From: Sulfuricurvum sp. 17-40-25 | GTDB lineage: Bacteria > Campylobacterota > Campylobacteria > Campylobacterales > Sulfurimonadaceae | NCBI GenBank assembly: GCA_002282015.1 | Contig: NCIJ01000008.1 | Coordinates: 668-64,667 of the forward strand | DNA length: 64,000 nt | Reading direction: 5' to 3' | Shown: positions 1-64,000 of the stretch, piece after piece | Position numbering within the stretch: position 1 is the stretch's first letter | Layout of the letters: each line of letters begins with the position of its first letter | Notes under the pieces: model-generated | What the model was told of the DNA's origin: nothing | Seen by the model: the letters and a program-made list of their open reading frames with translations, nothing else | The model's database searches: none | Translations under genes and position numbers: made by a program

Positions 1-192
1 AAAGTCATTAAAATCTTTACGATTGTCAATGTTATTTTCTTACCACCGACGCTCATAGCCAGTATTTATGGAATGAACTTTCAGATAATGCCAGAGTTGA
101 GTTGGGGGTATGGTTATGGACTTTCCATCATCATGATGATCTGTTCTTCCATCTTACCAATTTATATTTTCAAACGAAAAGGGTTGATTTAA
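1..192 (+). CDS. corA: CorA-family magnesium/divalent cation transporter, C-terminal end
   Basis: Only the last 63 codons lie in the window; the gene begins upstream. The visible tail has the CorA ending: a hydrophobic helix, the signature GMN motif (IYGMNF) at the helix/loop border, a short acidic loop (MPEL), a second helix and a positively charged cytoplasmic tail (FKRKGLI). In this family the GMN motif forms the selectivity entrance of a pentameric Mg2+ channel in the inner membrane. The stop codon lies inside a GTTGAT/ATCAAC hairpin (183-200), which could end transcription, although no T-run follows. Confidence 0.85.
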   Translation, partial: KVIKIFTIVNVIFLPPTLIASIYGMNFQIMPELSWGYGYGLSIIMMICSSILPIYIFKRKGLI

Positions 193-206
193 GGATCAAC
201 TTATGG

Positions 207-221
207 GTACCAATATGGTAC
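207..221. promoter_or_regulatory. Perfect inverted repeat GTACCA-ATA-TGGTAC before the antiporter gene
   Basis: Arms of 6 bp with a 3-bp spacer lie just before a CTATACAT box that could be the -10 element for the downstream gene, whose TTG start is at 255. The placement would suit a repressor operator. No regulator gene is adjacent, so the function is inferred only from symmetry and position. Confidence 0.35.
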
Positions 222-254
222 TATACATAACTTATTAGATAAAAGGACACACTT

Positions 255-1406
255 TTGGACAGGCGGATACGCTATTTTATAGAAGACTATTGGGACATAT
301 TCACAGGGATTGTCTCGATGCTACTTGCTTTTTTCTTTCATTCTCAAGGCGATGGTGTCATGGCGACACTCTTTTCAGCCATAGGTATTGCTGCACTTTC
401 TCTTACGGTTGCTGAGGTAGCCGACATACTTTCTGAACGATTGCATGAACCTTACGGAAGTTTTGTTTTGACCTTCAGTGCGGTTGTTGTTGAAATCGTT
501 TTACTTTATATGATTTTACTAGAGGTTCGTCATAGCCCAGAAGTCTTGGAAACGGTCAAGGGGGGCATCATCTCTGCGGTGATCGTAGATTTGAATGTTC
601 TTTTAGGTCTTTCGGTTTTCTTGGGAGGACTTGCCTTTAGTCAGCAGCAGCATAACAAAGAGACGTCTAGTGCATACAGCACCGTCTTATTCGTGGCATC
701 GTCTGCTCTATTGGTTCCAGGCTTACTGAGTCACACAGAACATGGTTCACAAGCCTTGACCCAAGTCAGTCACCTGATAGCCGGATTACTGATGTTTTTT
801 TATCTGATCATTTTTATTTTTCAGACGCAAACGCATACCCATTTTTTCAAAGCAACCGCACGCAGCCGTTTTTTTCGTCTTAAGCGCAAACTTCAAGAAG
901 AAGAAGAGGGTGAAATTGATGTCAATGATTCCAGCGATTATGTTTTCGAGCACTTGCATACCAGTTTAAATTTTATTGTTATCTTTGCATTGATCGGGGT
1001 TATTGCGTTGGGTGCTGAGATTTTTGCCGGGCATGGAATTAAGCTCGCCCGTGACTATGGGATTTCAGCAGGGCTCTCGGGGTTGATCATTGCGATTATC
1101 AGTGTATCCCCTGAAATATTTACCGCAGTACGTGCTGCGCGAAATGATCAGATCCAGCGTGTTGTCAATATAGCCATGGGTGCATCAACGGTATCGATTA
1201 TTATGACGGTTCCAATTTTGATGCTTTTGGCGTATTACTCTGGCATTAACCTGACCCTTGATTTTAATCCTCTTCAAATCGGTGCTCTTTTACTTACTAT
1301 TTTATTGGTATGGAAGACAACCGAAGAGGGAGAAACGAACTATTTTGAGGGGGCGTCACACTTGATGTTCTTTGTCAGTTATGCCATTATTGCGGCCTAC
1401 TATTAA
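255..1406 (+). CDS. ChaA-type calcium (sodium/potassium)/proton antiporter
   Basis: A 383-residue inner-membrane protein of the cation/Ca2+ exchanger superfamily with two homologous membrane halves. Half 1 carries FVLTFSAVVVEIVLL (residues ~70-84, putative transport glutamate E80). Half 2 carries SVSPEIFTAVRAARND (residues ~283-298, E287), the typical ChaA alpha-repeat. They are joined by a charged loop with a strongly acidic stretch (LQEEEEGEID, ~213-222), as in regulatory loops of exchangers. The start is TTG, with an AAAGGA ribosome-binding site at 242-247. The stop overlaps the next start by 1 base. The family exports Ca2+, Na+ or K+ in exchange for protons; the actual ion cannot be read from sequence. 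Confidence 0.85.
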   Translation: MDRRIRYFIEDYWDIFTGIVSMLLAFFFHSQGDGVMATLFSAIGIAALSLTVAEVADILSERLHEPYGSFVLTFSAVVVEIVLLYMILLEVRHSPEVLETVKGGIISAVIVDLNVLLGLSVFLGGLAFSQQQHNKETSSAYSTVLFVASSALLVPGLLSHTEHGSQALTQVSHLIAGLLMFFYLIIFIFQTQTHTHFFKATARSRFFRLKRKLQEEEEGEIDVNDSSDYVFEHLHTSLNFIVIFALIGVIALGAEIFAGHGIKLARDYGISAGLSGLIIAIISVSPEIFTAVRAARNDQIQRVVNIAMGASTVSIIMTVPILMLLAYYSGINLTLDFNPLQIGALLLTILLVWKTTEEGETNYFEGASHLMFFVSYAIIAAYY

Positions 1407-2143
1407 TGATAATCTTATTTGCACCCAGTGAGGGGAAGCGTTCAGGCGGTGATACTGCAAGCCTTAGCCGTACATCTCTCCTATTTCCAGAGCTATATGA
1501 GAAAAGACGAGAAGTAATCGCAAAGTATGAAGCAGTAATACATGCTGGAAATTACGATGCATTAAAAGAGCTTTTTGGCCTTAAAGATGAAAAAGAATTT
1601 GAACGCTATAAAATACCTTTTGAGACAGCCCCTACTATGAAAGCGATAGAACGTTACGATGGTGTTGCCTATGACTATCTTGGATACCCACAGTTAGAGC
1701 AGGCGCAGCAGGCTTATATTGATCGTAACGTTATTGTATTCTCAAATTTATTCGGACCAATCCGTGCAGGTGATTGTATTCCTGATTACAAACTCAAACA
1801 AGGCTCGACTATTGATTCGATGGCACCAGAGAAATTTTACAAAAAATATTTCACCGATTCACTCAATGAGTTGATTAATACACAAGAAGTCATAGATCTT
1901 CGTGCAGGCTTTTACGATAAGTTTTATACGTGCAGTACCCCGCCATTGACACTGAAGTTTTTAAAAGAGGGTAAGGTAGTCAGTCACTGGGCAAAAGCCT
2001 ATCGAGGGGTCGTATTGAACAGCATCGCGAAAAATGGTATTGAATCCGTGAGTGATTTTAAGAACGTAAAGATTGAGGGATTATCACTTATAGAAACAGT
2101 GCAAACAGATAAAAAACATGAGATAATTTACGCAATTGATTGA
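1406..2143 (+). CDS. yaaA: YaaA/UPF0246-family peroxide stress protein
   Basis: A 245-residue soluble protein matching the YaaA (DUF328) family across its length. It has the N-terminal LFAPSEGKRSGG motif, the central LFGPIRAGDCIPDYKLK block, and the later IDLRAGFYDKFY and SHWAKAYRG blocks. In E. coli YaaA limits free iron and so reduces DNA and protein oxidation under peroxide stress; that role is known for the family and is inferred here. Translation is probably coupled to the antiporter gene because the start codon shares one base with the upstream stop. Confidence 0.85.
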   Translation: MIILFAPSEGKRSGGDTASLSRTSLLFPELYEKRREVIAKYEAVIHAGNYDALKELFGLKDEKEFERYKIPFETAPTMKAIERYDGVAYDYLGYPQLEQAQQAYIDRNVIVFSNLFGPIRAGDCIPDYKLKQGSTIDSMAPEKFYKKYFTDSLNELINTQEVIDLRAGFYDKFYTCSTPPLTLKFLKEGKVVSHWAKAYRGVVLNSIAKNGIESVSDFKNVKIEGLSLIETVQTDKKHEIIYAID

Positions 2144-2157
2144 ATTGCAAATACTAC

Positions 2158-2186
2158 TTGACATTTAAAGAAAAAGAAACTATAAT
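2158..2186 (+). promoter_or_regulatory. Consensus sigma-70 promoter of the tRNA/tuf cluster
   Basis: TTGACA at 2158-2163, a 17-bp spacer, then TATAAT at 2181-2186. Both hexamers and the spacer length match the consensus exactly. The first tRNA begins 20 bases after the -10 box. Most other promoters seen here have a good -10 but no -35 box, so this is probably a very strong stable-RNA promoter. Confidence 0.85.
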
Positions 2187-2206
2187 TTCAGCTCCATTTC
2201 GCCAAT

Positions 2207-2283
2207 GCCGGCATAGCTCAGTTGGCTAGAGCAGCTGATTTGTAATCAGCAGGCCCGGGGTTCAAGTCCTCGTGCCGGCACCA
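2207..2283 (+). tRNA. tRNA-Thr (anticodon TGT)
   Basis: Cloverleaf with acceptor arms GCCGGCA/TGCCGGC, anticodon loop TTTGTAA giving TGT, T-arm GTTCAAGTC and an encoded CCA end. First gene of a Thr-Tyr-Gly-Thr cluster leading into tuf. Confidence 0.95.
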
Positions 2284-2337
2284 TTGAACGAAATCGGAAT
2301 GCATTACAATTATCAGTGTTAGACCAGATTAGGCCGT

Positions 2338-2423
<86 letters not shown>

Positions 2424-2426
2424 TCT

Positions 2427-2503
<77 letters not shown>

Positions 2504-2600
2504 CTGGGAGCTGAAGTACAATTCATAAATTACTTCATAATTACCTAAAACCGTAAAATAGTTTTTAAGCTTCCAAAATACAAATATATTTATTGTTTAT

Positions 2601-2675
<75 letters not shown>

Positions 2676-2729
2676 GTAATCAGTTTGTAATTTTTTGAAA
2701 GCTTGAAAGCTATTTCAGCTGTTTTTTGG

Positions 2730-2735
2730 TATAAT
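2730..2735 (+). promoter_or_regulatory. -10 box of a tuf promoter
   Basis: TATAAT at 2730-2735 after a T-rich run (GTTTTTTGG), with no recognisable -35 hexamer, as is typical for Campylobacterota sigma-70 promoters. It lies 36 bases before the tuf start and would add transcription to that entering from the tRNA promoter. Confidence 0.6.
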
Positions 2736-2771
2736 TCCAAATTCATTTTCAATATAAAGTCGGAGGACACT

Positions 2772-3971
2772 ATGGCAAAAGAAAAGTTTACACGTACTAA
2801 ACCACACTGTAACATCGGTACTATCGGTCACGTTGACCACGGTAAAACTACATTGACAGCAGCAATTACCGCTGTTTTGGCAACCAAAACTGGTGCTAAA
2901 TTTATGGACTACGATCAAATCGATAACGCTCCAGAAGAGCGCGAGCGCGGAATCACGATCGCTACTTCACACGTTGAGTACGAAACAGATGCACGTCACT
3001 ATGCACACGTTGACTGTCCTGGTCACGCGGACTATGTTAAAAACATGATTACGGGTGCTGCACAAATGGACGGTGCTATTCTTGTTGTTTCTGCAGCAGA
3101 TGGCCCAATGCCACAAACACGTGAGCACATCTTGCTTTCACGTCAAGTTGGTGTTCCATACATCGTTGTTTTCATGAACAAAGAAGACTTGGTTGATGAC
3201 GAAGAGCTTCTTGAGCTAGTTGAGATGGAAATCCGTGAACTTCTTGATATGTACGATTTCCCAGGTGACGATACTCCAATCGTAGCTGGATCTGCATACC
3301 AAGCGCTTGAAGAAGCGAAAAAAGGTATCATCGGTGACTGGGCTGCCAAAATCCTTAAATTGATGGACGAAGTAGACCGTTATATTCCTCAACCAGTTCG
3401 TGAAATGGATAAAGATTTCTTGATGCCAGTAGAGGACGTTTTCTCAATCTCTGGTCGTGGAACGGTTGTTACTGGTCGTATCGAGCGTGGTACAATCAAA
3501 ATCGGTGAAACGATCGAAATCGTTGGTATCCGTGATACACAAACAACAACTGTTACAGGTGTTGAAATGTTCCGTAAAGAAATGGAAATGGGTGAAGCAG
3601 GCGATAACTGCGGAATCTTGCTTCGTGGTACTAAGAAAGAAGATGTTGAACGTGGTCAAGTTCTTTGTAAGCCTAAATCAATCAATCCTCACACAAAATT
3701 TGAGGCAGAGATTTATGTATTGAGCAAAGAAGAGGGTGGACGTCATACTCCATTCTTTAATGGTTACCGTCCACAGTTCTATGTTCGTACGACTGACTGT
3801 ACTGGTGCAATCACTTTGCAAGAAGGTACAGAAATGGTTATGCCAGGCGATAACGTTAAAATTTTCGCTGAGTTGATTCACCCGATCGCAATGGAAGAGG
3901 GAACTCGTTTCGCTATCCGTGAGGGTGGACGTACTGTCGGTGCAGGTGTTGTTTCTAAAATCCTTGCATAA
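2772..3971 (+). CDS. tuf: Elongation factor Tu
   Basis: A GTPase of 399 residues that brings aminoacyl-tRNA to the ribosome. The start is ATG 2772, set by a GGAGGA ribosome-binding site at 2762-2767 and the conserved [12 protein letters not shown]-terminus; an in-frame upstream extension to 2703 is rejected. GTPase motifs: GHVDHGKT (G1), RGIT (G2), DCPGH (G3), NKED (G4, usually NKxD) and SAYQAL (G5), then domains 2 and 3 ending VGAGVVSKI. Codon use is strongly biased, as expected for a highly expressed gene. It is followed closely by rpmG. Confidence 0.98.
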
Positions 3972-4008
3972 TTTTACCCGGCCCTAGGGTCGGAACATAA
4001 GGTCTAAC

Positions 4009-4161
4009 ATGCGCGAAAATATACATTTAGCTTGTGAAAAGTGCACACGTCGTAACTATCACATTACTAAGAATAAAAAAACTCATACTGAGAAATTCTC
4101 AGCAAATAAATTTTGTAAATTCTGCCGTGAGCACACTGTTCACAAAGAAGCAAAACTTTAA
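4009..4161 (+). CDS. rpmG: Large ribosomal subunit protein bL33 (L33), zinc-binding form
   Basis: A 50-residue ribosomal protein starting MRENIHLACEKC. It keeps the two CxxC pairs (C9/C12 and C36/C39), so this is the zinc-ribbon version rather than the zinc-free paralogue. It lies 37 bases after tuf and just before tRNA-Trp, in the usual Campylobacterota arrangement. Confidence 0.96.
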   Translation: MRENIHLACEKCTRRNYHITKNKKTHTEKFSANKFCKFCREHTVHKEAKL

Positions 4162-4165
4162 GTTG

Positions 4166-4178
4166 TCCCCTTCGGGGA
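4166..4178 (+). other. Short GC hairpin between rpmG and tRNA-Trp
   Basis: TCCCC-TTC-GGGGA followed by TTTTAT. The tRNA-Trp gene begins six bases later, so it is more likely a processing signal or partial attenuator than a full terminator. Confidence 0.35.
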
Positions 4179-4184
4179 TTTTAT

Positions 4185-4260
4185 AGGTCAGTAGCTCCAA
4201 TGGTAGAGCGCCGGATTCCAAATCCGATGGTTGCGGGTTCGAATCCCCCCTGGCCTGCCA
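4185..4260 (+). tRNA. tRNA-Trp (anticodon CCA)
   Basis: Acceptor arms AGGTCAG/CTGGCCT with one G-T pair, anticodon loop TTCCAAA giving CCA, T-loop GGTTCGAATCC and encoded CCA. Located between rpmG and secE, as in related genomes. Confidence 0.95.
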
Positions 4261-4324
4261 CAAGCATTTTAAACTAATGATGCTTTCGGGCTTTATTCGT
4301 TGGAAATGTCCTAAGGATCATAGT

Positions 4325-4510
4325 ATGAAAAACAGTATCAACAATTATTTCAGATCTGCGAAGCTGGAACTGGCAAAAGTTATCTTTCCAACAAAACCAC
4401 AAGTTAAGCAGGCATTTATTGCAGTTTTAGTGGTTGTGACTTTTGTGGTTCTTTTTTTGGCATTGGTTGACTTTACTATGTCGTCACTCTTATCAGTAAT
4501 TTTGGGTTAA
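4325..4510 (+). CDS. secE: Preprotein translocase subunit SecE
   Basis: A 61-residue single-membrane-span subunit of the SecYEG channel. The start ATG 4325 follows AAGGA at 4313-4317 and gives the normal MKNSINNYFRSAKLELAKV N-terminus; the longer in-frame reading from 4277 has no family support. The amphipathic N-terminal helix (with KVIFPTK) and one C-terminal transmembrane helix (AFIAVLVVVTFVVLFLALV) are clear. nusG starts nine bases downstream. Confidence 0.95.
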   Translation: MKNSINNYFRSAKLELAKVIFPTKPQVKQAFIAVLVVVTFVVLFLALVDFTMSSLLSVILG

Positions 4511-4519
4511 GGAAAAAAT

Positions 4520-5050
4520 ATGGCACATCTTTGGTACTCAATTCAAACCTATGCAGGTAGCGAGCGTAGCGTAAAAGCAGCTATTGAAAACATTATTGCA
4601 GAAAATCATCTTGAAGAAGTGATAACGGAAGTTATTGTTCCTACTGAAGATGTTATCGAAGTAAAAAATGGGAAGAAAAAAATAACAGAACGTTCTCTTT
4701 ACTCTGGGTACGTATTTGCTAATATCGATCTTAGTGTTGATTTACAGCATAGAATACAGTCTCTTCCAAGAGTTGCAGGATTTATTGGTGAGGGCAGTAA
4801 GCCAACACCTCTAAGCGATAATGACATTAGTGTTATATTGGATCGTGTAACCAACCGTGCTGCTCCAAAACCAAAAGTCTATTTTGACAATGGTGAAATG
4901 GTTCGCATAGTTGACGGTCCATTTGCAAACTTTACAGGTACCGTGGATGAGTATGATCTTGAGCATGGGACATTGAAACTTAATGTTTCCATCTTCGGTC
5001 GTAGTACGCCGGTTGATATATCGTATACGCAAGTCGAAAAAATAATTTAA
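4520..5050 (+). CDS. nusG: Transcription termination/antitermination factor NusG
   Basis: A protein of 176 residues with the NGN domain at the N-terminus (WYSIQTYAGSERSVKAAIE) and a KOW domain at the C-terminus (MVRIVDGPFANFTGTVDE). It links RNA polymerase to Rho or the ribosome. It sits in the conserved secE-nusG-rplK order with a ribosome-binding site AAGGAAAA before the ATG. Confidence 0.97.
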   Translation: MAHLWYSIQTYAGSERSVKAAIENIIAENHLEEVITEVIVPTEDVIEVKNGKKKITERSLYSGYVFANIDLSVDLQHRIQSLPRVAGFIGEGSKPTPLSDNDISVILDRVTNRAAPKPKVYFDNGEMVRIVDGPFANFTGTVDEYDLEHGTLKLNVSIFGRSTPVDISYTQVEKII

Positions 5051-5071
5051 TCTCAAAAAAAGGAAGCACAA

Positions 5072-5497
5072 ATGGCAAAGAAAATCACTGGTTACATTAA
5101 GTTACAAGTTCAAGCTGGCGCGGCTAATCCGGCACCACCGGTTGGTCCTGCCCTTGGTCAACGTGGTGTTAACATCATGGAATTTTGTAAGGCGTTTAAC
5201 GAGCGTACAAAAGATAAAGCAGGATTTAAACTCCCTGTAGTTATTACTGTATATGCAGATAAAACGTTTTCATTCATCACAAAACAGCCCCCGGCATCTG
5301 CTCTTATTATGAAAGCAGCTGGTCTTAAAAAAGGGACTGACAATCCGATGAAAAATAAAGTGGGTAAAATCACTAAAGCGCAACTGATGGAAATTGTTAA
5401 GCAAAAAATGCAAGACATGAATACTGATGATGTTAATGCAGCTGCAGCAACTATCACAGGTTCAGCACGTTCAATGGGTGTTGACATCGTCGACTAA
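5072..5497 (+). CDS. rplK: Large ribosomal subunit protein uL11 (L11)
   Basis: A 141-residue protein, the normal family length. It has the typical [20 protein letters not shown] opening and the C-terminal RNA-binding domain ([13 protein letters not shown]). L11 forms the GTPase-associated centre with 23S rRNA. It starts 21 bases after nusG with AAGGAAG as ribosome-binding site. The 68 bases before rplA hold a short CCGCA/TGCGG stem (5516-5539) and no gene. Confidence 0.97.
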
Positions 5498-5565
5498 AAA
5501 CGAATACCTCTTCGACCGCAAAGAGATTAAATCATGCGGCAGATTCTATTTTATGGAGAATTATC

Positions 5566-6261
5566 ATGGCAGGAAAACGCTATAAATTATTAAGTGAAAA
5601 AGTTGACTTGGCTAAAAATTACACTGTAGCAGATGCTTCAGTTTTTTTACAAGAACTAAAATCAGCAAAATTTGATGAGACGGTTGAGATCGCTCTTAAC
5701 CTAAATGTAGATCCTCGTCACGCTGACCAAATGATCCGTGGCGCTGTTGTGCTTCCTCACGGTACGGGTAAAGTGGTCCGCGTAGCGGTTTTTGCAAAAG
5801 GTGCTAAAGCGGATGAAGCTAAAGCAGCCGGTGCTGATATTGTTGGTGCTGAAGACCTAGTTGATCAAATTAAATCAGGTAACATTAACTTCGATATCGT
5901 TGTTGCTGCACCAGATTGTATGGGTCTTGTAGGTCAAGTTGGTCGTATTCTTGGGCCAAAAGGTATGATGCCTAACCCTAAGACAGGTACAGTTACTGCT
6001 GATATCGCAAAAGCGGTTACCAATGTTAAAGGCGGGCAAGTAAATTTCCGTGTTGACAAAAAAGGTAATATTCACGCTGGTGTGGGTAAAGTAAGTTTTG
6101 ACGCGGTTAAAATCGAAGAAAATATCAAAGCATTCGTTGGTGCTATCAACCGTGCAAAACCTTCAACTGCAAAGGGTCGTTACATTAAAAATGCGGCACT
6201 TTCATTGACTATGAGTCCTGCTATTAAATTTGATATTCAAGAGCTTCTTGATATCCGTTAA
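5566..6261 (+). CDS. rplA: Large ribosomal subunit protein uL1 (L1)
   Basis: A 231-residue L1-stalk protein. Family blocks are present: [20 protein letters not shown], the [18 protein letters not shown] block, and GVGKVSF near the C-terminus. In E. coli L1 represses its own operon by binding the leader mRNA; no clear L1 target could be assigned here. Confidence 0.97.
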
Positions 6262-6283
6262 TAATTAGAATATTTTATCTTAT

Positions 6284-6342
6284 GGACTTAAGACAGTAGG
6301 GGGCGAAAGCCTTAATCAGTAGTATCTGCCCCGCTTGAAGTT
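6284..6342 (+). promoter_or_regulatory. Ribosomal protein L10 leader (autoregulatory RNA element)
   Basis: The 101 bases between rplA and rplJ hold the conserved L10-leader pattern: CTTAAGACAGTAGG, a GGC-GAAA-GCC hairpin at 6302-6311, then TTAATC...CTGCCCC. In other bacteria the L10-L12 complex binds this leader to repress rplJL translation. A strong ribosome-binding site (AAAGGAG, 6351-6357) follows. Recognition is by sequence pattern; a covariance-model search would settle it. Confidence 0.75.
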
Positions 6343-6362
6343 GTGTCTGGAAAGGAGAAACG

Positions 6363-6842
6363 ATGAACAAAACACAAAAATCAGAGATTGTTAATACTCT
6401 TACATCAGAGTTTAAAACAGCTACTGCAGTTGTAATGTGTGATTACCGTGGACTTACCGTATCTGATCTTGAAGAACTGCGTAAGATCGCTCGTGGTAAA
6501 GAAACTAAGGTTCAAGTAGTAAAAAATACTCTTGCTTCTATTGCTTTGGCAAACGCAGATATGACGGGTATTGCTATTTCAGATACGAATATTTTTATTT
6601 GGAGTGATGATTCAATCGCTGCTGCTAAAACAGTTGTTGAATTTGCAAAAGGTAGAGATAAATTTGTTATCCGTGTAGCTTACATTGATGGTCAAGCTGC
6701 TGATGAAAAGAAAGTACGTGCATTTGCAACACTTCCTGGTCGCGAAGAATTGCTTGGTATGTTGGCATCAGTTTGGATGGGTCCAGTACGCAATTTCACA
6801 ATTGGTCTCGATGCGCTTAAGCGTCAAAAAGAAGCAGCTTAA
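6363..6842 (+). CDS. rplJ: Large ribosomal subunit protein uL10 (L10)
   Basis: A 159-residue stalk-base protein with the family opening (MNKTQKSEIVNTL), the VVMCDYRGLTVSDLEELRK block, and a C-terminal helix region that anchors L12 dimers. Expression is expected to be controlled by the leader just upstream. Confidence 0.97.
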   Translation: MNKTQKSEIVNTLTSEFKTATAVVMCDYRGLTVSDLEELRKIARGKETKVQVVKNTLASIALANADMTGIAISDTNIFIWSDDSIAAAKTVVEFAKGRDKFVIRVAYIDGQAADEKKVRAFATLPGREELLGMLASVWMGPVRNFTIGLDALKRQKEAA

Positions 6843-6904
6843 TTACTGTTTCAAAACAACGCCGGATTTAATGTCGGCATAAATAAAAAAATTAGGAGAA
6901 TATT

Positions 6905-7276
6905 ATGGCTGTTACAAAACAAGACGTTCTTGAGTTTATCTCAAACCTTTCTGTATTAGAGCTTTCTGAGCTTGTTAAAGAATTCGAAGAAAAATTCGGA
7001 GTATCTGCTCAACCAGTAGCGGTTGCTGGTGGTGCTGTTGCTGCTGCTTCAGCTGATGAAGAAAAAACTGAGTTTGATGTTATCCTTAAAGACGCTGGTG
7101 AAAAGAAAATCAACGTAATTAAAGTAGTACGTGCACTTACAGGTCTTGGTCTTAAAGAGGCAAAAGATGCTGTTGATGGAGCACCTACAACACTAAAAGA
7201 AGGCATCAATAAAGATGATGCTGAAGCCGCTAAAAAAGAGCTTGAAGAAGCTGGCGCAACAGTAGAAATTAAATAA
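6905..7276 (+). CDS. rplL: Large ribosomal subunit protein bL12 (L7/L12)
   Basis: A 123-residue stalk protein. It has an N-terminal dimerisation region, an Ala/Val-rich hinge ([13 protein letters not shown], residues ~37-49) and a C-terminal domain with [19 protein letters not shown], the factor-binding helix. It recruits EF-Tu, EF-G and other GTPases. TTAGGAG precedes the start. Confidence 0.97.
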
Positions 7277-7289
7277 TCATTTTATGATT

Positions 7290-7389
7290 GGAGGGCATGC
7301 CCTCCGTTTAATTCAGGGCACTTTTCCGAGTTGATTTATTCACTTTGGGAAAGTGCCCATACGTCGTTATACGGTTAAGGTCACTTAAC
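7290..7389 (+). promoter_or_regulatory. Three consecutive hairpins between rplL and rpoB
   Basis: The 170-base gap holds a perfect palindrome GGAGGGCATGCCCTCC (7290-7305), a long near-perfect stem of GGGCACTTTTCC with GGAAAGTGCCC (7316-7358), and a GTTAAG-GTCA-CTTAAC stem (7374-7389). None has a T-run of terminator type. In E. coli the same position carries an attenuator and an RNase III site that lower rpoBC expression relative to rplL; a similar role is inferred here. Confidence 0.6.
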
Positions 7390-7443
7390 TAGACATGCAT
7401 TTTTATCCATCTCCCTTTGGGATAACAAACTTGATTGAGGTAG

Positions 7444-16093
<8,650 letters not shown>

Positions 16094-16094
16094 G

Positions 16095-16114
16095 TTTTTG
16101 GCTTCGGCCAAAAC
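16095..16114 (+). terminator. UUCG-capped hairpin after rpoC
   Basis: TTTTGGC-TTCG-GCCAAAA starts one base after the rpoC stop. It is a stable tetraloop stem, but no T-run follows (CAGTAACACC). It may protect the mRNA end or act as a partial terminator before the separate rpsL promoter. Confidence 0.5.
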
Positions 16115-16187
16115 AGTAACACCATTCTTCTATTCCCTTTCAATTTAAACCTTCCTTAAAATAAGCTATATTTAATTAAAAAACAGG

Positions 16188-16193
16188 TATGAT
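16188..16193 (+). promoter_or_regulatory. -10 box of an rpsL-rpsG-fusA promoter
   Basis: TATGAT within an AT-rich stretch (TTTAATTAAAAAACAGG upstream) and 68 bases before the rpsL start. There is no -35 hexamer. It would start the streptomycin-operon genes separately from rpoBC. Confidence 0.5.
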
Positions 16194-16261
16194 TTCGCGT
16201 TTATTAGTCCCCTATGGGTGGATTAAAATTCTACTGGAACATTTCAAAACAAGGAGATTGT

Positions 16262-16642
16262 ATGCCAACAATCAACCAGCTTATTCGTAAAGAGCGACAA
16301 GCGGTAGTGAAAAAATCAAAATCACCCGCTTTGGTGTCATGCCCACAACGTCGTGGTGTATGTACTCGTGTATATACTACAACCCCAAAGAAACCTAACT
16401 CGGCACTTCGTAAAGTTGCTAAAGTTCGTTTGACTTCAGGGTTTGAAGTTATTAGTTATATCGGTGGTGAGGGTCACAACTTGCAAGAGCACTCGATTGT
16501 TCTTGTTCGTGGTGGTCGTGTTAAAGACTTACCAGGGGTAAAATACCATATCGTACGTGGTGCTCTTGATGCTGCGGGTGTTAAAGACCGTAAAGTATCT
16601 CGTTCTAAATACGGAACGAAAAAAGCTAAGGTTAAAAAATAA
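16262..16642 (+). CDS. rpsL: Small ribosomal subunit protein uS12 (S12)
   Basis: A 126-residue decoding-centre protein. The start is ATG 16262, after AAGGAG at 16251-16256, giving [12 protein letters not shown]; a 16-codon upstream extension is rejected. The [10 protein letters not shown] and [13 protein letters not shown] blocks carry the wild-type lysines equivalent to K43 and K88, so streptomycin sensitivity is expected at this locus. Confidence 0.97.
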
Positions 16643-16690
16643 TCATTTAACCCGACAAGATTCGGTTTATGATGACCGTTTTTTGAGTAA

Positions 16691-17182
<492 letters not shown>

Positions 17183-17200
17183 GAGTTTCTATAACCTTTC

Positions 17201-17220
17201 GGTAACCTCTTTTGGTTACC
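17201..17220 (+). other. Hairpin between rpsG and fusA
   Basis: GGTAACC-TCTTTT-GGTTACC, a perfect 7-bp stem in the 75-base gap. No T-run follows, so it is probably an mRNA-stabilising or translation-control stem rather than a terminator. Confidence 0.45.
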
Positions 17221-17257
17221 ATTCTCCCAATAAAAACTACTTTTTAAGGCTATTATC

Positions 17258-19342
17258 ATGGCAAGATCCCACAAACTAGAAGACGTTAGAAATATCGGTA
17301 TTGCTGCACACATTGATGCGGGTAAGACGACAACAACTGAACGTATTTTGTTCTACACAGGTGTTTCTCACAAAATTGGTGAAGTTCACGAAGGTGCTGC
17401 AACTATGGACTGGATGGAGCAAGAGCAAGAGCGTGGTATCACGATTACTTCTGCTGCAACAACCTGTGAATGGCAAGGCAAACAAATCAATATTATCGAT
17501 ACTCCGGGCCACGTTGACTTCACCATTGAAGTTGAGCGTTCTATGCGTGTACTTGATGGTGCTGTTGCAGTATTCTGTGCTGTTGGTGGTGTTCAACCAC
17601 AATCTGAGACAGTATGGCGTCAAGCAAACCGTTACGGTGTACCACGTATGGTTTTCGTTAATAAAATGGACCGTACAGGTGCTGACTTTTACAACGTTGA
17701 AGAGCAAATCCGTCTTCGTTTGAAAGCTAATCCTATTGCTATTCAATTGCCAATCGGTGCTGAAGAAGGATTTAAAGGTATTGTTGACCTTGTTAAGATG
17801 AAAGCTATCCTTTGGGATGACGATGCTGCTATGGGTTCAAGCTACCATGAGGAAGAGATTCCTGCTGATATGGTAGAAAAAGCGAACCAATACCGTGCAC
17901 AGATGATGGAAGCGGCTGCTGAGGGCGACGATACTTTGATGGAGAAATTCTTCGAAGAGGGTGAGCTTAGCAACGAAGAAATCATGCGCGGGATCAAAGC
18001 TGGATGTCTTAAGATGGAAATCATCCCTATGACATGTGGTACTGCGTTTAAAAACAAAGGGGTTCAGACTCTTTTGGATGCAGTTGTTGATTATCTTCCA
18101 TCTCCACTTGAAGTTGCTGCGATCACAGGAACCAAAGAAGACGATGAAGAGATTGAAGTAGCAGTTGAATCACGTGATGATGCTCCATTCGCCGGTCTTG
18201 CATTTAAAATCATGACGGATCCGTTTGTTGGTCAATTGACATTCGTACGTGTTTACCGTGGTGTTCTTGAATCAGGTACCTACGCTTACAATACCATCAA
18301 AGGTAAAAAAGAGCGTATCGGACGTATTGTTAAAATGCACGCTAACAAACGTGAAGAGATCAAATCTCTTTATGCGGGTGAAATCGGTGCAGTTGTTGGT
18401 CTTAAAGATACAACAACAGGAGATACATTGTGTTCAGAAGACGATCGCCTCATTTTGGAGCGTATGCACTTCCCTGAGCCGGTTATTTCGGTTGCGGTTG
18501 AGCCTAAAACAAAACCTGACCAAGAAAAAATGGGTATCGCACTTGCAAAACTTGCAGCAGAGGATCCATCTTTCCGTGTTCATACAGACGAAGAAACAGG
18601 TCAAACGATCATTTCAGGTATGGGTGAGCTTCACCTTGAGATCCTTGTTGACCGCATGTTCCGTGAGTTCAAAGTTGAAGCAGAGGTTGGTGCTCCACAA
18701 GTTGCTTACCGTGAGTCAATTCGTGCGGAAGTAAACCAAGAGTACAAATACGCTAAGCAATCAGGTGGACGTGGACAATTTGGTCACGTTTATCTTCGTG
18801 TTAAGCCGGGCGAGCCTGGTAGCGGATATACTTTCCACAACGAAATCAAAGGTGGGGTTATTCCAAAAGAATACGTTCCTGCAGTTGAAAAAGGGTGTAA
18901 AGAAGCAATGCAAAAAGGTGTTCTCGCGGGTTACCCTATCGAGGATATCGAAGTTGCATTGTATGATGGTTCATACCACGAGGTTGACTCCTCTGAGATG
19001 GCATTTAAACTTGCTGCATCTATGGGATTCAAAGAGGCTTGTCGTAAGGCAAACCCTGCGATCCTAGAGCCTATGATGAAAGTTGAAGTAGAAGTACCTG
19101 AAAACTTCATGGGTGACGTTATCGGTGACCTTAACCGTCGTCGTGGACAAGTTAACAATATGGGTGACCGTTCAGGTAACAAAATTGTTGATGCGTTTGT
19201 TCCATTGTCAGAGATGTTCGGTTATTCAACTGACCTTCGTTCTGCGACACAAGGACGTGCAAGTTATTCTATGGAATTCGATCACTATGCTGAAGTTCCA
19301 CGTAACGTTGCAGAAGAGATCATCAAAAAGCGTAACAGCTAA
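17258..19342 (+). CDS. fusA: Elongation factor G
   Basis: A 694-residue translocation GTPase. G motifs: AHIDAGKTT (G1), DTPGHVDF (G3) and [10 protein letters not shown] (G4). The later domains carry GMGELHLEI and the C-terminal domain IV/V blocks ([30 protein letters not shown]). It ends the operon; a clear terminator follows 15 bases after the stop. Confidence 0.98.
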
Positions 19343-19357
19343 TTTTTCCTCTTTAGT

Positions 19358-19392
19358 ATTCCTCCATTTGGAGGAATCTCTTTTTTTCTTTC
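19358..19392 (+). terminator. Rho-independent terminator after fusA
   Basis: ATTCCTCC-ATTT-GGAGGAAT stem followed by CTCTTTTTTTCTTTC. Stem and T-run are both strong, closing the long ribosomal/RNA polymerase region. Confidence 0.9.
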
Positions 19393-19472
19393 TCTCCATT
19401 TTTTATCTTAATCTCCCTCTTAGCGGTACTTATCTAGAATAATAAAATATTATAATTTTTTTGGAGCTTGTT

Positions 19473-19916
19473 ATGGAAAAAATTTTAGCATTACGCGGTC
19501 GTGTCTATCCCACTGATTTGAACCATATGGGCGGTGTATTTGGCGGCTGGATTATGAGTAAAATGGATAAAGCGGCATCGATTACCGTTGAGGGACTGGT
19601 AATAGGTCAAGCAGCCACAGTTTTCGTTACGGATCTGCATTTTAAAGAACCGGTTAAAAATGGGGATATATTTACGATCTATACCACTATTGATTCTATA
19701 GGACGTACGTCCATACGCATTCATGTTGATTTTAACGTACGACGACGCGAAACAAATTGTGAATGCAGTGTTGTGGATGCTATATTTACTTTTGTGACCG
19801 TAGACGAGGCGCATAATAAAATAGCAGTCTTGGATGTCTTACGACATGATGTAGAAGAGGACATACGAGAAATGGCTCGATTGGGAGCTTCAACTCCCCG
19901 TTACGCTAAAAAATAG
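19473..19916 (+). CDS. Acyl-CoA thioesterase, hot-dog fold (YciA-like)
   Basis: A 147-residue single hot-dog domain. The family pattern is NHMGGVFGGWIMSKMDKAAS followed by FKEPVKNGD and a strand-rich tail. Such enzymes cleave acyl-CoA to free acid and CoA as hexamers in the cytoplasm. ATG 19473 is chosen because GGAG at 19463-19466 is properly spaced; a TTG at 19461 lies inside that site. The 3' end overlaps the convergent glsA gene by 11 bases. The substrate is unknown. Confidence 0.85.
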   Translation: MEKILALRGRVYPTDLNHMGGVFGGWIMSKMDKAASITVEGLVIGQAATVFVTDLHFKEPVKNGDIFTIYTTIDSIGRTSIRIHVDFNVRRRETNCECSVVDAIFTFVTVDEAHNKIAVLDVLRHDVEEDIREMARLGASTPRYAKK

Positions 19917-20823
19917 TGTGTCCGCTGTAACGGGTAAAAAGTTCCAGTGCTTTTGTCCCGATGAGCGAATTGCCATGATGATTAAGGGCTGGTGAATACA
20001 CAGCGATGCTCATGATATCCGGAACAATGGCCACGATTCCCCCTCCCACACCACTTTTTCCCGGTAAACCGATTTTATAGGCAAATTCACCTGAGGCGTC
20101 GTAATGGCCACAGGTTAGCATAAGTGCGTTGATACGTTTACTGTGTTCCCCACAAAGTAGGGTATTGTTTGTGATCGGGTCAATGCCTTGATTGGCTAAG
20201 TGCAGTACCGAACGTGCTAAACAAACGGTATTAGCACGTATTGAACATGCATTGAAGTAGGTATGCAGTACATCATCAATTGGATTTTTAATATTTCCAA
20301 AACTTTTCATAAGATTGGCAAGTGCATAGTTGCGATAACCGCTTTCAAGTTCTGAGGATGCAATTTCAGTATCTATATCAATGGAAAAATTATTGCTGCA
20401 GTTTTGGAAATAGTGTAAAATAGTGTCATAGGCGTTATTTCCAAAATGGGAAGTCAACATATCTGCGATGACAATAGCACCCGGATTGATAAACGGGTTA
20501 CGTGGGATCCCTTTTTCGTATTCCAGCTGTATTAGTGAGTTAAAAGGATTACCGGAAGGTTCTACGTTGACTCTACCGATCAGACTCGCTTCAAATAAAC
20601 TCAGTGCCATTTCGTACATAAAAACTTTTGAGATACTTTGAATGGAGAATGTTTTCTCACAGGAACCTATATGGTAGGACTCGCCATTGACAAGCTGAAG
20701 AGACATCGCGAAATCATAAGGGTCAGCGGAAGCAAGGGCCGGGATATAGGTTGCAACTTTTCCCTGACCAAATAAGGGCGTTACATCAGCACGGATTTTT
20801 TCGAGTATGCTTTGATAGTCCAT
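19906..20823 (-). CDS. glsA: Glutaminase (serine-dependent, GlsA family)
   Basis: A 305-residue protein of the beta-lactamase-like glutaminase family that converts glutamine to glutamate and ammonia. The catalytic SxxK motif is seen in FSIQSISKVF, and later conserved blocks include RNPFINPGAIV, NTVCLARSVLHLANQG and GLPGKSGVGGGIVAIVP. Family members often serve acid resistance or nitrogen supply. It follows bpt on the same strand with a 20-base gap, so the two may be co-transcribed. Confidence 0.93.
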   Translation of the reverse strand: MDYQSILEKIRADVTPLFGQGKVATYIPALASADPYDFAMSLQLVNGESYHIGSCEKTFSIQSISKVFMYEMALSLFEASLIGRVNVEPSGNPFNSLIQLEYEKGIPRNPFINPGAIVIADMLTSHFGNNAYDTILHYFQNCSNNFSIDIDTEIASSELESGYRNYALANLMKSFGNIKNPIDDVLHTYFNACSIRANTVCLARSVLHLANQGIDPITNNTLLCGEHSKRINALMLTCGHYDASGEFAYKIGLPGKSGVGGGIVAIVPDIMSIAVYSPALNHHGNSLIGTKALELFTRYSGHTIF

Positions 20824-20843
20824 TAAATCACTTTATGTCAATT

Positions 20844-21602
20844 TTATGTATTATAGCGAACCGTGTCCAGAGTTTTCCACAGTGGAATCTCACTCTCATC
20901 AGGTCTTCCTTGGAGTTGCAGGGATGGCTCGTAATTGGCCTTATACGCTAAGCTAAGGCATTCTTTTACGTAATAGCCAAGATAGATCCACTTTAGACCT
21001 AATCGCTTTGCTAGGGCTATTTGCTCTAAGAGAGTATGCTTTCCTAGAGAAAGACTTTGGTGATGGGGATCATAGTAACAGTACAGTGAGGAGATCCCAT
21101 CGTCAAGTATGTCAATCAAATCTACGGCAATGAGTGTATCGTCTTGAAAATAGAGTATTTCATAGCCAAAATCACCATGGCCATGCACAAAAGAAGAGTA
21201 ATAGTTTTTGGGATCCACTTTGGGTGTTTCCCAATCGCGGGTGTGATGTTTGTAGGCATGGTAGCGGTAAAAGAGTTCTAGATGCTCAGTGCTCATAGTT
21301 GGATGGCGAATGATGGTATGAAGGTGACTGTTTTTACGTAAGATTCGGCGTTCTGATTTACTGAACGTATAGTTCTCGACATCGATTTTAAGACTTTCAC
21401 AAGAGGTACAGTCTTGGCAGATAGGGCGAAAATACATCGCTCCAAAACGTCTCCATCCTCTAAGGATAAGGGCTTCACACTGCTCTTTGGTAGACTCTTG
21501 GATGACTTTATAATGTATGGTTTGGGTATTACCTGGGATGTAAGAACACGCTTCATTTAAAGCGCACTCTTTGAGAAGGGTATTGGGACTAGTCGTCGTC
21601 AT
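20844..21602 (-). CDS. bpt: Aspartate/glutamate leucyltransferase (N-end rule)
   Basis: A 252-residue enzyme that moves leucine (or arginine in homologues) from aminoacyl-tRNA to proteins with N-terminal Asp or Glu, marking them for ClpAP-type degradation. Key blocks are the N-terminal CSYIPG, the [17 protein letters not shown] cysteine cluster with SERRILRKN, and C-terminal [19 protein letters not shown]. It overlaps the 3' end of prfB by 14 bases, so translation may be coupled. Confidence 0.9.
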
Positions 21603-22698
21603 CTTTTCGGTTCAATGCGATAAGAACACCCTCGACCAGTTCGTCGATATCACCATCGAGTATGGCGCTAATGTTTGAATAAGGGATTCCTGAGCGGGTA
21701 TCTTTGACTTGCTGATAGGGCGCTAGAACATACGAACGGATTTGATGTCCCCATCCGTTTTCACTTTTTTCGACACCGTCAACGGCTGCTTTTTGTTTGG
21801 CAAGTTCGAGGTCATAGATACGAGATTTAAGCATTTTGAATGCGGTTGCTTTGTTCTTATGCTGACTTCGGTCGTTTTGACACTGTACTACGATACCTGT
21901 CGGAATATGGGTGATACGAATAGCGGATTCAGTTTTGTTGACGTGCTGACCCCCTGCACCGGATGCACGATAGGTATCAATACGGATATCACGATCTTCA
22001 ATTTCAACGTCAATGTCATCATCGAGTTCAGGAGATACGAGAACAGAGGTAAAACTGGTATGCCGTTTTGCCGCAGAATCATAGGGACTGATACGCACAA
22101 GTCTATGAATACCGTTCTCATTTTTGAGGTAGCCATAGACATTGATCCCCTTGATAAGAATGGCGGCGTCTTTGATACCTGCTTCTTCCCCTGACTGGTA
22201 GTCGAGCATTTCAACGGAAAAATCATGGCGCTCTGCCCAACGGGTGTACATGCGTAGCAGCATCGAAGCCCAGTCTTGTGACTCTGTTCCTCCTGCTCCT
22301 GGATGAATGGTGACAATGGCATTATGGCCATCATGCTCACCGCTTAGCAGGACATCGACTTCCATGAGTTTGACTTCATTTTCAAGTTTTGTGGCATCAT
22401 CAAAAAGAGATTGGATGGTCTCTTCATCGTTTTCGTCTTTTGCCATTTCATACAGATCCAGAGCATCCCCTAAGATAGAATGGGTTTTACTGTATTTGCC
22501 AAGACGACGCTCTAGCTGGGTTTTCTCTTTTTGGACAATTCCTGCATTGGTTGCATCGTTCCAAAATCCATCTGAATTTTCAAGCGCGGTGATCTCACTG
22601 AGGCGTGCATTGATCTCTTTTGGTCGGACAACATCCGTGACATTTTGCATTTTAATCGTCAAAGTTTTTAATAATTCGGTGTATTCGTAGTGATCCAT
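21589..22698 (-). CDS. prfB: Peptide chain release factor 2
   Basis: A 369-residue release factor that ends translation at UGA and UAA. The GGQ motif ([17 protein letters not shown]) that triggers peptide release is intact. The codon-recognition tripeptide reads SPY instead of the usual SPF (in [15 protein letters not shown]). The reading frame is continuous from ATG 22698, so there is no programmed +1 frameshift like that of E. coli. A longer in-frame extension to 22884 runs antisense into panC and is rejected. Confidence 0.95.
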
Positions 22699-22719
22699 AA
22701 AGGAATATCCTCTAACTGT

Positions 22720-22727
22720 ATTATAAT
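22720..22727. promoter_or_regulatory. Overlapping divergent -10 boxes for prfB and panC
   Basis: ATTATAAT reads TATAAT on the plus strand (22722-22727, toward panC) and TATAAT on the minus strand (22725-22720, toward prfB). The genes start 30 bases to the right and 22 bases to the left, so the two promoters probably compete. Confidence 0.5.
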
Positions 22728-22756
22728 TGTGATTATATTGTATAGAGGCTAAAACG

Positions 22757-23578
22757 ATGATTATCGCACGTAACGCAGTTGAATTAAGAGCTGCATTGGA
22801 TTCTAACACGGGATCTATCGGATTTGTACCGACCATGGGAGCATTGCACATAGGACATCGCACGCTCATAGAGAGAGCACGCAAAGAAAATGAGCGTGTG
22901 GTTGTCTCTATCTTTGTAAATCCGACACAGTTTTTGGCGGGAGAGGACTTGAGTAAATATCCCCGACGTGAAGAAGCAGATTTTAAAATCTGTCAATTAA
23001 GCGGAGTGGATGTCTTGTTTTATCCAGAGGTATCGACCATGTACACACACGATGAGGTGAGCATAAAAGCACCTGATGTCCGTGGGTATATTCTCGAGGG
23101 GGCTATTCGTCCCGGTCACTTTGACGGGGTTTTAAATGTGGTGATGAAGCTTCTTAATCTTGTTCACGCTACACGGGTGTATTTTGGGAAAAAAGATGCT
23201 CAGCAGCTTACCCTCATCAGCCAGATGGTTCAAAATTTTTTTATGAGCGTTGAAATTGTAGCTGTGGATACGGTTCGTGAAAGCGATGGCTTAGCGTTGT
23301 CGAGTCGTAATGTCTATTTGAGTAAAGAAGAGCGAATTGAGGCACTTAAGCTCTCTGCTTCACTTAAGCGAGCCAGCCATCTTGTTATTCAAGGGGTGAG
23401 GAAAAGTGATGAGATTACAAAAGTAATGTTAAATATTTTAGAACCTTTAAATGTTGAATATGTGACGATAGTTAATCGTCGTTTTGAAGCGATAGATGAG
23501 GTTCTCATTGGGGATACCATCGTTTTAGTAGCGGCACGTGTGGGGACAACCCGACTCATTGATAATGTATGGATGTAA
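22757..23578 (+). CDS. panC: Pantothenate synthetase
   Basis: A 273-residue cytoplasmic enzyme joining pantoate and beta-alanine with ATP in coenzyme A synthesis. The nucleotide-binding signature [20 protein letters not shown] and the [10 protein letters not shown] block lie at the N-terminus; GKKDAQQL and SSRNVYLS, which bind pantoate/ATP, follow. It is divergent from prfB, and its stop is one base before the next start. Confidence 0.96.
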
Positions 23579-23579
23579 G

Positions 23580-24107
23580 ATGAAAAACTTTTTGGTTTTA
23601 ATGGCGTTATTGATTACGATTGCTGGATGCGCTCCTAAAATGGGGAAAGATCTCCTTATCGAGCCCTCCGGTCACTTGCGATGGGAAAATACGAAAAGCG
23701 AAGTGGCATTTGGAATATTGTCTTTGTTGGGTGGACCCGCAAAAGCTGAAGTGATACGAATCGGCACGGATGTTACTATAACCAACAAATGGCACAGTGA
23801 TATGAAGCTTAAATCGTTTACGTATACCCTAGTAGAAGGGAAACAAACTTTGGCTTCAGGATCTGCGTGCATCCATTCGGACAAAGGCTTTATTGTTGTT
23901 CCAAACACGCAACGTGTTCTTGCCCTTACGATTGAAATTGACCCTAAAAGTATCACATTAAATCGTGTATTTGCCATTATGCAAGAAAAAAGTAAAATGA
24001 TTATCAGCGGTGAAGCAGTCGTTGAAGTGTGGGGTGTAGAGTATCGTTATGCATTTAGCAAAGATGCGACGTTATTAATCAACAAAGCCCTCAACGGGAA
24101 AAAATAA
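23580..24107 (+). CDS. Putative lipoprotein with LEA14-like domain
   Basis: A 175-residue protein with an N-terminal lipoprotein signal: MKNF, a hydrophobic stretch, then the lipobox TIAGC with the acylated cysteine near residue 17. The rest (~70-160) is strand-rich and resembles LEA type 2 / water-stress domains, a weak recognition by pattern only. It is probably co-transcribed with panC, but no functional link is known. An in-frame start at 23538 inside panC would place the signal peptide internally and is rejected. Confidence 0.6.
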   Translation: MKNFLVLMALLITIAGCAPKMGKDLLIEPSGHLRWENTKSEVAFGILSLLGGPAKAEVIRIGTDVTITNKWHSDMKLKSFTYTLVEGKQTLASGSACIHSDKGFIVVPNTQRVLALTIEIDPKSITLNRVFAIMQEKSKMIISGEAVVEVWGVEYRYAFSKDATLLINKALNGKK

Positions 24108-24125
24108 AGAAGAAAATATAAGAGG

Positions 24126-25922
24126 TTAGTGGTGCGCGATTGCTGGAGCACTTTGGGCTTCAGCAATGGCTCTTTGATCAAGACGAAGGTACCTTTCTTC
24201 TACCATAACATCTATAATTGCCTTGAAGACAGGAACAGCGGTAATGGAGGCAAAGTAAACAGTGCGGGGATTGATAACGGTAATTCCTATGGTATAGGCA
24301 TGATTAGCATCATTGGCAAATCCAATAAAGGATGTGTGATAGCTGTTAACGTAGGCACCATTTTTTGCGATATGAGCGGTTCCTGTTTTCCCACCAACCT
24401 CAAGACCAGGAGTTTTAGCGATGGTTCCGGTACCTTCATTGACGGTTTTAATCAAAATCTGCTTCATCCGTTCTGCGGTTGCTGGAGTGATGACTTGTAT
24501 TGGCTCTTGAACCTGCATGGGTCTAGATACCCCTTTTTCATCAATGAGTGAATCAACAATCATGGGATTAACCAGTCTGCCTGCATTGTTGAACACATTG
24601 AATGCTTTGACCAATTGCATGGCATTTGCCCGCATTCCGTACCCGTACGATGTGATTGCTTTGTACAAATAGTTATTGAGCTGTGCACTGCTAGGAATAG
24701 ACCCTCGTTTCTCATAAGGAAGATCTACACCGCTGAAATGGGTAAAGCCAAAACGTTTTAACCCTTCGGTAAACTCAGTACCATTGAGTTTTTGCCCCAG
24801 TTGGGCAATACCGATATTAGAGGAATGGACGATGACGTCTTCGGCGCTGATCATTTGAAATGCGTGTTCATCGACGATCATTTTTCGACCTAATTGATAG
24901 CGTCCATTGTGTCCATTGACCATATCGTAAGGGTTGATAAGATGTTGATCCAGTAATAAGGCAAAAATAATAGGTTTGATAACGGAACCTGGTTCATAAC
25001 TGTATTCAATAGCATTTGCATTGAGAGATGGGTAGTCTTCAACACGGATATGGCTGGGATTAAATCGGTTGGAGCTTGCTAGGGCGATGACTTTTCCGCT
25101 TTTGGATTCCATAACGGTTGCGATGATCTCATCGGCTTGAAGGTTTTCTTTGATCTTGTCCGTGATCGCTTCGACGCGGGCTTGTAAAGCGATTGGAATA
25201 TTGAGTTTTACATCAAAGCCATTTATTTGGGATTGTATCGAGCTTTTGCGATTTAAAATCAAATAGCCATTTACATCACGCATTGCTTTTTGACTTTTGT
25301 TTTGTTGGGGATTGAGTTCTTCGTCAAAAAACTTTTCCAGTCCTTTGATCCCATAAATACGGGTATACCCTTCTTCTTCCATTTTTCTAGGGTAACCGAT
25401 GAGGGGTGTTAATAATTTTTGATACGGGTATTCGCGTGCTTCACCACTTTCGATGATATTCAAGCCTTGTAGGACACGTTGACCGTTTGGCAGTTCATAC
25501 TCGACAAAGACTTTAAGTTTTCGCAATTCAAAGGCGAGGGTTTTGAGATACATCGCCTCTTTGGGTCCGATATGATAACTCAAGGTCACAGACCCTTTAC
25601 GGGTACGGAGACGTTGGCGAATTTCGTCGGGATTTATCCCACTGTATATACTGAAAAGTTGAACAAAAAGCTCTCTCTTATCCGGGTCAATGTTTCGGGT
25701 GTTGACAACTGCTTTATAGAGTTTCTGGGTTGCAGTAATGTGAAATCCATCGGCACTGATGATATTTCCACGCTGTGCTTTGGCGGTCTCTTCGGAATAG
25801 ATACTGGGAATATCCCGTTTATGGACGGCGGTATAAAACATGACTGCCAAGAAGATGATAAACCCCATCAACAAGACGAGGAAAAGGGCTAAAATTTTTT
25901 TGGATTTACTGGAGTGGCGCAT
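24126..25922 (-). CDS. ftsI: Class B penicillin-binding protein (FtsI/PBP2 type)
   Basis: A 598-residue D,D-transpeptidase that cross-links peptidoglycan. It has a cytoplasmic basic start (MRHSSKSKK), one membrane helix (~residues 9-30), a pedestal domain, then the transpeptidase with SVIK (SxxK, near 311), SSN (SxN) and KTGT (near 511). It is the last gene of the flgB-flgC-fliE operon, 19 bases after fliE, an arrangement also known in Campylobacter. The start 25922 keeps the basic N-terminus; upstream in-frame codons would run into fliE. Confidence 0.9.
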   Translation of the reverse strand: MRHSSKSKKILALFLVLLMGFIIFLAVMFYTAVHKRDIPSIYSEETAKAQRGNIISADGFHITATQKLYKAVVNTRNIDPDKRELFVQLFSIYSGINPDEIRQRLRTRKGSVTLSYHIGPKEAMYLKTLAFELRKLKVFVEYELPNGQRVLQGLNIIESGEAREYPYQKLLTPLIGYPRKMEEEGYTRIYGIKGLEKFFDEELNPQQNKSQKAMRDVNGYLILNRKSSIQSQINGFDVKLNIPIALQARVEAITDKIKENLQADEIIATVMESKSGKVIALASSNRFNPSHIRVEDYPSLNANAIEYSYEPGSVIKPIIFALLLDQHLINPYDMVNGHNGRYQLGRKMIVDEHAFQMISAEDVIVHSSNIGIAQLGQKLNGTEFTEGLKRFGFTHFSGVDLPYEKRGSIPSSAQLNNYLYKAITSYGYGMRANAMQLVKAFNVFNNAGRLVNPMIVDSLIDEKGVSRPMQVQEPIQVITPATAERMKQILIKTVNEGTGTIAKTPGLEVGGKTGTAHIAKNGAYVNSYHTSFIGFANDANHAYTIGITVINPRTVYFASITAVPVFKAIIDVMVEERYLRLDQRAIAEAQSAPAIAHH

Positions 25923-25941
25923 GACTAGAAGAGGCTGCGCA

Positions 25942-26244
25942 TTACATTTGAGTTCGAGTGATCTCTTTGTATGCATTGAGTGCTTTATTGCGCACTTCAA
26001 GCATCAGTTTCATACTGATTTCGGCTTTGTCGATGGCGATGGCCGCTTGATGCAGGTCTTTGACGGAGCCCGTAGCGATGTCGCTCATCGCTTTTTCTCC
26101 TTGGACTTGCATCTCATTGACATTACCAAGCGCATTTTTAAGCTCTTGAGCAAAATCGGTGGTGCTCTCTTGAACAGGAGCAGTCCCTTTTGCTTTGAAT
26201 AAGTCAGCAGTGGAAAGAGATTTAATGGATGGTAAATCTTGCAT
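25942..26244 (-). CDS. fliE: Flagellar hook-basal body protein FliE
   Basis: A 100-residue adaptor between the MS ring and the rod. The C-terminal half has the family pattern (AIDKAEISMKLMLEVRNKAL, then YKEITRTQM). It lies 18 bases after flgC and 19 bases before the penicillin-binding protein gene, so the rod proteins and a cell-wall enzyme share a transcript. Confidence 0.93.
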   Translation of the reverse strand: MQDLPSIKSLSTADLFKAKGTAPVQESTTDFAQELKNALGNVNEMQVQGEKAMSDIATGSVKDLHQAAIAIDKAEISMKLMLEVRNKALNAYKEITRTQM

Positions 26245-26262
26245 AATGGTTAGTCCTTAAAG

Positions 26263-26757
26263 TTATGCTTGCAAGATGCTAATCGCACCGCTAGCCATAT
26301 TTTTGGCGCTCTCAAACGCTGCTACGTTTGCTTGATATGAGCGTGTTGCTTCTACTAGATCGGCCATTTCGATGACAGGATTAATATTTGGGTACGCAAC
26401 GTACCCTTTTGCGTCTGCATCGGGATGTGATGGATCGTATTTCATGTTCGGTGCTTTATCATCACGGGAAATCTTATCGACAATAACACTCATGATCGCA
26501 GGATTAGGCTTAAGCCCTTGTAATCCCTCTTTGAGAGGATCTGAGTAGCCCAAAGAAGAGGTTTGACGCTCAAGCGCTTGATTGTACACACTGTTAAAAT
26601 CGATGGCTTTAAAGATCACTTCTTGACGACGGTAAGGACCACCCTCATCGGTACGGGTAGTTTGGGCATTGGCGATGTTTGAACTTATCGTGTTAACACG
26701 AACGCGTTGAGCCGATAGGCCGTAACCGCTGATATCAAAACTGTCTAAAAATGCCAT
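26263..26757 (-). CDS. flgC: Flagellar proximal rod protein FlgC
   Basis: A 164-residue rod protein with the shared flagellar axial N-terminal signature (INTISSNIANAQTTR-type sequence around residue 20) and the C-terminal ATRSYQANVAAFESAK helix. It assembles with FlgB, FlgF and FlgG into the rod crossing the periplasm. The gap to flgB is 10 bases. Confidence 0.95.
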   Translation of the reverse strand: MAFLDSFDISGYGLSAQRVRVNTISSNIANAQTTRTDEGGPYRRQEVIFKAIDFNSVYNQALERQTSSLGYSDPLKEGLQGLKPNPAIMSVIVDKISRDDKAPNMKYDPSHPDADAKGYVAYPNINPVIEMADLVEATRSYQANVAAFESAKNMASGAISILQA

Positions 26758-26767
26758 TACTTAATCC

Positions 26768-27199
26768 TTATGCCGTTTTGCTCGAAGCATCTATGACGCT
26801 TTTGAACAACATGGAGTCTTTTTTGAGCGCAGCAGTAAGGGCATTAAACATCATCGAGTTTTTGGCCATTTCTGAACTCTCAACATCCAAATCTACACTG
26901 TTCCCATCGTTACGGGCCATATGACCATCACGGAAAAAGGTAGTGGGTTTGGTATCACTTGAGGCAGCAGCTCCGTTTAAATGCGCACCATTAGTATGGG
27001 TCATTTGAAGTTCTTGACTTTTGTCAGCGAAAACTTCAGCACTTTGCTTAGCAAGAGTTTCCTCAAAACGGATATCTCTAGGTCGGTAGAAAGGGGTATC
27101 AGCATTGGCAATGTTACTGGCAATCATGTCCTGACGCGCTGCACGATAATCCATCGCGCTTTTCATCAGCTCATGTGCTCGTGAGATATTAATGCTCAT
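26768..27199 (-). CDS. flgB: Flagellar basal-body rod protein FlgB
   Basis: A 143-residue rod protein with the N-terminal ASNIANADTPFYRPRDIRFE block, as expected for FlgB. It is first in the operon flgB-flgC-fliE-ftsI. A strong ribosome-binding site lies before the ATG, and a -24/-12 sigma-54 promoter lies 36 bases upstream of the start. Confidence 0.95.
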   Translation of the reverse strand: MSINISRAHELMKSAMDYRAARQDMIASNIANADTPFYRPRDIRFEETLAKQSAEVFADKSQELQMTHTNGAHLNGAAASSDTKPTTFFRDGHMARNDGNSVDLDVESSEMAKNSMMFNALTAALKKDSMLFKSVIDASSKTA

Positions 27200-27234
27200 A
27201 TCGATTACCCCTTTCCTTTTTGTTATTACACTTC

Positions 27235-27251
27235 AAGCAAAATACATTCCA
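27235..27251 (-). promoter_or_regulatory. Sigma-54 (RpoN) promoter of flgB-flgC-fliE-ftsI
   Basis: Read on the minus strand: TGGAATGTATTTTGCTT, that is GG, ten bases, GC, matching the TGGCAC-N5-TTGC consensus for -24/-12 promoters. Class 2 flagellar rod genes of Campylobacterota are known to be RpoN/FlgR dependent, which fits its position. Confidence 0.8.
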
Positions 27252-27286
27252 TATTTGCTTTATTGGCTCTTTTAATGTGACTAAGC

Positions 27287-27292
27287 TATACT
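27287..27292 (+). promoter_or_regulatory. -10 box before ftsW
   Basis: GCTATACTT, with TATACT at 27287-27292, 31 bases before the ftsW start and back to back with the flgB sigma-54 promoter. No -35 hexamer is seen. Confidence 0.5.
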
Positions 27293-27323
27293 TATGCAAA
27301 TTATACACTAAACAAGTCAAAAG

Positions 27324-28502
27324 ATGCCCGATAAAAAATTATTTATATTAACCACTATCCTCATCACTGTTGGAATTATCTGTTCGTATACCCTTACGGC
27401 ATATGCCGTTATTTTATTTGATTACAATGCTTTTCACTTTGTTTTTCGTGAGCTTTTGATCGCTATTATCTCTATTTTATTGATGTGGATGATTTCTCAG
27501 CTCGATCCTGATGTATGGCTGCATCCGTTGGGTTTAACCCTTTTTTGGGGCGGGATAGCACTTATGGTCGCGATGCCGTTTCTCCCTTCGTTTTTTGTCA
27601 CTGAAGTAGGGGGAGCAAAACGCTGGATCAAGGTTTTGGGGATGTCGATCGCTCCCGTAGAGTTTTTCAAAATAGGGTTTGTGTACTTTTTAGCCTGGAG
27701 TTTTTCCCGTAAGTTAGGACACCATGGCGGCATGGGCGTCAAAGAAGAGTTCAAACGTTTTTTCCCTTATGCTGCACTTTTTGTTTTGGTGATGTTCTTG
27801 ATTGCTATTGTGCAAAACGATTTAGGACAAGTGGTTGTACTCTCTTTGACATTGGCATTTATGCTCTTTTTTGCAGGGAGCAGTTTTCGTTTCTTTTTGA
27901 GTCTAATTGGAGGGGCAGTGATGTTTTTCCTTTTATTTATTGCCATGGCACCGCATCGTATTAACCGGATTTTGTCGTGGTGGGCATCGGCACAAAGTAC
28001 GATTCTCGCGGTTTTCCCTGAATCAATCGCGAAACATTTACGTATCGAGAATGTTGAAGAGGCCTATCAAATCGGTCACTCACTCAATGCGATTCATAAT
28101 GGTGGAATTTTTGGAACGGGCTTAGGTAACGGTACGTTCAAGCTTGGATTTTTGAGTGAAGTTCATACGGACTTTGTCCTTGCTGGAATTGCGGAAGAGT
28201 TTGGCTTTATTGGGGTGTTTGCAGTGACGATGCTCTTTGTTATGATCTTACATCGTCTCTTTAAAGTTGCTAATCGTTCCGAGGCAGATACCGATTATCT
28301 GTTTAGTTTGGGGGTTGGATTACTGATAACTTTTGCGTTTATGATCAATGCGTATGGAATCAGCGGATTGACCCCGATTAAAGGGATCTCTGTACCGTTG
28401 CTCAGTTATGGAGGATCAGCGATGTTGGCCTCAAGCGTTGGTATTGGTATGGTACTCATGATCTCTAAAAAAATAAAGCCTAAATCGGGAGAGAACGGAT
28501 GA
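27324..28502 (+). CDS. ftsW: Lipid II polymerase/division protein FtsW (SEDS family)
   Basis: A 392-residue protein with about ten membrane helices of the RodA/FtsW/SpoVE family, which polymerise lipid II together with a class B PBP. Key blocks: GGAKRWIKVLGMSIAPVEF, the QNDLGQVVVL aspartate motif, and GISGLTPIKGISVPLLSYGG near the C-terminus. Neighbouring murG, with a 4-base ATGA overlap, favours FtsW over RodA. Its likely partner PBP is encoded on the opposite strand just to the left. Confidence 0.92.
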   Translation: MPDKKLFILTTILITVGIICSYTLTAYAVILFDYNAFHFVFRELLIAIISILLMWMISQLDPDVWLHPLGLTLFWGGIALMVAMPFLPSFFVTEVGGAKRWIKVLGMSIAPVEFFKIGFVYFLAWSFSRKLGHHGGMGVKEEFKRFFPYAALFVLVMFLIAIVQNDLGQVVVLSLTLAFMLFFAGSSFRFFLSLIGGAVMFFLLFIAMAPHRINRILSWWASAQSTILAVFPESIAKHLRIENVEEAYQIGHSLNAIHNGGIFGTGLGNGTFKLGFLSEVHTDFVLAGIAEEFGFIGVFAVTMLFVMILHRLFKVANRSEADTDYLFSLGVGLLITFAFMINAYGISGLTPIKGISVPLLSYGGSAMLASSVGIGMVLMISKKIKPKSGENG

Positions 28503-29521
28503 CTCTGATTTTTACGGGTGGCGGTACGGGAGGTCATTTGGTGATTGCCCTCTCACTTGCCCAAGCGGCGAGGGCGCGTGGTCATAAAGTCATTTTTATC
28601 GGTTCTATGAGTGGGCAGGACCGACAATGGTTTGCTCAAAGTACCGTATTTGAAAAGACCTATTTTTTAGAAACGACGGGAGTTGTAAATAAAAAAGGGT
28701 TTGGAAAACTAGGGGCTATGTGGAAAATTTTCAAAGCCGTTATTGAGTCACGACGTATTATCAAGACCTTACACGCCCATGCGGTTGTAAGTGTCGGAGG
28801 ATTCTCAGCAGCTCCTGCAGCCATTGCTTCTATCACGATGAAGCGACCTTTATGCATACATGAACAAAATGCGATTACGGGAAAACTCAATACTCTTTTA
28901 CGCCCATATTCGAAGGGCTTTTTCAGTTCTTATGAAACGGGAGCAGGGCATTGTGACTATCCAGTGAATGAGCTTTATTTTCAAGCAGCACGAACCCGCA
29001 CTGAGGTAAAGACGGTTATCTTTTTGGGAGGCTCTCAGGGGGCGAAGTTTATCAATGATCTTGCTTTACAATGCGCCCCTTGGTTACGTGAAAAAGGGAT
29101 TGCTATCATCCATCAATGCGGTGCTTCGGAAGAAGAACGTGTTCGTGATGCCTATGCTGAGTTAGGAATTGAGGCTGAATTATATGGGTTTACAACGCAA
29201 ATTGCTCAACTCATAGAGAGAAGCGATTTTGCGGTGAGCCGATCGGGTGCGAGTACTTTATGGGAATTGTGTGCGGCACGAGTACCGGCTTTTTACATCC
29301 CTTTCCCTCATGCTGCTGCGGATCATCAGTTTCATAATGCACGCTATATTGTAGAACATAATGTGGGGTGGTGTGAGCGTCAGGGTGAAGGAATCTTAGC
29401 CAAGCTCCAAGACGCAATCAGCAGCGATATAGAACCAAAAAGTGAGGCACTAGGCCGTTTAATCGCTAAAAATGGGGCACAGTATATTATTGAAATGCTT
29501 GAAAAAAGGTGTAATGTTTAA
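28499..29521 (+). CDS. murG: UDP-N-acetylglucosamine transferase MurG
   Basis: A 340-residue peripheral membrane GT-B enzyme that adds GlcNAc to lipid I to make lipid II, the substrate for FtsW and the PBPs. The N-terminal glycine-rich loop TGGGTGGH, the central FLGGSQGAKFIND and the donor-binding SRSGASTLWELCAARVP block are all present. It is translationally coupled to ftsW. Confidence 0.95.
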   Translation: MTLIFTGGGTGGHLVIALSLAQAARARGHKVIFIGSMSGQDRQWFAQSTVFEKTYFLETTGVVNKKGFGKLGAMWKIFKAVIESRRIIKTLHAHAVVSVGGFSAAPAAIASITMKRPLCIHEQNAITGKLNTLLRPYSKGFFSSYETGAGHCDYPVNELYFQAARTRTEVKTVIFLGGSQGAKFINDLALQCAPWLREKGIAIIHQCGASEEERVRDAYAELGIEAELYGFTTQIAQLIERSDFAVSRSGASTLWELCAARVPAFYIPFPHAAADHQFHNARYIVEHNVGWCERQGEGILAKLQDAISSDIEPKSEALGRLIAKNGAQYIIEMLEKRCNV

Positions 29522-29548
29522 GGTTAAATGAACAAACACCAACAGCCT

Positions 29549-29570
29549 TAAAAGCGCTTTTAGCTATAAT
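29549..29570 (+). promoter_or_regulatory. leuA promoter with a 14-bp palindrome against the -10 box
   Basis: TAAAAGCGCTTTTA (29549-29562, perfect palindrome) is followed by GC and TATAAT (29565-29570). The palindrome sits where RNA polymerase contacts the spacer, so it could be an operator; it is also short enough to be a minor stem at the end of the murG transcript. Confidence 0.5.
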
Positions 29571-29631
29571 CACATCACTTATTTGTCACCAGCAAGAGAC
29601 AATTAAGAAGAGAATTTTCAAGGAGTTTCGT

Positions 29632-31299
29632 ATGAAACAGACATTTGAGGGCAAATATCGCCCTTATCCTCAAGTTGATTTGCCAAACCGCGTTTGGCCT
29701 ACTAAAACTATTACACATGCCCCTATCTGGTGCAGTGTCGATCTTCGCGACGGTAACCAAGCGTTGATCACTCCGATGAATTTAGATCAAAAAATACGTC
29801 TCTTCTCTCTCTTGCTGAAATTGGGATTTAAACATATTGAGGTGGGATTTCCTTCTGCTTCTCAAGTTGAGTTTGATTTTTTACGGGCTCTTGTGGAGCA
29901 AAATTTGATACCCGATGATGTCACGGTACAAGTTTTAGTGCAAGCACGTGAGCATTTGATCGACAAGACGTTTGAAGCATTGGAGGGCGTCAAAAAAGCG
30001 ACCGTCCATTTGTACAACTCTACGTCGACAGCACAGCGTAAGATCGTTTTTGGAAAAGAGCAAGACGAGATTATTGGGCTGGCGCTCGAGGGCGTAGAAA
30101 TGGTCAAAGCACGCGCGCAAAAGCATGATGGTGAGATTTTCTTGGAGTATTCTCCTGAGAGTTTTACGGGGACAGAACTGGAATATGCGGCACGTATTTG
30201 TAATGCCGTTACCGATGCTTGGGGGATCAGTGCAACTCGTAAAGTAGTGATCAACCTCCCGGCAACCGTGGAGATGGCAACACCTAATGTTTATGCCGAT
30301 CAAATCGAATGGATGAGCCGTCATTTGACCAATCGAGAGCATGTGCTGATCTCAACGCATACTCATAATGACCGCGGAACCTCAGTCGCTGCGACAGAGT
30401 TGGCACTATTGGCAGGGGCTGATCGTGTGGAGGGGACATTGTTGTCCAACGGTGAACGTACCGGAAATGTCGATATTATCACTTTGGCACTCAATATGTA
30501 TACCCAAGGGGTTGACCCGCAACTCGATTTTAGTGAGCTAGAGACGGTGGTTCAAATCGTCGAAGAGTGTACGGATATGAAGACGCATGAACGTCATCCG
30601 TATGTCGGAGAATTAGTATATACCGCATTCTCAGGTTCACACCAAGACGCGATTAAAAAAGGGATGGAGTATCAGCGCTCTAAAGAAGATGCGTTTTGGG
30701 AAGTACCCTATTTACCCATAGATCCTGCGGATGTTGGGCGCAATTATGAGGGTATTATCCGCATTAACTCTCAATCAGGAAAGGGAGGTGTTGCGTATGT
30801 ACTCGAAGATACGTTTGGCTACTCTCTGCCTAAAAAGATGCACCCTGAAATCGGGGGAATTGTCCAAAAAGTAACTGATAGTGTAGGACGTGAGCTGACT
30901 AGCGAAGAGATATTAGACATCTTTGAGAAGACCTATTTCGGTGAACCGCATGATATAGAGTTTGTGGATTATTCGGTGATTTCTGAGAGTGCAAAACAAC
31001 ACATGGTCAAGTGTGTTTTAGAATATACCCATAATGGTAAGATGATCCGATCAGAGGGTCAGGGAAATGGTCCCATCGATGCGTGTAAGAATGCGCTGAT
31101 GGTAGAGTACTCGCATGAGTTTAAAATCCTCTCGTACAGCGAGCATTCACGCGGGGAACTTTCCAGTGCCGAAGCAGTAGCCTATATCGAGATTCAGACG
31201 GATACATCTCAGAAGCTCTTTGGTGTTGGATGTGATAATGATATCACCGTAGCATCGATCAAGGGGATGTTTAGTGCTTTGAATCGAGCGTTTTCGTAA
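29632..31299 (+). CDS. leuA: 2-isopropylmalate synthase (type 2 LeuA)
   Basis: A 555-residue enzyme that makes 2-isopropylmalate from acetyl-CoA and 2-oxoisovalerate, the first committed step of leucine synthesis. The length and N-terminus (FEGKYRPYPQVDLPNRVWPT) fit the longer LeuA2 type. The HMGL-like barrel has the metal-binding start DLRDGNQAL and HTHNDRGTS. The C-terminal region (~430-555) is the LeuA dimer domain used for leucine feedback. A leader peptide was not seen. Confidence 0.93.
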   Translation: MKQTFEGKYRPYPQVDLPNRVWPTKTITHAPIWCSVDLRDGNQALITPMNLDQKIRLFSLLLKLGFKHIEVGFPSASQVEFDFLRALVEQNLIPDDVTVQVLVQAREHLIDKTFEALEGVKKATVHLYNSTSTAQRKIVFGKEQDEIIGLALEGVEMVKARAQKHDGEIFLEYSPESFTGTELEYAARICNAVTDAWGISATRKVVINLPATVEMATPNVYADQIEWMSRHLTNREHVLISTHTHNDRGTSVAATELALLAGADRVEGTLLSNGERTGNVDIITLALNMYTQGVDPQLDFSELETVVQIVEECTDMKTHERHPYVGELVYTAFSGSHQDAIKKGMEYQRSKEDAFWEVPYLPIDPADVGRNYEGIIRINSQSGKGGVAYVLEDTFGYSLPKKMHPEIGGIVQKVTDSVGRELTSEEILDIFEKTYFGEPHDIEFVDYSVISESAKQHMVKCVLEYTHNGKMIRSEGQGNGPIDACKNALMVEYSHEFKILSYSEHSRGELSSAEAVAYIEIQTDTSQKLFGVGCDNDITVASIKGMFSALNRAFS

Positions 31300-31313
31300 G
31301 CCTATTCTTATGT

Positions 31314-31333
31314 CTTCCCGTTTAAGCGGGAAG
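31314..31333 (+). terminator. Hairpin after leuA
   Basis: CTTCCCG-TTTAAG-CGGGAAG, a 7-bp GC-rich stem, followed by a weak CCTTCTAATTCC tract. It is probably the leuA terminator, though the T-run is poor. Confidence 0.55.
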
Positions 31334-31364
31334 CCTTCTAATTCCTATTTAACCCCATCTTTGC

Positions 31365-31370
31365 TATAAT
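31365..31370 (+). promoter_or_regulatory. -10 box before alaS
   Basis: GCTATAATCG, with TATAAT at 31365-31370, 32 bases before the alaS start. It shares the GCTATAAT form with the leuA and uvrB promoters. Confidence 0.6.
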
Positions 31371-31401
31371 CGCGACAATTTTACCCAAATGAGAGTAACC
31401 A

Positions 31402-33954
31402 ATGATGGACGTACGCGAAGCTTTTTTAGCCTTTTTTGAATCAAAACAACACGATCGTGTAGCAAGTGCTCCGCTTGTCCCCGAGGATGCAACACTGCTT
31501 TTTACCAATGCAGGTATGGTTCCGTTTAAATCGATTTTTACAGGTGACATTCCCGTACCTAACAACCCAAGAGCTACGAGCTCACAGACATGTTTACGTG
31601 CGGGTGGTAAACATAATGACTTGGAGAACGTCGGCCATACAGCGCGACACCATACTTTTTTCGAGATGCTTGGGAATTTTAGTTTTGGGGACTATTTCAA
31701 AGAAGAAGCAATAGCGCATGCGTGGGAGTTTATTACGCAAGTGATGAAGTTACCTGTTGACAAACTCTGGGTAACGGTTCATGAGAGCGATGATGAAGCC
31801 GAAGAGATGTGGAAGAAACATATTTCTGCGGATCGTATCATGCGTCTAGGTGACAAAGATAATTTTTGGCAAATGGGTGACACGGGACCGTGTGGACCAT
31901 GTTCAGAGATTTTTGTGGATCAGGGAGCCGAGCATTTTAACGGACCGGAAGATTATATGGGAGGCGATGGGGATCGTTTCTTGGAAATCTGGAATCTTGT
32001 ATTTATGCAGTATGAGCGCAATGCCAAGGGTGAACTCAAGCCATTGCCAAAACCTTCCATCGATACAGGTATGGGATTGGAGCGTGCGGTTGCTGTACTT
32101 GAGGGGGTTCGTAGTAACTACGATTCGACTCTTTTTATGCCGATCATTCGTAAAGTAGAAGCGTTAATTGGTAAGCCGTATACGTATGAGAGCGGTGCGT
32201 CGTATCGTGTTATTGCGGATCATATCCGTACGGTTACCTTTTTGCTAGCGCAAGGGACTAACTTCTCAAATGAAGGGCGTGGGTATGTCCTTCGCCGAAT
32301 TTTGCGTCGTGCAGTTCGTCATGGATATTTGCTTGGATTTACCAAACCATTTATGTTTGAAATCGCCGATACGGTTTCTGAGCTTATGGGGAAACAATAC
32401 CCATATATCGTGGAAAAACTAAACGTGTTAAAAGAGCAGATCATGCTCGAAGAAGAGCGTTTTTTCAAAACCATCGCATCGGGTATCGAGCTGTTTAACG
32501 AAGAGCTCAAAAATACGAAAGCAACCTTTAGCGGTGAAGTAGCATTTAAACTCTACGATACGTTTGGTTTTCCATTAGATCTCACAGAAGACATGTTACG
32601 TGAAAAAAACCTAGCCCTAGATACCGATACGTTTGAAGCGCTTATGCAAGAACAAAGAACACGTGCAAAAGCGGCATGGAAAGGTTCGGGAGATGCAGCT
32701 GTCGAAGGTGATTTCAAAACGTTGCTGGAAACCTTTGGCGTGAATACTTTTATCGGTTACGCGTACACGAAAGCACCGGTTAAAATTCAAGCATTATTAG
32801 GTGAAAGTTTTCAGCGTGTTGAATCCCTGCATGCGTGTCAAAAAGGGTGGGTCCTTCTCGAAGAGACTCCTTTTTATGCACTCAGTGGTGGGCAAGCAGG
32901 GGATAAAGGTCTTTTGGGGGATAAAGCAACGGTTTTGGATACCCAAAAGTTTCATGGTCTTAATCTCTCACACATTGAAACAACGGCTACTATTACCGTG
33001 GGCGAAACGGTCGAAGCAATTGTTGATCTTTCGCGTAACGAGATAGCAAAACATCATTCTGCTACGCATCTATTGCATGCGGCATTGTATGAAGTATTGG
33101 GTGAGCATATCAGCCAAGCGGGTTCTTTGGTAGAGCACAATCGCCTGCGATTTGATTTTTCACATCCAAAAGCGATGACATCGGAAGAAGTGGCACTCGT
33201 AGAAGAGCGTGTGAATCAGCATATTTTCCATGCATTAAGTACACTGACCAAAGAGATGAGCATCGAAGAAGCCAAAAAAAGCGGTGCAAAAGCACAGTTT
33301 GGTGAAAAATATGGTGATCGTGTTCGCGTTGTTGATTTTGGCGGAGCATCTGTAGAGTTTTGCGGCGGTACGCACGTTGAGAATACCTCGATAATCGGTA
33401 CGTTTATTATCACCAAAGAAAGCGGTGTTAGCGCAGGCGTACGCCGTATTGAAGCCGTGTGTGGAAATGCAGCGTATAATGTGTTTAAATCACAGCGTCA
33501 TCTACTCGAAGAAGTGGAAGGTTCGGTCAAAAACCGTGATGTCCTCGCTGGTATCGAGCGTCTTAAAGAACAAGTTAAAACACTTAAGCATGAAATAACC
33601 ACTCTCTCCTCAGCCTCCAAAACAGAGTTAAGCATTACGATGATGGGATCTACTGCGGTTGTGGTAGCTCAGTTGGATGCGGGTGATATTAAAGAACGTA
33701 TTGATGAGCTTAAAAACGAGCATGAATCGGTTGCCGTAATGTTGTTTCAAGTCAAAGACGATAAAGTGTTGCTCGCAAGTGGAGTCAAAAATGCAAATGC
33801 AAAAGCTGGGGATTGGATCAAAGCAATCGCACCTATTTTAGGTGGCGGCGGCGGTGGACGACCGGATTTTGCACAAGCAGGCGGGAAAGACCCTAGTAAA
33901 ATAGGCGAGGCTAAAGAGACCGCGATGGACTACATCACAAAGGAACTTTCGTAA
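31402..33954 (+). CDS. alaS: Alanine-tRNA ligase
   Basis: A class II synthetase of 850 residues. The aminoacylation core is N-terminal ([40 protein letters not shown]), the editing domain has [12 protein letters not shown] and CGGTHVENT, and the C-terminal domain ends with a Gly-rich [15 protein letters not shown] block. Two ATG codons in a row (31402, 31405) allow a start one residue shorter. It heads the packed operon that runs to the YedI-like gene at 39778. Confidence 0.97.
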
Positions 33955-33994
33955 GAAAGGTGGGCTTACCGCCGAGGTAAACCTAGTGTTAACG

Positions 33995-34024
33995 TAGCTA
34001 AAGGGGGCTTTGCTCCCTTAGCGT
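33995..34024 (+). other. Hairpin between alaS and the CopD-like gene
   Basis: The stem is GCTAAAGGGGGC with GCTCCCTTAGC around a TTT loop, in the 88-base gap. It is followed by GTATTTAAGGAG, the next ribosome-binding site. It could be a partial terminator or mRNA end stabiliser within the operon. Confidence 0.45.
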
Positions 34025-34042
34025 ATTTAAGGAGCAATTAGT

Positions 34043-34579
34043 ATGAAAGAATTTTTAGTACAGACATTTTCAGATTATCGCACAACGATTATCTTTTTAC
34101 ACATTATCAGTGCCGTTTTATGGGTTGGTGGGATGATCACAATGCGTTTTGCAGCACATGCGTCATGCAGTATGATCGAAGATCCGAAGTTACGAATGCA
34201 GCGTGCAGCGCATGCTCTTAATCGTCTTTTTAACATAGCGTGGCCTGCAGCTACAGTATTGATCATTACGGCTATTTTGATGGCAGTGGGTCTTGCGTTT
34301 CGTGAAGCGGCAGTAGATGCAAACGGTAATGTTATCGATGCGTATGCTATGAGTTTGTATCAAATAGTTCATATCAAAGAAGCGATTTGGATCGTTATGG
34401 TGATCAATTTGGGCGCTATGATGTATCGTCGTTCTCAGGCAGAAAAAGCATTGAAGCTTGACAATTTAGCGCGTGCTAAAGATATGTTGACTCCAATTGC
34501 TCAGTATATGGTTCCTGTCAATATTGCATTGGGACTTATCGCAATTTATATGGGTGTTGTACTACGTAACGCGTACTAA
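34043..34579 (+). CDS. Integral membrane protein, CopD/HemJ-like
   Basis: A 178-residue inner-membrane protein with about four helices. The first helix pattern HIISAVLWVGGMITMRFAAH and the later VHIKEAIW recall the CopD/HemJ superfamily, in which paired histidines bind haem or copper. This is recognition by pattern only. It could be a copper-export partner, a protoporphyrinogen oxidase-like protein or an uncharacterised relative. The ribosome-binding site AAGGAG is good, and the stop shares one base with the maf start. Confidence 0.55.
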   Translation: MKEFLVQTFSDYRTTIIFLHIISAVLWVGGMITMRFAAHASCSMIEDPKLRMQRAAHALNRLFNIAWPAATVLIITAILMAVGLAFREAAVDANGNVIDAYAMSLYQIVHIKEAIWIVMVINLGAMMYRRSQAEKALKLDNLARAKDMLTPIAQYMVPVNIALGLIAIYMGVVLRNAY

Positions 34580-35127
34580 TGCTACGACTTTGTTCTTCTT
34601 CATTTACCCGTGCGCAACTTTTGAGTTCGGCGGGTATCTCTTTTTTTCAAGAGTCCATCGATTTTGATGAAGACTCTATTATCGCATCCTCTCCTAAAAA
34701 CTTTGTGTACCAAGCAACCCTTGGAAAATTTCGTGTTAATTTTGAAAAATTCGGATGTCGTGATTTTCCTTTACTCGTTGCTGATACGGTGGTAACAGCT
34801 CATGGAAAGATCTTGCGTAAAGCCAAAGATGAGCATGATGCACGCGCTATTTTGGCCACGCAAAGTGGCAGTGAAGTCTCAATTATTACGTGTATGATGT
34901 ACAAAACACCCCGACTGGAACTTCTGGATATTTCCTCAACCCGTTATTTTTTTGATTCTTTTGATCCTGAAGCCGTGGATGCTTATATCCAAAGCGGCGA
35001 ATGGCGGGGTAAAGCGGGAGCCTGTATGGTGGAGGGGTTTTGTAAATCGTATATTCGTGAGGTACGAGGGTACGAGAGTACGGCTATGGGGCTTAGTATC
35101 GAAGTACTTAAGCCATTTTTAGTATGA
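34579..35127 (+). CDS. maf: Maf-like nucleoside triphosphate pyrophosphatase
   Basis: A 182-residue Maf protein. The phosphate-binding start LRLCSSSFTRAQLLSSAGI replaces the usual SPRR by SFTR. The VADTVV catalytic aspartate block and SGEWRGKAGACMVEG are clear. Maf proteins hydrolyse non-canonical or standard NTPs and are linked to cell-division arrest. The usual IQG near the C-terminal active site reads VEG here, so specificity may differ. It lies after alaS as in Campylobacter, though with one extra gene between. Confidence 0.85.
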   Translation: MLRLCSSSFTRAQLLSSAGISFFQESIDFDEDSIIASSPKNFVYQATLGKFRVNFEKFGCRDFPLLVADTVVTAHGKILRKAKDEHDARAILATQSGSEVSIITCMMYKTPRLELLDISSTRYFFDSFDPEAVDAYIQSGEWRGKAGACMVEGFCKSYIREVRGYESTAMGLSIEVLKPFLV

Positions 35128-36233
35128 ATAACCCTTACGAAAATGAGTTAAAAGCTCTAAAACGAGCAGGGCGGTATCGAGAACGCAATCTGTCAGATGA
35201 GTCATTGTTAGATGGTGCATCTAATGATTATTTGGGGCTGGCACATCTTAATGAACTGCACACAAAAGCGTGTGAAACACTCAATTCTTTTACCTTTCAT
35301 GCGCCTAAATCATCCATGCTGGTCAATGGCTATCATTCTATTCATCGTGATTTTGAGCAGGCGTTGTGTGAGGCAAACGGTTTTGAAGCGGGTATTGTCA
35401 TGGGCAGTGGATTTAATGCCAATATCGGGCTTATCGAAGCGCTTGGGCGCAAAGGGGATTTGATCTTGATGGATGAGTCTTATCATGCCAGTGGGGTGAT
35501 GGCGACACGTATGTGCGATGCAAAAATTGAATTTTTTGCGCATAATGATCCCAAAGCACTTCGTGATGCGCTGGAAGCAGCGAATCAAAAACGCATTATT
35601 GTAGCTGTTGAGGGAATTTATTCCATGAGCGGGGATAAACTCTCTCGAGACATTCTAGAGATATGTGAACAGTATGATGTTCTTATCATCTTGGATGAAG
35701 CGCATAGTAGCGGAGTAATCGGAGAGAATCTAATGGGAATATTGGATTATTACGGAATTACGCCAACTGCTAATATGATCAAAATGGGGACACTGGGCAA
35801 AGCTTATGGAAGTTTTGGGGCCTATGTCCTTTCATCACAGCATATCAGTGACTATCTTATCAATCGTGCTAAAAATGTCATCTATGCCACGGCACCTTCG
35901 CTGTACGATACGGCATTGGCACATTGTGCACTTAACTATATTAAAAACAATGTCACCCGTTTAAAAGAGGCGATTGCGGCTCGTCAGCGTATTGTGAAAG
36001 AGGTGCTTGGAATCACTATTGATGGATTGATAGTTCCTATAGAGATTGGCGATAATGTGAGGGTGATGGAGTTGCAAGAATCTTTGAAAGAGGAGTTGGG
36101 AGTTTTGGTAGGTGCTATCCGTCAGCCGACGGTTGAGCGTGCTATTATACGTCTTATTACACGGCTTGACATACCTGAGGAGACTTTGGTGTGCGTGTGT
36201 GAACGTTTTAGTCACAATAGGGTAAAATCATAG
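35124..36233 (+). CDS. PLP-dependent alpha-oxoamine synthase, BioF-like
   Basis: A 369-residue fold-type I enzyme of the family that condenses an acyl-CoA or acyl-ACP with an amino acid (BioF: pimeloyl donor plus alanine in biotin synthesis). Evidence: the N-terminal SNDYLGL block, MDESYHASG with the ring-stacking His, LDEAHSSGVIG with the PLP-binding Asp, and GTLGKAYGSFGAY with the PLP lysine. It is slightly shorter than E. coli BioF. No other bio gene is in the window, so a related activity remains possible. It overlaps maf by 4 bases. Confidence 0.75.
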   Translation: MNNPYENELKALKRAGRYRERNLSDESLLDGASNDYLGLAHLNELHTKACETLNSFTFHAPKSSMLVNGYHSIHRDFEQALCEANGFEAGIVMGSGFNANIGLIEALGRKGDLILMDESYHASGVMATRMCDAKIEFFAHNDPKALRDALEAANQKRIIVAVEGIYSMSGDKLSRDILEICEQYDVLIILDEAHSSGVIGENLMGILDYYGITPTANMIKMGTLGKAYGSFGAYVLSSQHISDYLINRAKNVIYATAPSLYDTALAHCALNYIKNNVTRLKEAIAARQRIVKEVLGITIDGLIVPIEIGDNVRVMELQESLKEELGVLVGAIRQPTVERAIIRLITRLDIPEETLVCVCERFSHNRVKS

Positions 36234-36234
36234 A

Positions 36235-36933
36235 ATGAGTAGTATCCATATAGATCGATTAAGTGTTGCATATGGAGAGACGATACTGGTTGATTGCAGT
36301 TTTCAGATCGGGCGTTCACTCGCATTAGTAGGTGAGAGTGGGAGTGGAAAATCGCTGATACTCAAAGCTCTTTTGGGCTTGTGCGACACTGCTTTGGATG
36401 TACGTTTAGAGAAGAACTCACCGTTTGAATGGAGTAGAGGCAAAAGTGTTGCACTGGTTCCTCAAAACCCTTTTACGGCGCTCTCGCCTCTGACACGTAT
36501 TGAGGATCAGATGTTTTTGTCAAGAGAGCGTTCGCAAGAGTTATTTACGATGTTAGGACTTGAGCATTCGTTACTGCAACGGTATCCTAGTGAACTCTCA
36601 GGAGGACAAATACAGCGTGTCGTTGTCGCAATGGCACTTGGATCTAATCCTAAGCTGCTGCTTTTGGATGAGCCGACAACAGCATTAGACGGTGCCTCTC
36701 GAGTCGTGATGATCGAGCAATTACTCTCTTTGCAAGAAACCTTAGGCTTTTCAATCCTTTTTGTGACACATGACATGAGTGTTGCGGCGGCCTTATGCGA
36801 GGATATATGTGTTCTTAAAAAGGGACAAATCATTGAAAGTGGAAACTTGAAGAATGTATTAGAAAATCCAAAGATGCCGTATACAAAGCAATTAATTGAA
36901 GCTGATTTTAAAAACCGGGAATACAGAAAATGA
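36235..36933 (+). CDS. Orphan ABC transporter ATP-binding protein (Opp/Dpp/Nik type)
   Basis: A 232-residue ATPase with Walker A GESGSGKS, the signature LSGGQIQRV, Walker B LLLLDEPTTAL and the switch His (VTHDMS). The Q-loop (LVPQNPFTALSPL) and tail resemble peptide/nickel importer ATPases. No permease or binding-protein gene is nearby; instead it is flanked by a BioF-like gene and PBP1A, with which it overlaps by 4 bases. It may serve permeases encoded elsewhere. Confidence 0.8.
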   Translation: MSSIHIDRLSVAYGETILVDCSFQIGRSLALVGESGSGKSLILKALLGLCDTALDVRLEKNSPFEWSRGKSVALVPQNPFTALSPLTRIEDQMFLSRERSQELFTMLGLEHSLLQRYPSELSGGQIQRVVVAMALGSNPKLLLLDEPTTALDGASRVVMIEQLLSLQETLGFSILFVTHDMSVAAALCEDICVLKKGQIIESGNLKNVLENPKMPYTKQLIEADFKNREYRK

Positions 36934-38894
36934 ATAAAAACTTATGGATCGCACTTGGAGTCGTTATTATGATACCGTTGGGGTATCTGGGATATATAAT
37001 TTATAATTTTGAGTATGAAACACAGCGCCTGATAAATTATAAGCCTCGTTTGACGACAGAAGTTTATGACCGTAACGGTGAAAAAATAGCCAATTTATTT
37101 AGTAATGAACACCGTTATTACGTATCCATAGACAACATTCCACCTCGTCTTATAGAAGCATTACTCGCGATAGAAGATACCGACTTTTTCGAGCACAGCG
37201 GGGTGAATCCGGATGCGATCATGCGTGCGATCATCAAAGACGTGAGTGCCGGTAAACTCAAAGAGGGTGCGAGTACGATCACGCAACAGTTGGTTAAGAA
37301 TGCTCTTTTGACACGAGAAAAGAAATTTTCGAGAAAGTTTAAAGAGGTTTTGTATGCGATACGTATCGAGCAGGAACTGACAAAAGAACAGATATTAGAG
37401 CGTTATTTTAATGAGATTTATTTGGGTCACGGCTATTACGGTATCAAAACAGCCTCAGATGGCTACTTTAGAAAAGGGCTCAAAGAATTGACCCTCAAAG
37501 AGATGGCAATGCTGGTAGCGCTTCCAAAAGGACCCAATTTTTACGCACCTACCAAAAACTATGAGCTAAGTCTTGGACGTGCAAATCGTATTATTGAGCG
37601 GATGTTAACCTTGGGTTGGATCGATCAGGATACGTATGATCATGCGACACAAGAGCGCCCAAAAGTCTACAACGATACTTTGAGTAAAAACTCTGGTCCT
37701 TATGTCATCGATGAGGTCATGCGCCAGCTTGGAGATGCCTTTCCCGATATACGCAGTGGCGGGTATAAAATCTATACCACGATTGATATGAGGCTACAAG
37801 AAGCAGGTTATAAGGCGCTTCAGTCCGGACGCAACGAGATGATAGCACGGGCACAGGATGCTGGAGAATTGGATGCAAATATACAATCACAGTTAAATGG
37901 TGCGTTAATGAGTTTAGACCCTAATACAGGTGAGATCTTGGCAATGGTTGGAGGCTATGATTACTCGACGAGTCCTTATAACCGTGTAACTCAAGCCAAG
38001 CGGCAGCCTGGTTCTGCTTTTAAACCTTTTGTGTATCAAGTGGCATTGGACAGCGGGATGTCTCCCGCATCTCTTGTGCCGGATATTGCCCGAACGTATA
38101 CCTATGCCGGGGATGATGGTGAAGAAAAAACATGGAAACCAAAAAACTATAAAAATGAGTACAAAGGGATGGTAACGATCCGCGATGCCCTGACTCATTC
38201 TCGTAACTTGGCAACGATCAATATGGTCAGCGATATGGGATTTGGAAAAGTAGTGGATGGTCTGCATCGTTACGGGATTGTCGAGAACCTCCCTCCTGAC
38301 CTCTCTATCGCCCTGGGAACAATCGGGATATCTCCCTTTGATTTAGCCAAATACTATACGATGTTTGCCACGGGCGGTGTGTTGACCAATCCGATTTTGA
38401 TTCGTCAGGTCATCAGTCCAAAAGGGGAAACCTTCCGATACGAAAACAAGCGCCGTCAAGTCAACACGCGTGAGCAAACGTATTTGATGACGTCAATCTT
38501 GCAAGATGTTGTGAACTACGGTACGGGTACGTCAGCCCGTGTTCCTGGACTTGAAATTGCAGGAAAGACAGGGACAACCAACAAAAATGTGGATGCATGG
38601 TTTATCGGATATTCACCTACGGTGGAAACGGTCGTATGGATGGGGCATGATAACAATACCCCAATGCGCCGAAGTGAGACGGGAGGACGTGCAGCTGCCC
38701 CAATATTCCGTTATTACTATCAAGATTTATTGCGTATTTACCCAAATACGAAGCGCTATTTTGATCGTCCTGCAGGTGTTTATGCCCAGAGCCAAGAGGA
38801 TTCAAATGTCACAGAAAACTTTACAGATGTCTCAAAAACACCTAATGGCTTGCAAGAACAAGCTCCTAAAACAGACGAGCAGTTGGTCTTTTAA
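36930..38894 (+). CDS. Penicillin-binding protein 1A (bifunctional)
   Basis: A 654-residue class A PBP that polymerises and cross-links peptidoglycan. It has one N-terminal membrane helix (~7-26), then the GT51 glycosyltransferase (AIEDTDFFEHSGV with the catalytic Glu, EGASTITQQLVKN, RKFKEVLYAIRIE), and a transpeptidase with SAFK (SxxK), SRN (SxN) and KTGT. It overlaps both neighbours by 1-4 bases. The position near maf matches Campylobacter, where a PBP follows alaS-maf. Confidence 0.93.
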   Translation: MNKNLWIALGVVIMIPLGYLGYIIYNFEYETQRLINYKPRLTTEVYDRNGEKIANLFSNEHRYYVSIDNIPPRLIEALLAIEDTDFFEHSGVNPDAIMRAIIKDVSAGKLKEGASTITQQLVKNALLTREKKFSRKFKEVLYAIRIEQELTKEQILERYFNEIYLGHGYYGIKTASDGYFRKGLKELTLKEMAMLVALPKGPNFYAPTKNYELSLGRANRIIERMLTLGWIDQDTYDHATQERPKVYNDTLSKNSGPYVIDEVMRQLGDAFPDIRSGGYKIYTTIDMRLQEAGYKALQSGRNEMIARAQDAGELDANIQSQLNGALMSLDPNTGEILAMVGGYDYSTSPYNRVTQAKRQPGSAFKPFVYQVALDSGMSPASLVPDIARTYTYAGDDGEEKTWKPKNYKNEYKGMVTIRDALTHSRNLATINMVSDMGFGKVVDGLHRYGIVENLPPDLSIALGTIGISPFDLAKYYTMFATGGVLTNPILIRQVISPKGETFRYENKRRQVNTREQTYLMTSILQDVVNYGTGTSARVPGLEIAGKTGTTNKNVDAWFIGYSPTVETVVWMGHDNNTPMRRSETGGRAAAPIFRYYYQDLLRIYPNTKRYFDRPAGVYAQSQEDSNVTENFTDVSKTPNGLQEQAPKTDEQLVF

Positions 38895-39778
38895 TGACAG
38901 GCGGTTTTTTCGCGATACTTGACGATATCGGTGTCTTGCTTGATGATACGGCTGCGATGAGTAAGGTCGCGGTTCAAAAAACAGCAGGCGTACTGGGGGA
39001 TGATTTAGCAGTTAATGCTGAAAAAGCGGCAGGTTTTCATGCTTCCAGAGAACTTCCGGTCCTTTGGGCTATTACTAAAGGCTCCTTTCGTAACAAGTTA
39101 ATATTACTTCCAGTGGCATTTTTATTAAGTGCTTTTGCCCCCAGTTGGATCATTCCCATTTTGGTACTTGGGGGAGTCTATCTTAGTTTTGAGGGGGCTG
39201 AAAAAATTTCTGATTATTTTTTCCCTTCACAACATCACCCCAAACCCTTGGCTGAAACGGTAGAAAATGAAGATGATTTACTAGCGGCTGAAGATGCTAA
39301 AATTAAGTCGGCGATATTGACAGACTTTATTCTCTCCATCGAAATTATCGTTATAGCATTAGGTACGGTTGCTCATCAGAACATTATGATGCAAGTGATC
39401 ATCGTGTCGCTTGTGGCAATCTTGGCAACGATAGGGGTATATGGGATAGTAGCATTTATCGTTCGTATGGATGATATGGGTGTTGGAATGATCCAAATTT
39501 CTGAACGTTTTATCGGATGGAGAAAATCGCTATATGTAAAAATAGGTGAAGTATTGGTGAGTGCATTGCCAAAAGTGATTAAAGCACTTGGGGTAATTGG
39601 GACAATCGCGATGTTATTGGTGGGTGGCGGTATTTTTGTCCATAACATTGAGCCGCTGCATCATGCGCTTGATTTTTTACCTATGCTTGTCGCTGAGATT
39701 AGCAGTGGATTAGTGATAGGGTTTATCGCTTTGGGTATTGAAAAGCTTCTTAGCCCTTTATTTCACAAGGCCAGTTGA
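38894..39778 (+). CDS. DUF808/YedI-family membrane protein
   Basis: A 294-residue inner-membrane protein. The N-terminal GFFAILDDIGVLLDDTAAMS and FEGAEKISDYFF blocks are characteristic of DUF808 (E. coli YedI), followed by four to five predicted helices. Its function is unknown. It is the last gene of the alaS operon, with its ATG sharing one base with the PBP1A stop. Confidence 0.8.
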   Translation: MTGGFFAILDDIGVLLDDTAAMSKVAVQKTAGVLGDDLAVNAEKAAGFHASRELPVLWAITKGSFRNKLILLPVAFLLSAFAPSWIIPILVLGGVYLSFEGAEKISDYFFPSQHHPKPLAETVENEDDLLAAEDAKIKSAILTDFILSIEIIVIALGTVAHQNIMMQVIIVSLVAILATIGVYGIVAFIVRMDDMGVGMIQISERFIGWRKSLYVKIGEVLVSALPKVIKALGVIGTIAMLLVGGGIFVHNIEPLHHALDFLPMLVAEISSGLVIGFIALGIEKLLSPLFHKAS

Positions 39779-39886
39779 AAGATCATCGTTCGTTAGTTTC
39801 TTGAGAGTGTTCACTTTTATGTTTCTGAAAATTCTTGCTGTTGACAATAATTATATAATAATAAATAATATCCTTAAATAATACGA

Positions 39887-39892
39887 TATAAT
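39887..39892 (+). promoter_or_regulatory. -10 box in a very AT-rich leader
   Basis: TATAAT 34 bases before the next gene, within a 148-base AT-rich stretch. A TTGACA at 39841 is 40 bases away, too far to be its -35 partner. Confidence 0.4.
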
Positions 39893-39926
39893 AATTTGTT
39901 ATAAAATTACTCACAAGGGATTTTAA

Positions 39927-40352
39927 ATGGGAACAGTTCTAATTTTGATTGCTATAGGTCTTGTCTTTGGTCTTTTGGTTTTTTTCTTCTGTGAAGAAAA
40001 GTCACTTAAACATGCAAACTTCTCTGATATAACACGTCTGATTACGGAAGAAGTTAAAGTATCGGACTGTATTGAAAAGTTTCATACACTTCGCTATTTG
40101 GCTTATTATTTTGCGATCATGTTTGTTTTTGATGTGCTTATCGCAGACTTTATCTATCTTCCCCATGGCTTCGGTCTGCTTGAGATAACATTGTATACGT
40201 TTGTAACCTCTCTCATTGGTTCAGGTGTCATTTTACTTGTCAAATGGACATATCAACCGGTTATCAAACTTATTTCGTCATTTTTATTTGGGTCTATTTT
40301 TATGGCTGCTTCAGGATTGGCTTTCACCTTTACGTATCTTATAAATGGCTAA
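39927..40352 (+). CDS. Small membrane protein, weakly NuoA-like
   Basis: A 141-residue protein with about four membrane helices and a short charged segment after the first. I do not recognise it firmly. The part YLAYYFAIMFVFDVLIADFI resembles the second helix of NuoA (NDH-1 subunit A), including the FD pair, but the NuoA cysteine loop (YECG) is absent. A monocistronic layout (own -10 box, AAGGGA ribosome-binding site, terminator after it) argues against a NADH dehydrogenase operon. Confidence 0.5.
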   Translation: MGTVLILIAIGLVFGLLVFFFCEEKSLKHANFSDITRLITEEVKVSDCIEKFHTLRYLAYYFAIMFVFDVLIADFIYLPHGFGLLEITLYTFVTSLIGSGVILLVKWTYQPVIKLISSFLFGSIFMAASGLAFTFTYLING

Positions 40353-40354
40353 AC

Positions 40355-40383
40355 ACAGAGTGGTTCTTTTATAGAACCTCTGT
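40355..40383. terminator. Bidirectional terminator between convergent genes
   Basis: The stem pairs ACAGAG(T)GGTTC with GAACC-TCTGT (one bulge) around TTTTATA, with short T/A tracts on both sides. It lies two bases after the plus-strand stop and 21 bases beyond the dedA stop. Confidence 0.65.
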
Positions 40384-40403
40384 TTACTAGTAGTAATTAG
40401 GCA

Positions 40404-40964
40404 TTACCTTTTTTTGGTTGCTTGCGTGAGATAAAACCACACGCTAGCCCCTATGACAACAAGCATGATGGGTGCAAGAAAGGGCTTGTCGGCAATGACT
40501 TTATAACCCTCAATCAACGCTCCGCCAAACAGGTAGCTTCCTCCCCCAACAACAATCGTCCAGATAAGTGCTCCCAATGCATTATAAGAGCTGAATTTCC
40601 AAAAACTGTATTTACTCAAGCCAATGGCTAATGGTACGAGTGTTTTGAGACCATAGATAAACTTTTTGATCACAATTATCCATGAACCGTGCCGTTTCAT
40701 CAGGAGATGCGAAAAAGCGAGCTTGCGCTTATGCTGTTTCAAATATTCCATCATCTCTGATTTATGATAACGAGACATATAAAACAGAAGAGTGTCTCCG
40801 ATAAAGTTGGCAATAAAAGCAATACTCATAGAGAGCCCTAAATCCATCTTCCCCATAAAACTAAGCACTCCAGCGCCTAAAAGAGCGAGTAATCCACCCC
40901 CTAGTGAGTAGAGAAATAAAACCAGATATCCATAAGTCGCGAGATTTTTGAGCATATCATCCAT
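40404..40964 (-). CDS. DedA-family membrane protein
   Basis: A 186-residue membrane protein of the DedA/VTT family, now linked to undecaprenyl-phosphate or lipid flipping. The re-entrant segment (LGAGVLSFMGKMDLG, then IANFIGDTLLFYMSRYH) and the later VIKKFIYGLKTLVPLAIGLS fit the family. It lies 2 bases downstream of uvrB on the same strand and is probably co-transcribed. Confidence 0.8.
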   Translation of the reverse strand: MDDMLKNLATYGYLVLFLYSLGGGLLALLGAGVLSFMGKMDLGLSMSIAFIANFIGDTLLFYMSRYHKSEMMEYLKQHKRKLAFSHLLMKRHGSWIIVIKKFIYGLKTLVPLAIGLSKYSFWKFSSYNALGALIWTIVVGGGSYLFGGALIEGYKVIADKPFLAPIMLVVIGASVWFYLTQATKKR

Positions 40965-40966
40965 AA

Positions 40967-42940
40967 TTATAATTTCCTTATTTTTGCTATTTCATCGCGC
41001 AGTCGTGCGGCTTCTTCGAATTCGAGTTTTTTGGAGGCTTCTTTCATTTTGATCGTAAGCTCATCTACCAGTTTTTTACGTTCAGCCGCTGGAAGTGTCT
41101 TGGCTTTTTTCGATCGATTATACAGTTCGCCTACATCTTCGAGTTTTAGATTTTCATCCAAAGATCGTTTGGTCGTTATGGGTGTGATTCCATGTGCTGC
41201 ATTATGAGCCTCTTGTACAGCTCTGCGATCATTGGTCTTTTTGATAGCACGTTCCATGGAACCGGTTATTTTATTGGCGTAGAGGATGACTCTTCCACGT
41301 GAGTTACGTGCTGCACGTCCGATGGTTTGGACCAATGAAGTTTCGGAGCGTAAAAAGCCCTCTTTATCCGCATCCAAAATCGCGACGAGACTCACTTCGG
41401 GTAAGTCAAGTCCTTCGCGAAGAAGATTGATACCGATAAGGACATCAAAATCCCCCACACGAAGTCCCCGTATGATCTGGTTGCGTTCTATGGTATCGAT
41501 CTCAGAGTGCATGTACTGTACTTTTATCCCCAGATCCGCGAGATATTTTGTGAGAGCTTCTGCCATTTTTTTGGTCAAAACGGTGAGCAGTACACGATCC
41601 CCCAAGGCGACGGTTTTTATGATCTCATCATGGATGTCTTCTACTTGATTGGTAGAAGATTTTATGGTGATAGGTGGGTCAAGTAATCCTGTAGGACGGA
41701 TGACTTGTTGAGCAACCGTAGTGCTAAGCTCCAACTCTTGCAGTGCAGGAGTAGCAGAGACGAAGAGATAGTGAGGTGATTTTGCTAAATATTCATCGAT
41801 CATCAGCGGGCGATTATCCAGAGCGCTTGGGAGGCGAAAGCCATAATCCACGAGCACCTCTTTACGGCTACGGTCGGCGGCATACATTCCCCGAAACTGT
41901 GGCAGACTCACGTGCGATTCATCGACGATGATGAGGAACTTATCATGATGTAATGTGAAATAATCGAGTAGGGTATAGGGTGCTTCACCAGGAAGCTTAT
42001 CGGTCAAGAGACGTGAATAGTTTTCAATTCCCTTACACATCCCCGTTGCTTGCAGCATCTCTAGATCAAACTCACAGCGTTGACGCAGGCGTTGGGCTTC
42101 GACTATTTTACCTTGAGCCTCGAGCTCTTGCAGTCGCTCACCCAGCTCGTCTTCGATGCGCTTGATCGCACGGGAAAGTTTCTCTTGACCCACGGCAAAC
42201 TGACTCGTGGCGTAGATGGTAACGCTGTCATGTTTTTCGGTCACCGCGTTGCTAAGCGGTTCAAAATAGATGATCCGTTCGACTTCATCTCCGTAGAACT
42301 CAACGCGTATCGCTTGATCTTGCCAATAGGGAGGATAGATATCGATCACCTCGCCATTGACCCGCATATTCCCACCATCAAAATAGGCATCGTTACGGGT
42401 ATATCCCATTTCTACAAGACGTAAAAGAAGTTGCTTTTGATTGATCTCATCCCCTACAGCGATAATCTGCACCATCTTCTCATACTCTTCAGGATCACCC
42501 AACCCGTAGTTTGCAGAGACGGAGGCTACGACGATAACATCATCATAGCTTAGGAGATTGGCAGAAGCAGATAGACGCAAACGCTCGAGTTCTTCATTAA
42601 TAGAGCTGTCTTTTTCGATGAAGAGGTCTTGTCTGGGAATGTACGCTTCCGGTTGATAGTAATCATAATACGATACAAAATACTCAACATGGTTTTGTGG
42701 AAAGAAACTGCGGAACTCACTGTACAACTGTGCTGCCAGAGTTTTATTATGGGTCATGATGATCGTCGGCAGCTGAACGCTTTCGATGACCTTGGCCATA
42801 GTGTACGTTTTACCGCTACCTGTGACACCTTCTAGTGCTACAAAGCGTTCACCACCTTTGATAGCACTGCTAAGTGCTTCGATGGCGACGGGTTGATCAC
42901 CGGCGCTTTGATATGGGGTATGGACTTTAAAAATCGGCAA
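40967..42940 (-). CDS. uvrB: Excinuclease ABC subunit B
   Basis: A 657-residue nucleotide-excision repair helicase that verifies damage after UvrA loading. Domains: Walker A GVTGSGKT (~39-46), the beta-hairpin region [20 protein letters not shown] (~85-104), helicase motifs ([45 protein letters not shown]) and a C-terminal UVR domain ([14 protein letters not shown]). The start is TTG, as in the duplicated fragment at 46338-46661. This full copy directly abuts the stress-gene island and may be the recombinant version. Confidence 0.97.
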
Positions 42941-42990
42941 TGGTTGACGCCTTGCGTTAGTTTCTATAATAATAGGCGAATTATAGCGGA
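42649..42990 (-). repeat. uvrB 5' end plus promoter, copy A (repeat partner of 46370-46711)
   Basis: About 340 bases shared with a second copy on the same strand 3,721 bases away. By hand alignment 42849-42942 is identical; mismatches then rise leftward to about 5, 8 and 10 per 60 bases. All coding mismatches are synonymous. Confidence 0.9.
42980..42985 (-). promoter_or_regulatory. -10 box of uvrB
   Basis: GCTATAAT on the minus strand, 40 bases before the TTG start. The same box is kept in the truncated copy (46701-46706), so that fragment probably can still be transcribed. Confidence 0.55.
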
Positions 42991-43013
42991 ATAGTTGTTT
43001 TCTAAAGAAGATG

Positions 43014-43029
43014 ACTGCCTATAGGCTGC
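43014..43029 (+). repeat. 16-bp near repeat, left end of the stress-gene island
   Basis: ACTGCCTATAGGCTGC; 15 of 16 bases match a second copy at 46256-46271. The gap 42991-43221 otherwise holds no gene I can support. A short CCCAATAAAAAA string near 43120 also recurs next to the right copy. Confidence 0.6.
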
Positions 43030-43221
43030 TGAGTTAAGGTGAGGTTTCTAATGAGGTTTTTGAGAAAAAGGTATTTTATTTAAATAATGGGTGGAGTAAC
43101 ACCTTATAAGGGATAAAAGCCCAATAAAAAAGACATTTCCGAAGACATATAATTGGTACGATGTTATGCAAGTGAAGTCATGTGGCAAGAAGTTGACTTT
43201 GGGAGATATGCGCATCGCTTT

Positions 43222-44005
43222 TTACCCAACTTTAAAACAGCGCATTGAAAGTGTTCCATGTTGAAATCCTTCGTAAACTGTACGAATAGTTTCTCCTTCT
43301 CTTTGTGATCCTAATATAGGTAAAATTGGAAGATAATGTTCCAGGGATGGATGCGCATGGGCGAAATGTGGTAGATCAAAATCGATCAGTTTTTTATGGT
43401 CATGTATGAGGGCATCCGAAAAAGCATTATCAAATTCTTGTGCCCACTTTACTCCTGGGGCATCCCGATCACTTTTGGTATCTCCAAGGTTATGGGTAAC
43501 ATTGCCGCTTCCGATGATCATGATGCCTTGATCACGAAGGGTAGAAAGGGTTTTCCCTAGATCATAATGTTCTAAGGCAGGTTTGCTCATATCGATTGAG
43601 AGTTGAAAAACAGGAACATCATGTTTGGGAAAAAGATGAACCAATACTGACCATGCCCCGTGATCAAGCCCATGACGCCGATCAATACAAGCATGAGTGA
43701 GTTCTCCTAATAATAGAGCTGCTGCTATTTCACCTTGTAAAATCATGGATGGTTTCCGGTTTGTCAACTACCGAAACGATAGAACCGTTTGTTGCCCAAT
43801 GAGCAGAGAGGATCAAAAGCGCTTTAGGTTTGGCGAGGGTAGTTCCTAGTTGTTTCAAGCTTCGGGTATAGGCATTGTCATCGACGATATTCATCGGTGA
43901 ACCATGGCTTATAAAAAAGGCACTTTGACGCATGGATGGACTCCTTTGTTCTGTTGCATTGGCAGCCAAAGCCGCCATAAGTGTTAAAAAATAACGACGG
44001 TTCAT
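43222..44005 (-). pseudogene. DODA-type extradiol dioxygenase (LigB/YgiD family), broken by deletion and frameshift
   Basis: Two frames cover one gene. The N-terminal part (44005 to 43730) has FFISHGSPMN and LILSAHW with the metal-binding histidines and stops after PETIHDFTR. The C-terminal part, in another frame, has LDHGAWSVLVHLFP, IGSGNVTHNL and SLEHYLPIL to a normal end. Compared with E. coli YgiD as I remember it, about 20 residues (the GGFP...YPAPG segment) are missing at the junction, so loss of ~60 bases changed the frame. The start region carries a Tat-like leader (MNRRYFLTLMAALAANA) and an internal AAAGGAG before ATG 43933. A sequencing error alone would not explain the missing segment. 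Confidence 0.8.
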
Positions 44006-44023
44006 AATAACCTCATTAGCATA

Positions 44024-44242
44024 TCAATTGACGGTATGGCTTCCGTCACAAAATGGAGCATTTTTACTCTTTTTACAGCGGCAGAGATAATAATCTTTTG
44101 ACTCTTCCACAGTAAATATCGATGGAATAAAATCTGTCCCTTTATGGGCACCATCACACAATACTCCATCTGCGCTTTTACTACAAGTGCAGTAATAATA
44201 TTTTTTGCCGGCTTCTAAATTCATTTTTACAGGTGTTGACAT
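44024..44242 (-). CDS. Double CDGSH iron-sulfur domain protein
   Basis: A 72-residue protein made of two CDGSH motifs: CTCSKSADGVLCDGAH (~19-34) and CRCKKSKNAPFCDGSH (~54-69). Each supplies the three-cysteine, one-histidine ligand set for a [2Fe-2S] cluster, as in mitoNEET relatives. It is likely a redox or iron-sulfur transfer protein. It sits 18 bases before the dioxygenase and 24 bases after yceI in one operon. Confidence 0.9.
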   Translation of the reverse strand: MSTPVKMNLEAGKKYYYCTCSKSADGVLCDGAHKGTDFIPSIFTVEESKDYYLCRCKKSKNAPFCDGSHTVN

Positions 44243-44266
44243 AATTTTTCCTTTTTTAATAATGGC

Positions 44267-44836
44267 TTACTTAGCCAAAATCCCTTCGAGTTGGATATCT
44301 AGTTTAACTGTTTCTCCAACAGCAACTCCGCCAGCTTCTAAAACTGTATTCCATGTAATGCCATAATCTTTACGATTTAGTTTACCGCTAAGCCCTAAAC
44401 CCACACGTTGATTTCCCCATGGATCTTTTATGATTCCATTGTTTTCAAAATCTAAAACAACGTTTTTGGTAACACCGTGGATGGTTAGCTTTCCATAAGC
44501 GCTATCGCCTTGGACTTTGTCTAGTACAAATATAATTTCCGCGTACTTTTGTGCATCAAACAATTCGGCTGATTTCAAATGAGCATCACGTGTTGCATTA
44601 GCTGTATTGATTGAAGTAGCTTCAATTTTACCATTTAGTGATTTAAGCGTTTTAGTTTTTTCATCGTATTCAAATGCACCAGTGAATTTATCAAATTTGC
44701 CCGTAACATCAGAAATCATCATATGTTTCACTTTAAAACCAATATTTGAGTGACTCGCATCAACATCATAGTGTCCCGCGAAAAGTGATGCAGATCCAAG
44801 TAGTGTAATGGCTACCATAGTAGTGATTTTTTTCAT
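44267..44836 (-). CDS. YceI-family periplasmic lipid-binding protein
   Basis: A 189-residue protein with a Sec signal peptide (MKKITTMVAITLLGSASLFA, cleaved near residue 20) and one YceI domain, a lipocalin-like barrel that binds polyisoprenoids such as ubiquinone precursors. Landmarks are DASHSNIGFKVKHMMISDV, GKLTIHGVTKNV and KLNRKDYGITWN. Family members are often induced by base or osmotic stress. It lies 30 bases after pirin. Confidence 0.92.
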   Translation of the reverse strand: MKKITTMVAITLLGSASLFAGHYDVDASHSNIGFKVKHMMISDVTGKFDKFTGAFEYDEKTKTLKSLNGKIEATSINTANATRDAHLKSAELFDAQKYAEIIFVLDKVQGDSAYGKLTIHGVTKNVVLDFENNGIIKDPWGNQRVGLGLSGKLNRKDYGITWNTVLEAGGVAVGETVKLDIQLEGILAK

Positions 44837-44866
44837 TGTATTTCCTTTTTTATATAATAAATAGTG

Positions 44867-45649
44867 TTAGTGCATAGGCACATCAAATAACAAAACCTTA
44901 GACTCTGTAAGAGCTAAAAGAGTGTATTCCTCCTTATCTGTGATTTGAAGCTCGTCTCTGGCTTCAAGAATATGACCGTTAATCTCTACTTCCCCTTCGA
45001 TAATAAATACCAATCGCCCATGATCTTTTTTTACGTCGGGGATTGATATTTTTTTACTTTCGTTTACTGCAGTTAAGTAGATAGCAGCATCTTGTTTAAT
45101 AGTAATAGAATCTTCACGTCCGTCACCGCTGATAAGTACGACCCATTGATTATTTTTATCGTGATGATAAAAGTCATGCTGATCATAGCGAGGAACTCCA
45201 CCCTCTTGATTTGGATAAATCCAGATTTGAAAAAGTTCAGTATCTGAGGTTTCCATTGCATACTCTGAATGAAATATTCCCGATCCTGCACTCATATATT
45301 GAATTTCACCTGCTTTTATGACGCCATGGTTGCCTTGGGAATCACGGTGCTCCAAAAAGCCTTTAGTGACGATAGTGATAATTTCCATATCCTTATGTGG
45401 ATGCATATCAAATCCCATTCCGGCGTCAATGAGATCATCATTAATAACGCGTAAAGCTCCAAATTGCATACGATTAGGATTGTGATAGTGTGCAAATGAA
45501 AAACTAAAACGGCTATGTAACCAGCCATGTTCTGCTATACCACGTTCTGTAGAACGATGAATTTTTAATGACATATTTTTCTCCTTTGTATTCGCATATA
45601 GACCTAAGGGTAAGATAGACACTATTTGCATAAATGTTCTGCGATTCAT
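44867..45649 (-). CDS. Pirin-family protein with Tat-like leader and internal start
   Basis: The core (from ATG 45574, 235 residues) is a pirin: a bicupin with the N-terminal metal site pattern FDMHPHKDMEIITIV and HRDSQGNHGVIKAGEIQYMSAGSGIFHSE. Pirins act as iron-dependent redox proteins or quercetinases. An in-frame leader from ATG 45649 (preceded by AAAGG) adds MNRRTFMQIVSILPLGLYA, which looks like a twin-arginine signal. AAAGGAG lies within this leader seven bases before ATG 45574, so two forms could be made. The operator-like site 45661-45681 is just upstream. Confidence 0.88.
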   Translation of the reverse strand: MNRRTFMQIVSILPLGLYANTKEKNMSLKIHRSTERGIAEHGWLHSRFSFSFAHYHNPNRMQFGALRVINDDLIDAGMGFDMHPHKDMEIITIVTKGFLEHRDSQGNHGVIKAGEIQYMSAGSGIFHSEYAMETSDTELFQIWIYPNQEGGVPRYDQHDFYHHDKNNQWVVLISGDGREDSITIKQDAAIYLTAVNESKKISIPDVKKDHGRLVFIIEGEVEINGHILEARDELQITDKEEYTLLALTESKVLLFDVPMH

Positions 45650-45660
45650 ACTCAAGCCTT

Positions 45661-45681
45661 TAATTACTAACTAGTACTATT
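45661..45681 (-). promoter_or_regulatory. Putative MarR operator before pirin
   Basis: Minus strand AATAGTACTAGTTAGTAATTA. It contains the palindrome TAGTACTA and matches the site upstream of marR in 15 of 16 positions over TAGTACTARTTAGTAA (R = A or G). The placement 12 bases before the long pirin start fits promoter repression. Confidence 0.6.
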
Positions 45682-45694
45682 TAGGCAAATTTTT

Positions 45695-46144
45695 TTATTG
45701 TGCTTTTTCGAGTTTACGTAATAAACGTGAGAGACTTTGAATCTCTTCTTCATTCAGTGCTGCGTCATACATGCCTGTTAAATTTGCCACATGTTCATGG
45801 AATATTGATTTCATAATTCTTGACCCGTTTTCGGTTATCTCAAGAATCTTAATACGACGATCTTCATCTGAGGGAATGGATTCTATCAGTCCTTTAGACT
45901 CAAGATTTTTAACGACTACCGTAATATTGCCGGGTGTGCTAAGTGTTAATTTGGTAATCTGACCAACACTTAATTTTCCAAGATGGTATAAAGATTCTAA
46001 AATACCAAATTGAGGTAAAGTAAGATCACGATCGGCTAACCATGCTGTTTCTTTTGAACGGATTTTTGTAAGAGATCTTGAAAGCTCGATATGTGCACGT
46101 AAGACAATATCTTCATGGCTTCCATAACTTTTTGCACGTTTCAT
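45695..46144 (-). CDS. MarR-family transcriptional regulator
   Basis: A 149-residue winged-helix repressor. The core LTLPQFGILESLYHLGKLSV and LTLSTPGNITVVVKNLESKG gives the recognition helix, and SDEDRRIKILEITENG is the typical wing. No conserved OhrR-type N-terminal cysteine is seen, so ligand binding rather than thiol oxidation is more likely. It heads the pirin-yceI-CDGSH-dioxygenase genes, with paired palindromes before itself and before pirin. Confidence 0.9.
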   Translation of the reverse strand: MKRAKSYGSHEDIVLRAHIELSRSLTKIRSKETAWLADRDLTLPQFGILESLYHLGKLSVGQITKLTLSTPGNITVVVKNLESKGLIESIPSDEDRRIKILEITENGSRIMKSIFHEHVANLTGMYDAALNEEEIQSLSRLLRKLEKAQ

Positions 46145-46174
46145 AGATTCTCCTTTACTAAATCGATAACAACA

Positions 46175-46194
46175 TATTAGTACTAATTAGTAAT
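46175..46194. promoter_or_regulatory. Putative MarR operator before marR
   Basis: Two overlapping perfect 12-bp palindromes, ATTAGTACTAAT (46176-46187) and TACTAATTAGTA (46181-46192), 31 bases upstream of the marR start. The motif recurs before pirin, which suggests autoregulation plus operon control. Confidence 0.65.
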
Positions 46195-46255
46195 AATGTC
46201 AAGAGTAATTATTGAAATGAGAAATAAATTCTAAACTCACTTTTTCAACAAGACA

Positions 46256-46271
46256 ACTGCCTATACGCTGC
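46256..46271 (+). repeat. 16-bp near repeat, right end of the stress-gene island
   Basis: ACTGCCTATACGCTGC, one mismatch from 43014-43029, followed directly by CCAATAAAAAA. Together with its partner it brackets the marR-to-dioxygenase cluster in direct orientation. Confidence 0.6.
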
Positions 46272-46337
46272 CCAATAAAAAAACATCATAAATAAAAAGA
46301 GAAAGAAACCCTTATATACAAAGGTTTTGAAGAGGGT

Positions 46338-46661
46338 TTAAGCGGCTTTATCCCAGTGCATGTACGCCTCAGGTTGGTAGTAATCGTAGTAGCTTACAAA
46401 ATACTCAACATGATTTTGAGGAAAGAAACTTCTAAACTCACTGTACAGCTGTGCCGCAAGTGTTTTGTTGTGAGTCATGATGATCGTCGGCAGCTGTACG
46501 CTCTCGATCACCTTCGCCATAGTGTACGTTTTACCGCTACCCGTGACACCTTCTAGGGCTACAAAACGCTCACCACCTTTGATAGCACTGCTAAGTGCTT
46601 CGATGGCGACGGGTTGATCACCGGCGCTTTGATATGGGGTATGGACTTTAAAAATCGGCAA
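46338..46661 (-). pseudogene. Truncated uvrB copy (first ~98 codons)
   Basis: From the TTG start the reading frame encodes the same residues as the complete UvrB through [10 protein letters not shown], then switches to MHWDKAA and stops. It keeps Walker A (GVTGSGKT) but lacks all helicase and UVR domains, so repair activity is not possible. Promoter and start region are kept. Synonymous differences include a Ser codon switch (TCG against AGC) in VSYYD, showing that the two copies come from diverged lineages and not from a recent duplication. Confidence 0.92.
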
Positions 46662-46711
46662 TGAATGACGCCTTGCGTTAGTTTCTATAATAATAGGCGA
46701 ATTATAGCGAA
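46370..46711 (-). repeat. uvrB 5' end plus promoter, copy B
   Basis: Direct-repeat partner of 42649-42990. The identity starts at ATGTACGC in the fragment and ends just past the -10 box; beyond that the right flank leads into the TonB receptor gene and the left flank into island DNA. Confidence 0.9.
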
Positions 46712-46735
46712 ATTGATGTTTTCGCTACTATCGTT

Positions 46736-48748
46736 CTAAAGTTTATACAGTAAATTAACCCAAAAAGTTTGTCCCATATACGGTATGTCACTACTATTTG
46801 GTGAATTCAGTGGGAAATAAAGGGTTCTCAGTGTTTTTCCAAAGAGATTCTTGACCCCGAATTCTAGATCAAGATTTTTTGCTACTCCCTTGATTTTTTG
46901 TGTGACATTCACATAATCTTGAGCAGGGATAGAACCATTAGTTCCAACTACAGACGTAGTTGTAGTCAGTACATTGTTAACTCTATTTTTTTTGCCTGTA
47001 TAGTGATACCATAGTGTAGTCGGATACGAGGTATCGCTGTTGATGGTAGCAAATACATTTGCCAAAAAGTTAGCGGAGAGTGCGAACTCACTAGAGTCGT
47101 AGTGATAGTCAGTTCCAGTTCTTGTTAGTTTAACCTCTCCTCTATGTGATTTATAAAAAGCCATATCGGCACCAAGACTTACTGTTTCATAGTTTTTGCT
47201 CAACTCCATCTCAAGCCCATTTACTGTTGTTGGATGCTCAAGATTGATCGTTTCATAGGTGTTATCGTGATAGGTAATCATATTCGAAGTCTTAGTATTA
47301 AATACGGTTGTTTTGATAGAAGAATCGTTTGTTTTAAAAATGTAGGACAACTCAAGCGTATCGGCAATTTCGGATTCAAACTTTTGATCTACACTTTGGT
47401 TATTAGAGGAATATTGTTCTGAAAAGCTAGGTGGTCTAAAGGCTCTTGAATATTGTGCTTTTAAAATATTGGAATCATCATAAATATGAACTAAAGCGAT
47501 TCTTGGAGATAACGCTTTACGTCCATCATTGTAGGTATCATAGCGTGTTCCGATAGTTGCTGTGGTTTTTTCATCCAACTGTATTTCATCTTGAATATAG
47601 AGGGCCTTATTGATTCTGTTTGGGATATCCTTAGGGGATAATAAACTGTTGGTAGTATTCCATGATTGCGTACGATTATTTCTATCAATCGAAAGAACAC
47701 TAGCGTATATCCCACCCAATAATCGATGCGAACCTATGGTTGTTTCTGCTGACCCTTCAGCATATTTTGTACTTTCGGCGTAATCAATGATTCTTTGGCC
47801 ACTATTGGATGGATATATAAGATCGGCACGATTGGTATATTGATTTATGCCGGCTTTTGCGGTTAGCAGAACATTTGAAAATACATCGTACTTTCCTTGT
47901 GCTCCTAATAGGGTATTGATACTGGATTGAACAGGTTTGGTATTATCTAAGGGTATACCGTTTGTTGGATCCCATTGGACGCGAGTATAGTTGTTTTTTG
48001 CTTGCATTCGGTATGCCCAAAAATCAATATTTTTATAAGACGCATCGGCCATCAAAAGATTGTTACCGCTTGCACTTGGGAGGTTACCATGCTCTGATCG
48101 TGATTGACTTGTTGCTGATAAATCCCATCCATCACTTTGCTCAAGCGAGACTATAGTGGAAACTTTTAAATCGTTTTGTTCAAAAAGTCCGTAAGCACCT
48201 ATGCCTTTTCCAAATTTATTACTTTCCATTTGAGATAGGGTTGTAAATACAGCGCCTGCCCCTTTTTTGGTAATAATATTAATGACCCCGTAAATTGCAT
48301 TACCGCCATAAATGGCTGAACCTGGACCTCTGATTATCTCAATGCGCTCAATGGCATCTGTTGGTATGGGAATAACAAGCTGCCCCGTTCCGAGGATGGG
48401 AAGTCCCAATATTTCAGCACTAAAGGGCTTGTCGTTGATCATCCATTTTATTTTATTACCTTGTGACCCATATATGGAACCGGCTCCTCTAAGGGATAGA
48501 GTGGATGAATCAAAGCCTACAATGGTGTCATATGCATTTTGTTCTGCTAGGTTTGTGATACCGAGAGATTTTAATTTTTCACCACTGATTACAGTTACTG
48601 TCCCGGGTACATAATCGGCATTGAGTTTCGTTTTTGTCGCAATTGATGTCATTTCTTCGATGACACTATTGAGATCATCACTATCGTTGGCTGAGAGGAG
48701 TAATTGTGTTAGTAACACAGAGGCAAATAATGCGGGTAGAATCTTCAA
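46736..48748 (-). CDS. TonB-dependent outer-membrane receptor
   Basis: A 670-residue receptor with signal peptide (MKILPALFASVLLTQLLLSA), plug domain (~40-160: ADYVPGTVTVISGEKL, then IPTDAIERIEIIRGPGSAIY and GVINIITKKG) and a 22-strand barrel ending in LLYKL. It imports metal chelates, vitamin B12 or similar cargo with TonB energy; the substrate cannot be told. It may share a transcript with the small Cys-rich gene 82 bases upstream. In the presumed ancestral layout it lay next to uvrB. Confidence 0.9.
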   Translation of the reverse strand: MKILPALFASVLLTQLLLSANDSDDLNSVIEEMTSIATKTKLNADYVPGTVTVISGEKLKSLGITNLAEQNAYDTIVGFDSSTLSLRGAGSIYGSQGNKIKWMINDKPFSAEILGLPILGTGQLVIPIPTDAIERIEIIRGPGSAIYGGNAIYGVINIITKKGAGAVFTTLSQMESNKFGKGIGAYGLFEQNDLKVSTIVSLEQSDGWDLSATSQSRSEHGNLPSASGNNLLMADASYKNIDFWAYRMQAKNNYTRVQWDPTNGIPLDNTKPVQSSINTLLGAQGKYDVFSNVLLTAKAGINQYTNRADLIYPSNSGQRIIDYAESTKYAEGSAETTIGSHRLLGGIYASVLSIDRNNRTQSWNTTNSLLSPKDIPNRINKALYIQDEIQLDEKTTATIGTRYDTYNDGRKALSPRIALVHIYDDSNILKAQYSRAFRPPSFSEQYSSNNQSVDQKFESEIADTLELSYIFKTNDSSIKTTVFNTKTSNMITYHDNTYETINLEHPTTVNGLEMELSKNYETVSLGADMAFYKSHRGEVKLTRTGTDYHYDSSEFALSANFLANVFATINSDTSYPTTLWYHYTGKKNRVNNVLTTTTSVVGTNGSIPAQDYVNVTQKIKGVAKNLDLEFGVKNLFGKTLRTLYFPLNSPNSSDIPYMGQTFWVNLLYKL

Positions 48749-48830
48749 CGTACGTTCCTTGTATAAATACTGTGATTTAAATAAGTATAATTTTAGCTAA
48801 TAATAGCACTTGCTAACTAGAGTGTACACT

Positions 48831-49166
48831 TTAAGCGCAGCCACAACCCGTACCACAGTTGTCATCACCAGACTTATCCGTAGATTCAAGCGTCCACTCA
48901 TCCGTAGAGCCGCAACCAACATCACAACTAACACCAGTACTGCAACCAGAGACAGCAGTGGCATTGATAGCAACTCTAATTACAAAGTTATCACCTTGCG
49001 CTTTTTGGGAATAGAACTTATGCGTACCACAAAACTCTTCATTCATAAATTCAGATAGGATATTGGCATACGCATAGGCTTCTTGCTGGGTGTTAAAGGT
49101 AGTATTATTGGTGTATTCACTTTTTTTAAAACAGGCACATTCGTGTTCCATTTGTACTGTATACAT
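48831..49166 (-). CDS. Small cysteine-rich protein, probable metal binding
   Basis: A 111-residue protein with no signal peptide. Nine cysteines: an N-terminal CAC (10, 12), C46, and a C-terminal run at 75, 81, 85, 104, 108 and 110 (SCDVGCG, CGTGCGC), plus histidines at 8 and 49. This is a metal- or cluster-binding pattern. I do not recognise a named family. The ribosome-binding site before the ATG is good, and it lies between a 68-residue gene and the TonB receptor on the same strand. Confidence 0.75.
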   Translation of the reverse strand: MYTVQMEHECACFKKSEYTNNTTFNTQQEAYAYANILSEFMNEEFCGTHKFYSQKAQGDNFVIRVAINATAVSGCSTGVSCDVGCGSTDEWTLESTDKSGDDNCGTGCGCA

Positions 49167-49234
49167 AAAGCATTTCCTTTGGATTGGTAAATAATGAAGG
49201 CTAAGAATATGCGACTTAGCTGTTCATCGTAGCG

Positions 49235-49441
49235 TTATTTTTTTTCTTCACTTTTCATCAAAAACGCAGTTTCATTGAGCAATTCGATGATAGTGCTTTT
49301 TTCTTTATCGGTTAATGATCCTGCACCTTCGAACAAGTCCATCTCTCTCAAAGCCTCTAGTACATGTCCTTTGGCGGTAACATAGGCACTTTTTGCCTGC
49401 GGACTCAATGCTTCTAATTTTAGGTGGTTTTCTTTAGTCAT
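49235..49441 (-). CDS. Small helical protein of unknown function
   Basis: A 68-residue soluble, charged, mostly helical protein (MTKENHLKLEALSPQAKSAY...). No family recognised. The frame is open, AGGAG lies before the ATG, and same-strand neighbours (kinase upstream, Cys-rich gene downstream) support a real gene. Confidence 0.6.
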   Translation of the reverse strand: MTKENHLKLEALSPQAKSAYVTAKGHVLEALREMDLFEGAGSLTDKEKSTIIELLNETAFLMKSEEKK

Positions 49442-49516
49442 CGTATGACTCCTATTTTCAAGATAACCTATTATGCCAAAACTAAAATATGATATACATT
49501 GATGTATGCATTGAGC

Positions 49517-50602
49517 TTAGCGTAAATGCGAGTAAACAACACGAAATATGTTTTGACCATCTCTGTATTCATACTCTAAGGTCATGTGATGCATTTGAAG
49601 AATCGAGTGCACTATGTATAAGCCTAGACCCATTCCATGGTTTTTATTTTTTGTATCCGTATGAAAAGGCTTGAAATATTCAGTTAAAGGCTTTTCGATT
49701 CGTTCTCCATTGGAAATAAAGAGAAGGTTTTCCTCTTCTTCGATAGTAACGTGCCCATCTTTTGAATATTTTAGTCCATTATCAATAAGATTTTTGAGAG
49801 CTAAGCAAAAGAGATCCAAATCAACATTGATTTTCTCAAAAGAGATGTTTCGAAGCTTGATCGTATCGGTTTTTTCAAGCAGAAGCATGTCGATTGATTT
49901 TTGAACAATGATGTTCATCTTGTAGGCGTGCAGGTTGAGTGAGTAGTTGTTGGATACCACTTGTTCAACTTTTGCAAAATCATCTATCAGATGGGTCAGC
50001 TTCTCAAAAATAGTGATTATGCGGTTCTTTTGTTTTTCATCGTCTATGAGTTCACTGACAATTCTCCCCTTCGCAATAGGAGTTTTCAGCTCATGCATGA
50101 TGGTTCGTAAAAAGAGCTGTCTGGATTTTAATTGCTCTTGCGCATCATTGATGTTTTTCATAATGAGATAGTAGATAAACATAAATAAAATCATCACTAA
50201 CACAAAGAGATAAATATCTACGTAACTTCTCTCAAATGTATTGGAGTCATCTTTAAAAAGGATTCTAAAATTTGGAGTGATGATGTGTAAATAATAGTGT
50301 CCATCTGCAGCAATAGTTTCAAATCCTTTTTTTCTCATGATAGGATGTTTTGCGTGGTGTAAAATAGGATGAGGATTCTCAACAAGTCTAAAATTAAAAC
50401 CATACAGGTATTGGGTTGTTTCTTCTTTGGAAAGTCTTTCTTTGTGGATGTGTTCAGCAAGCTTTTCATAATACCGCACTACATGATCGTCTGCTTTTGT
50501 CTCTTGCATTTCATGAAAAGGGAGTATTGCTAAAATCAGGAGTATGAATAAAAAAGCAAAGAGAAGTCTGATCTTGGTTTTGAGAGATAGGGTTATTTTC
50601 AT
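49517..50602 (-). CDS. Sensor histidine kinase (ArsS/OmpR-pair type)
   Basis: A 361-residue membrane kinase. It has an N-terminal helix (~12-30), a periplasmic sensing loop rich in histidines (HHAKHPIMRKK), a second helix (~131-148), the phospho-acceptor box MHELKTPIAKG, then an ATPase domain with N-box NLIDNGLKYS and G-box GMGLGLYIV. The short ATPase domain resembles the ArsS acid sensor of Helicobacter/Campylobacter. It overlaps the regulator gene by 4 bases. Confidence 0.9.
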   Translation of the reverse strand: MKITLSLKTKIRLLFAFLFILLILAILPFHEMQETKADDHVVRYYEKLAEHIHKERLSKEETTQYLYGFNFRLVENPHPILHHAKHPIMRKKGFETIAADGHYYLHIITPNFRILFKDDSNTFERSYVDIYLFVLVMILFMFIYYLIMKNINDAQEQLKSRQLFLRTIMHELKTPIAKGRIVSELIDDEKQKNRIITIFEKLTHLIDDFAKVEQVVSNNYSLNLHAYKMNIIVQKSIDMLLLEKTDTIKLRNISFEKINVDLDLFCLALKNLIDNGLKYSKDGHVTIEEEENLLFISNGERIEKPLTEYFKPFHTDTKNKNHGMGLGLYIVHSILQMHHMTLEYEYRDGQNIFRVVYSHLR

Positions 50603-51261
50603 TGTGTTATTTTATAGCCTAAGCCACGAATGGAGTGTAAGTAACGCGGATTTTTGGAATCATCACCCAGTTTTGTACGAAGTCTGCCAATAATAACGTC
50701 CAAGCTTTTGGAATAGCTGTCGCTTAAACTCTGGCAATCTTCTACAATTTGTTCGCGGGAAACAACGGAATTTTTATTGCGCAGTAGGCAAAACATCACT
50801 TCATATTCTGCATGGGTAAGATCCAAATCGTGTTCTTTGAAGGTGATCTTTAGACGTGATTTATCATAGACAAAGTCACTTTGGAGAGTAGGATGAGCAT
50901 TCTTTTTGATTCGTCTTAAAAGGCTTTGAATGACGGCATACATCTCTTTTGGATCATAGGGCTTTGGCAAATAATAATCAGCCCCCATCTGCAAGCCCAT
51001 GATTTTGTCTGTTGAGTCACTTATTGCACTCGAGATGATGATAGGAATATCGTATTTTTTAACCACTTCGCTACACACTTCAAGCCCATCCATACCGGGA
51101 AGTGTTAGATCTAAGATGAGCAAATCATACTTATCCACCCCTGAGCTTAGAGCCAGGAATGGGTCTTGGAAGTTTGTTATTTTGATATTGTATTTTTCAA
51201 GGTATTCCCCCAAAAAAAGAGAAAAATCGGGATCGTCCTCAATCATTAAAATAGTAATCAT
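50599..51261 (-). CDS. OmpR-family response regulator
   Basis: A 220-residue regulator with a receiver domain (acidic pocket MIEDD, phosphorylated Asp in LLILDLTLPGMDG, Lys in PKPYDP) and a C-terminal winged helix (DSYSKSLDVIIGRLRTKLGD, then YLHSIRGLGYKI). It is cognate to the kinase that follows. It starts 21 bases after the upstream Ser-rich gene, so all three form one operon. A tandem 8-mer repeat ahead of that operon is a candidate binding site. Confidence 0.93.
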   Translation of the reverse strand: MITILMIEDDPDFSLFLGEYLEKYNIKITNFQDPFLALSSGVDKYDLLILDLTLPGMDGLEVCSEVVKKYDIPIIISSAISDSTDKIMGLQMGADYYLPKPYDPKEMYAVIQSLLRRIKKNAHPTLQSDFVYDKSRLKITFKEHDLDLTHAEYEVMFCLLRNKNSVVSREQIVEDCQSLSDSYSKSLDVIIGRLRTKLGDDSKNPRYLHSIRGLGYKITQ

Positions 51262-51282
51262 AACATCTTCCTTATAGTACCA

Positions 51283-51888
51283 TTATGCGTAAAATGACCT
51301 TGTATTATAATTATCGGATTCCTTTAAAACCTGATTCAAAGAGTTAATGACAAATTTTTGGGTATCTTCTTGTGAGAGGGTATTTTCTTGTGAATTATAC
51401 TTGGTAAGAATATCCATTACCTGGGCTTTCGCATCGTCTTTGAGGCTGACGATTTTACTGGTATAATCTAAAATACTCTCAAATGAGGATGAAGTAGTGC
51501 TGGTGGTTGAGTCGTCTTCTTCATCAGAGCTTAGCAGACTCTCTAATAAATCAGTGACACTTGAGATCTCTTCTTGTTTCACAGGGGGTGGGCCCATAGG
51601 TCTTCCCCCTCCATCTCCTTTACCAACACCTGCCAAACTGCCAATCTCTTTAGCATCAAAACCAGAAGCGGACATAACGCTTTCCATCGCTTTAGAGGGT
51701 TCTATTCCTGCTTCTTGCATTGCTGCGACGATCTCTTTTGCATCAGTTGCAGACAATGACTCTGAATCATACTGAGACAGCAAATCGGTTATAAATGCCT
51801 GTTGTTCAGTTGATAAACTGCTGGATTTACTCGTACTGCTCGTTTGCGGTTGATAAACTTGACTGGAACTTATTGAACTGATACTCAT
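51283..51888 (-). CDS. Ser-rich protein of unknown function upstream of a two-component system
   Basis: A 201-residue protein with no signal peptide. It has a low-complexity Ser/Thr/Gln start (MSISSISSSQVYQPQTSSTS), two helical segments that look like degenerate EF-hand helices (~35-80 and ~150-185), a Gly/Pro stretch (GKGDGGGRPMGPPP) and an acidic Ser/Thr run. Unrecognised. It is co-encoded with the regulator and kinase, so it may be a regulated output or an accessory sensor. Confidence 0.65.
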   Translation of the reverse strand: MSISSISSSQVYQPQTSSTSKSSSLSTEQQAFITDLLSQYDSESLSATDAKEIVAAMQEAGIEPSKAMESVMSASGFDAKEIGSLAGVGKGDGGGRPMGPPPVKQEEISSVTDLLESLLSSDEEDDSTTSTTSSSFESILDYTSKIVSLKDDAKAQVMDILTKYNSQENTLSQEDTQKFVINSLNQVLKESDNYNTRSFYA

Positions 51889-51948
51889 GATTAACCCCTT
51901 TTTATTTTAGAAAAGCATACAAGCTTGATTTAAACGTGTATACAATCC

Positions 51949-51966
51949 AAAGTAAATGAAAGTAAA
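51949..51966 (-). promoter_or_regulatory. Tandem repeat, candidate response-regulator box
   Basis: Minus strand TTTACTTT-CA-TTTACTTT: two identical 8-mers with 10-bp periodicity, the usual form of OmpR-family sites. It lies 60-78 bases upstream of the Ser-rich gene, near where the -35 region of a TATGCT (51921-51916) promoter would be. Confidence 0.5.
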
Positions 51967-52075
51967 CACTTTCTAAAAGTGCTTGCCAGTTTTTGTCATG
52001 ATTACAGTGAGATATAGCTAGAAATATTAAATGGTGAAAAACTTAAAAGGTTAATACATACTGTAATAGGGGTTA

Positions 52076-52479
52076 TTTGAATGCCCGTATAGGAGCAGGT
52101 ATCGCACTGCCAACCTATAAGTAACATTGAACAATAACAATAGAGACTACATCACTTCTTTGAACCTGATTTATAGTATGGATAAATTGAATCTGTTTGC
52201 GGGGTATAACTTTACCAAAAATAATGATGATATTTCTGATATAGTTGAGTATCAAAACATGCATGCTATCAGTGCAGGTGTTGGATACTCGGTTACTGAC
52301 AAATTGTATGAATGGATCGTATTCCGGCTTAGACAGTACGACAAAAGACACAATTGAGACTGAGAGCGTATCCGTAATGCTAGCTACAGCTTAAACGAGT
52401 ATTGGTTCACTATTCATATGGTCTGAGCGACTCGACAAGCGATAATGATGTATCTGTTAATCTAGGATACCGTTTCTAA
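52076..52479 (+). pseudogene. Decayed outer-membrane beta-barrel protein
   Basis: Pieces in different frames read as barrel strands: YLNARIGAGIALPTYK, then RDYITSLNLIYSMDKLNLFA with GYNF and HAISAGVGYSVTDKL, then SYSLNEYWF and YSYGLSDSTSDNDVSVNLGY ending RF-stop. The alternating pattern, Gly/Tyr content and terminal Phe are typical of outer-membrane proteins. At least three frame breaks separate the pieces and no N-terminal signal remains. The flanks of the 678-base gap hold regulatory DNA of both neighbours. Confidence 0.65.
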
Positions 52480-52566
52480 TATTTTTTGAAATCCATCTTT
52501 TAAGTAAAATATTTAGGATGATAAGCTAATCTATTTAAATATTAGTATAGTAAAAGGTGGGTAGCA

Positions 52567-53001
52567 ATGAAAATTAAAATGATAATCGCACTTGTTATGT
52601 TATTTAGTATAGGTTTGTGGGGAGGCGAGAGTATTGCTATCGTTAAGAGTGTGAACGGTAATGCTCAAATCAAGAGAGATAGTGCTTATTTGAATCTTGT
52701 AAGAGGCTCAGAACTTCAAACAGGTGATATTGTTCAAACCTCTGATAAGGCAAGTGTTGGGCTTGTATTTAATGATGGTACTGTGCTTTCAGTTGGGCCA
52801 AAGAGTATGTTGGAGCTGAATAAATATCTTTTTAAACCGTCTTCAAAAGAGTATGATTTTGATGTGACGCTTAAAAAGGGAACAACAGCATATGAATCAG
52901 GAAAACTTGGAAAACTCGCGCCTGAAAAAGTTGCTTTTAGAGTTCCTCAAGGTTCCATTGGCGTACGTGGCACCAAGTTTATCGTTGATGTAGAGGAATA
53001 G
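52567..53001 (+). CDS. FecR-domain periplasmic protein
   Basis: A 144-residue protein with a Sec signal peptide (MKIKMIIALVMLFSIGLWG) and one FecR-like domain (SVNGNAQIKRDSAYLNLVRG ... RVPQGSIGVRGTKFIVDVEE). Such domains sit in the periplasm and sense or scaffold. Here there is no anti-sigma membrane part, so it is not a classical FecR. It is first of a three-gene operon with the OmpA-like and CHASE2-HD-GYP genes. Confidence 0.85.
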   Translation: MKIKMIIALVMLFSIGLWGGESIAIVKSVNGNAQIKRDSAYLNLVRGSELQTGDIVQTSDKASVGLVFNDGTVLSVGPKSMLELNKYLFKPSSKEYDFDVTLKKGTTAYESGKLGKLAPEKVAFRVPQGSIGVRGTKFIVDVEE

Positions 53002-53003
53002 GC

Positions 53004-53600
53004 ATGGTTGCTTTTTTAGTATCGGCAGCGATTATTCTGTCTCTTCCATTTTTGGTTTCCTCTCCGAAAACAACCGTTATTTTATTGGATAATAATAAAA
53101 CAAACAGTGCGGTGGATGTTACGACTAAAGCTGGGAAAGTCACCCTGGATAAACCATATGCACAAACTAGTTTATCAGCGACTGATGTAAGTCCAAAGCC
53201 TATAAGTCAAGCTGATGAGGAAGAAATCAATAAGAAATATAAAGGTTTGATGGATGTACTTCCGCATCAACCTGTCAGTATGCTATTTTATTTTGAGGAA
53301 GGTTCCAGTCAGCTTGTGCCAGAATCAAAAGGTCAAATAGGATTACTTATTGAACTAATTAAAAACGAGGAGCCTTGTATTGTGGATATCATTGGTCATT
53401 CTGACACAGCAGGTACTGTACAGAGTAATTATGAGTTAGCATTGAAAAGAGCTCAATCATTAAAAGTTTTTTTAGAAGAGAACCAGGTTGAAATGAAACA
53501 AGTTACTGTACAGTCATATGGGGAAAGCGATCCGCTTATCCCTACAGGAGATAATATTTCGGAACCAAAAAATAGACGTGTTGAAGTTATTGTGCGATAA
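53004..53600 (+). CDS. OmpA-family peptidoglycan-binding protein
   Basis: A 198-residue protein with an N-terminal hydrophobic segment (~1-20, anchor or signal), a linker, and a C-terminal OmpA-like domain (~95-198). Landmarks are DIIGHSDTAGTVQSNYELAL, RAQSLKVFL, VQSYGESDPLIPTGDN and NRRVEVIV, the meso-diaminopimelate binding fold. It likely links the envelope to the cell wall. It starts 2 bases after the FecR stop and abuts the next gene with no gap. Confidence 0.85.
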   Translation: MVAFLVSAAIILSLPFLVSSPKTTVILLDNNKTNSAVDVTTKAGKVTLDKPYAQTSLSATDVSPKPISQADEEEINKKYKGLMDVLPHQPVSMLFYFEEGSSQLVPESKGQIGLLIELIKNEEPCIVDIIGHSDTAGTVQSNYELALKRAQSLKVFLEENQVEMKQVTVQSYGESDPLIPTGDNISEPKNRRVEVIVR

Positions 53601-55541
53601 ATGAATTTTAAATCAAAAACCTTTTTCTTTGTCTCTTTCATCTTAACGATTCTTTTTTATGTGGGATGGTGGAACAGTTCTATACTGATTAATTTGGATC
53701 ATAAAATATATGATCTTGTGATTTCTTTTGATACAAAGCCTCCATCGGTTGCCTCAACAACAGTAGTTGAGATTGATGAAAAAAGTCTTCAGGCATTGGG
53801 CCAATGGCCATGGCCAAGAGTTGTTACCGCTTCGTTAGTAAAAAAAATAGCAGCTAATCGTCCTGCTGCAGTCTCATTGGATCTTATATTTCCAGAAGAA
53901 GATAGAACCTCACCGGCAATTGTAAATAATTTTTATAACGACTTTTTTCGGCTTAAAACAACTTTTTCGGGTCTTCCTGATATTTTAAAAGATAACGACC
54001 TTATTTTTGCAGATTCAATAAGTAATAATAATGTTGTTCTCCCTGTTTTTTTTACTGAATCAGCCTCAATGACAAAAGAATGCACCATCTCGCAAAAGTT
54101 TTTGATTCAGGAAAAAAAGCCTCTTTTAGGATTATTTGAAAGTCCTTATTTATTGTGCAGTCTCCCTGGAATTCAGAATAAAGCCAAAGCTGTTGGGCAC
54201 ATTCAAGCATCCCCTGATGAAGATGGAATTTTAAGACGATTGCCTCTATTGATTCGGCATCAAGATGAGTTGATACCAACCTTGGGGTTGGCAACCATGA
54301 CATCGCTTGATCCAGGGGTAAAAGTAGAACAAACAGATCTATTAACTAATGATATTACGGTTCAAACACTTAGACATACATTCACGACGGATGAACAAGC
54401 GAATGTTCTTTTACGCTTTTATCCTCGTAACTGGTATCATAGAATTTCGGCTTTGGATGTTTTTAACGGAGATTATGATCCCAACCTTTTTCAAGGTAAA
54501 TTTGTATTTATCGGGGCAACGGCAATGGGATTGCATGATCACTATACCATTAGCGACGGGTCAATACGTTCAGGTGTTTTCGCTCATGCAACTTTGATTG
54601 AGGACTTGCTCAATGATACTATGCTTACACAGCCTTCTGTATATAAAATTATCAATATCTCTTTGTCTGCCTTATTTGCATTGATCTTGATGATATTAAT
54701 GTTTCGCAAACATTATGTGTATATGCTCGTAATGTTCTTTATAGTGGAAATTTTTGGCTTTATTTCAAGTTATATACTGCTACGAGAAAATATTTATATT
54801 TCTATTGGTTACTTTGTTATTCCACTTATTTCCTATGTATTTGTATTATCGATTGCTTTATTTTTTATTTATTATCGAGATCGAAAACTTTTTTATGAAG
54901 ATATGAGTAAGGCCAATATGGCTATGCTGGAGAGTATGGCATTAGTAGCAGAAACGCGGGATACGGATACAGGAGCACATATTATCCGAACCAAAGAATA
55001 TATCAGAGTATTGGCACTATACCTAAAATCTAAAAATAGGCATAAAGATATATTGACTTCGGATTATATTGTGAATTTATATCATGCTGCTCCTTTGCAT
55101 GATATCGGAAAAGTGGGTATTCCGGATTATATTTTGAAAAAGAATGGCAAATTAACGGAAGATGAATTTGAAATAATGAAAACTCATTCGTTGTTAGGAA
55201 AAGAGATTATAGGGAATTCTATACACGCATATCATGAGACCAAGATGCTGAGGATTGCTTATAACATTGCCTATTCTCATCATGAGAAGTGGAATGGCTC
55301 AGGATATCCATTAGGTCTGAAGGGGGAGGATATTCCCTTGGAAGCAAGACTAATGGCCATTGCAGATGTTTACGATGCTCTCATTAGTAAACGATGTTAT
55401 AAACCATCATTCACATTAGAAATGGCAGAAGAGATAATTGTTCAAGGCAATGGGATCCATTTCGATCCGGAGTTAGTTGATGCATTTCTTATATTGAAAG
55501 AAGAGTTTCAAATGATTGCTGAAAAATTCACTGATTCTTAG
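53601..55541 (+). CDS. CHASE2 sensor with HD-GYP cyclic-di-GMP phosphodiesterase domain
   Basis: A 646-residue membrane protein. It has an N-terminal helix, a long periplasmic CHASE2 sensor (~30-340, with DEKSLQALGQWPWPR and GKFVFIGATAMGLHDHYTI), three membrane helices (~347-430), then an HD-GYP domain with HDIGKVGIPD (~500) and HHEKWNGSGYP (~560). HD-GYP enzymes hydrolyse cyclic-di-GMP. The residue after HHEKW is Asn rather than the more usual Asp. Linked FecR and OmpA-like genes suggest it responds to envelope state. Confidence 0.9.
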   Translation: MNFKSKTFFFVSFILTILFYVGWWNSSILINLDHKIYDLVISFDTKPPSVASTTVVEIDEKSLQALGQWPWPRVVTASLVKKIAANRPAAVSLDLIFPEEDRTSPAIVNNFYNDFFRLKTTFSGLPDILKDNDLIFADSISNNNVVLPVFFTESASMTKECTISQKFLIQEKKPLLGLFESPYLLCSLPGIQNKAKAVGHIQASPDEDGILRRLPLLIRHQDELIPTLGLATMTSLDPGVKVEQTDLLTNDITVQTLRHTFTTDEQANVLLRFYPRNWYHRISALDVFNGDYDPNLFQGKFVFIGATAMGLHDHYTISDGSIRSGVFAHATLIEDLLNDTMLTQPSVYKIINISLSALFALILMILMFRKHYVYMLVMFFIVEIFGFISSYILLRENIYISIGYFVIPLISYVFVLSIALFFIYYRDRKLFYEDMSKANMAMLESMALVAETRDTDTGAHIIRTKEYIRVLALYLKSKNRHKDILTSDYIVNLYHAAPLHDIGKVGIPDYILKKNGKLTEDEFEIMKTHSLLGKEIIGNSIHAYHETKMLRIAYNIAYSHHEKWNGSGYPLGLKGEDIPLEARLMAIADVYDALISKRCYKPSFTLEMAEEIIVQGNGIHFDPELVDAFLILKEEFQMIAEKFTDS

Positions 55542-55598
55542 AAGCGTAATTTTATTCGAATTTTTAAAGTAACTTCGTTAGTTATGGTGCAAAGATTA

Positions 55599-55614
55599 CT
55601 CCTCTAGCGAGGAG
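55599..55614. other. Hairpin between the HD-GYP gene and putA
   Basis: CTCCTC-TAGC-GAGGAG, a perfect 6-bp stem in the 75-base gap between convergent genes. No clear T-run on either side, so terminator function is uncertain. Confidence 0.4.
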
Positions 55615-55616
55615 AA

Positions 55617-58600
55617 TTAAAGTTCCGTTAACGTTAACCCTTGAATCCCTAAGTTTCCATAGCGATGATAACTGTTTGAGATACTTTGCTCGATAAAGTA
55701 GTGCATAAGTTCTAAACGACCATGGGATACAAAAGGACTGCTTGCGATATAGATGGCTTTACTCGCGACTTGCTCATAAATATTTTGGGTTACATTTTCT
55801 GGATGTAAGAATCTGACTCTCTGAACTTGCGGCATCATCTCGATGAGCTCATCTTCATCCTGTCTATTGATGGTATCCTCTTTACCTATAAATGAGGCCT
55901 GTTTTGATTCTAACCAAATCAATTCGGCTTTTCTGCTCTTCTTTGGTAGGGAGATATGAAGCTTTGCTCCGATCATTTTGATCGCCATAATCGTCGTTAA
56001 AATTTCATCCAACGCATCGTTCTCTTCCACCCTTAACAGGACACTTTCAACCGGCAAGTAGCGAATAATATTACTCTCACCTCGTATATAGGCATAGTCA
56101 TGCTCTTTTAAAAACTCAACTTCATGCCAATGCGCAAAGTGACAGATATGACGAAGTGATGACTCACACTCATCATTAAATACCGTATCGCGAGTCAATA
56201 AGCTTCGCATCTGGTCTATAAACTGTGTCGAACAACTCTCATAAAGATTTGTCTCTTTGTAGTCAATGTTCATAAACTGGCCGACATAGTTAAACCCACC
56301 CGCTTTTTTCCCACTACCAATAGCAGATTTTCTCATCCCGCCAAAGGGTTGACGAATCACAATAGCGCCTGTAGTACCACGGTTTATATAAAGATTTCCG
56401 GCAAGAATGTTAGCTTTCCAATAATCCTGCTCTCTTTTATCCAGTGTTTCTATACCCGAAGTCAAACCGTATCCTGTTGCATTGACCAGCTCTATTGCAT
56501 GCTCGAGGTTATCGGCACACATGACGCTCAGTACCGGACCAAACAATTCGTTCATGTGACAAAAATCATTGTTCTTGGTTCCCCATCGTACAGAGGGTCT
56601 TAGCATATAGGGGTTGCCTTTATCTGCATAAGAGGGTGGGACAAGCCACTCTTCACCATCATCAAGATAGGTCAGTGATTTTTTAAGCTCTCCTGCAGGG
56701 AGGTTGGAGAGAGTCCCTATGCGATTTGAAAAATCCCATACTGAACCTGTATGAAGTGACTCTACTGCTTCTTTTAACGTCTTTTTGAAATGTTCATCTT
56801 CATAGAGTTCTTTTTCTAAAACGAGCAGTGAAGTAGCGGAACATTTTTGTCCGGAGTTATGAAATGCAGACACCACTACGTTTTTAATCGCTTGATCTCT
56901 ATCGGCAAGTGCGGTTACGATGGTCGCATCTTTACCCCCTGTTTCAGCGCTTAAGCTGATGTCTGGACGTGATTTTATGATGCGGTACGCTGTTTGTTCC
57001 CCGCCTGTAAATATTGTGAAATCAATATCTTTACTAGGAATTACATGTTGACCTACTTCACTTCCAATCGCAGGAAGGAATTGAAGGGTGTTCTTACTGA
57101 CCCCTGCATCCCAAAAACATTGACACAGTCTGTATCCGCATAGGGTAGAATCTTCGGCAGGTTTTAGGATTACCGTGTTTCCAGCGGCTAAGGATGCGGC
57201 AACTCCTCCAGCGGGAATAGCGATAGGGAAATTCCAGGGGCTGATGACCAAGCCCACCCCTTTACTGCTTGCTTCAACACCGGTCAGACCAGACATCTTG
57301 GCGACACTGTAAGGGTAGAAATTTGCAAAGTCAATGGCTTCACTGATCTCTACATCGGTCTCCGTAAACACTTTTCCAACTTCCGCAGCAGCGATACCGA
57401 TCAAATCAGCTCTGGCTAATCGTAACTCATGCGCCACATCCATTAAGATCTTTTGTCTCTCTAAATAGTGCAATTTTCTCCAACCATCCGGGTCCTCTTT
57501 CGCAGTCGCAATAGCCACTCTCATATCATCTTCGTTTGCCAACACATAATGTCCGGCGAATTTTTTCTCATGATATTGAGATTTATCGATTACATCGATG
57601 ATATTTTCATCTCTTTGAACAATTCTACCGCCAACTACAGGGTACGCGTTAAAACCACCCACTTCCCCAATATTTTGCCATTTATCCCGGATATCCTCCG
57701 CCCATTTTCGATTGGCAGGTAACACAAAATCGGTATCGGGTTCATTTTCAAAGTGATAATATTTGATGTCAATTTCTTTTTTGCTGATGACTTGATTTCT
57801 ATCTTGTGTTCGGTAGGGTTTTTGGTCAACCGTTGGTATTAATGCAATGGCATCATCATAGCTTTTGATGAGAGTTTCCCATGCTGGAGTGTCGACTTCA
57901 AGCCCGAAACTGTGTCGTAAAAAGTTTTGATCGGCGGTATTTTCATCAAATCGGCGAACAAGATAGGCAATGGCATTGGTAAAGGTATCTTTAGTAGCGG
58001 TTGGAGCATATAGGATTACATTCAATCCCTCTTTTTTGAGTACTTGATACGCGGCCTCACTCATCCCCTCCAGCATCTCAGCAGAACAGTAGGCTTGCGT
58101 CCCTCTCTCTCTTGCTAAGAGCATCGCTAATGCATGGTCAAAAAGATTATGAGAGGCTACTCCCGTATGGACATAGGGTGCAACTTGCGGATCTAGTAAA
58201 AAGTCCATTGCGATCTTGAAGTTTGCATCACTCTCTGCCTTGGAAGCATACGTCACATTATGCCAACCTCTCAAAGAAGCTTCGGTTAACTCCATCTCTT
58301 GATTCGCACCTTTGACAATACGAATTTTGATAGGTGCTCCACCGTTTTGAACTCTATTTTTAGCCCAAGCGGCTAGATCTCTGATAAAAATCATCGCATC
58401 GGGCAGATAGTTTTGGATAACGATACCGGCGTGAAAATCTTTGAACTCTTCTTTTTCTAAAACATTTTTAAAAGAATCAATGGTGATTTCAATATCTCTA
58501 TACTCTTCCATATCAAGATTTACAAATTTATACTGTGTTTTACCCTCTTTATCTTTATAGGGATTTTTCATCGCAGCACGGTAGACTTTTTCTAATTGTT

Positions 58601-59204
58601 CGGAAATTTTTGCAATATTATTGTCATGTGCATGTGGGATTATTTGAGAAAAAAGATTGGAGATTTTGATAGAGAGGTAGTCAATATCGGGGTTTTTTAA
58701 AAGTTTGATGTATTTATCGACTCGCTCTTGAGCCTCTTCTTCACTTAGTACTATCTCACCGATGACATTGATGTTGACCCGAGTGCCTTCATCGCGTCTG
58801 GCTTTCATGTGTTTGGCTAAAAGAGGGTCTTCACCTTTGATGACGATACTGCTGATGTCATTTCGAAGGTACTTGATAAAGAGGGGTATAGAGATGGAAC
58901 TGACATAAATGCCTACATCACGAAACAACCAGATTAGAATCTGTTCAAATTGAGAAAAAAAGTCGGTACTTTTGTATTTGGCAAAGATATGCTCCAGCTG
59001 ATCAGCGACTCTGTCTCCATCTTTTGAACGAAAACTTTGATCCAGTAACTCAATCAGAAATATCTTATTAATAGGATTTTTCAACATTTTCATCATCATG
59101 TCGTGAAAATCTTGTTCCTTGCCTTTTCGTGAAACCTGTATCTTCTTTTGCCACGCATAAGCGATGCTTTTTACTTCTTGAACTGTCTTTTCGGGTATGC
59201 TCAT
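55617..59204 (-). CDS. putA: Bifunctional proline dehydrogenase / glutamate-semialdehyde dehydrogenase
   Basis: A 1195-residue PutA. The N-terminal FAD proline dehydrogenase barrel spans ~80-450 (RIVKGANQEMEL, YVHTGVASHNLFDHAL, EMLEGMSEAAYQVL). The NAD-dependent dehydrogenase spans ~530-1000, with Glu in SAETGGKDA and the catalytic Cys in FHNSGQKCSATS. The tail (~1010-1195) is less conserved. It oxidises proline to glutamate and feeds electrons to quinone. There is no N-terminal DNA-binding domain, so it is not a self-repressor like E. coli PutA. Confidence 0.95.
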   Translation of the reverse strand: MSIPEKTVQEVKSIAYAWQKKIQVSRKGKEQDFHDMMMKMLKNPINKIFLIELLDQSFRSKDGDRVADQLEHIFAKYKSTDFFSQFEQILIWLFRDVGIYVSSISIPLFIKYLRNDISSIVIKGEDPLLAKHMKARRDEGTRVNINVIGEIVLSEEEAQERVDKYIKLLKNPDIDYLSIKISNLFSQIIPHAHDNNIAKISEQLEKVYRAAMKNPYKDKEGKTQYKFVNLDMEEYRDIEITIDSFKNVLEKEEFKDFHAGIVIQNYLPDAMIFIRDLAAWAKNRVQNGGAPIKIRIVKGANQEMELTEASLRGWHNVTYASKAESDANFKIAMDFLLDPQVAPYVHTGVASHNLFDHALAMLLARERGTQAYCSAEMLEGMSEAAYQVLKKEGLNVILYAPTATKDTFTNAIAYLVRRFDENTADQNFLRHSFGLEVDTPAWETLIKSYDDAIALIPTVDQKPYRTQDRNQVISKKEIDIKYYHFENEPDTDFVLPANRKWAEDIRDKWQNIGEVGGFNAYPVVGGRIVQRDENIIDVIDKSQYHEKKFAGHYVLANEDDMRVAIATAKEDPDGWRKLHYLERQKILMDVAHELRLARADLIGIAAAEVGKVFTETDVEISEAIDFANFYPYSVAKMSGLTGVEASSKGVGLVISPWNFPIAIPAGGVAASLAAGNTVILKPAEDSTLCGYRLCQCFWDAGVSKNTLQFLPAIGSEVGQHVIPSKDIDFTIFTGGEQTAYRIIKSRPDISLSAETGGKDATIVTALADRDQAIKNVVVSAFHNSGQKCSATSLLVLEKELYEDEHFKKTLKEAVESLHTGSVWDFSNRIGTLSNLPAGELKKSLTYLDDGEEWLVPPSYADKGNPYMLRPSVRWGTKNNDFCHMNELFGPVLSVMCADNLEHAIELVNATGYGLTSGIETLDKREQDYWKANILAGNLYINRGTTGAIVIRQPFGGMRKSAIGSGKKAGGFNYVGQFMNIDYKETNLYESCSTQFIDQMRSLLTRDTVFNDECESSLRHICHFAHWHEVEFLKEHDYAYIRGESNIIRYLPVESVLLRVEENDALDEILTTIMAIKMIGAKLHISLPKKSRKAELIWLESKQASFIGKEDTINRQDEDELIEMMPQVQRVRFLHPENVTQNIYEQVASKAIYIASSPFVSHGRLELMHYFIEQSISNSYHRYGNLGIQGLTLTEL

Positions 59205-59410
59205 ATGTTTTCCTTATCTATCTTGTATTGGTTTTTATCCTCACTATCTAATGTTAGATAACTTTTAAAATGTGTTGTTTTTAATTGTATCTAAAGAGTA
59301 TAAACGGGTAGCTAACCAATAGGGGTGACTATGCGCATAATTCATTGAGTGCTGGAATAGTGTAAGTTAAATATTGGGGATAGGAAAGCGTAGTCTTTGG
59401 AGGGAAAAAC

Positions 59411-59435
59411 TAAAAAAAGTTAGGCATTAAGCCTA
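59411..59435 (-). terminator. Rho-independent terminator of the 31-residue gene
   Basis: Minus strand TAGGC-TTAAT-GCCTA followed by ACTTTTTTTAG. The stem begins in the stop codon of the small gene, which supports that gene being real and separately transcribed. Confidence 0.8.
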
Positions 59436-59528
59436 GCTCTTTTTAGTGTTTTTTTCATTTCGTTTTTCTTTTAATGTTTTTGTAGGAGCTTTTTTAACCG
59501 CTTTTTTTGAGTCTTGACCTTTTGCCAT
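59433..59528 (-). CDS. 31-residue lysine-rich small protein
   Basis: The frame reads MAKGQDSKKAVKKAPTKTLK and then EKRNEKNTKKS, with a pI-raising excess of lysine. AAGGGGAT lies just before the ATG and a terminator overlaps the stop. The MAKGQDSKK opening and KTLKEKR middle match a small basic protein type that I recall from many proteobacteria, of unknown function. It is below common length cut-offs and easily missed. The rest of the 372-base gap between putA and the GNAT-nitrilase gene shows no other gene. Confidence 0.8.
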   Translation of the reverse strand: MAKGQDSKKAVKKAPTKTLKEKRNEKNTKKS

Positions 59529-59576
59529 ACTATCCCCTTCATTTGGATTTGTTAACATAATACAGTAAACGCTTTA

Positions 59577-61109
59577 TTATTTTGTTGTTTTCTTTACTTC
59601 ATAGATGTCTTTTCTTCTGTCTTTCAAGTTTTTAACACTTCCTAGTTCATGAAGCTCTCGTAACAAGTTGATATCCACATCTGCGATCAAAACCATTTCA
59701 GTGTTGGGAGTAGCTTCTGCTTTGATTCCATTGGCAGGAAAAGCGAAATCACACGGGGTGAACACCATGGATTGTGCAAACTGCATGTCCATATTGTGAA
59801 CGTTAGGGAGATTGCCTACGCTACCTGCTATGGCAACGTAACATTCGTTTTCTATGGCTCTGGCTTGAGAACAGAGTCTTACTCTGGAGTAACCATTTTG
59901 AGTATCGGTTAAAAATGGAACAAACAAGATATCCATCCCCTCTTCCGCTAACAATCGGCTAAGCTCTGGAAACTCTGAGTCATAACAGATCAGTACTCCT
60001 ATTTTTCCACAGTCAGTGTCAAAGGTTTTGACGTCATGCCCACCTTGCATACCCCATACTTTTGCTTCATCGGGAGTAACGTGTATTTTCTCATAACGGT
60101 CAATAGTACCATCTCGTCTGCATAAATATCCAACATTGTAGAGGTGTCCGTCTTTGATCTCCGGCATACTTCCCGAGATGATATTGATGTTATACGAGAT
60201 AGCAAATTCTGAGAATTTTTGAATGATGTCATGGGTATGTTTGGCCAATTCTCTGATGGCTTCTGGTTCGGAGAGGTGGTTGTCCTTAGCCATTAAAGGT
60301 GCATTAAAAAATTCCGGGAACAGGGCAAAATCGGATCGATAGCCTGAGACGGTATCGATAAAGTATTCTGCTTGCTGTAACAGTTCTTCGAGGTTTTTAT
60401 AAGGGCGCATCTGCCACTGGATCAATCCTAAGCGGACGACTCTTTTGGTCATCCTGATCTTTTTGTTGGGCTTTTCGTAATAAAGATTATCCCATTCTAA
60501 TAAAACGGCAAATTCGCCAGAGGCTGCATCTCCTTCGAGATATCCTTTTAAAATCTTTGATGGATGAAAATCATTGGCTATTTGAAAATTGAGTACGGGA
60601 TCATGAATCTCTTTTCGTTTGACTTTCTCAAGATATTCTTTAGGAGAAAGCTCTTTTTCATATTGGTGATAATTCGGAATCCTGCCACCAAAAGCGATCC
60701 CTTTTAGATTTAGTTTCTCACACAACTCTTTTCGATAGTCATACAAACGTCTTCCAAGTCGAAGTCCTCGAAACTTTGGTTTGATAAAGACGTCAATACC
60801 ATAAAGGATATCCCCTTTGGCGGTGTGGGTACTAAAGGTATAATCGCCTGTGATTTCTTTGTACGTATGATGATTGGCAAATTTTTCATAATTAACAATG
60901 ATCGAAAAAGCGCATCCTGCTATCTCTCCATCTATTTTTATGACGACTTGCCCTTCTTGAAATTTTTTGATTAATGATTGAATTTGATGCTCCTGCCAAT
61001 AAGCATCGGGAATGCTTTCATACGCTTCTAGCATGGCATCTTTGAGTTCTGCGTAGTCATTTATACTAAGAAAGTCTAATTCAATATTTTCTTTTGTCTG
61101 AGTTTCCAT
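59577..61109 (-). CDS. GNAT acetyltransferase fused to a nitrilase-family amidohydrolase
   Basis: A 510-residue fusion. The N-terminal GNAT domain (~10-200) has the acetyl-CoA loop KFRGLRLGRRLYD. The C-terminal carbon-nitrogen hydrolase (~215-500) has the Glu-Lys-Cys triad in FALFPEFF, YEKIHVTPDE and GVLICYDSEFPEL. Such fusions are widespread; a substrate is not established, but acyl-amine or polyamine-type amides are plausible. It is monocistronic, with about 370 bases to the putA start. Confidence 0.9.
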   Translation of the reverse strand: METQTKENIELDFLSINDYAELKDAMLEAYESIPDAYWQEHQIQSLIKKFQEGQVVIKIDGEIAGCAFSIIVNYEKFANHHTYKEITGDYTFSTHTAKGDILYGIDVFIKPKFRGLRLGRRLYDYRKELCEKLNLKGIAFGGRIPNYHQYEKELSPKEYLEKVKRKEIHDPVLNFQIANDFHPSKILKGYLEGDAASGEFAVLLEWDNLYYEKPNKKIRMTKRVVRLGLIQWQMRPYKNLEELLQQAEYFIDTVSGYRSDFALFPEFFNAPLMAKDNHLSEPEAIRELAKHTHDIIQKFSEFAISYNINIISGSMPEIKDGHLYNVGYLCRRDGTIDRYEKIHVTPDEAKVWGMQGGHDVKTFDTDCGKIGVLICYDSEFPELSRLLAEEGMDILFVPFLTDTQNGYSRVRLCSQARAIENECYVAIAGSVGNLPNVHNMDMQFAQSMVFTPCDFAFPANGIKAEATPNTEMVLIADVDINLLRELHELGSVKNLKDRRKDIYEVKKTTK

Positions 61110-61215
61110 ATTTTCCTACAATTTCTAGTTTTAGTCTGAGTATAAAGCTTGGGTAGAGATTTTTATTTAGATACTTTATGATACGAATTATAACTAAATA
61201 GTATGAACAAGGGAC

Positions 61216-62103
61216 TTAGAGCAGTTTTTCCATCAAATATGTAATCATAGGTAAAGTTATCAATGAGACAACAATACCGTATCCTACCAAGGCAGCACTA
61301 AGCTGGGGTGCAAATCCTGCCGCTATCGCCAAAGCCCCCGCGGTAATCATCGAGGGCATTCCAGATTCTAAAACGGCCACTTTTAATGCAAGCGGATCGG
61401 TACCCAGCGCAAATAAAATCCCAAACGCGATAAACGGCATAATCACCAGCTTGACTACTAAAGACTGGGTAAATAACCGGTAATCAATTTCGCCGCCAAA
61501 CGTCATCGAATATCCAACGGAAATCAGTGCCAAGGGTATGAGTGTTGATGAAAGTATTTTCAAATAGGGCTGTACGATAGAGGGCATCTCACCAAATACT
61601 AGGGCAAAGATAAGAAAAATAAATGGCGGAAAAAAGAGAAGCTTTTTCATTATCAGCCGTTTATGAAAGGATCCTGTCTCATAACGCGCTACCACTGCCG
61701 CACCGTAGAGAGATAATATCAAAAAACTTCCGAACTGGTCATACATCAACACATAAGGGATTGCTTCTTCGCCTAATAGGGTATGAACGATAGGGATTCC
61801 TACAAAGGAAGTATTGCCAAGCGGCAGAACAAGTAACAAGGCAGCACGGACATGGGGTGGATGATTTCGAGTCATGAGAAGAACCATAGCAATGACGATG
61901 GGAAGCAGTAGCCACGGAACCAAGATAAGCCCAAGGGCTGAAACATCAAAATGGATCTTTGGTATTTGAATCAATACGGTAGCAGGAAGCGAAACGTAGA
62001 TGACAAAAAAATTGAGACTCTTGGCAAAATCAACAGGAGCAGGAGCTTTTTGCAGTGCTATACCTATCAACAGTAAGGCGATAATAAAAGCAAATTGCTC
62101 CAC
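61216..62103 (-). CDS. AEC-family (auxin efflux carrier-like) transporter
   Basis: A 295-residue inner-membrane protein with about ten helices, of the bile acid/auxin efflux-like family found in bacteria as malonate or organic-acid transporters. Landmarks are the N-terminal FVIYVSLPATVLIQIPKI, GNTSFVGIPIVHTLLG and the C-terminal ESGMPSMITAGALAIAAGF. The substrate is unknown. Confidence 0.85.
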   Translation of the reverse strand: MEQFAFIIALLLIGIALQKAPAPVDFAKSLNFFVIYVSLPATVLIQIPKIHFDVSALGLILVPWLLLPIVIAMVLLMTRNHPPHVRAALLLVLPLGNTSFVGIPIVHTLLGEEAIPYVLMYDQFGSFLILSLYGAAVVARYETGSFHKRLIMKKLLFFPPFIFLIFALVFGEMPSIVQPYLKILSSTLIPLALISVGYSMTFGGEIDYRLFTQSLVVKLVIMPFIAFGILFALGTDPLALKVAVLESGMPSMITAGALAIAAGFAPQLSAALVGYGIVVSLITLPMITYLMEKLL

Positions 62104-62157
62104 AACGATTCCTCTAAACTTTTTAACTGCATTAGTGTTATTAGGTTATATTACTAG

Positions 62158-62682
62158 CTATTTACCCATCTCTTGTAGATACTGTTTGTATTCAACTTTT
62201 TGCAGTTTTGCGGATTTTTGGTTTACTTCATTTTGCAGTTTATTTTTATAGACGGCAATCTTTTTTCTAAGATCACTGTCTGAGGAACCAATAATTTGGG
62301 CGGCTAAGATTCCAGCGTTTTTAGCACCATTAATCGCTACGGTTGCAACAGGAACACCACCTGGCATTTGCACAATAGAAAGAAGCGAATCCATCCCGTC
62401 TAATGAGGAAGATCGTACAGGGACTCCAATAACTGGCAATACGGTTAGTGCAGCAACCATTCCCGGTAAATGAGCAGCTCCACCAGCTCCGGCAATAATA
62501 ACCTTTAAACCTCTCTCCTCAGCACAAGAAGCGTATGTAACCAATTTTTCAGGGGTTCTGTGTGCGGAAACAATATCCACTTCATAGTCAATTCCAAACT
62601 CTTCACACATCTCAATAGCAGCTCTCATAACCGGTAGGTCTGAGTCACTCCCCATAATAATTCCAACTAATGGTTTACTCAT
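62158..62682 (-). CDS. purE: N5-carboxyaminoimidazole ribonucleotide mutase (class I PurE)
   Basis: A 174-residue purine-synthesis enzyme that moves the carboxyl group from N5-CAIR to make CAIR. The N-terminal [20 protein letters not shown] and [11 protein letters not shown] blocks are the active-site loops. The C-terminal tail (~160-174) is charged. It overlaps purK by 4 bases, so the two sequential enzymes are translationally coupled. Confidence 0.96.
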
Positions 62683-63830
62683 ATTTTTTTACTTCCTTTT
62701 ACTTTTAACATTTCTTTTGCTTTCATCGCTTTTTTAAAGGCTTCATCAATATCATCATCCAAGACTGTGATATGTCCCATTTTTCTAAATGGTTTGGTAT
62801 AGGTTTTTCCGTAAAAATGAAACGATAACTCAGGAATCCGCAGCGCATCACGTATGCCTTCAATGACTGGCTCACCCTCATAGCCTTCTTCGCCTAAAAG
62901 ATTGACCATGACTGCGGGAGACATCAGTTTGGTTGAACCAAGCGGTAAGTTGGTGACGGCTCGAATGATTTGTTCAAACTGTGATGTAGCACATGCTTCA
63001 ACGGTATAGTGTCCTGAATTGTGAGGTCTTGGAGCAATCTCGTTGACCAGCACTGCACCACTTTTTGTCAAGAAAAATTCTACTCCAAAAATTCCGACTC
63101 CATCAAGAACCTCAATGGATTTGATAGAAATATCAACGACTTTTTGTTCTATTTCTTTGGAAATTCTAGCCGGAGCCATGACAATATCGCAAATGTTGGT
63201 CCTATCATCAAACAGCATCTCGACGACGGGATAGCATTTAATCTCGCCTTCTACATTTCGTGCTATGATGATTGCTAGTTCTTTATCAATATCAACCAGT
63301 TCTTCAATAAATGATTGGGTTTTAATGCAGTTTTGAATGTCATCAGCTGATTTGAGCATTAGCACGCCCTTGCCATCATAACCCTCTTTTTTTGCTTTTT
63401 GGATGACGGGAAAGCCGAAGCTGGCTAAATCTTCCTGGGTTTCAACACTTTTGTATTTAGGTACTGGAATACCTTTTTCATCCAAGAGCTTTTTTTGTTC
63501 ATATTTATTTTGAATGAGTTCAATAACATAGGGAGATGGATAGATGTTGTGGCCGTGATCATATAGCTCTTTTAAAATGGACGTTTCAACATGTTCCAAT
63601 TCAAATGTCGTCACATCCGTCTCTTGAACAAGTTGCTCCAACTTTTCTTTATCGTGAAATCCTCCCATGATATGCTTATCTGAAACTTGAGCTGCAGGAC
63701 AGTTAAACGTCGGATCTAATATAGTGACATGGAATCCCATCTTTTTGGCTTTTTGAGACATAATTTTGCCCAGCTGTCCCCCGCCGATAATCCCTAGTTT
63801 TAGATTAGAGTAGTTGAAGTTTTTATCCAT
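62679..63830 (-). CDS. purK: N5-carboxyaminoimidazole ribonucleotide synthase (PurK)
   Basis: A 383-residue ATP-grasp enzyme making N5-CAIR from AIR, bicarbonate and ATP. Landmarks are [19 protein letters not shown] at the N-terminus, [17 protein letters not shown] (ATP-grasp loop) and [16 protein letters not shown]. The ATG at 63830 is preferred; the in-frame extension to 63869 adds a basic stretch not seen in the family. The product goes straight to PurE. Confidence 0.95.
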
Positions 63831-64000
63831 TATTTTCTCTTTGCATACTTTATACAGTATTTTAACCAAACAACTTTGTTAAGCATATAAGCTGTAAAGA
63901 TAATTTGGCAAGCTGTCCTGATTTGATCTAGCTTTTTTAAAGTCTACTTTTATTTTTTAAATCTACATCTCCAACGGTCTATATCGAATGTTTCAGGAAA
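63831..64000. other. Upstream region of purK, no gene seen
   Basis: 170 AT-rich bases with no convincing reading frame on either strand. It probably holds the purK promoter; I could not place it firmly. Another gene may begin beyond the window edge. Confidence 0.4.

Follow-up and report, generated by a model that had tools for sequence, protein, structure and literature searches.

Putative paired translation starts at Tat-like leaders of a pirin and an extradiol dioxygenase in a Sulfuricurvum operon

The operon and its two leader-bearing enzymes

The analysed stretch of Sulfuricurvum sp. 17-40-25 (64,000 nt, hereafter the window) carries, on its minus strand, an operon in the order MarR-family regulator, pirin, YceI-family protein, CDGSH-type open reading frame and LigB/DODA-type extradiol dioxygenase. 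The regulator (45695..46144; Pfam PF01047, 1.4e-15) is the first gene of the operon, and a TAGTACTA..TAGTA box (45664..45679, minus strand), recognised by sequence comparison, is the probable MarR operator. The pirin (quercetinase-like, long form, 260 aa; 44867..45649) exceeds the cut-offs for both the Pirin and the C-terminal cupin domains (PF02678 1.5e-33; PF17954 6.8e-20), and is followed by the YceI-family protein (44267..44836; PF04264 2.5e-43; Sec-like signal peptide by inspection), by the small CDGSH-type protein (44024..44242; read from the sequence by its ..CDGSH.. motif and absent from some relatives) and by the dioxygenase (43222..44005), which is frameshifted. The first 300 bp of uvrB are duplicated on the far side (46338-46661 vs 42639-42938, 91% identity; intact copy at 40967-42940), so that the operon is flanked by the complete uvrB on one side and by a copy of its 5' end on the other; in G001 the operon is likewise found directly upstream of uvrB. 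A literature search on pirin and Tat, or on pirin together with YceI and MarR, returned nothing relevant.

An earlier reading of this DNA (the sequence-only reading) had proposed that both enzymes begin with MNRR-x-F and a hydrophobic leader, and this is what we found (MNRRTF/MNRRYF in the two genes), the leaders having the expected lengths of 25 codons in the pirin (MNRRTFMQIVSILPLGLYANTKEKN; 45575..45649, minus strand) and 24 in the dioxygenase (MNRRYFLTLMAALAANATEQRSPS; 43934..44005, minus strand). The N-termini read MNRRTFMQIVSILPLGLYANTKEKN-MSLKIHRS and MNRRYFLTLMAALAANATEQRSPS-MRQSAFFISHGSP, respectively. Each leader contains AAAGGAG as a candidate internal Shine-Dalgarno (SD) site (pirin: 45581..45587, -8.9 kcal/mol; dioxygenase: 43941..43947, -8.4 kcal/mol, built on an AGG Arg codon; both on the minus strand), and the in-frame ATG (45572..45574 in the pirin; 43931..43933, MRQSAFFISHGSPMN, in the dioxygenase; minus strand) follows after 6 nt and 7 nt, respectively, rather than after the 7-8 nt previously given. 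Both internal ATGs do fall at the usual family start: leaderless pirins begin there (MSLKIHRS) and the NF007914 match of the dioxygenase begins at residue 25. An Ala-containing cleavage-like site had been attributed to both leaders; it is recognisable in the dioxygenase (ANA type) and poor in the pirin. That each leader has a ribosome-binding site of its own is weakly true, as the anti-SD duplex energy at the first ATG is -3.3 kcal/mol in the pirin and -6.3 in the dioxygenase, and approximately 0 kcal/mol in the dioxygenases of several relatives. Since this site is weak in most relatives and the first dioxygenase start lies 2 nt after the YceI stop in G013 and G002, this start may rely on translational coupling to the upstream gene.

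The sequence-only reading had missed a frameshifting deletion of 41 bp in the window dioxygenase (deletion point 43739..43740, minus strand), which becomes apparent when the gene is aligned with its orthologue in G013 (89% identity in the 3' part). The NF007914 match is split over two open reading frames (84.6 and 141.2 bits in two frames, with no full-length match in one frame), whereas the intact G013 orthologue reaches 255.7 bits vs a cut-off of 233. Because the 3' part is still under purifying selection in the comparison with G013 (pS 0.36, pN 0.06), the deletion is either recent or an assembly error. No full-length dioxygenase is possible from either start in the sequenced genome, and therefore only the pirin can have two functional starts in this strain; the dual-start case for the dioxygenase rests on its relatives and not on the window gene. 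The suggestion that one gene could give an exported and a cytoplasmic form is partly supported, both starts being conserved among relatives, and does not apply to the window copy of the dioxygenase.

The twin-arginine motif of both window leaders is followed by a hydrophobic position, and their 11-residue hydropathy (2.0 and 1.9) compares with 1.8-2.35 in five PF10518 proteins of the same genome; the range of h-region values (1.7-2.6) overlaps that of the genome's own Tat leaders. TatC is encoded in this genome (PF00902, 2.1e-65). For Tat signals both leaders are short, and profile searches with PF10518 and TIGR01409 (G000) placed neither of them above cut-off. Since neither profile flags them, we assign the leaders to Tat by motif, and predict export because the RR pair never varies, an h-region follows and the genome encodes TatC.

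Leaders and internal starts among relatives

Leaderless pirins are numerous among the orthologues (most of those examined have no leader), and those of the same genus begin exactly at the internal ATG, with a similar SD site. The TAGTACTA..TAGTA box is found ~34 nt before the core ATG in several leaderless pirins, and in G000 and G030, whose genes have the leader, this distance is ~105 nt, which places the leader between the box and the SD site. Nine leadered pirins were compared (G000, G013, G002, G001, the second copy of G030, and G230, G330, G418 and G307, the last four being genomes of another genus within the same family), and all nine retain the RR, AAG-GAG and the ATG while the remaining leader diverges. 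The RR pair is the sole invariant feature of the pirin leader besides the SD codons, and the 9/9 occurrence of AAG-GAG is to be set against a usage of 22% and 40% for these codons. In three of the four g27 pirins the first ATG is itself preceded by a strong SD site (-9.3 to -9.5). The G034 pirin has lost the leader start and the RR, and its internal SD site and ATG are intact. On the tree the leader is patchy (three places, 3 changes), and as the pirins are mostly leaderless, the probable history is either an addition of the leader to a gene already equipped with an SD site and a start, or its repeated loss from such a gene. An NRR stretch upstream of Sulfurospirillum-like pirins was dropped from consideration, as it has neither a hydrophobic part nor a start codon.

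In the dioxygenase, leader, RR and internal site are kept together in 8/8 leaders of Sulfuricurvum and in G207, which belongs to another family (56% core identity), and these dual-form genes constitute a single clade (support 100/99). The Arg codon that carries the internal site is AGG in all eight Sulfuricurvum leaders, vs 2-3% of Arg codons in general, and the residues around this frozen codon vary (EQRSPS, EERSLI, PTRKPF, PKRNLI). Synonymous divergence is lower in the leader than in the core for most pairs, and the leader itself has a pN of 0.15 vs a pS of 0.40. As with the G034 pirin, a natural loss is on record: the leader of the G020 dioxygenase has decayed and the internal start is retained. 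The more distant dioxygenases are either leaderless or carry MTR[KNQH]-x-F leaders with no internal start, in which the second Arg is replaced (TRK/TRN/TRQ/TRH). As such start-less leaders are widespread in the order, it may be the internal start that is derived in the dioxygenase, and pirin and dioxygenase may have arrived at the same design by different routes. The comparison of homologues suggested by the sequence-only reading (are the RR motif and the internal site both kept?) hence yields a mixed, mostly favourable picture, with all leadered pirins, the Sulfuricurvum dioxygenases and G207 on one side, and the many leaderless pirins and the start-less distant dioxygenases on the other.

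Five of the distant dioxygenase leaders (L059, L060, L067, L068 and L070) have, within the hydrophobic region, an in-frame ATG with a GGAGG-type sequence a short distance upstream; this sequence, which derives from a Gly-Gly pair, may have arisen by chance from the amino acids.

Chance, codon constraint and an order-wide pattern search

AAAGGAG occurs 8 times in the 64 kb (both strands), and in only 5 of these cases does a start codon lie 4-9 nt downstream. Among 1378 internal in-frame ATGs, an anti-SD energy of <= -8 kcal/mol was found in 2.0% and one of <= -5 in 14%; the anti-SD tail was taken from relatives, in four of which it was confirmed, as the 16S end was not found in the G000 assembly. 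By comparison, 10/10 pirins have an internal SD site at <= -8.3 and 10/10 dioxygenases at <= -5.2 (each set of ten comprising the leader-bearing genes and one leader-decayed gene, that of G034 or G020, with the sequences within clades being related). A strong SD site at codons 16-40 was present in 3 of 390 sampled genes (three genomes; background of 464 kb, made up of the window and a further 400 kb; 134 genes with a hydrophobic N-terminus), namely the window pirin and two genes that read as non-leader, cytoplasmic enzymes. Resampling of synonymous codons gave P values of 0.017-0.094 per sequence for the pirin and 0.0045-0.30 for the dioxygenase (lineages not independent), so that the internal sites are unexpected in most lineages, with individually modest P values. 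The RR pair is invariant in the 9 pirin and 9 dioxygenase leaders (18/18 dual-start leaders compared), and its Arg codons vary.

For the order-wide search we used a strict DNA pattern (M-x-R-R, 27-57 nt, AAGGAG, 5-8 nt, ATG), which returned 16 matches in 41 Sulfuricurvum genomes; those that were in-frame, stop-free and leader-like belonged only to the pirin, in 5 genomes, and to the dioxygenase, in 3, and the other matches were rejected as out of frame, stop-interrupted or non-leader. Extended over 399 Campylobacterales genomes, the pattern recovered only one further leader-like in-frame family, a glutathione peroxidase of genus g27 (order-wide matches with no fetched locus being judged by hand from coordinates and letters). 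This protein (MTRRTFTIVLMALLTLSLQNCAKENT-MTDIYAIDVERIDG; L246, G230:C1:698510-698590, minus strand; also L247) has an RR/lipobox-like leader (LQNC) that contains AAGGAG, and an internal ATG at the domain start, the Pfam domain beginning three residues after the internal Met. On the basis of the SD energies, the codon constraint, the order-wide search and the 390-gene sample we reject a chance co-occurrence of leader and internal site. Selection on both starts is supported by the invariant RR with varying codons, the frozen AGG, the 9/9 AAG-GAG and the two leader-only losses, which favours the earlier argument that one design in two unrelated families suggests selection.

A pirin from Pontiellaceae (Kiritimatiellota; L169:3986-4070) was also found to have a Tat-like leader (ETRRTFMAASTATVVAAGAKEHK-M), in which AAGGAG precedes the ATG by six nt, so that the design recurs in another phylum.

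Proposed dual initiation and its alternatives

We consider it fairly probable, judging from the comparative evidence, that both genes have two starts and give, by dual initiation, a Tat-exported and a cytoplasmic isoform. Initiation at the first ATG would produce an enzyme whose short twin-arginine leader directs it, already folded, out of the cytoplasm or keeps it at the membrane, and ribosomes binding the SD site in the last leader codons would begin at the second ATG and produce the ordinary cytoplasmic enzyme. Under the control of MarR, in an operon that is probably phenol/quinone-responsive, the same chemistry would be supplied to both compartments, presumably with both starts used in one cell. 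Given the families of the two enzymes, the control by a MarR regulator and a neighbouring YceI protein that is probably periplasmic, we infer that the purpose may be to shield both compartments from catechol, quinone or peroxide stress.

It could be argued that the internal start is the only one of importance, that the leader is a dispensable relic or an upstream reading frame captured recently, and that almost all of the protein is cytoplasmic. The decayed leaders of G034 and G020, the weak SD sites at many first ATGs, the abundance of leaderless pirins and the lack of a Tat profile match are all compatible with such a view; nevertheless, a relic would hardly keep its RR and hydrophobic stretch across genera through synonymous changes, evolve at the pN/pS given above for the dioxygenase leader, define one well-supported clade that reaches the distant G207, or be preceded by a strong SD site of its own as in three of the four g27 pirins, and we regard this explanation as unlikely. 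The opposite possibility is that only the long form counts: all of the enzyme would be exported, and the internal SD-ATG would be left over from an ancestor or would act as a pause site in aid of targeting. This seems to us more improbable still. SD-like sequences within coding regions can slow ribosomes, and the pirin leader does sit exactly upstream of the SD site used by leaderless orthologues; however, a relic should drift, which neither the AGG nor the AAG-GAG codons have done, a pause site needs no in-frame ATG at 6-7 nt, and two lineages now depend solely on the internal start.

A further alternative concerns the leader and keeps the dual initiation: the leader may be of Sec type or an uncleaved membrane anchor, in which case one product would be soluble and the other bound to the membrane or exported by Sec. 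The negative Tat profiles, the replacement of RR in the distant dioxygenases and the lipobox-like leader of the g27 glutathione peroxidase point in this direction, whereas the standing of RR as the one invariant element of the pirin leader outside the SD codons, and the clearer Tat character of the Pontiellaceae pirin leader (TIGR01409 15.4 bits vs a 16.7 cut-off), speak for Tat; we give this alternative a low probability, similar to that of a functionless leader. As a generalisation of the Tat-based dual initiation, an SD site and start codon embedded at the end of a Tat-type leader could be a device that evolution has used recurrently in Campylobacterota, and on at least one occasion in Kiritimatiellota, to obtain a periplasmic and a cytoplasmic product from a single gene for a redox or ring-cleaving enzyme (pirin, DODA dioxygenase and glutathione peroxidase), a proposition that we put forward tentatively and hold to be somewhat short of probable.

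Dual targeting by alternative starts is a textbook phenomenon in eukaryotes, with few bacterial examples, mostly of single genes. The closest known case is PA2699 of Pseudomonas aeruginosa, for which Ball et al. (PMC4899797) described Tat and non-Tat forms from two AUGs (both used from a plasmid). The upstream AUG has a canonical ribosome-binding site and adds a Tat leader with the motif RRHFL and cleavage at ANA, and the authors regarded PA2699 as possibly the first case in bacteria of a protein whose two localisations are determined by a pair of start codons. The likeness lies in the two in-frame AUGs of which the upstream one adds a Tat leader; PA2699 differs in being a single gene of an unrelated family with a 47-codon leader, whereas the design described here is kept over genera, is shared by two enzymes of one operon that are unrelated to each other, and reappears elsewhere in a third family. 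In Salmonella, signal-less N-terminal proteoforms of PagC and OmpX were found by Ribo-RET (PMC11005335), and there too an internal in-frame start removes the export signal, although these are outer-membrane proteins with Sec signal peptides and the present cases are soluble enzymes with Tat-like leaders, recognised through comparative evidence alone. With respect to their own families, the pirin core is that of an ordinary pirin with a C-terminal cupin domain (PF02678 + PF17954), only a subset having the leader, and the dioxygenase core matches the 4,5-DOPA extradiol dioxygenase family (NF007914, YgiD-like), to which a leader with an embedded start is added here, in a copy that is broken in the window.

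What is new is the conservation over genera and the recurrence in unrelated enzymes: both starts have apparently been preserved by selection across genera in two enzymes of one operon, both of detoxification type, for which one gene may supply the exported and the cytoplasmic enzyme, and an unbiased pattern search has added a third family. The pattern can serve as a simple rule by which bacterial enzymes with dual localisation are recognised from sequence, and single-start annotation will mislocalise enzymes of this kind.
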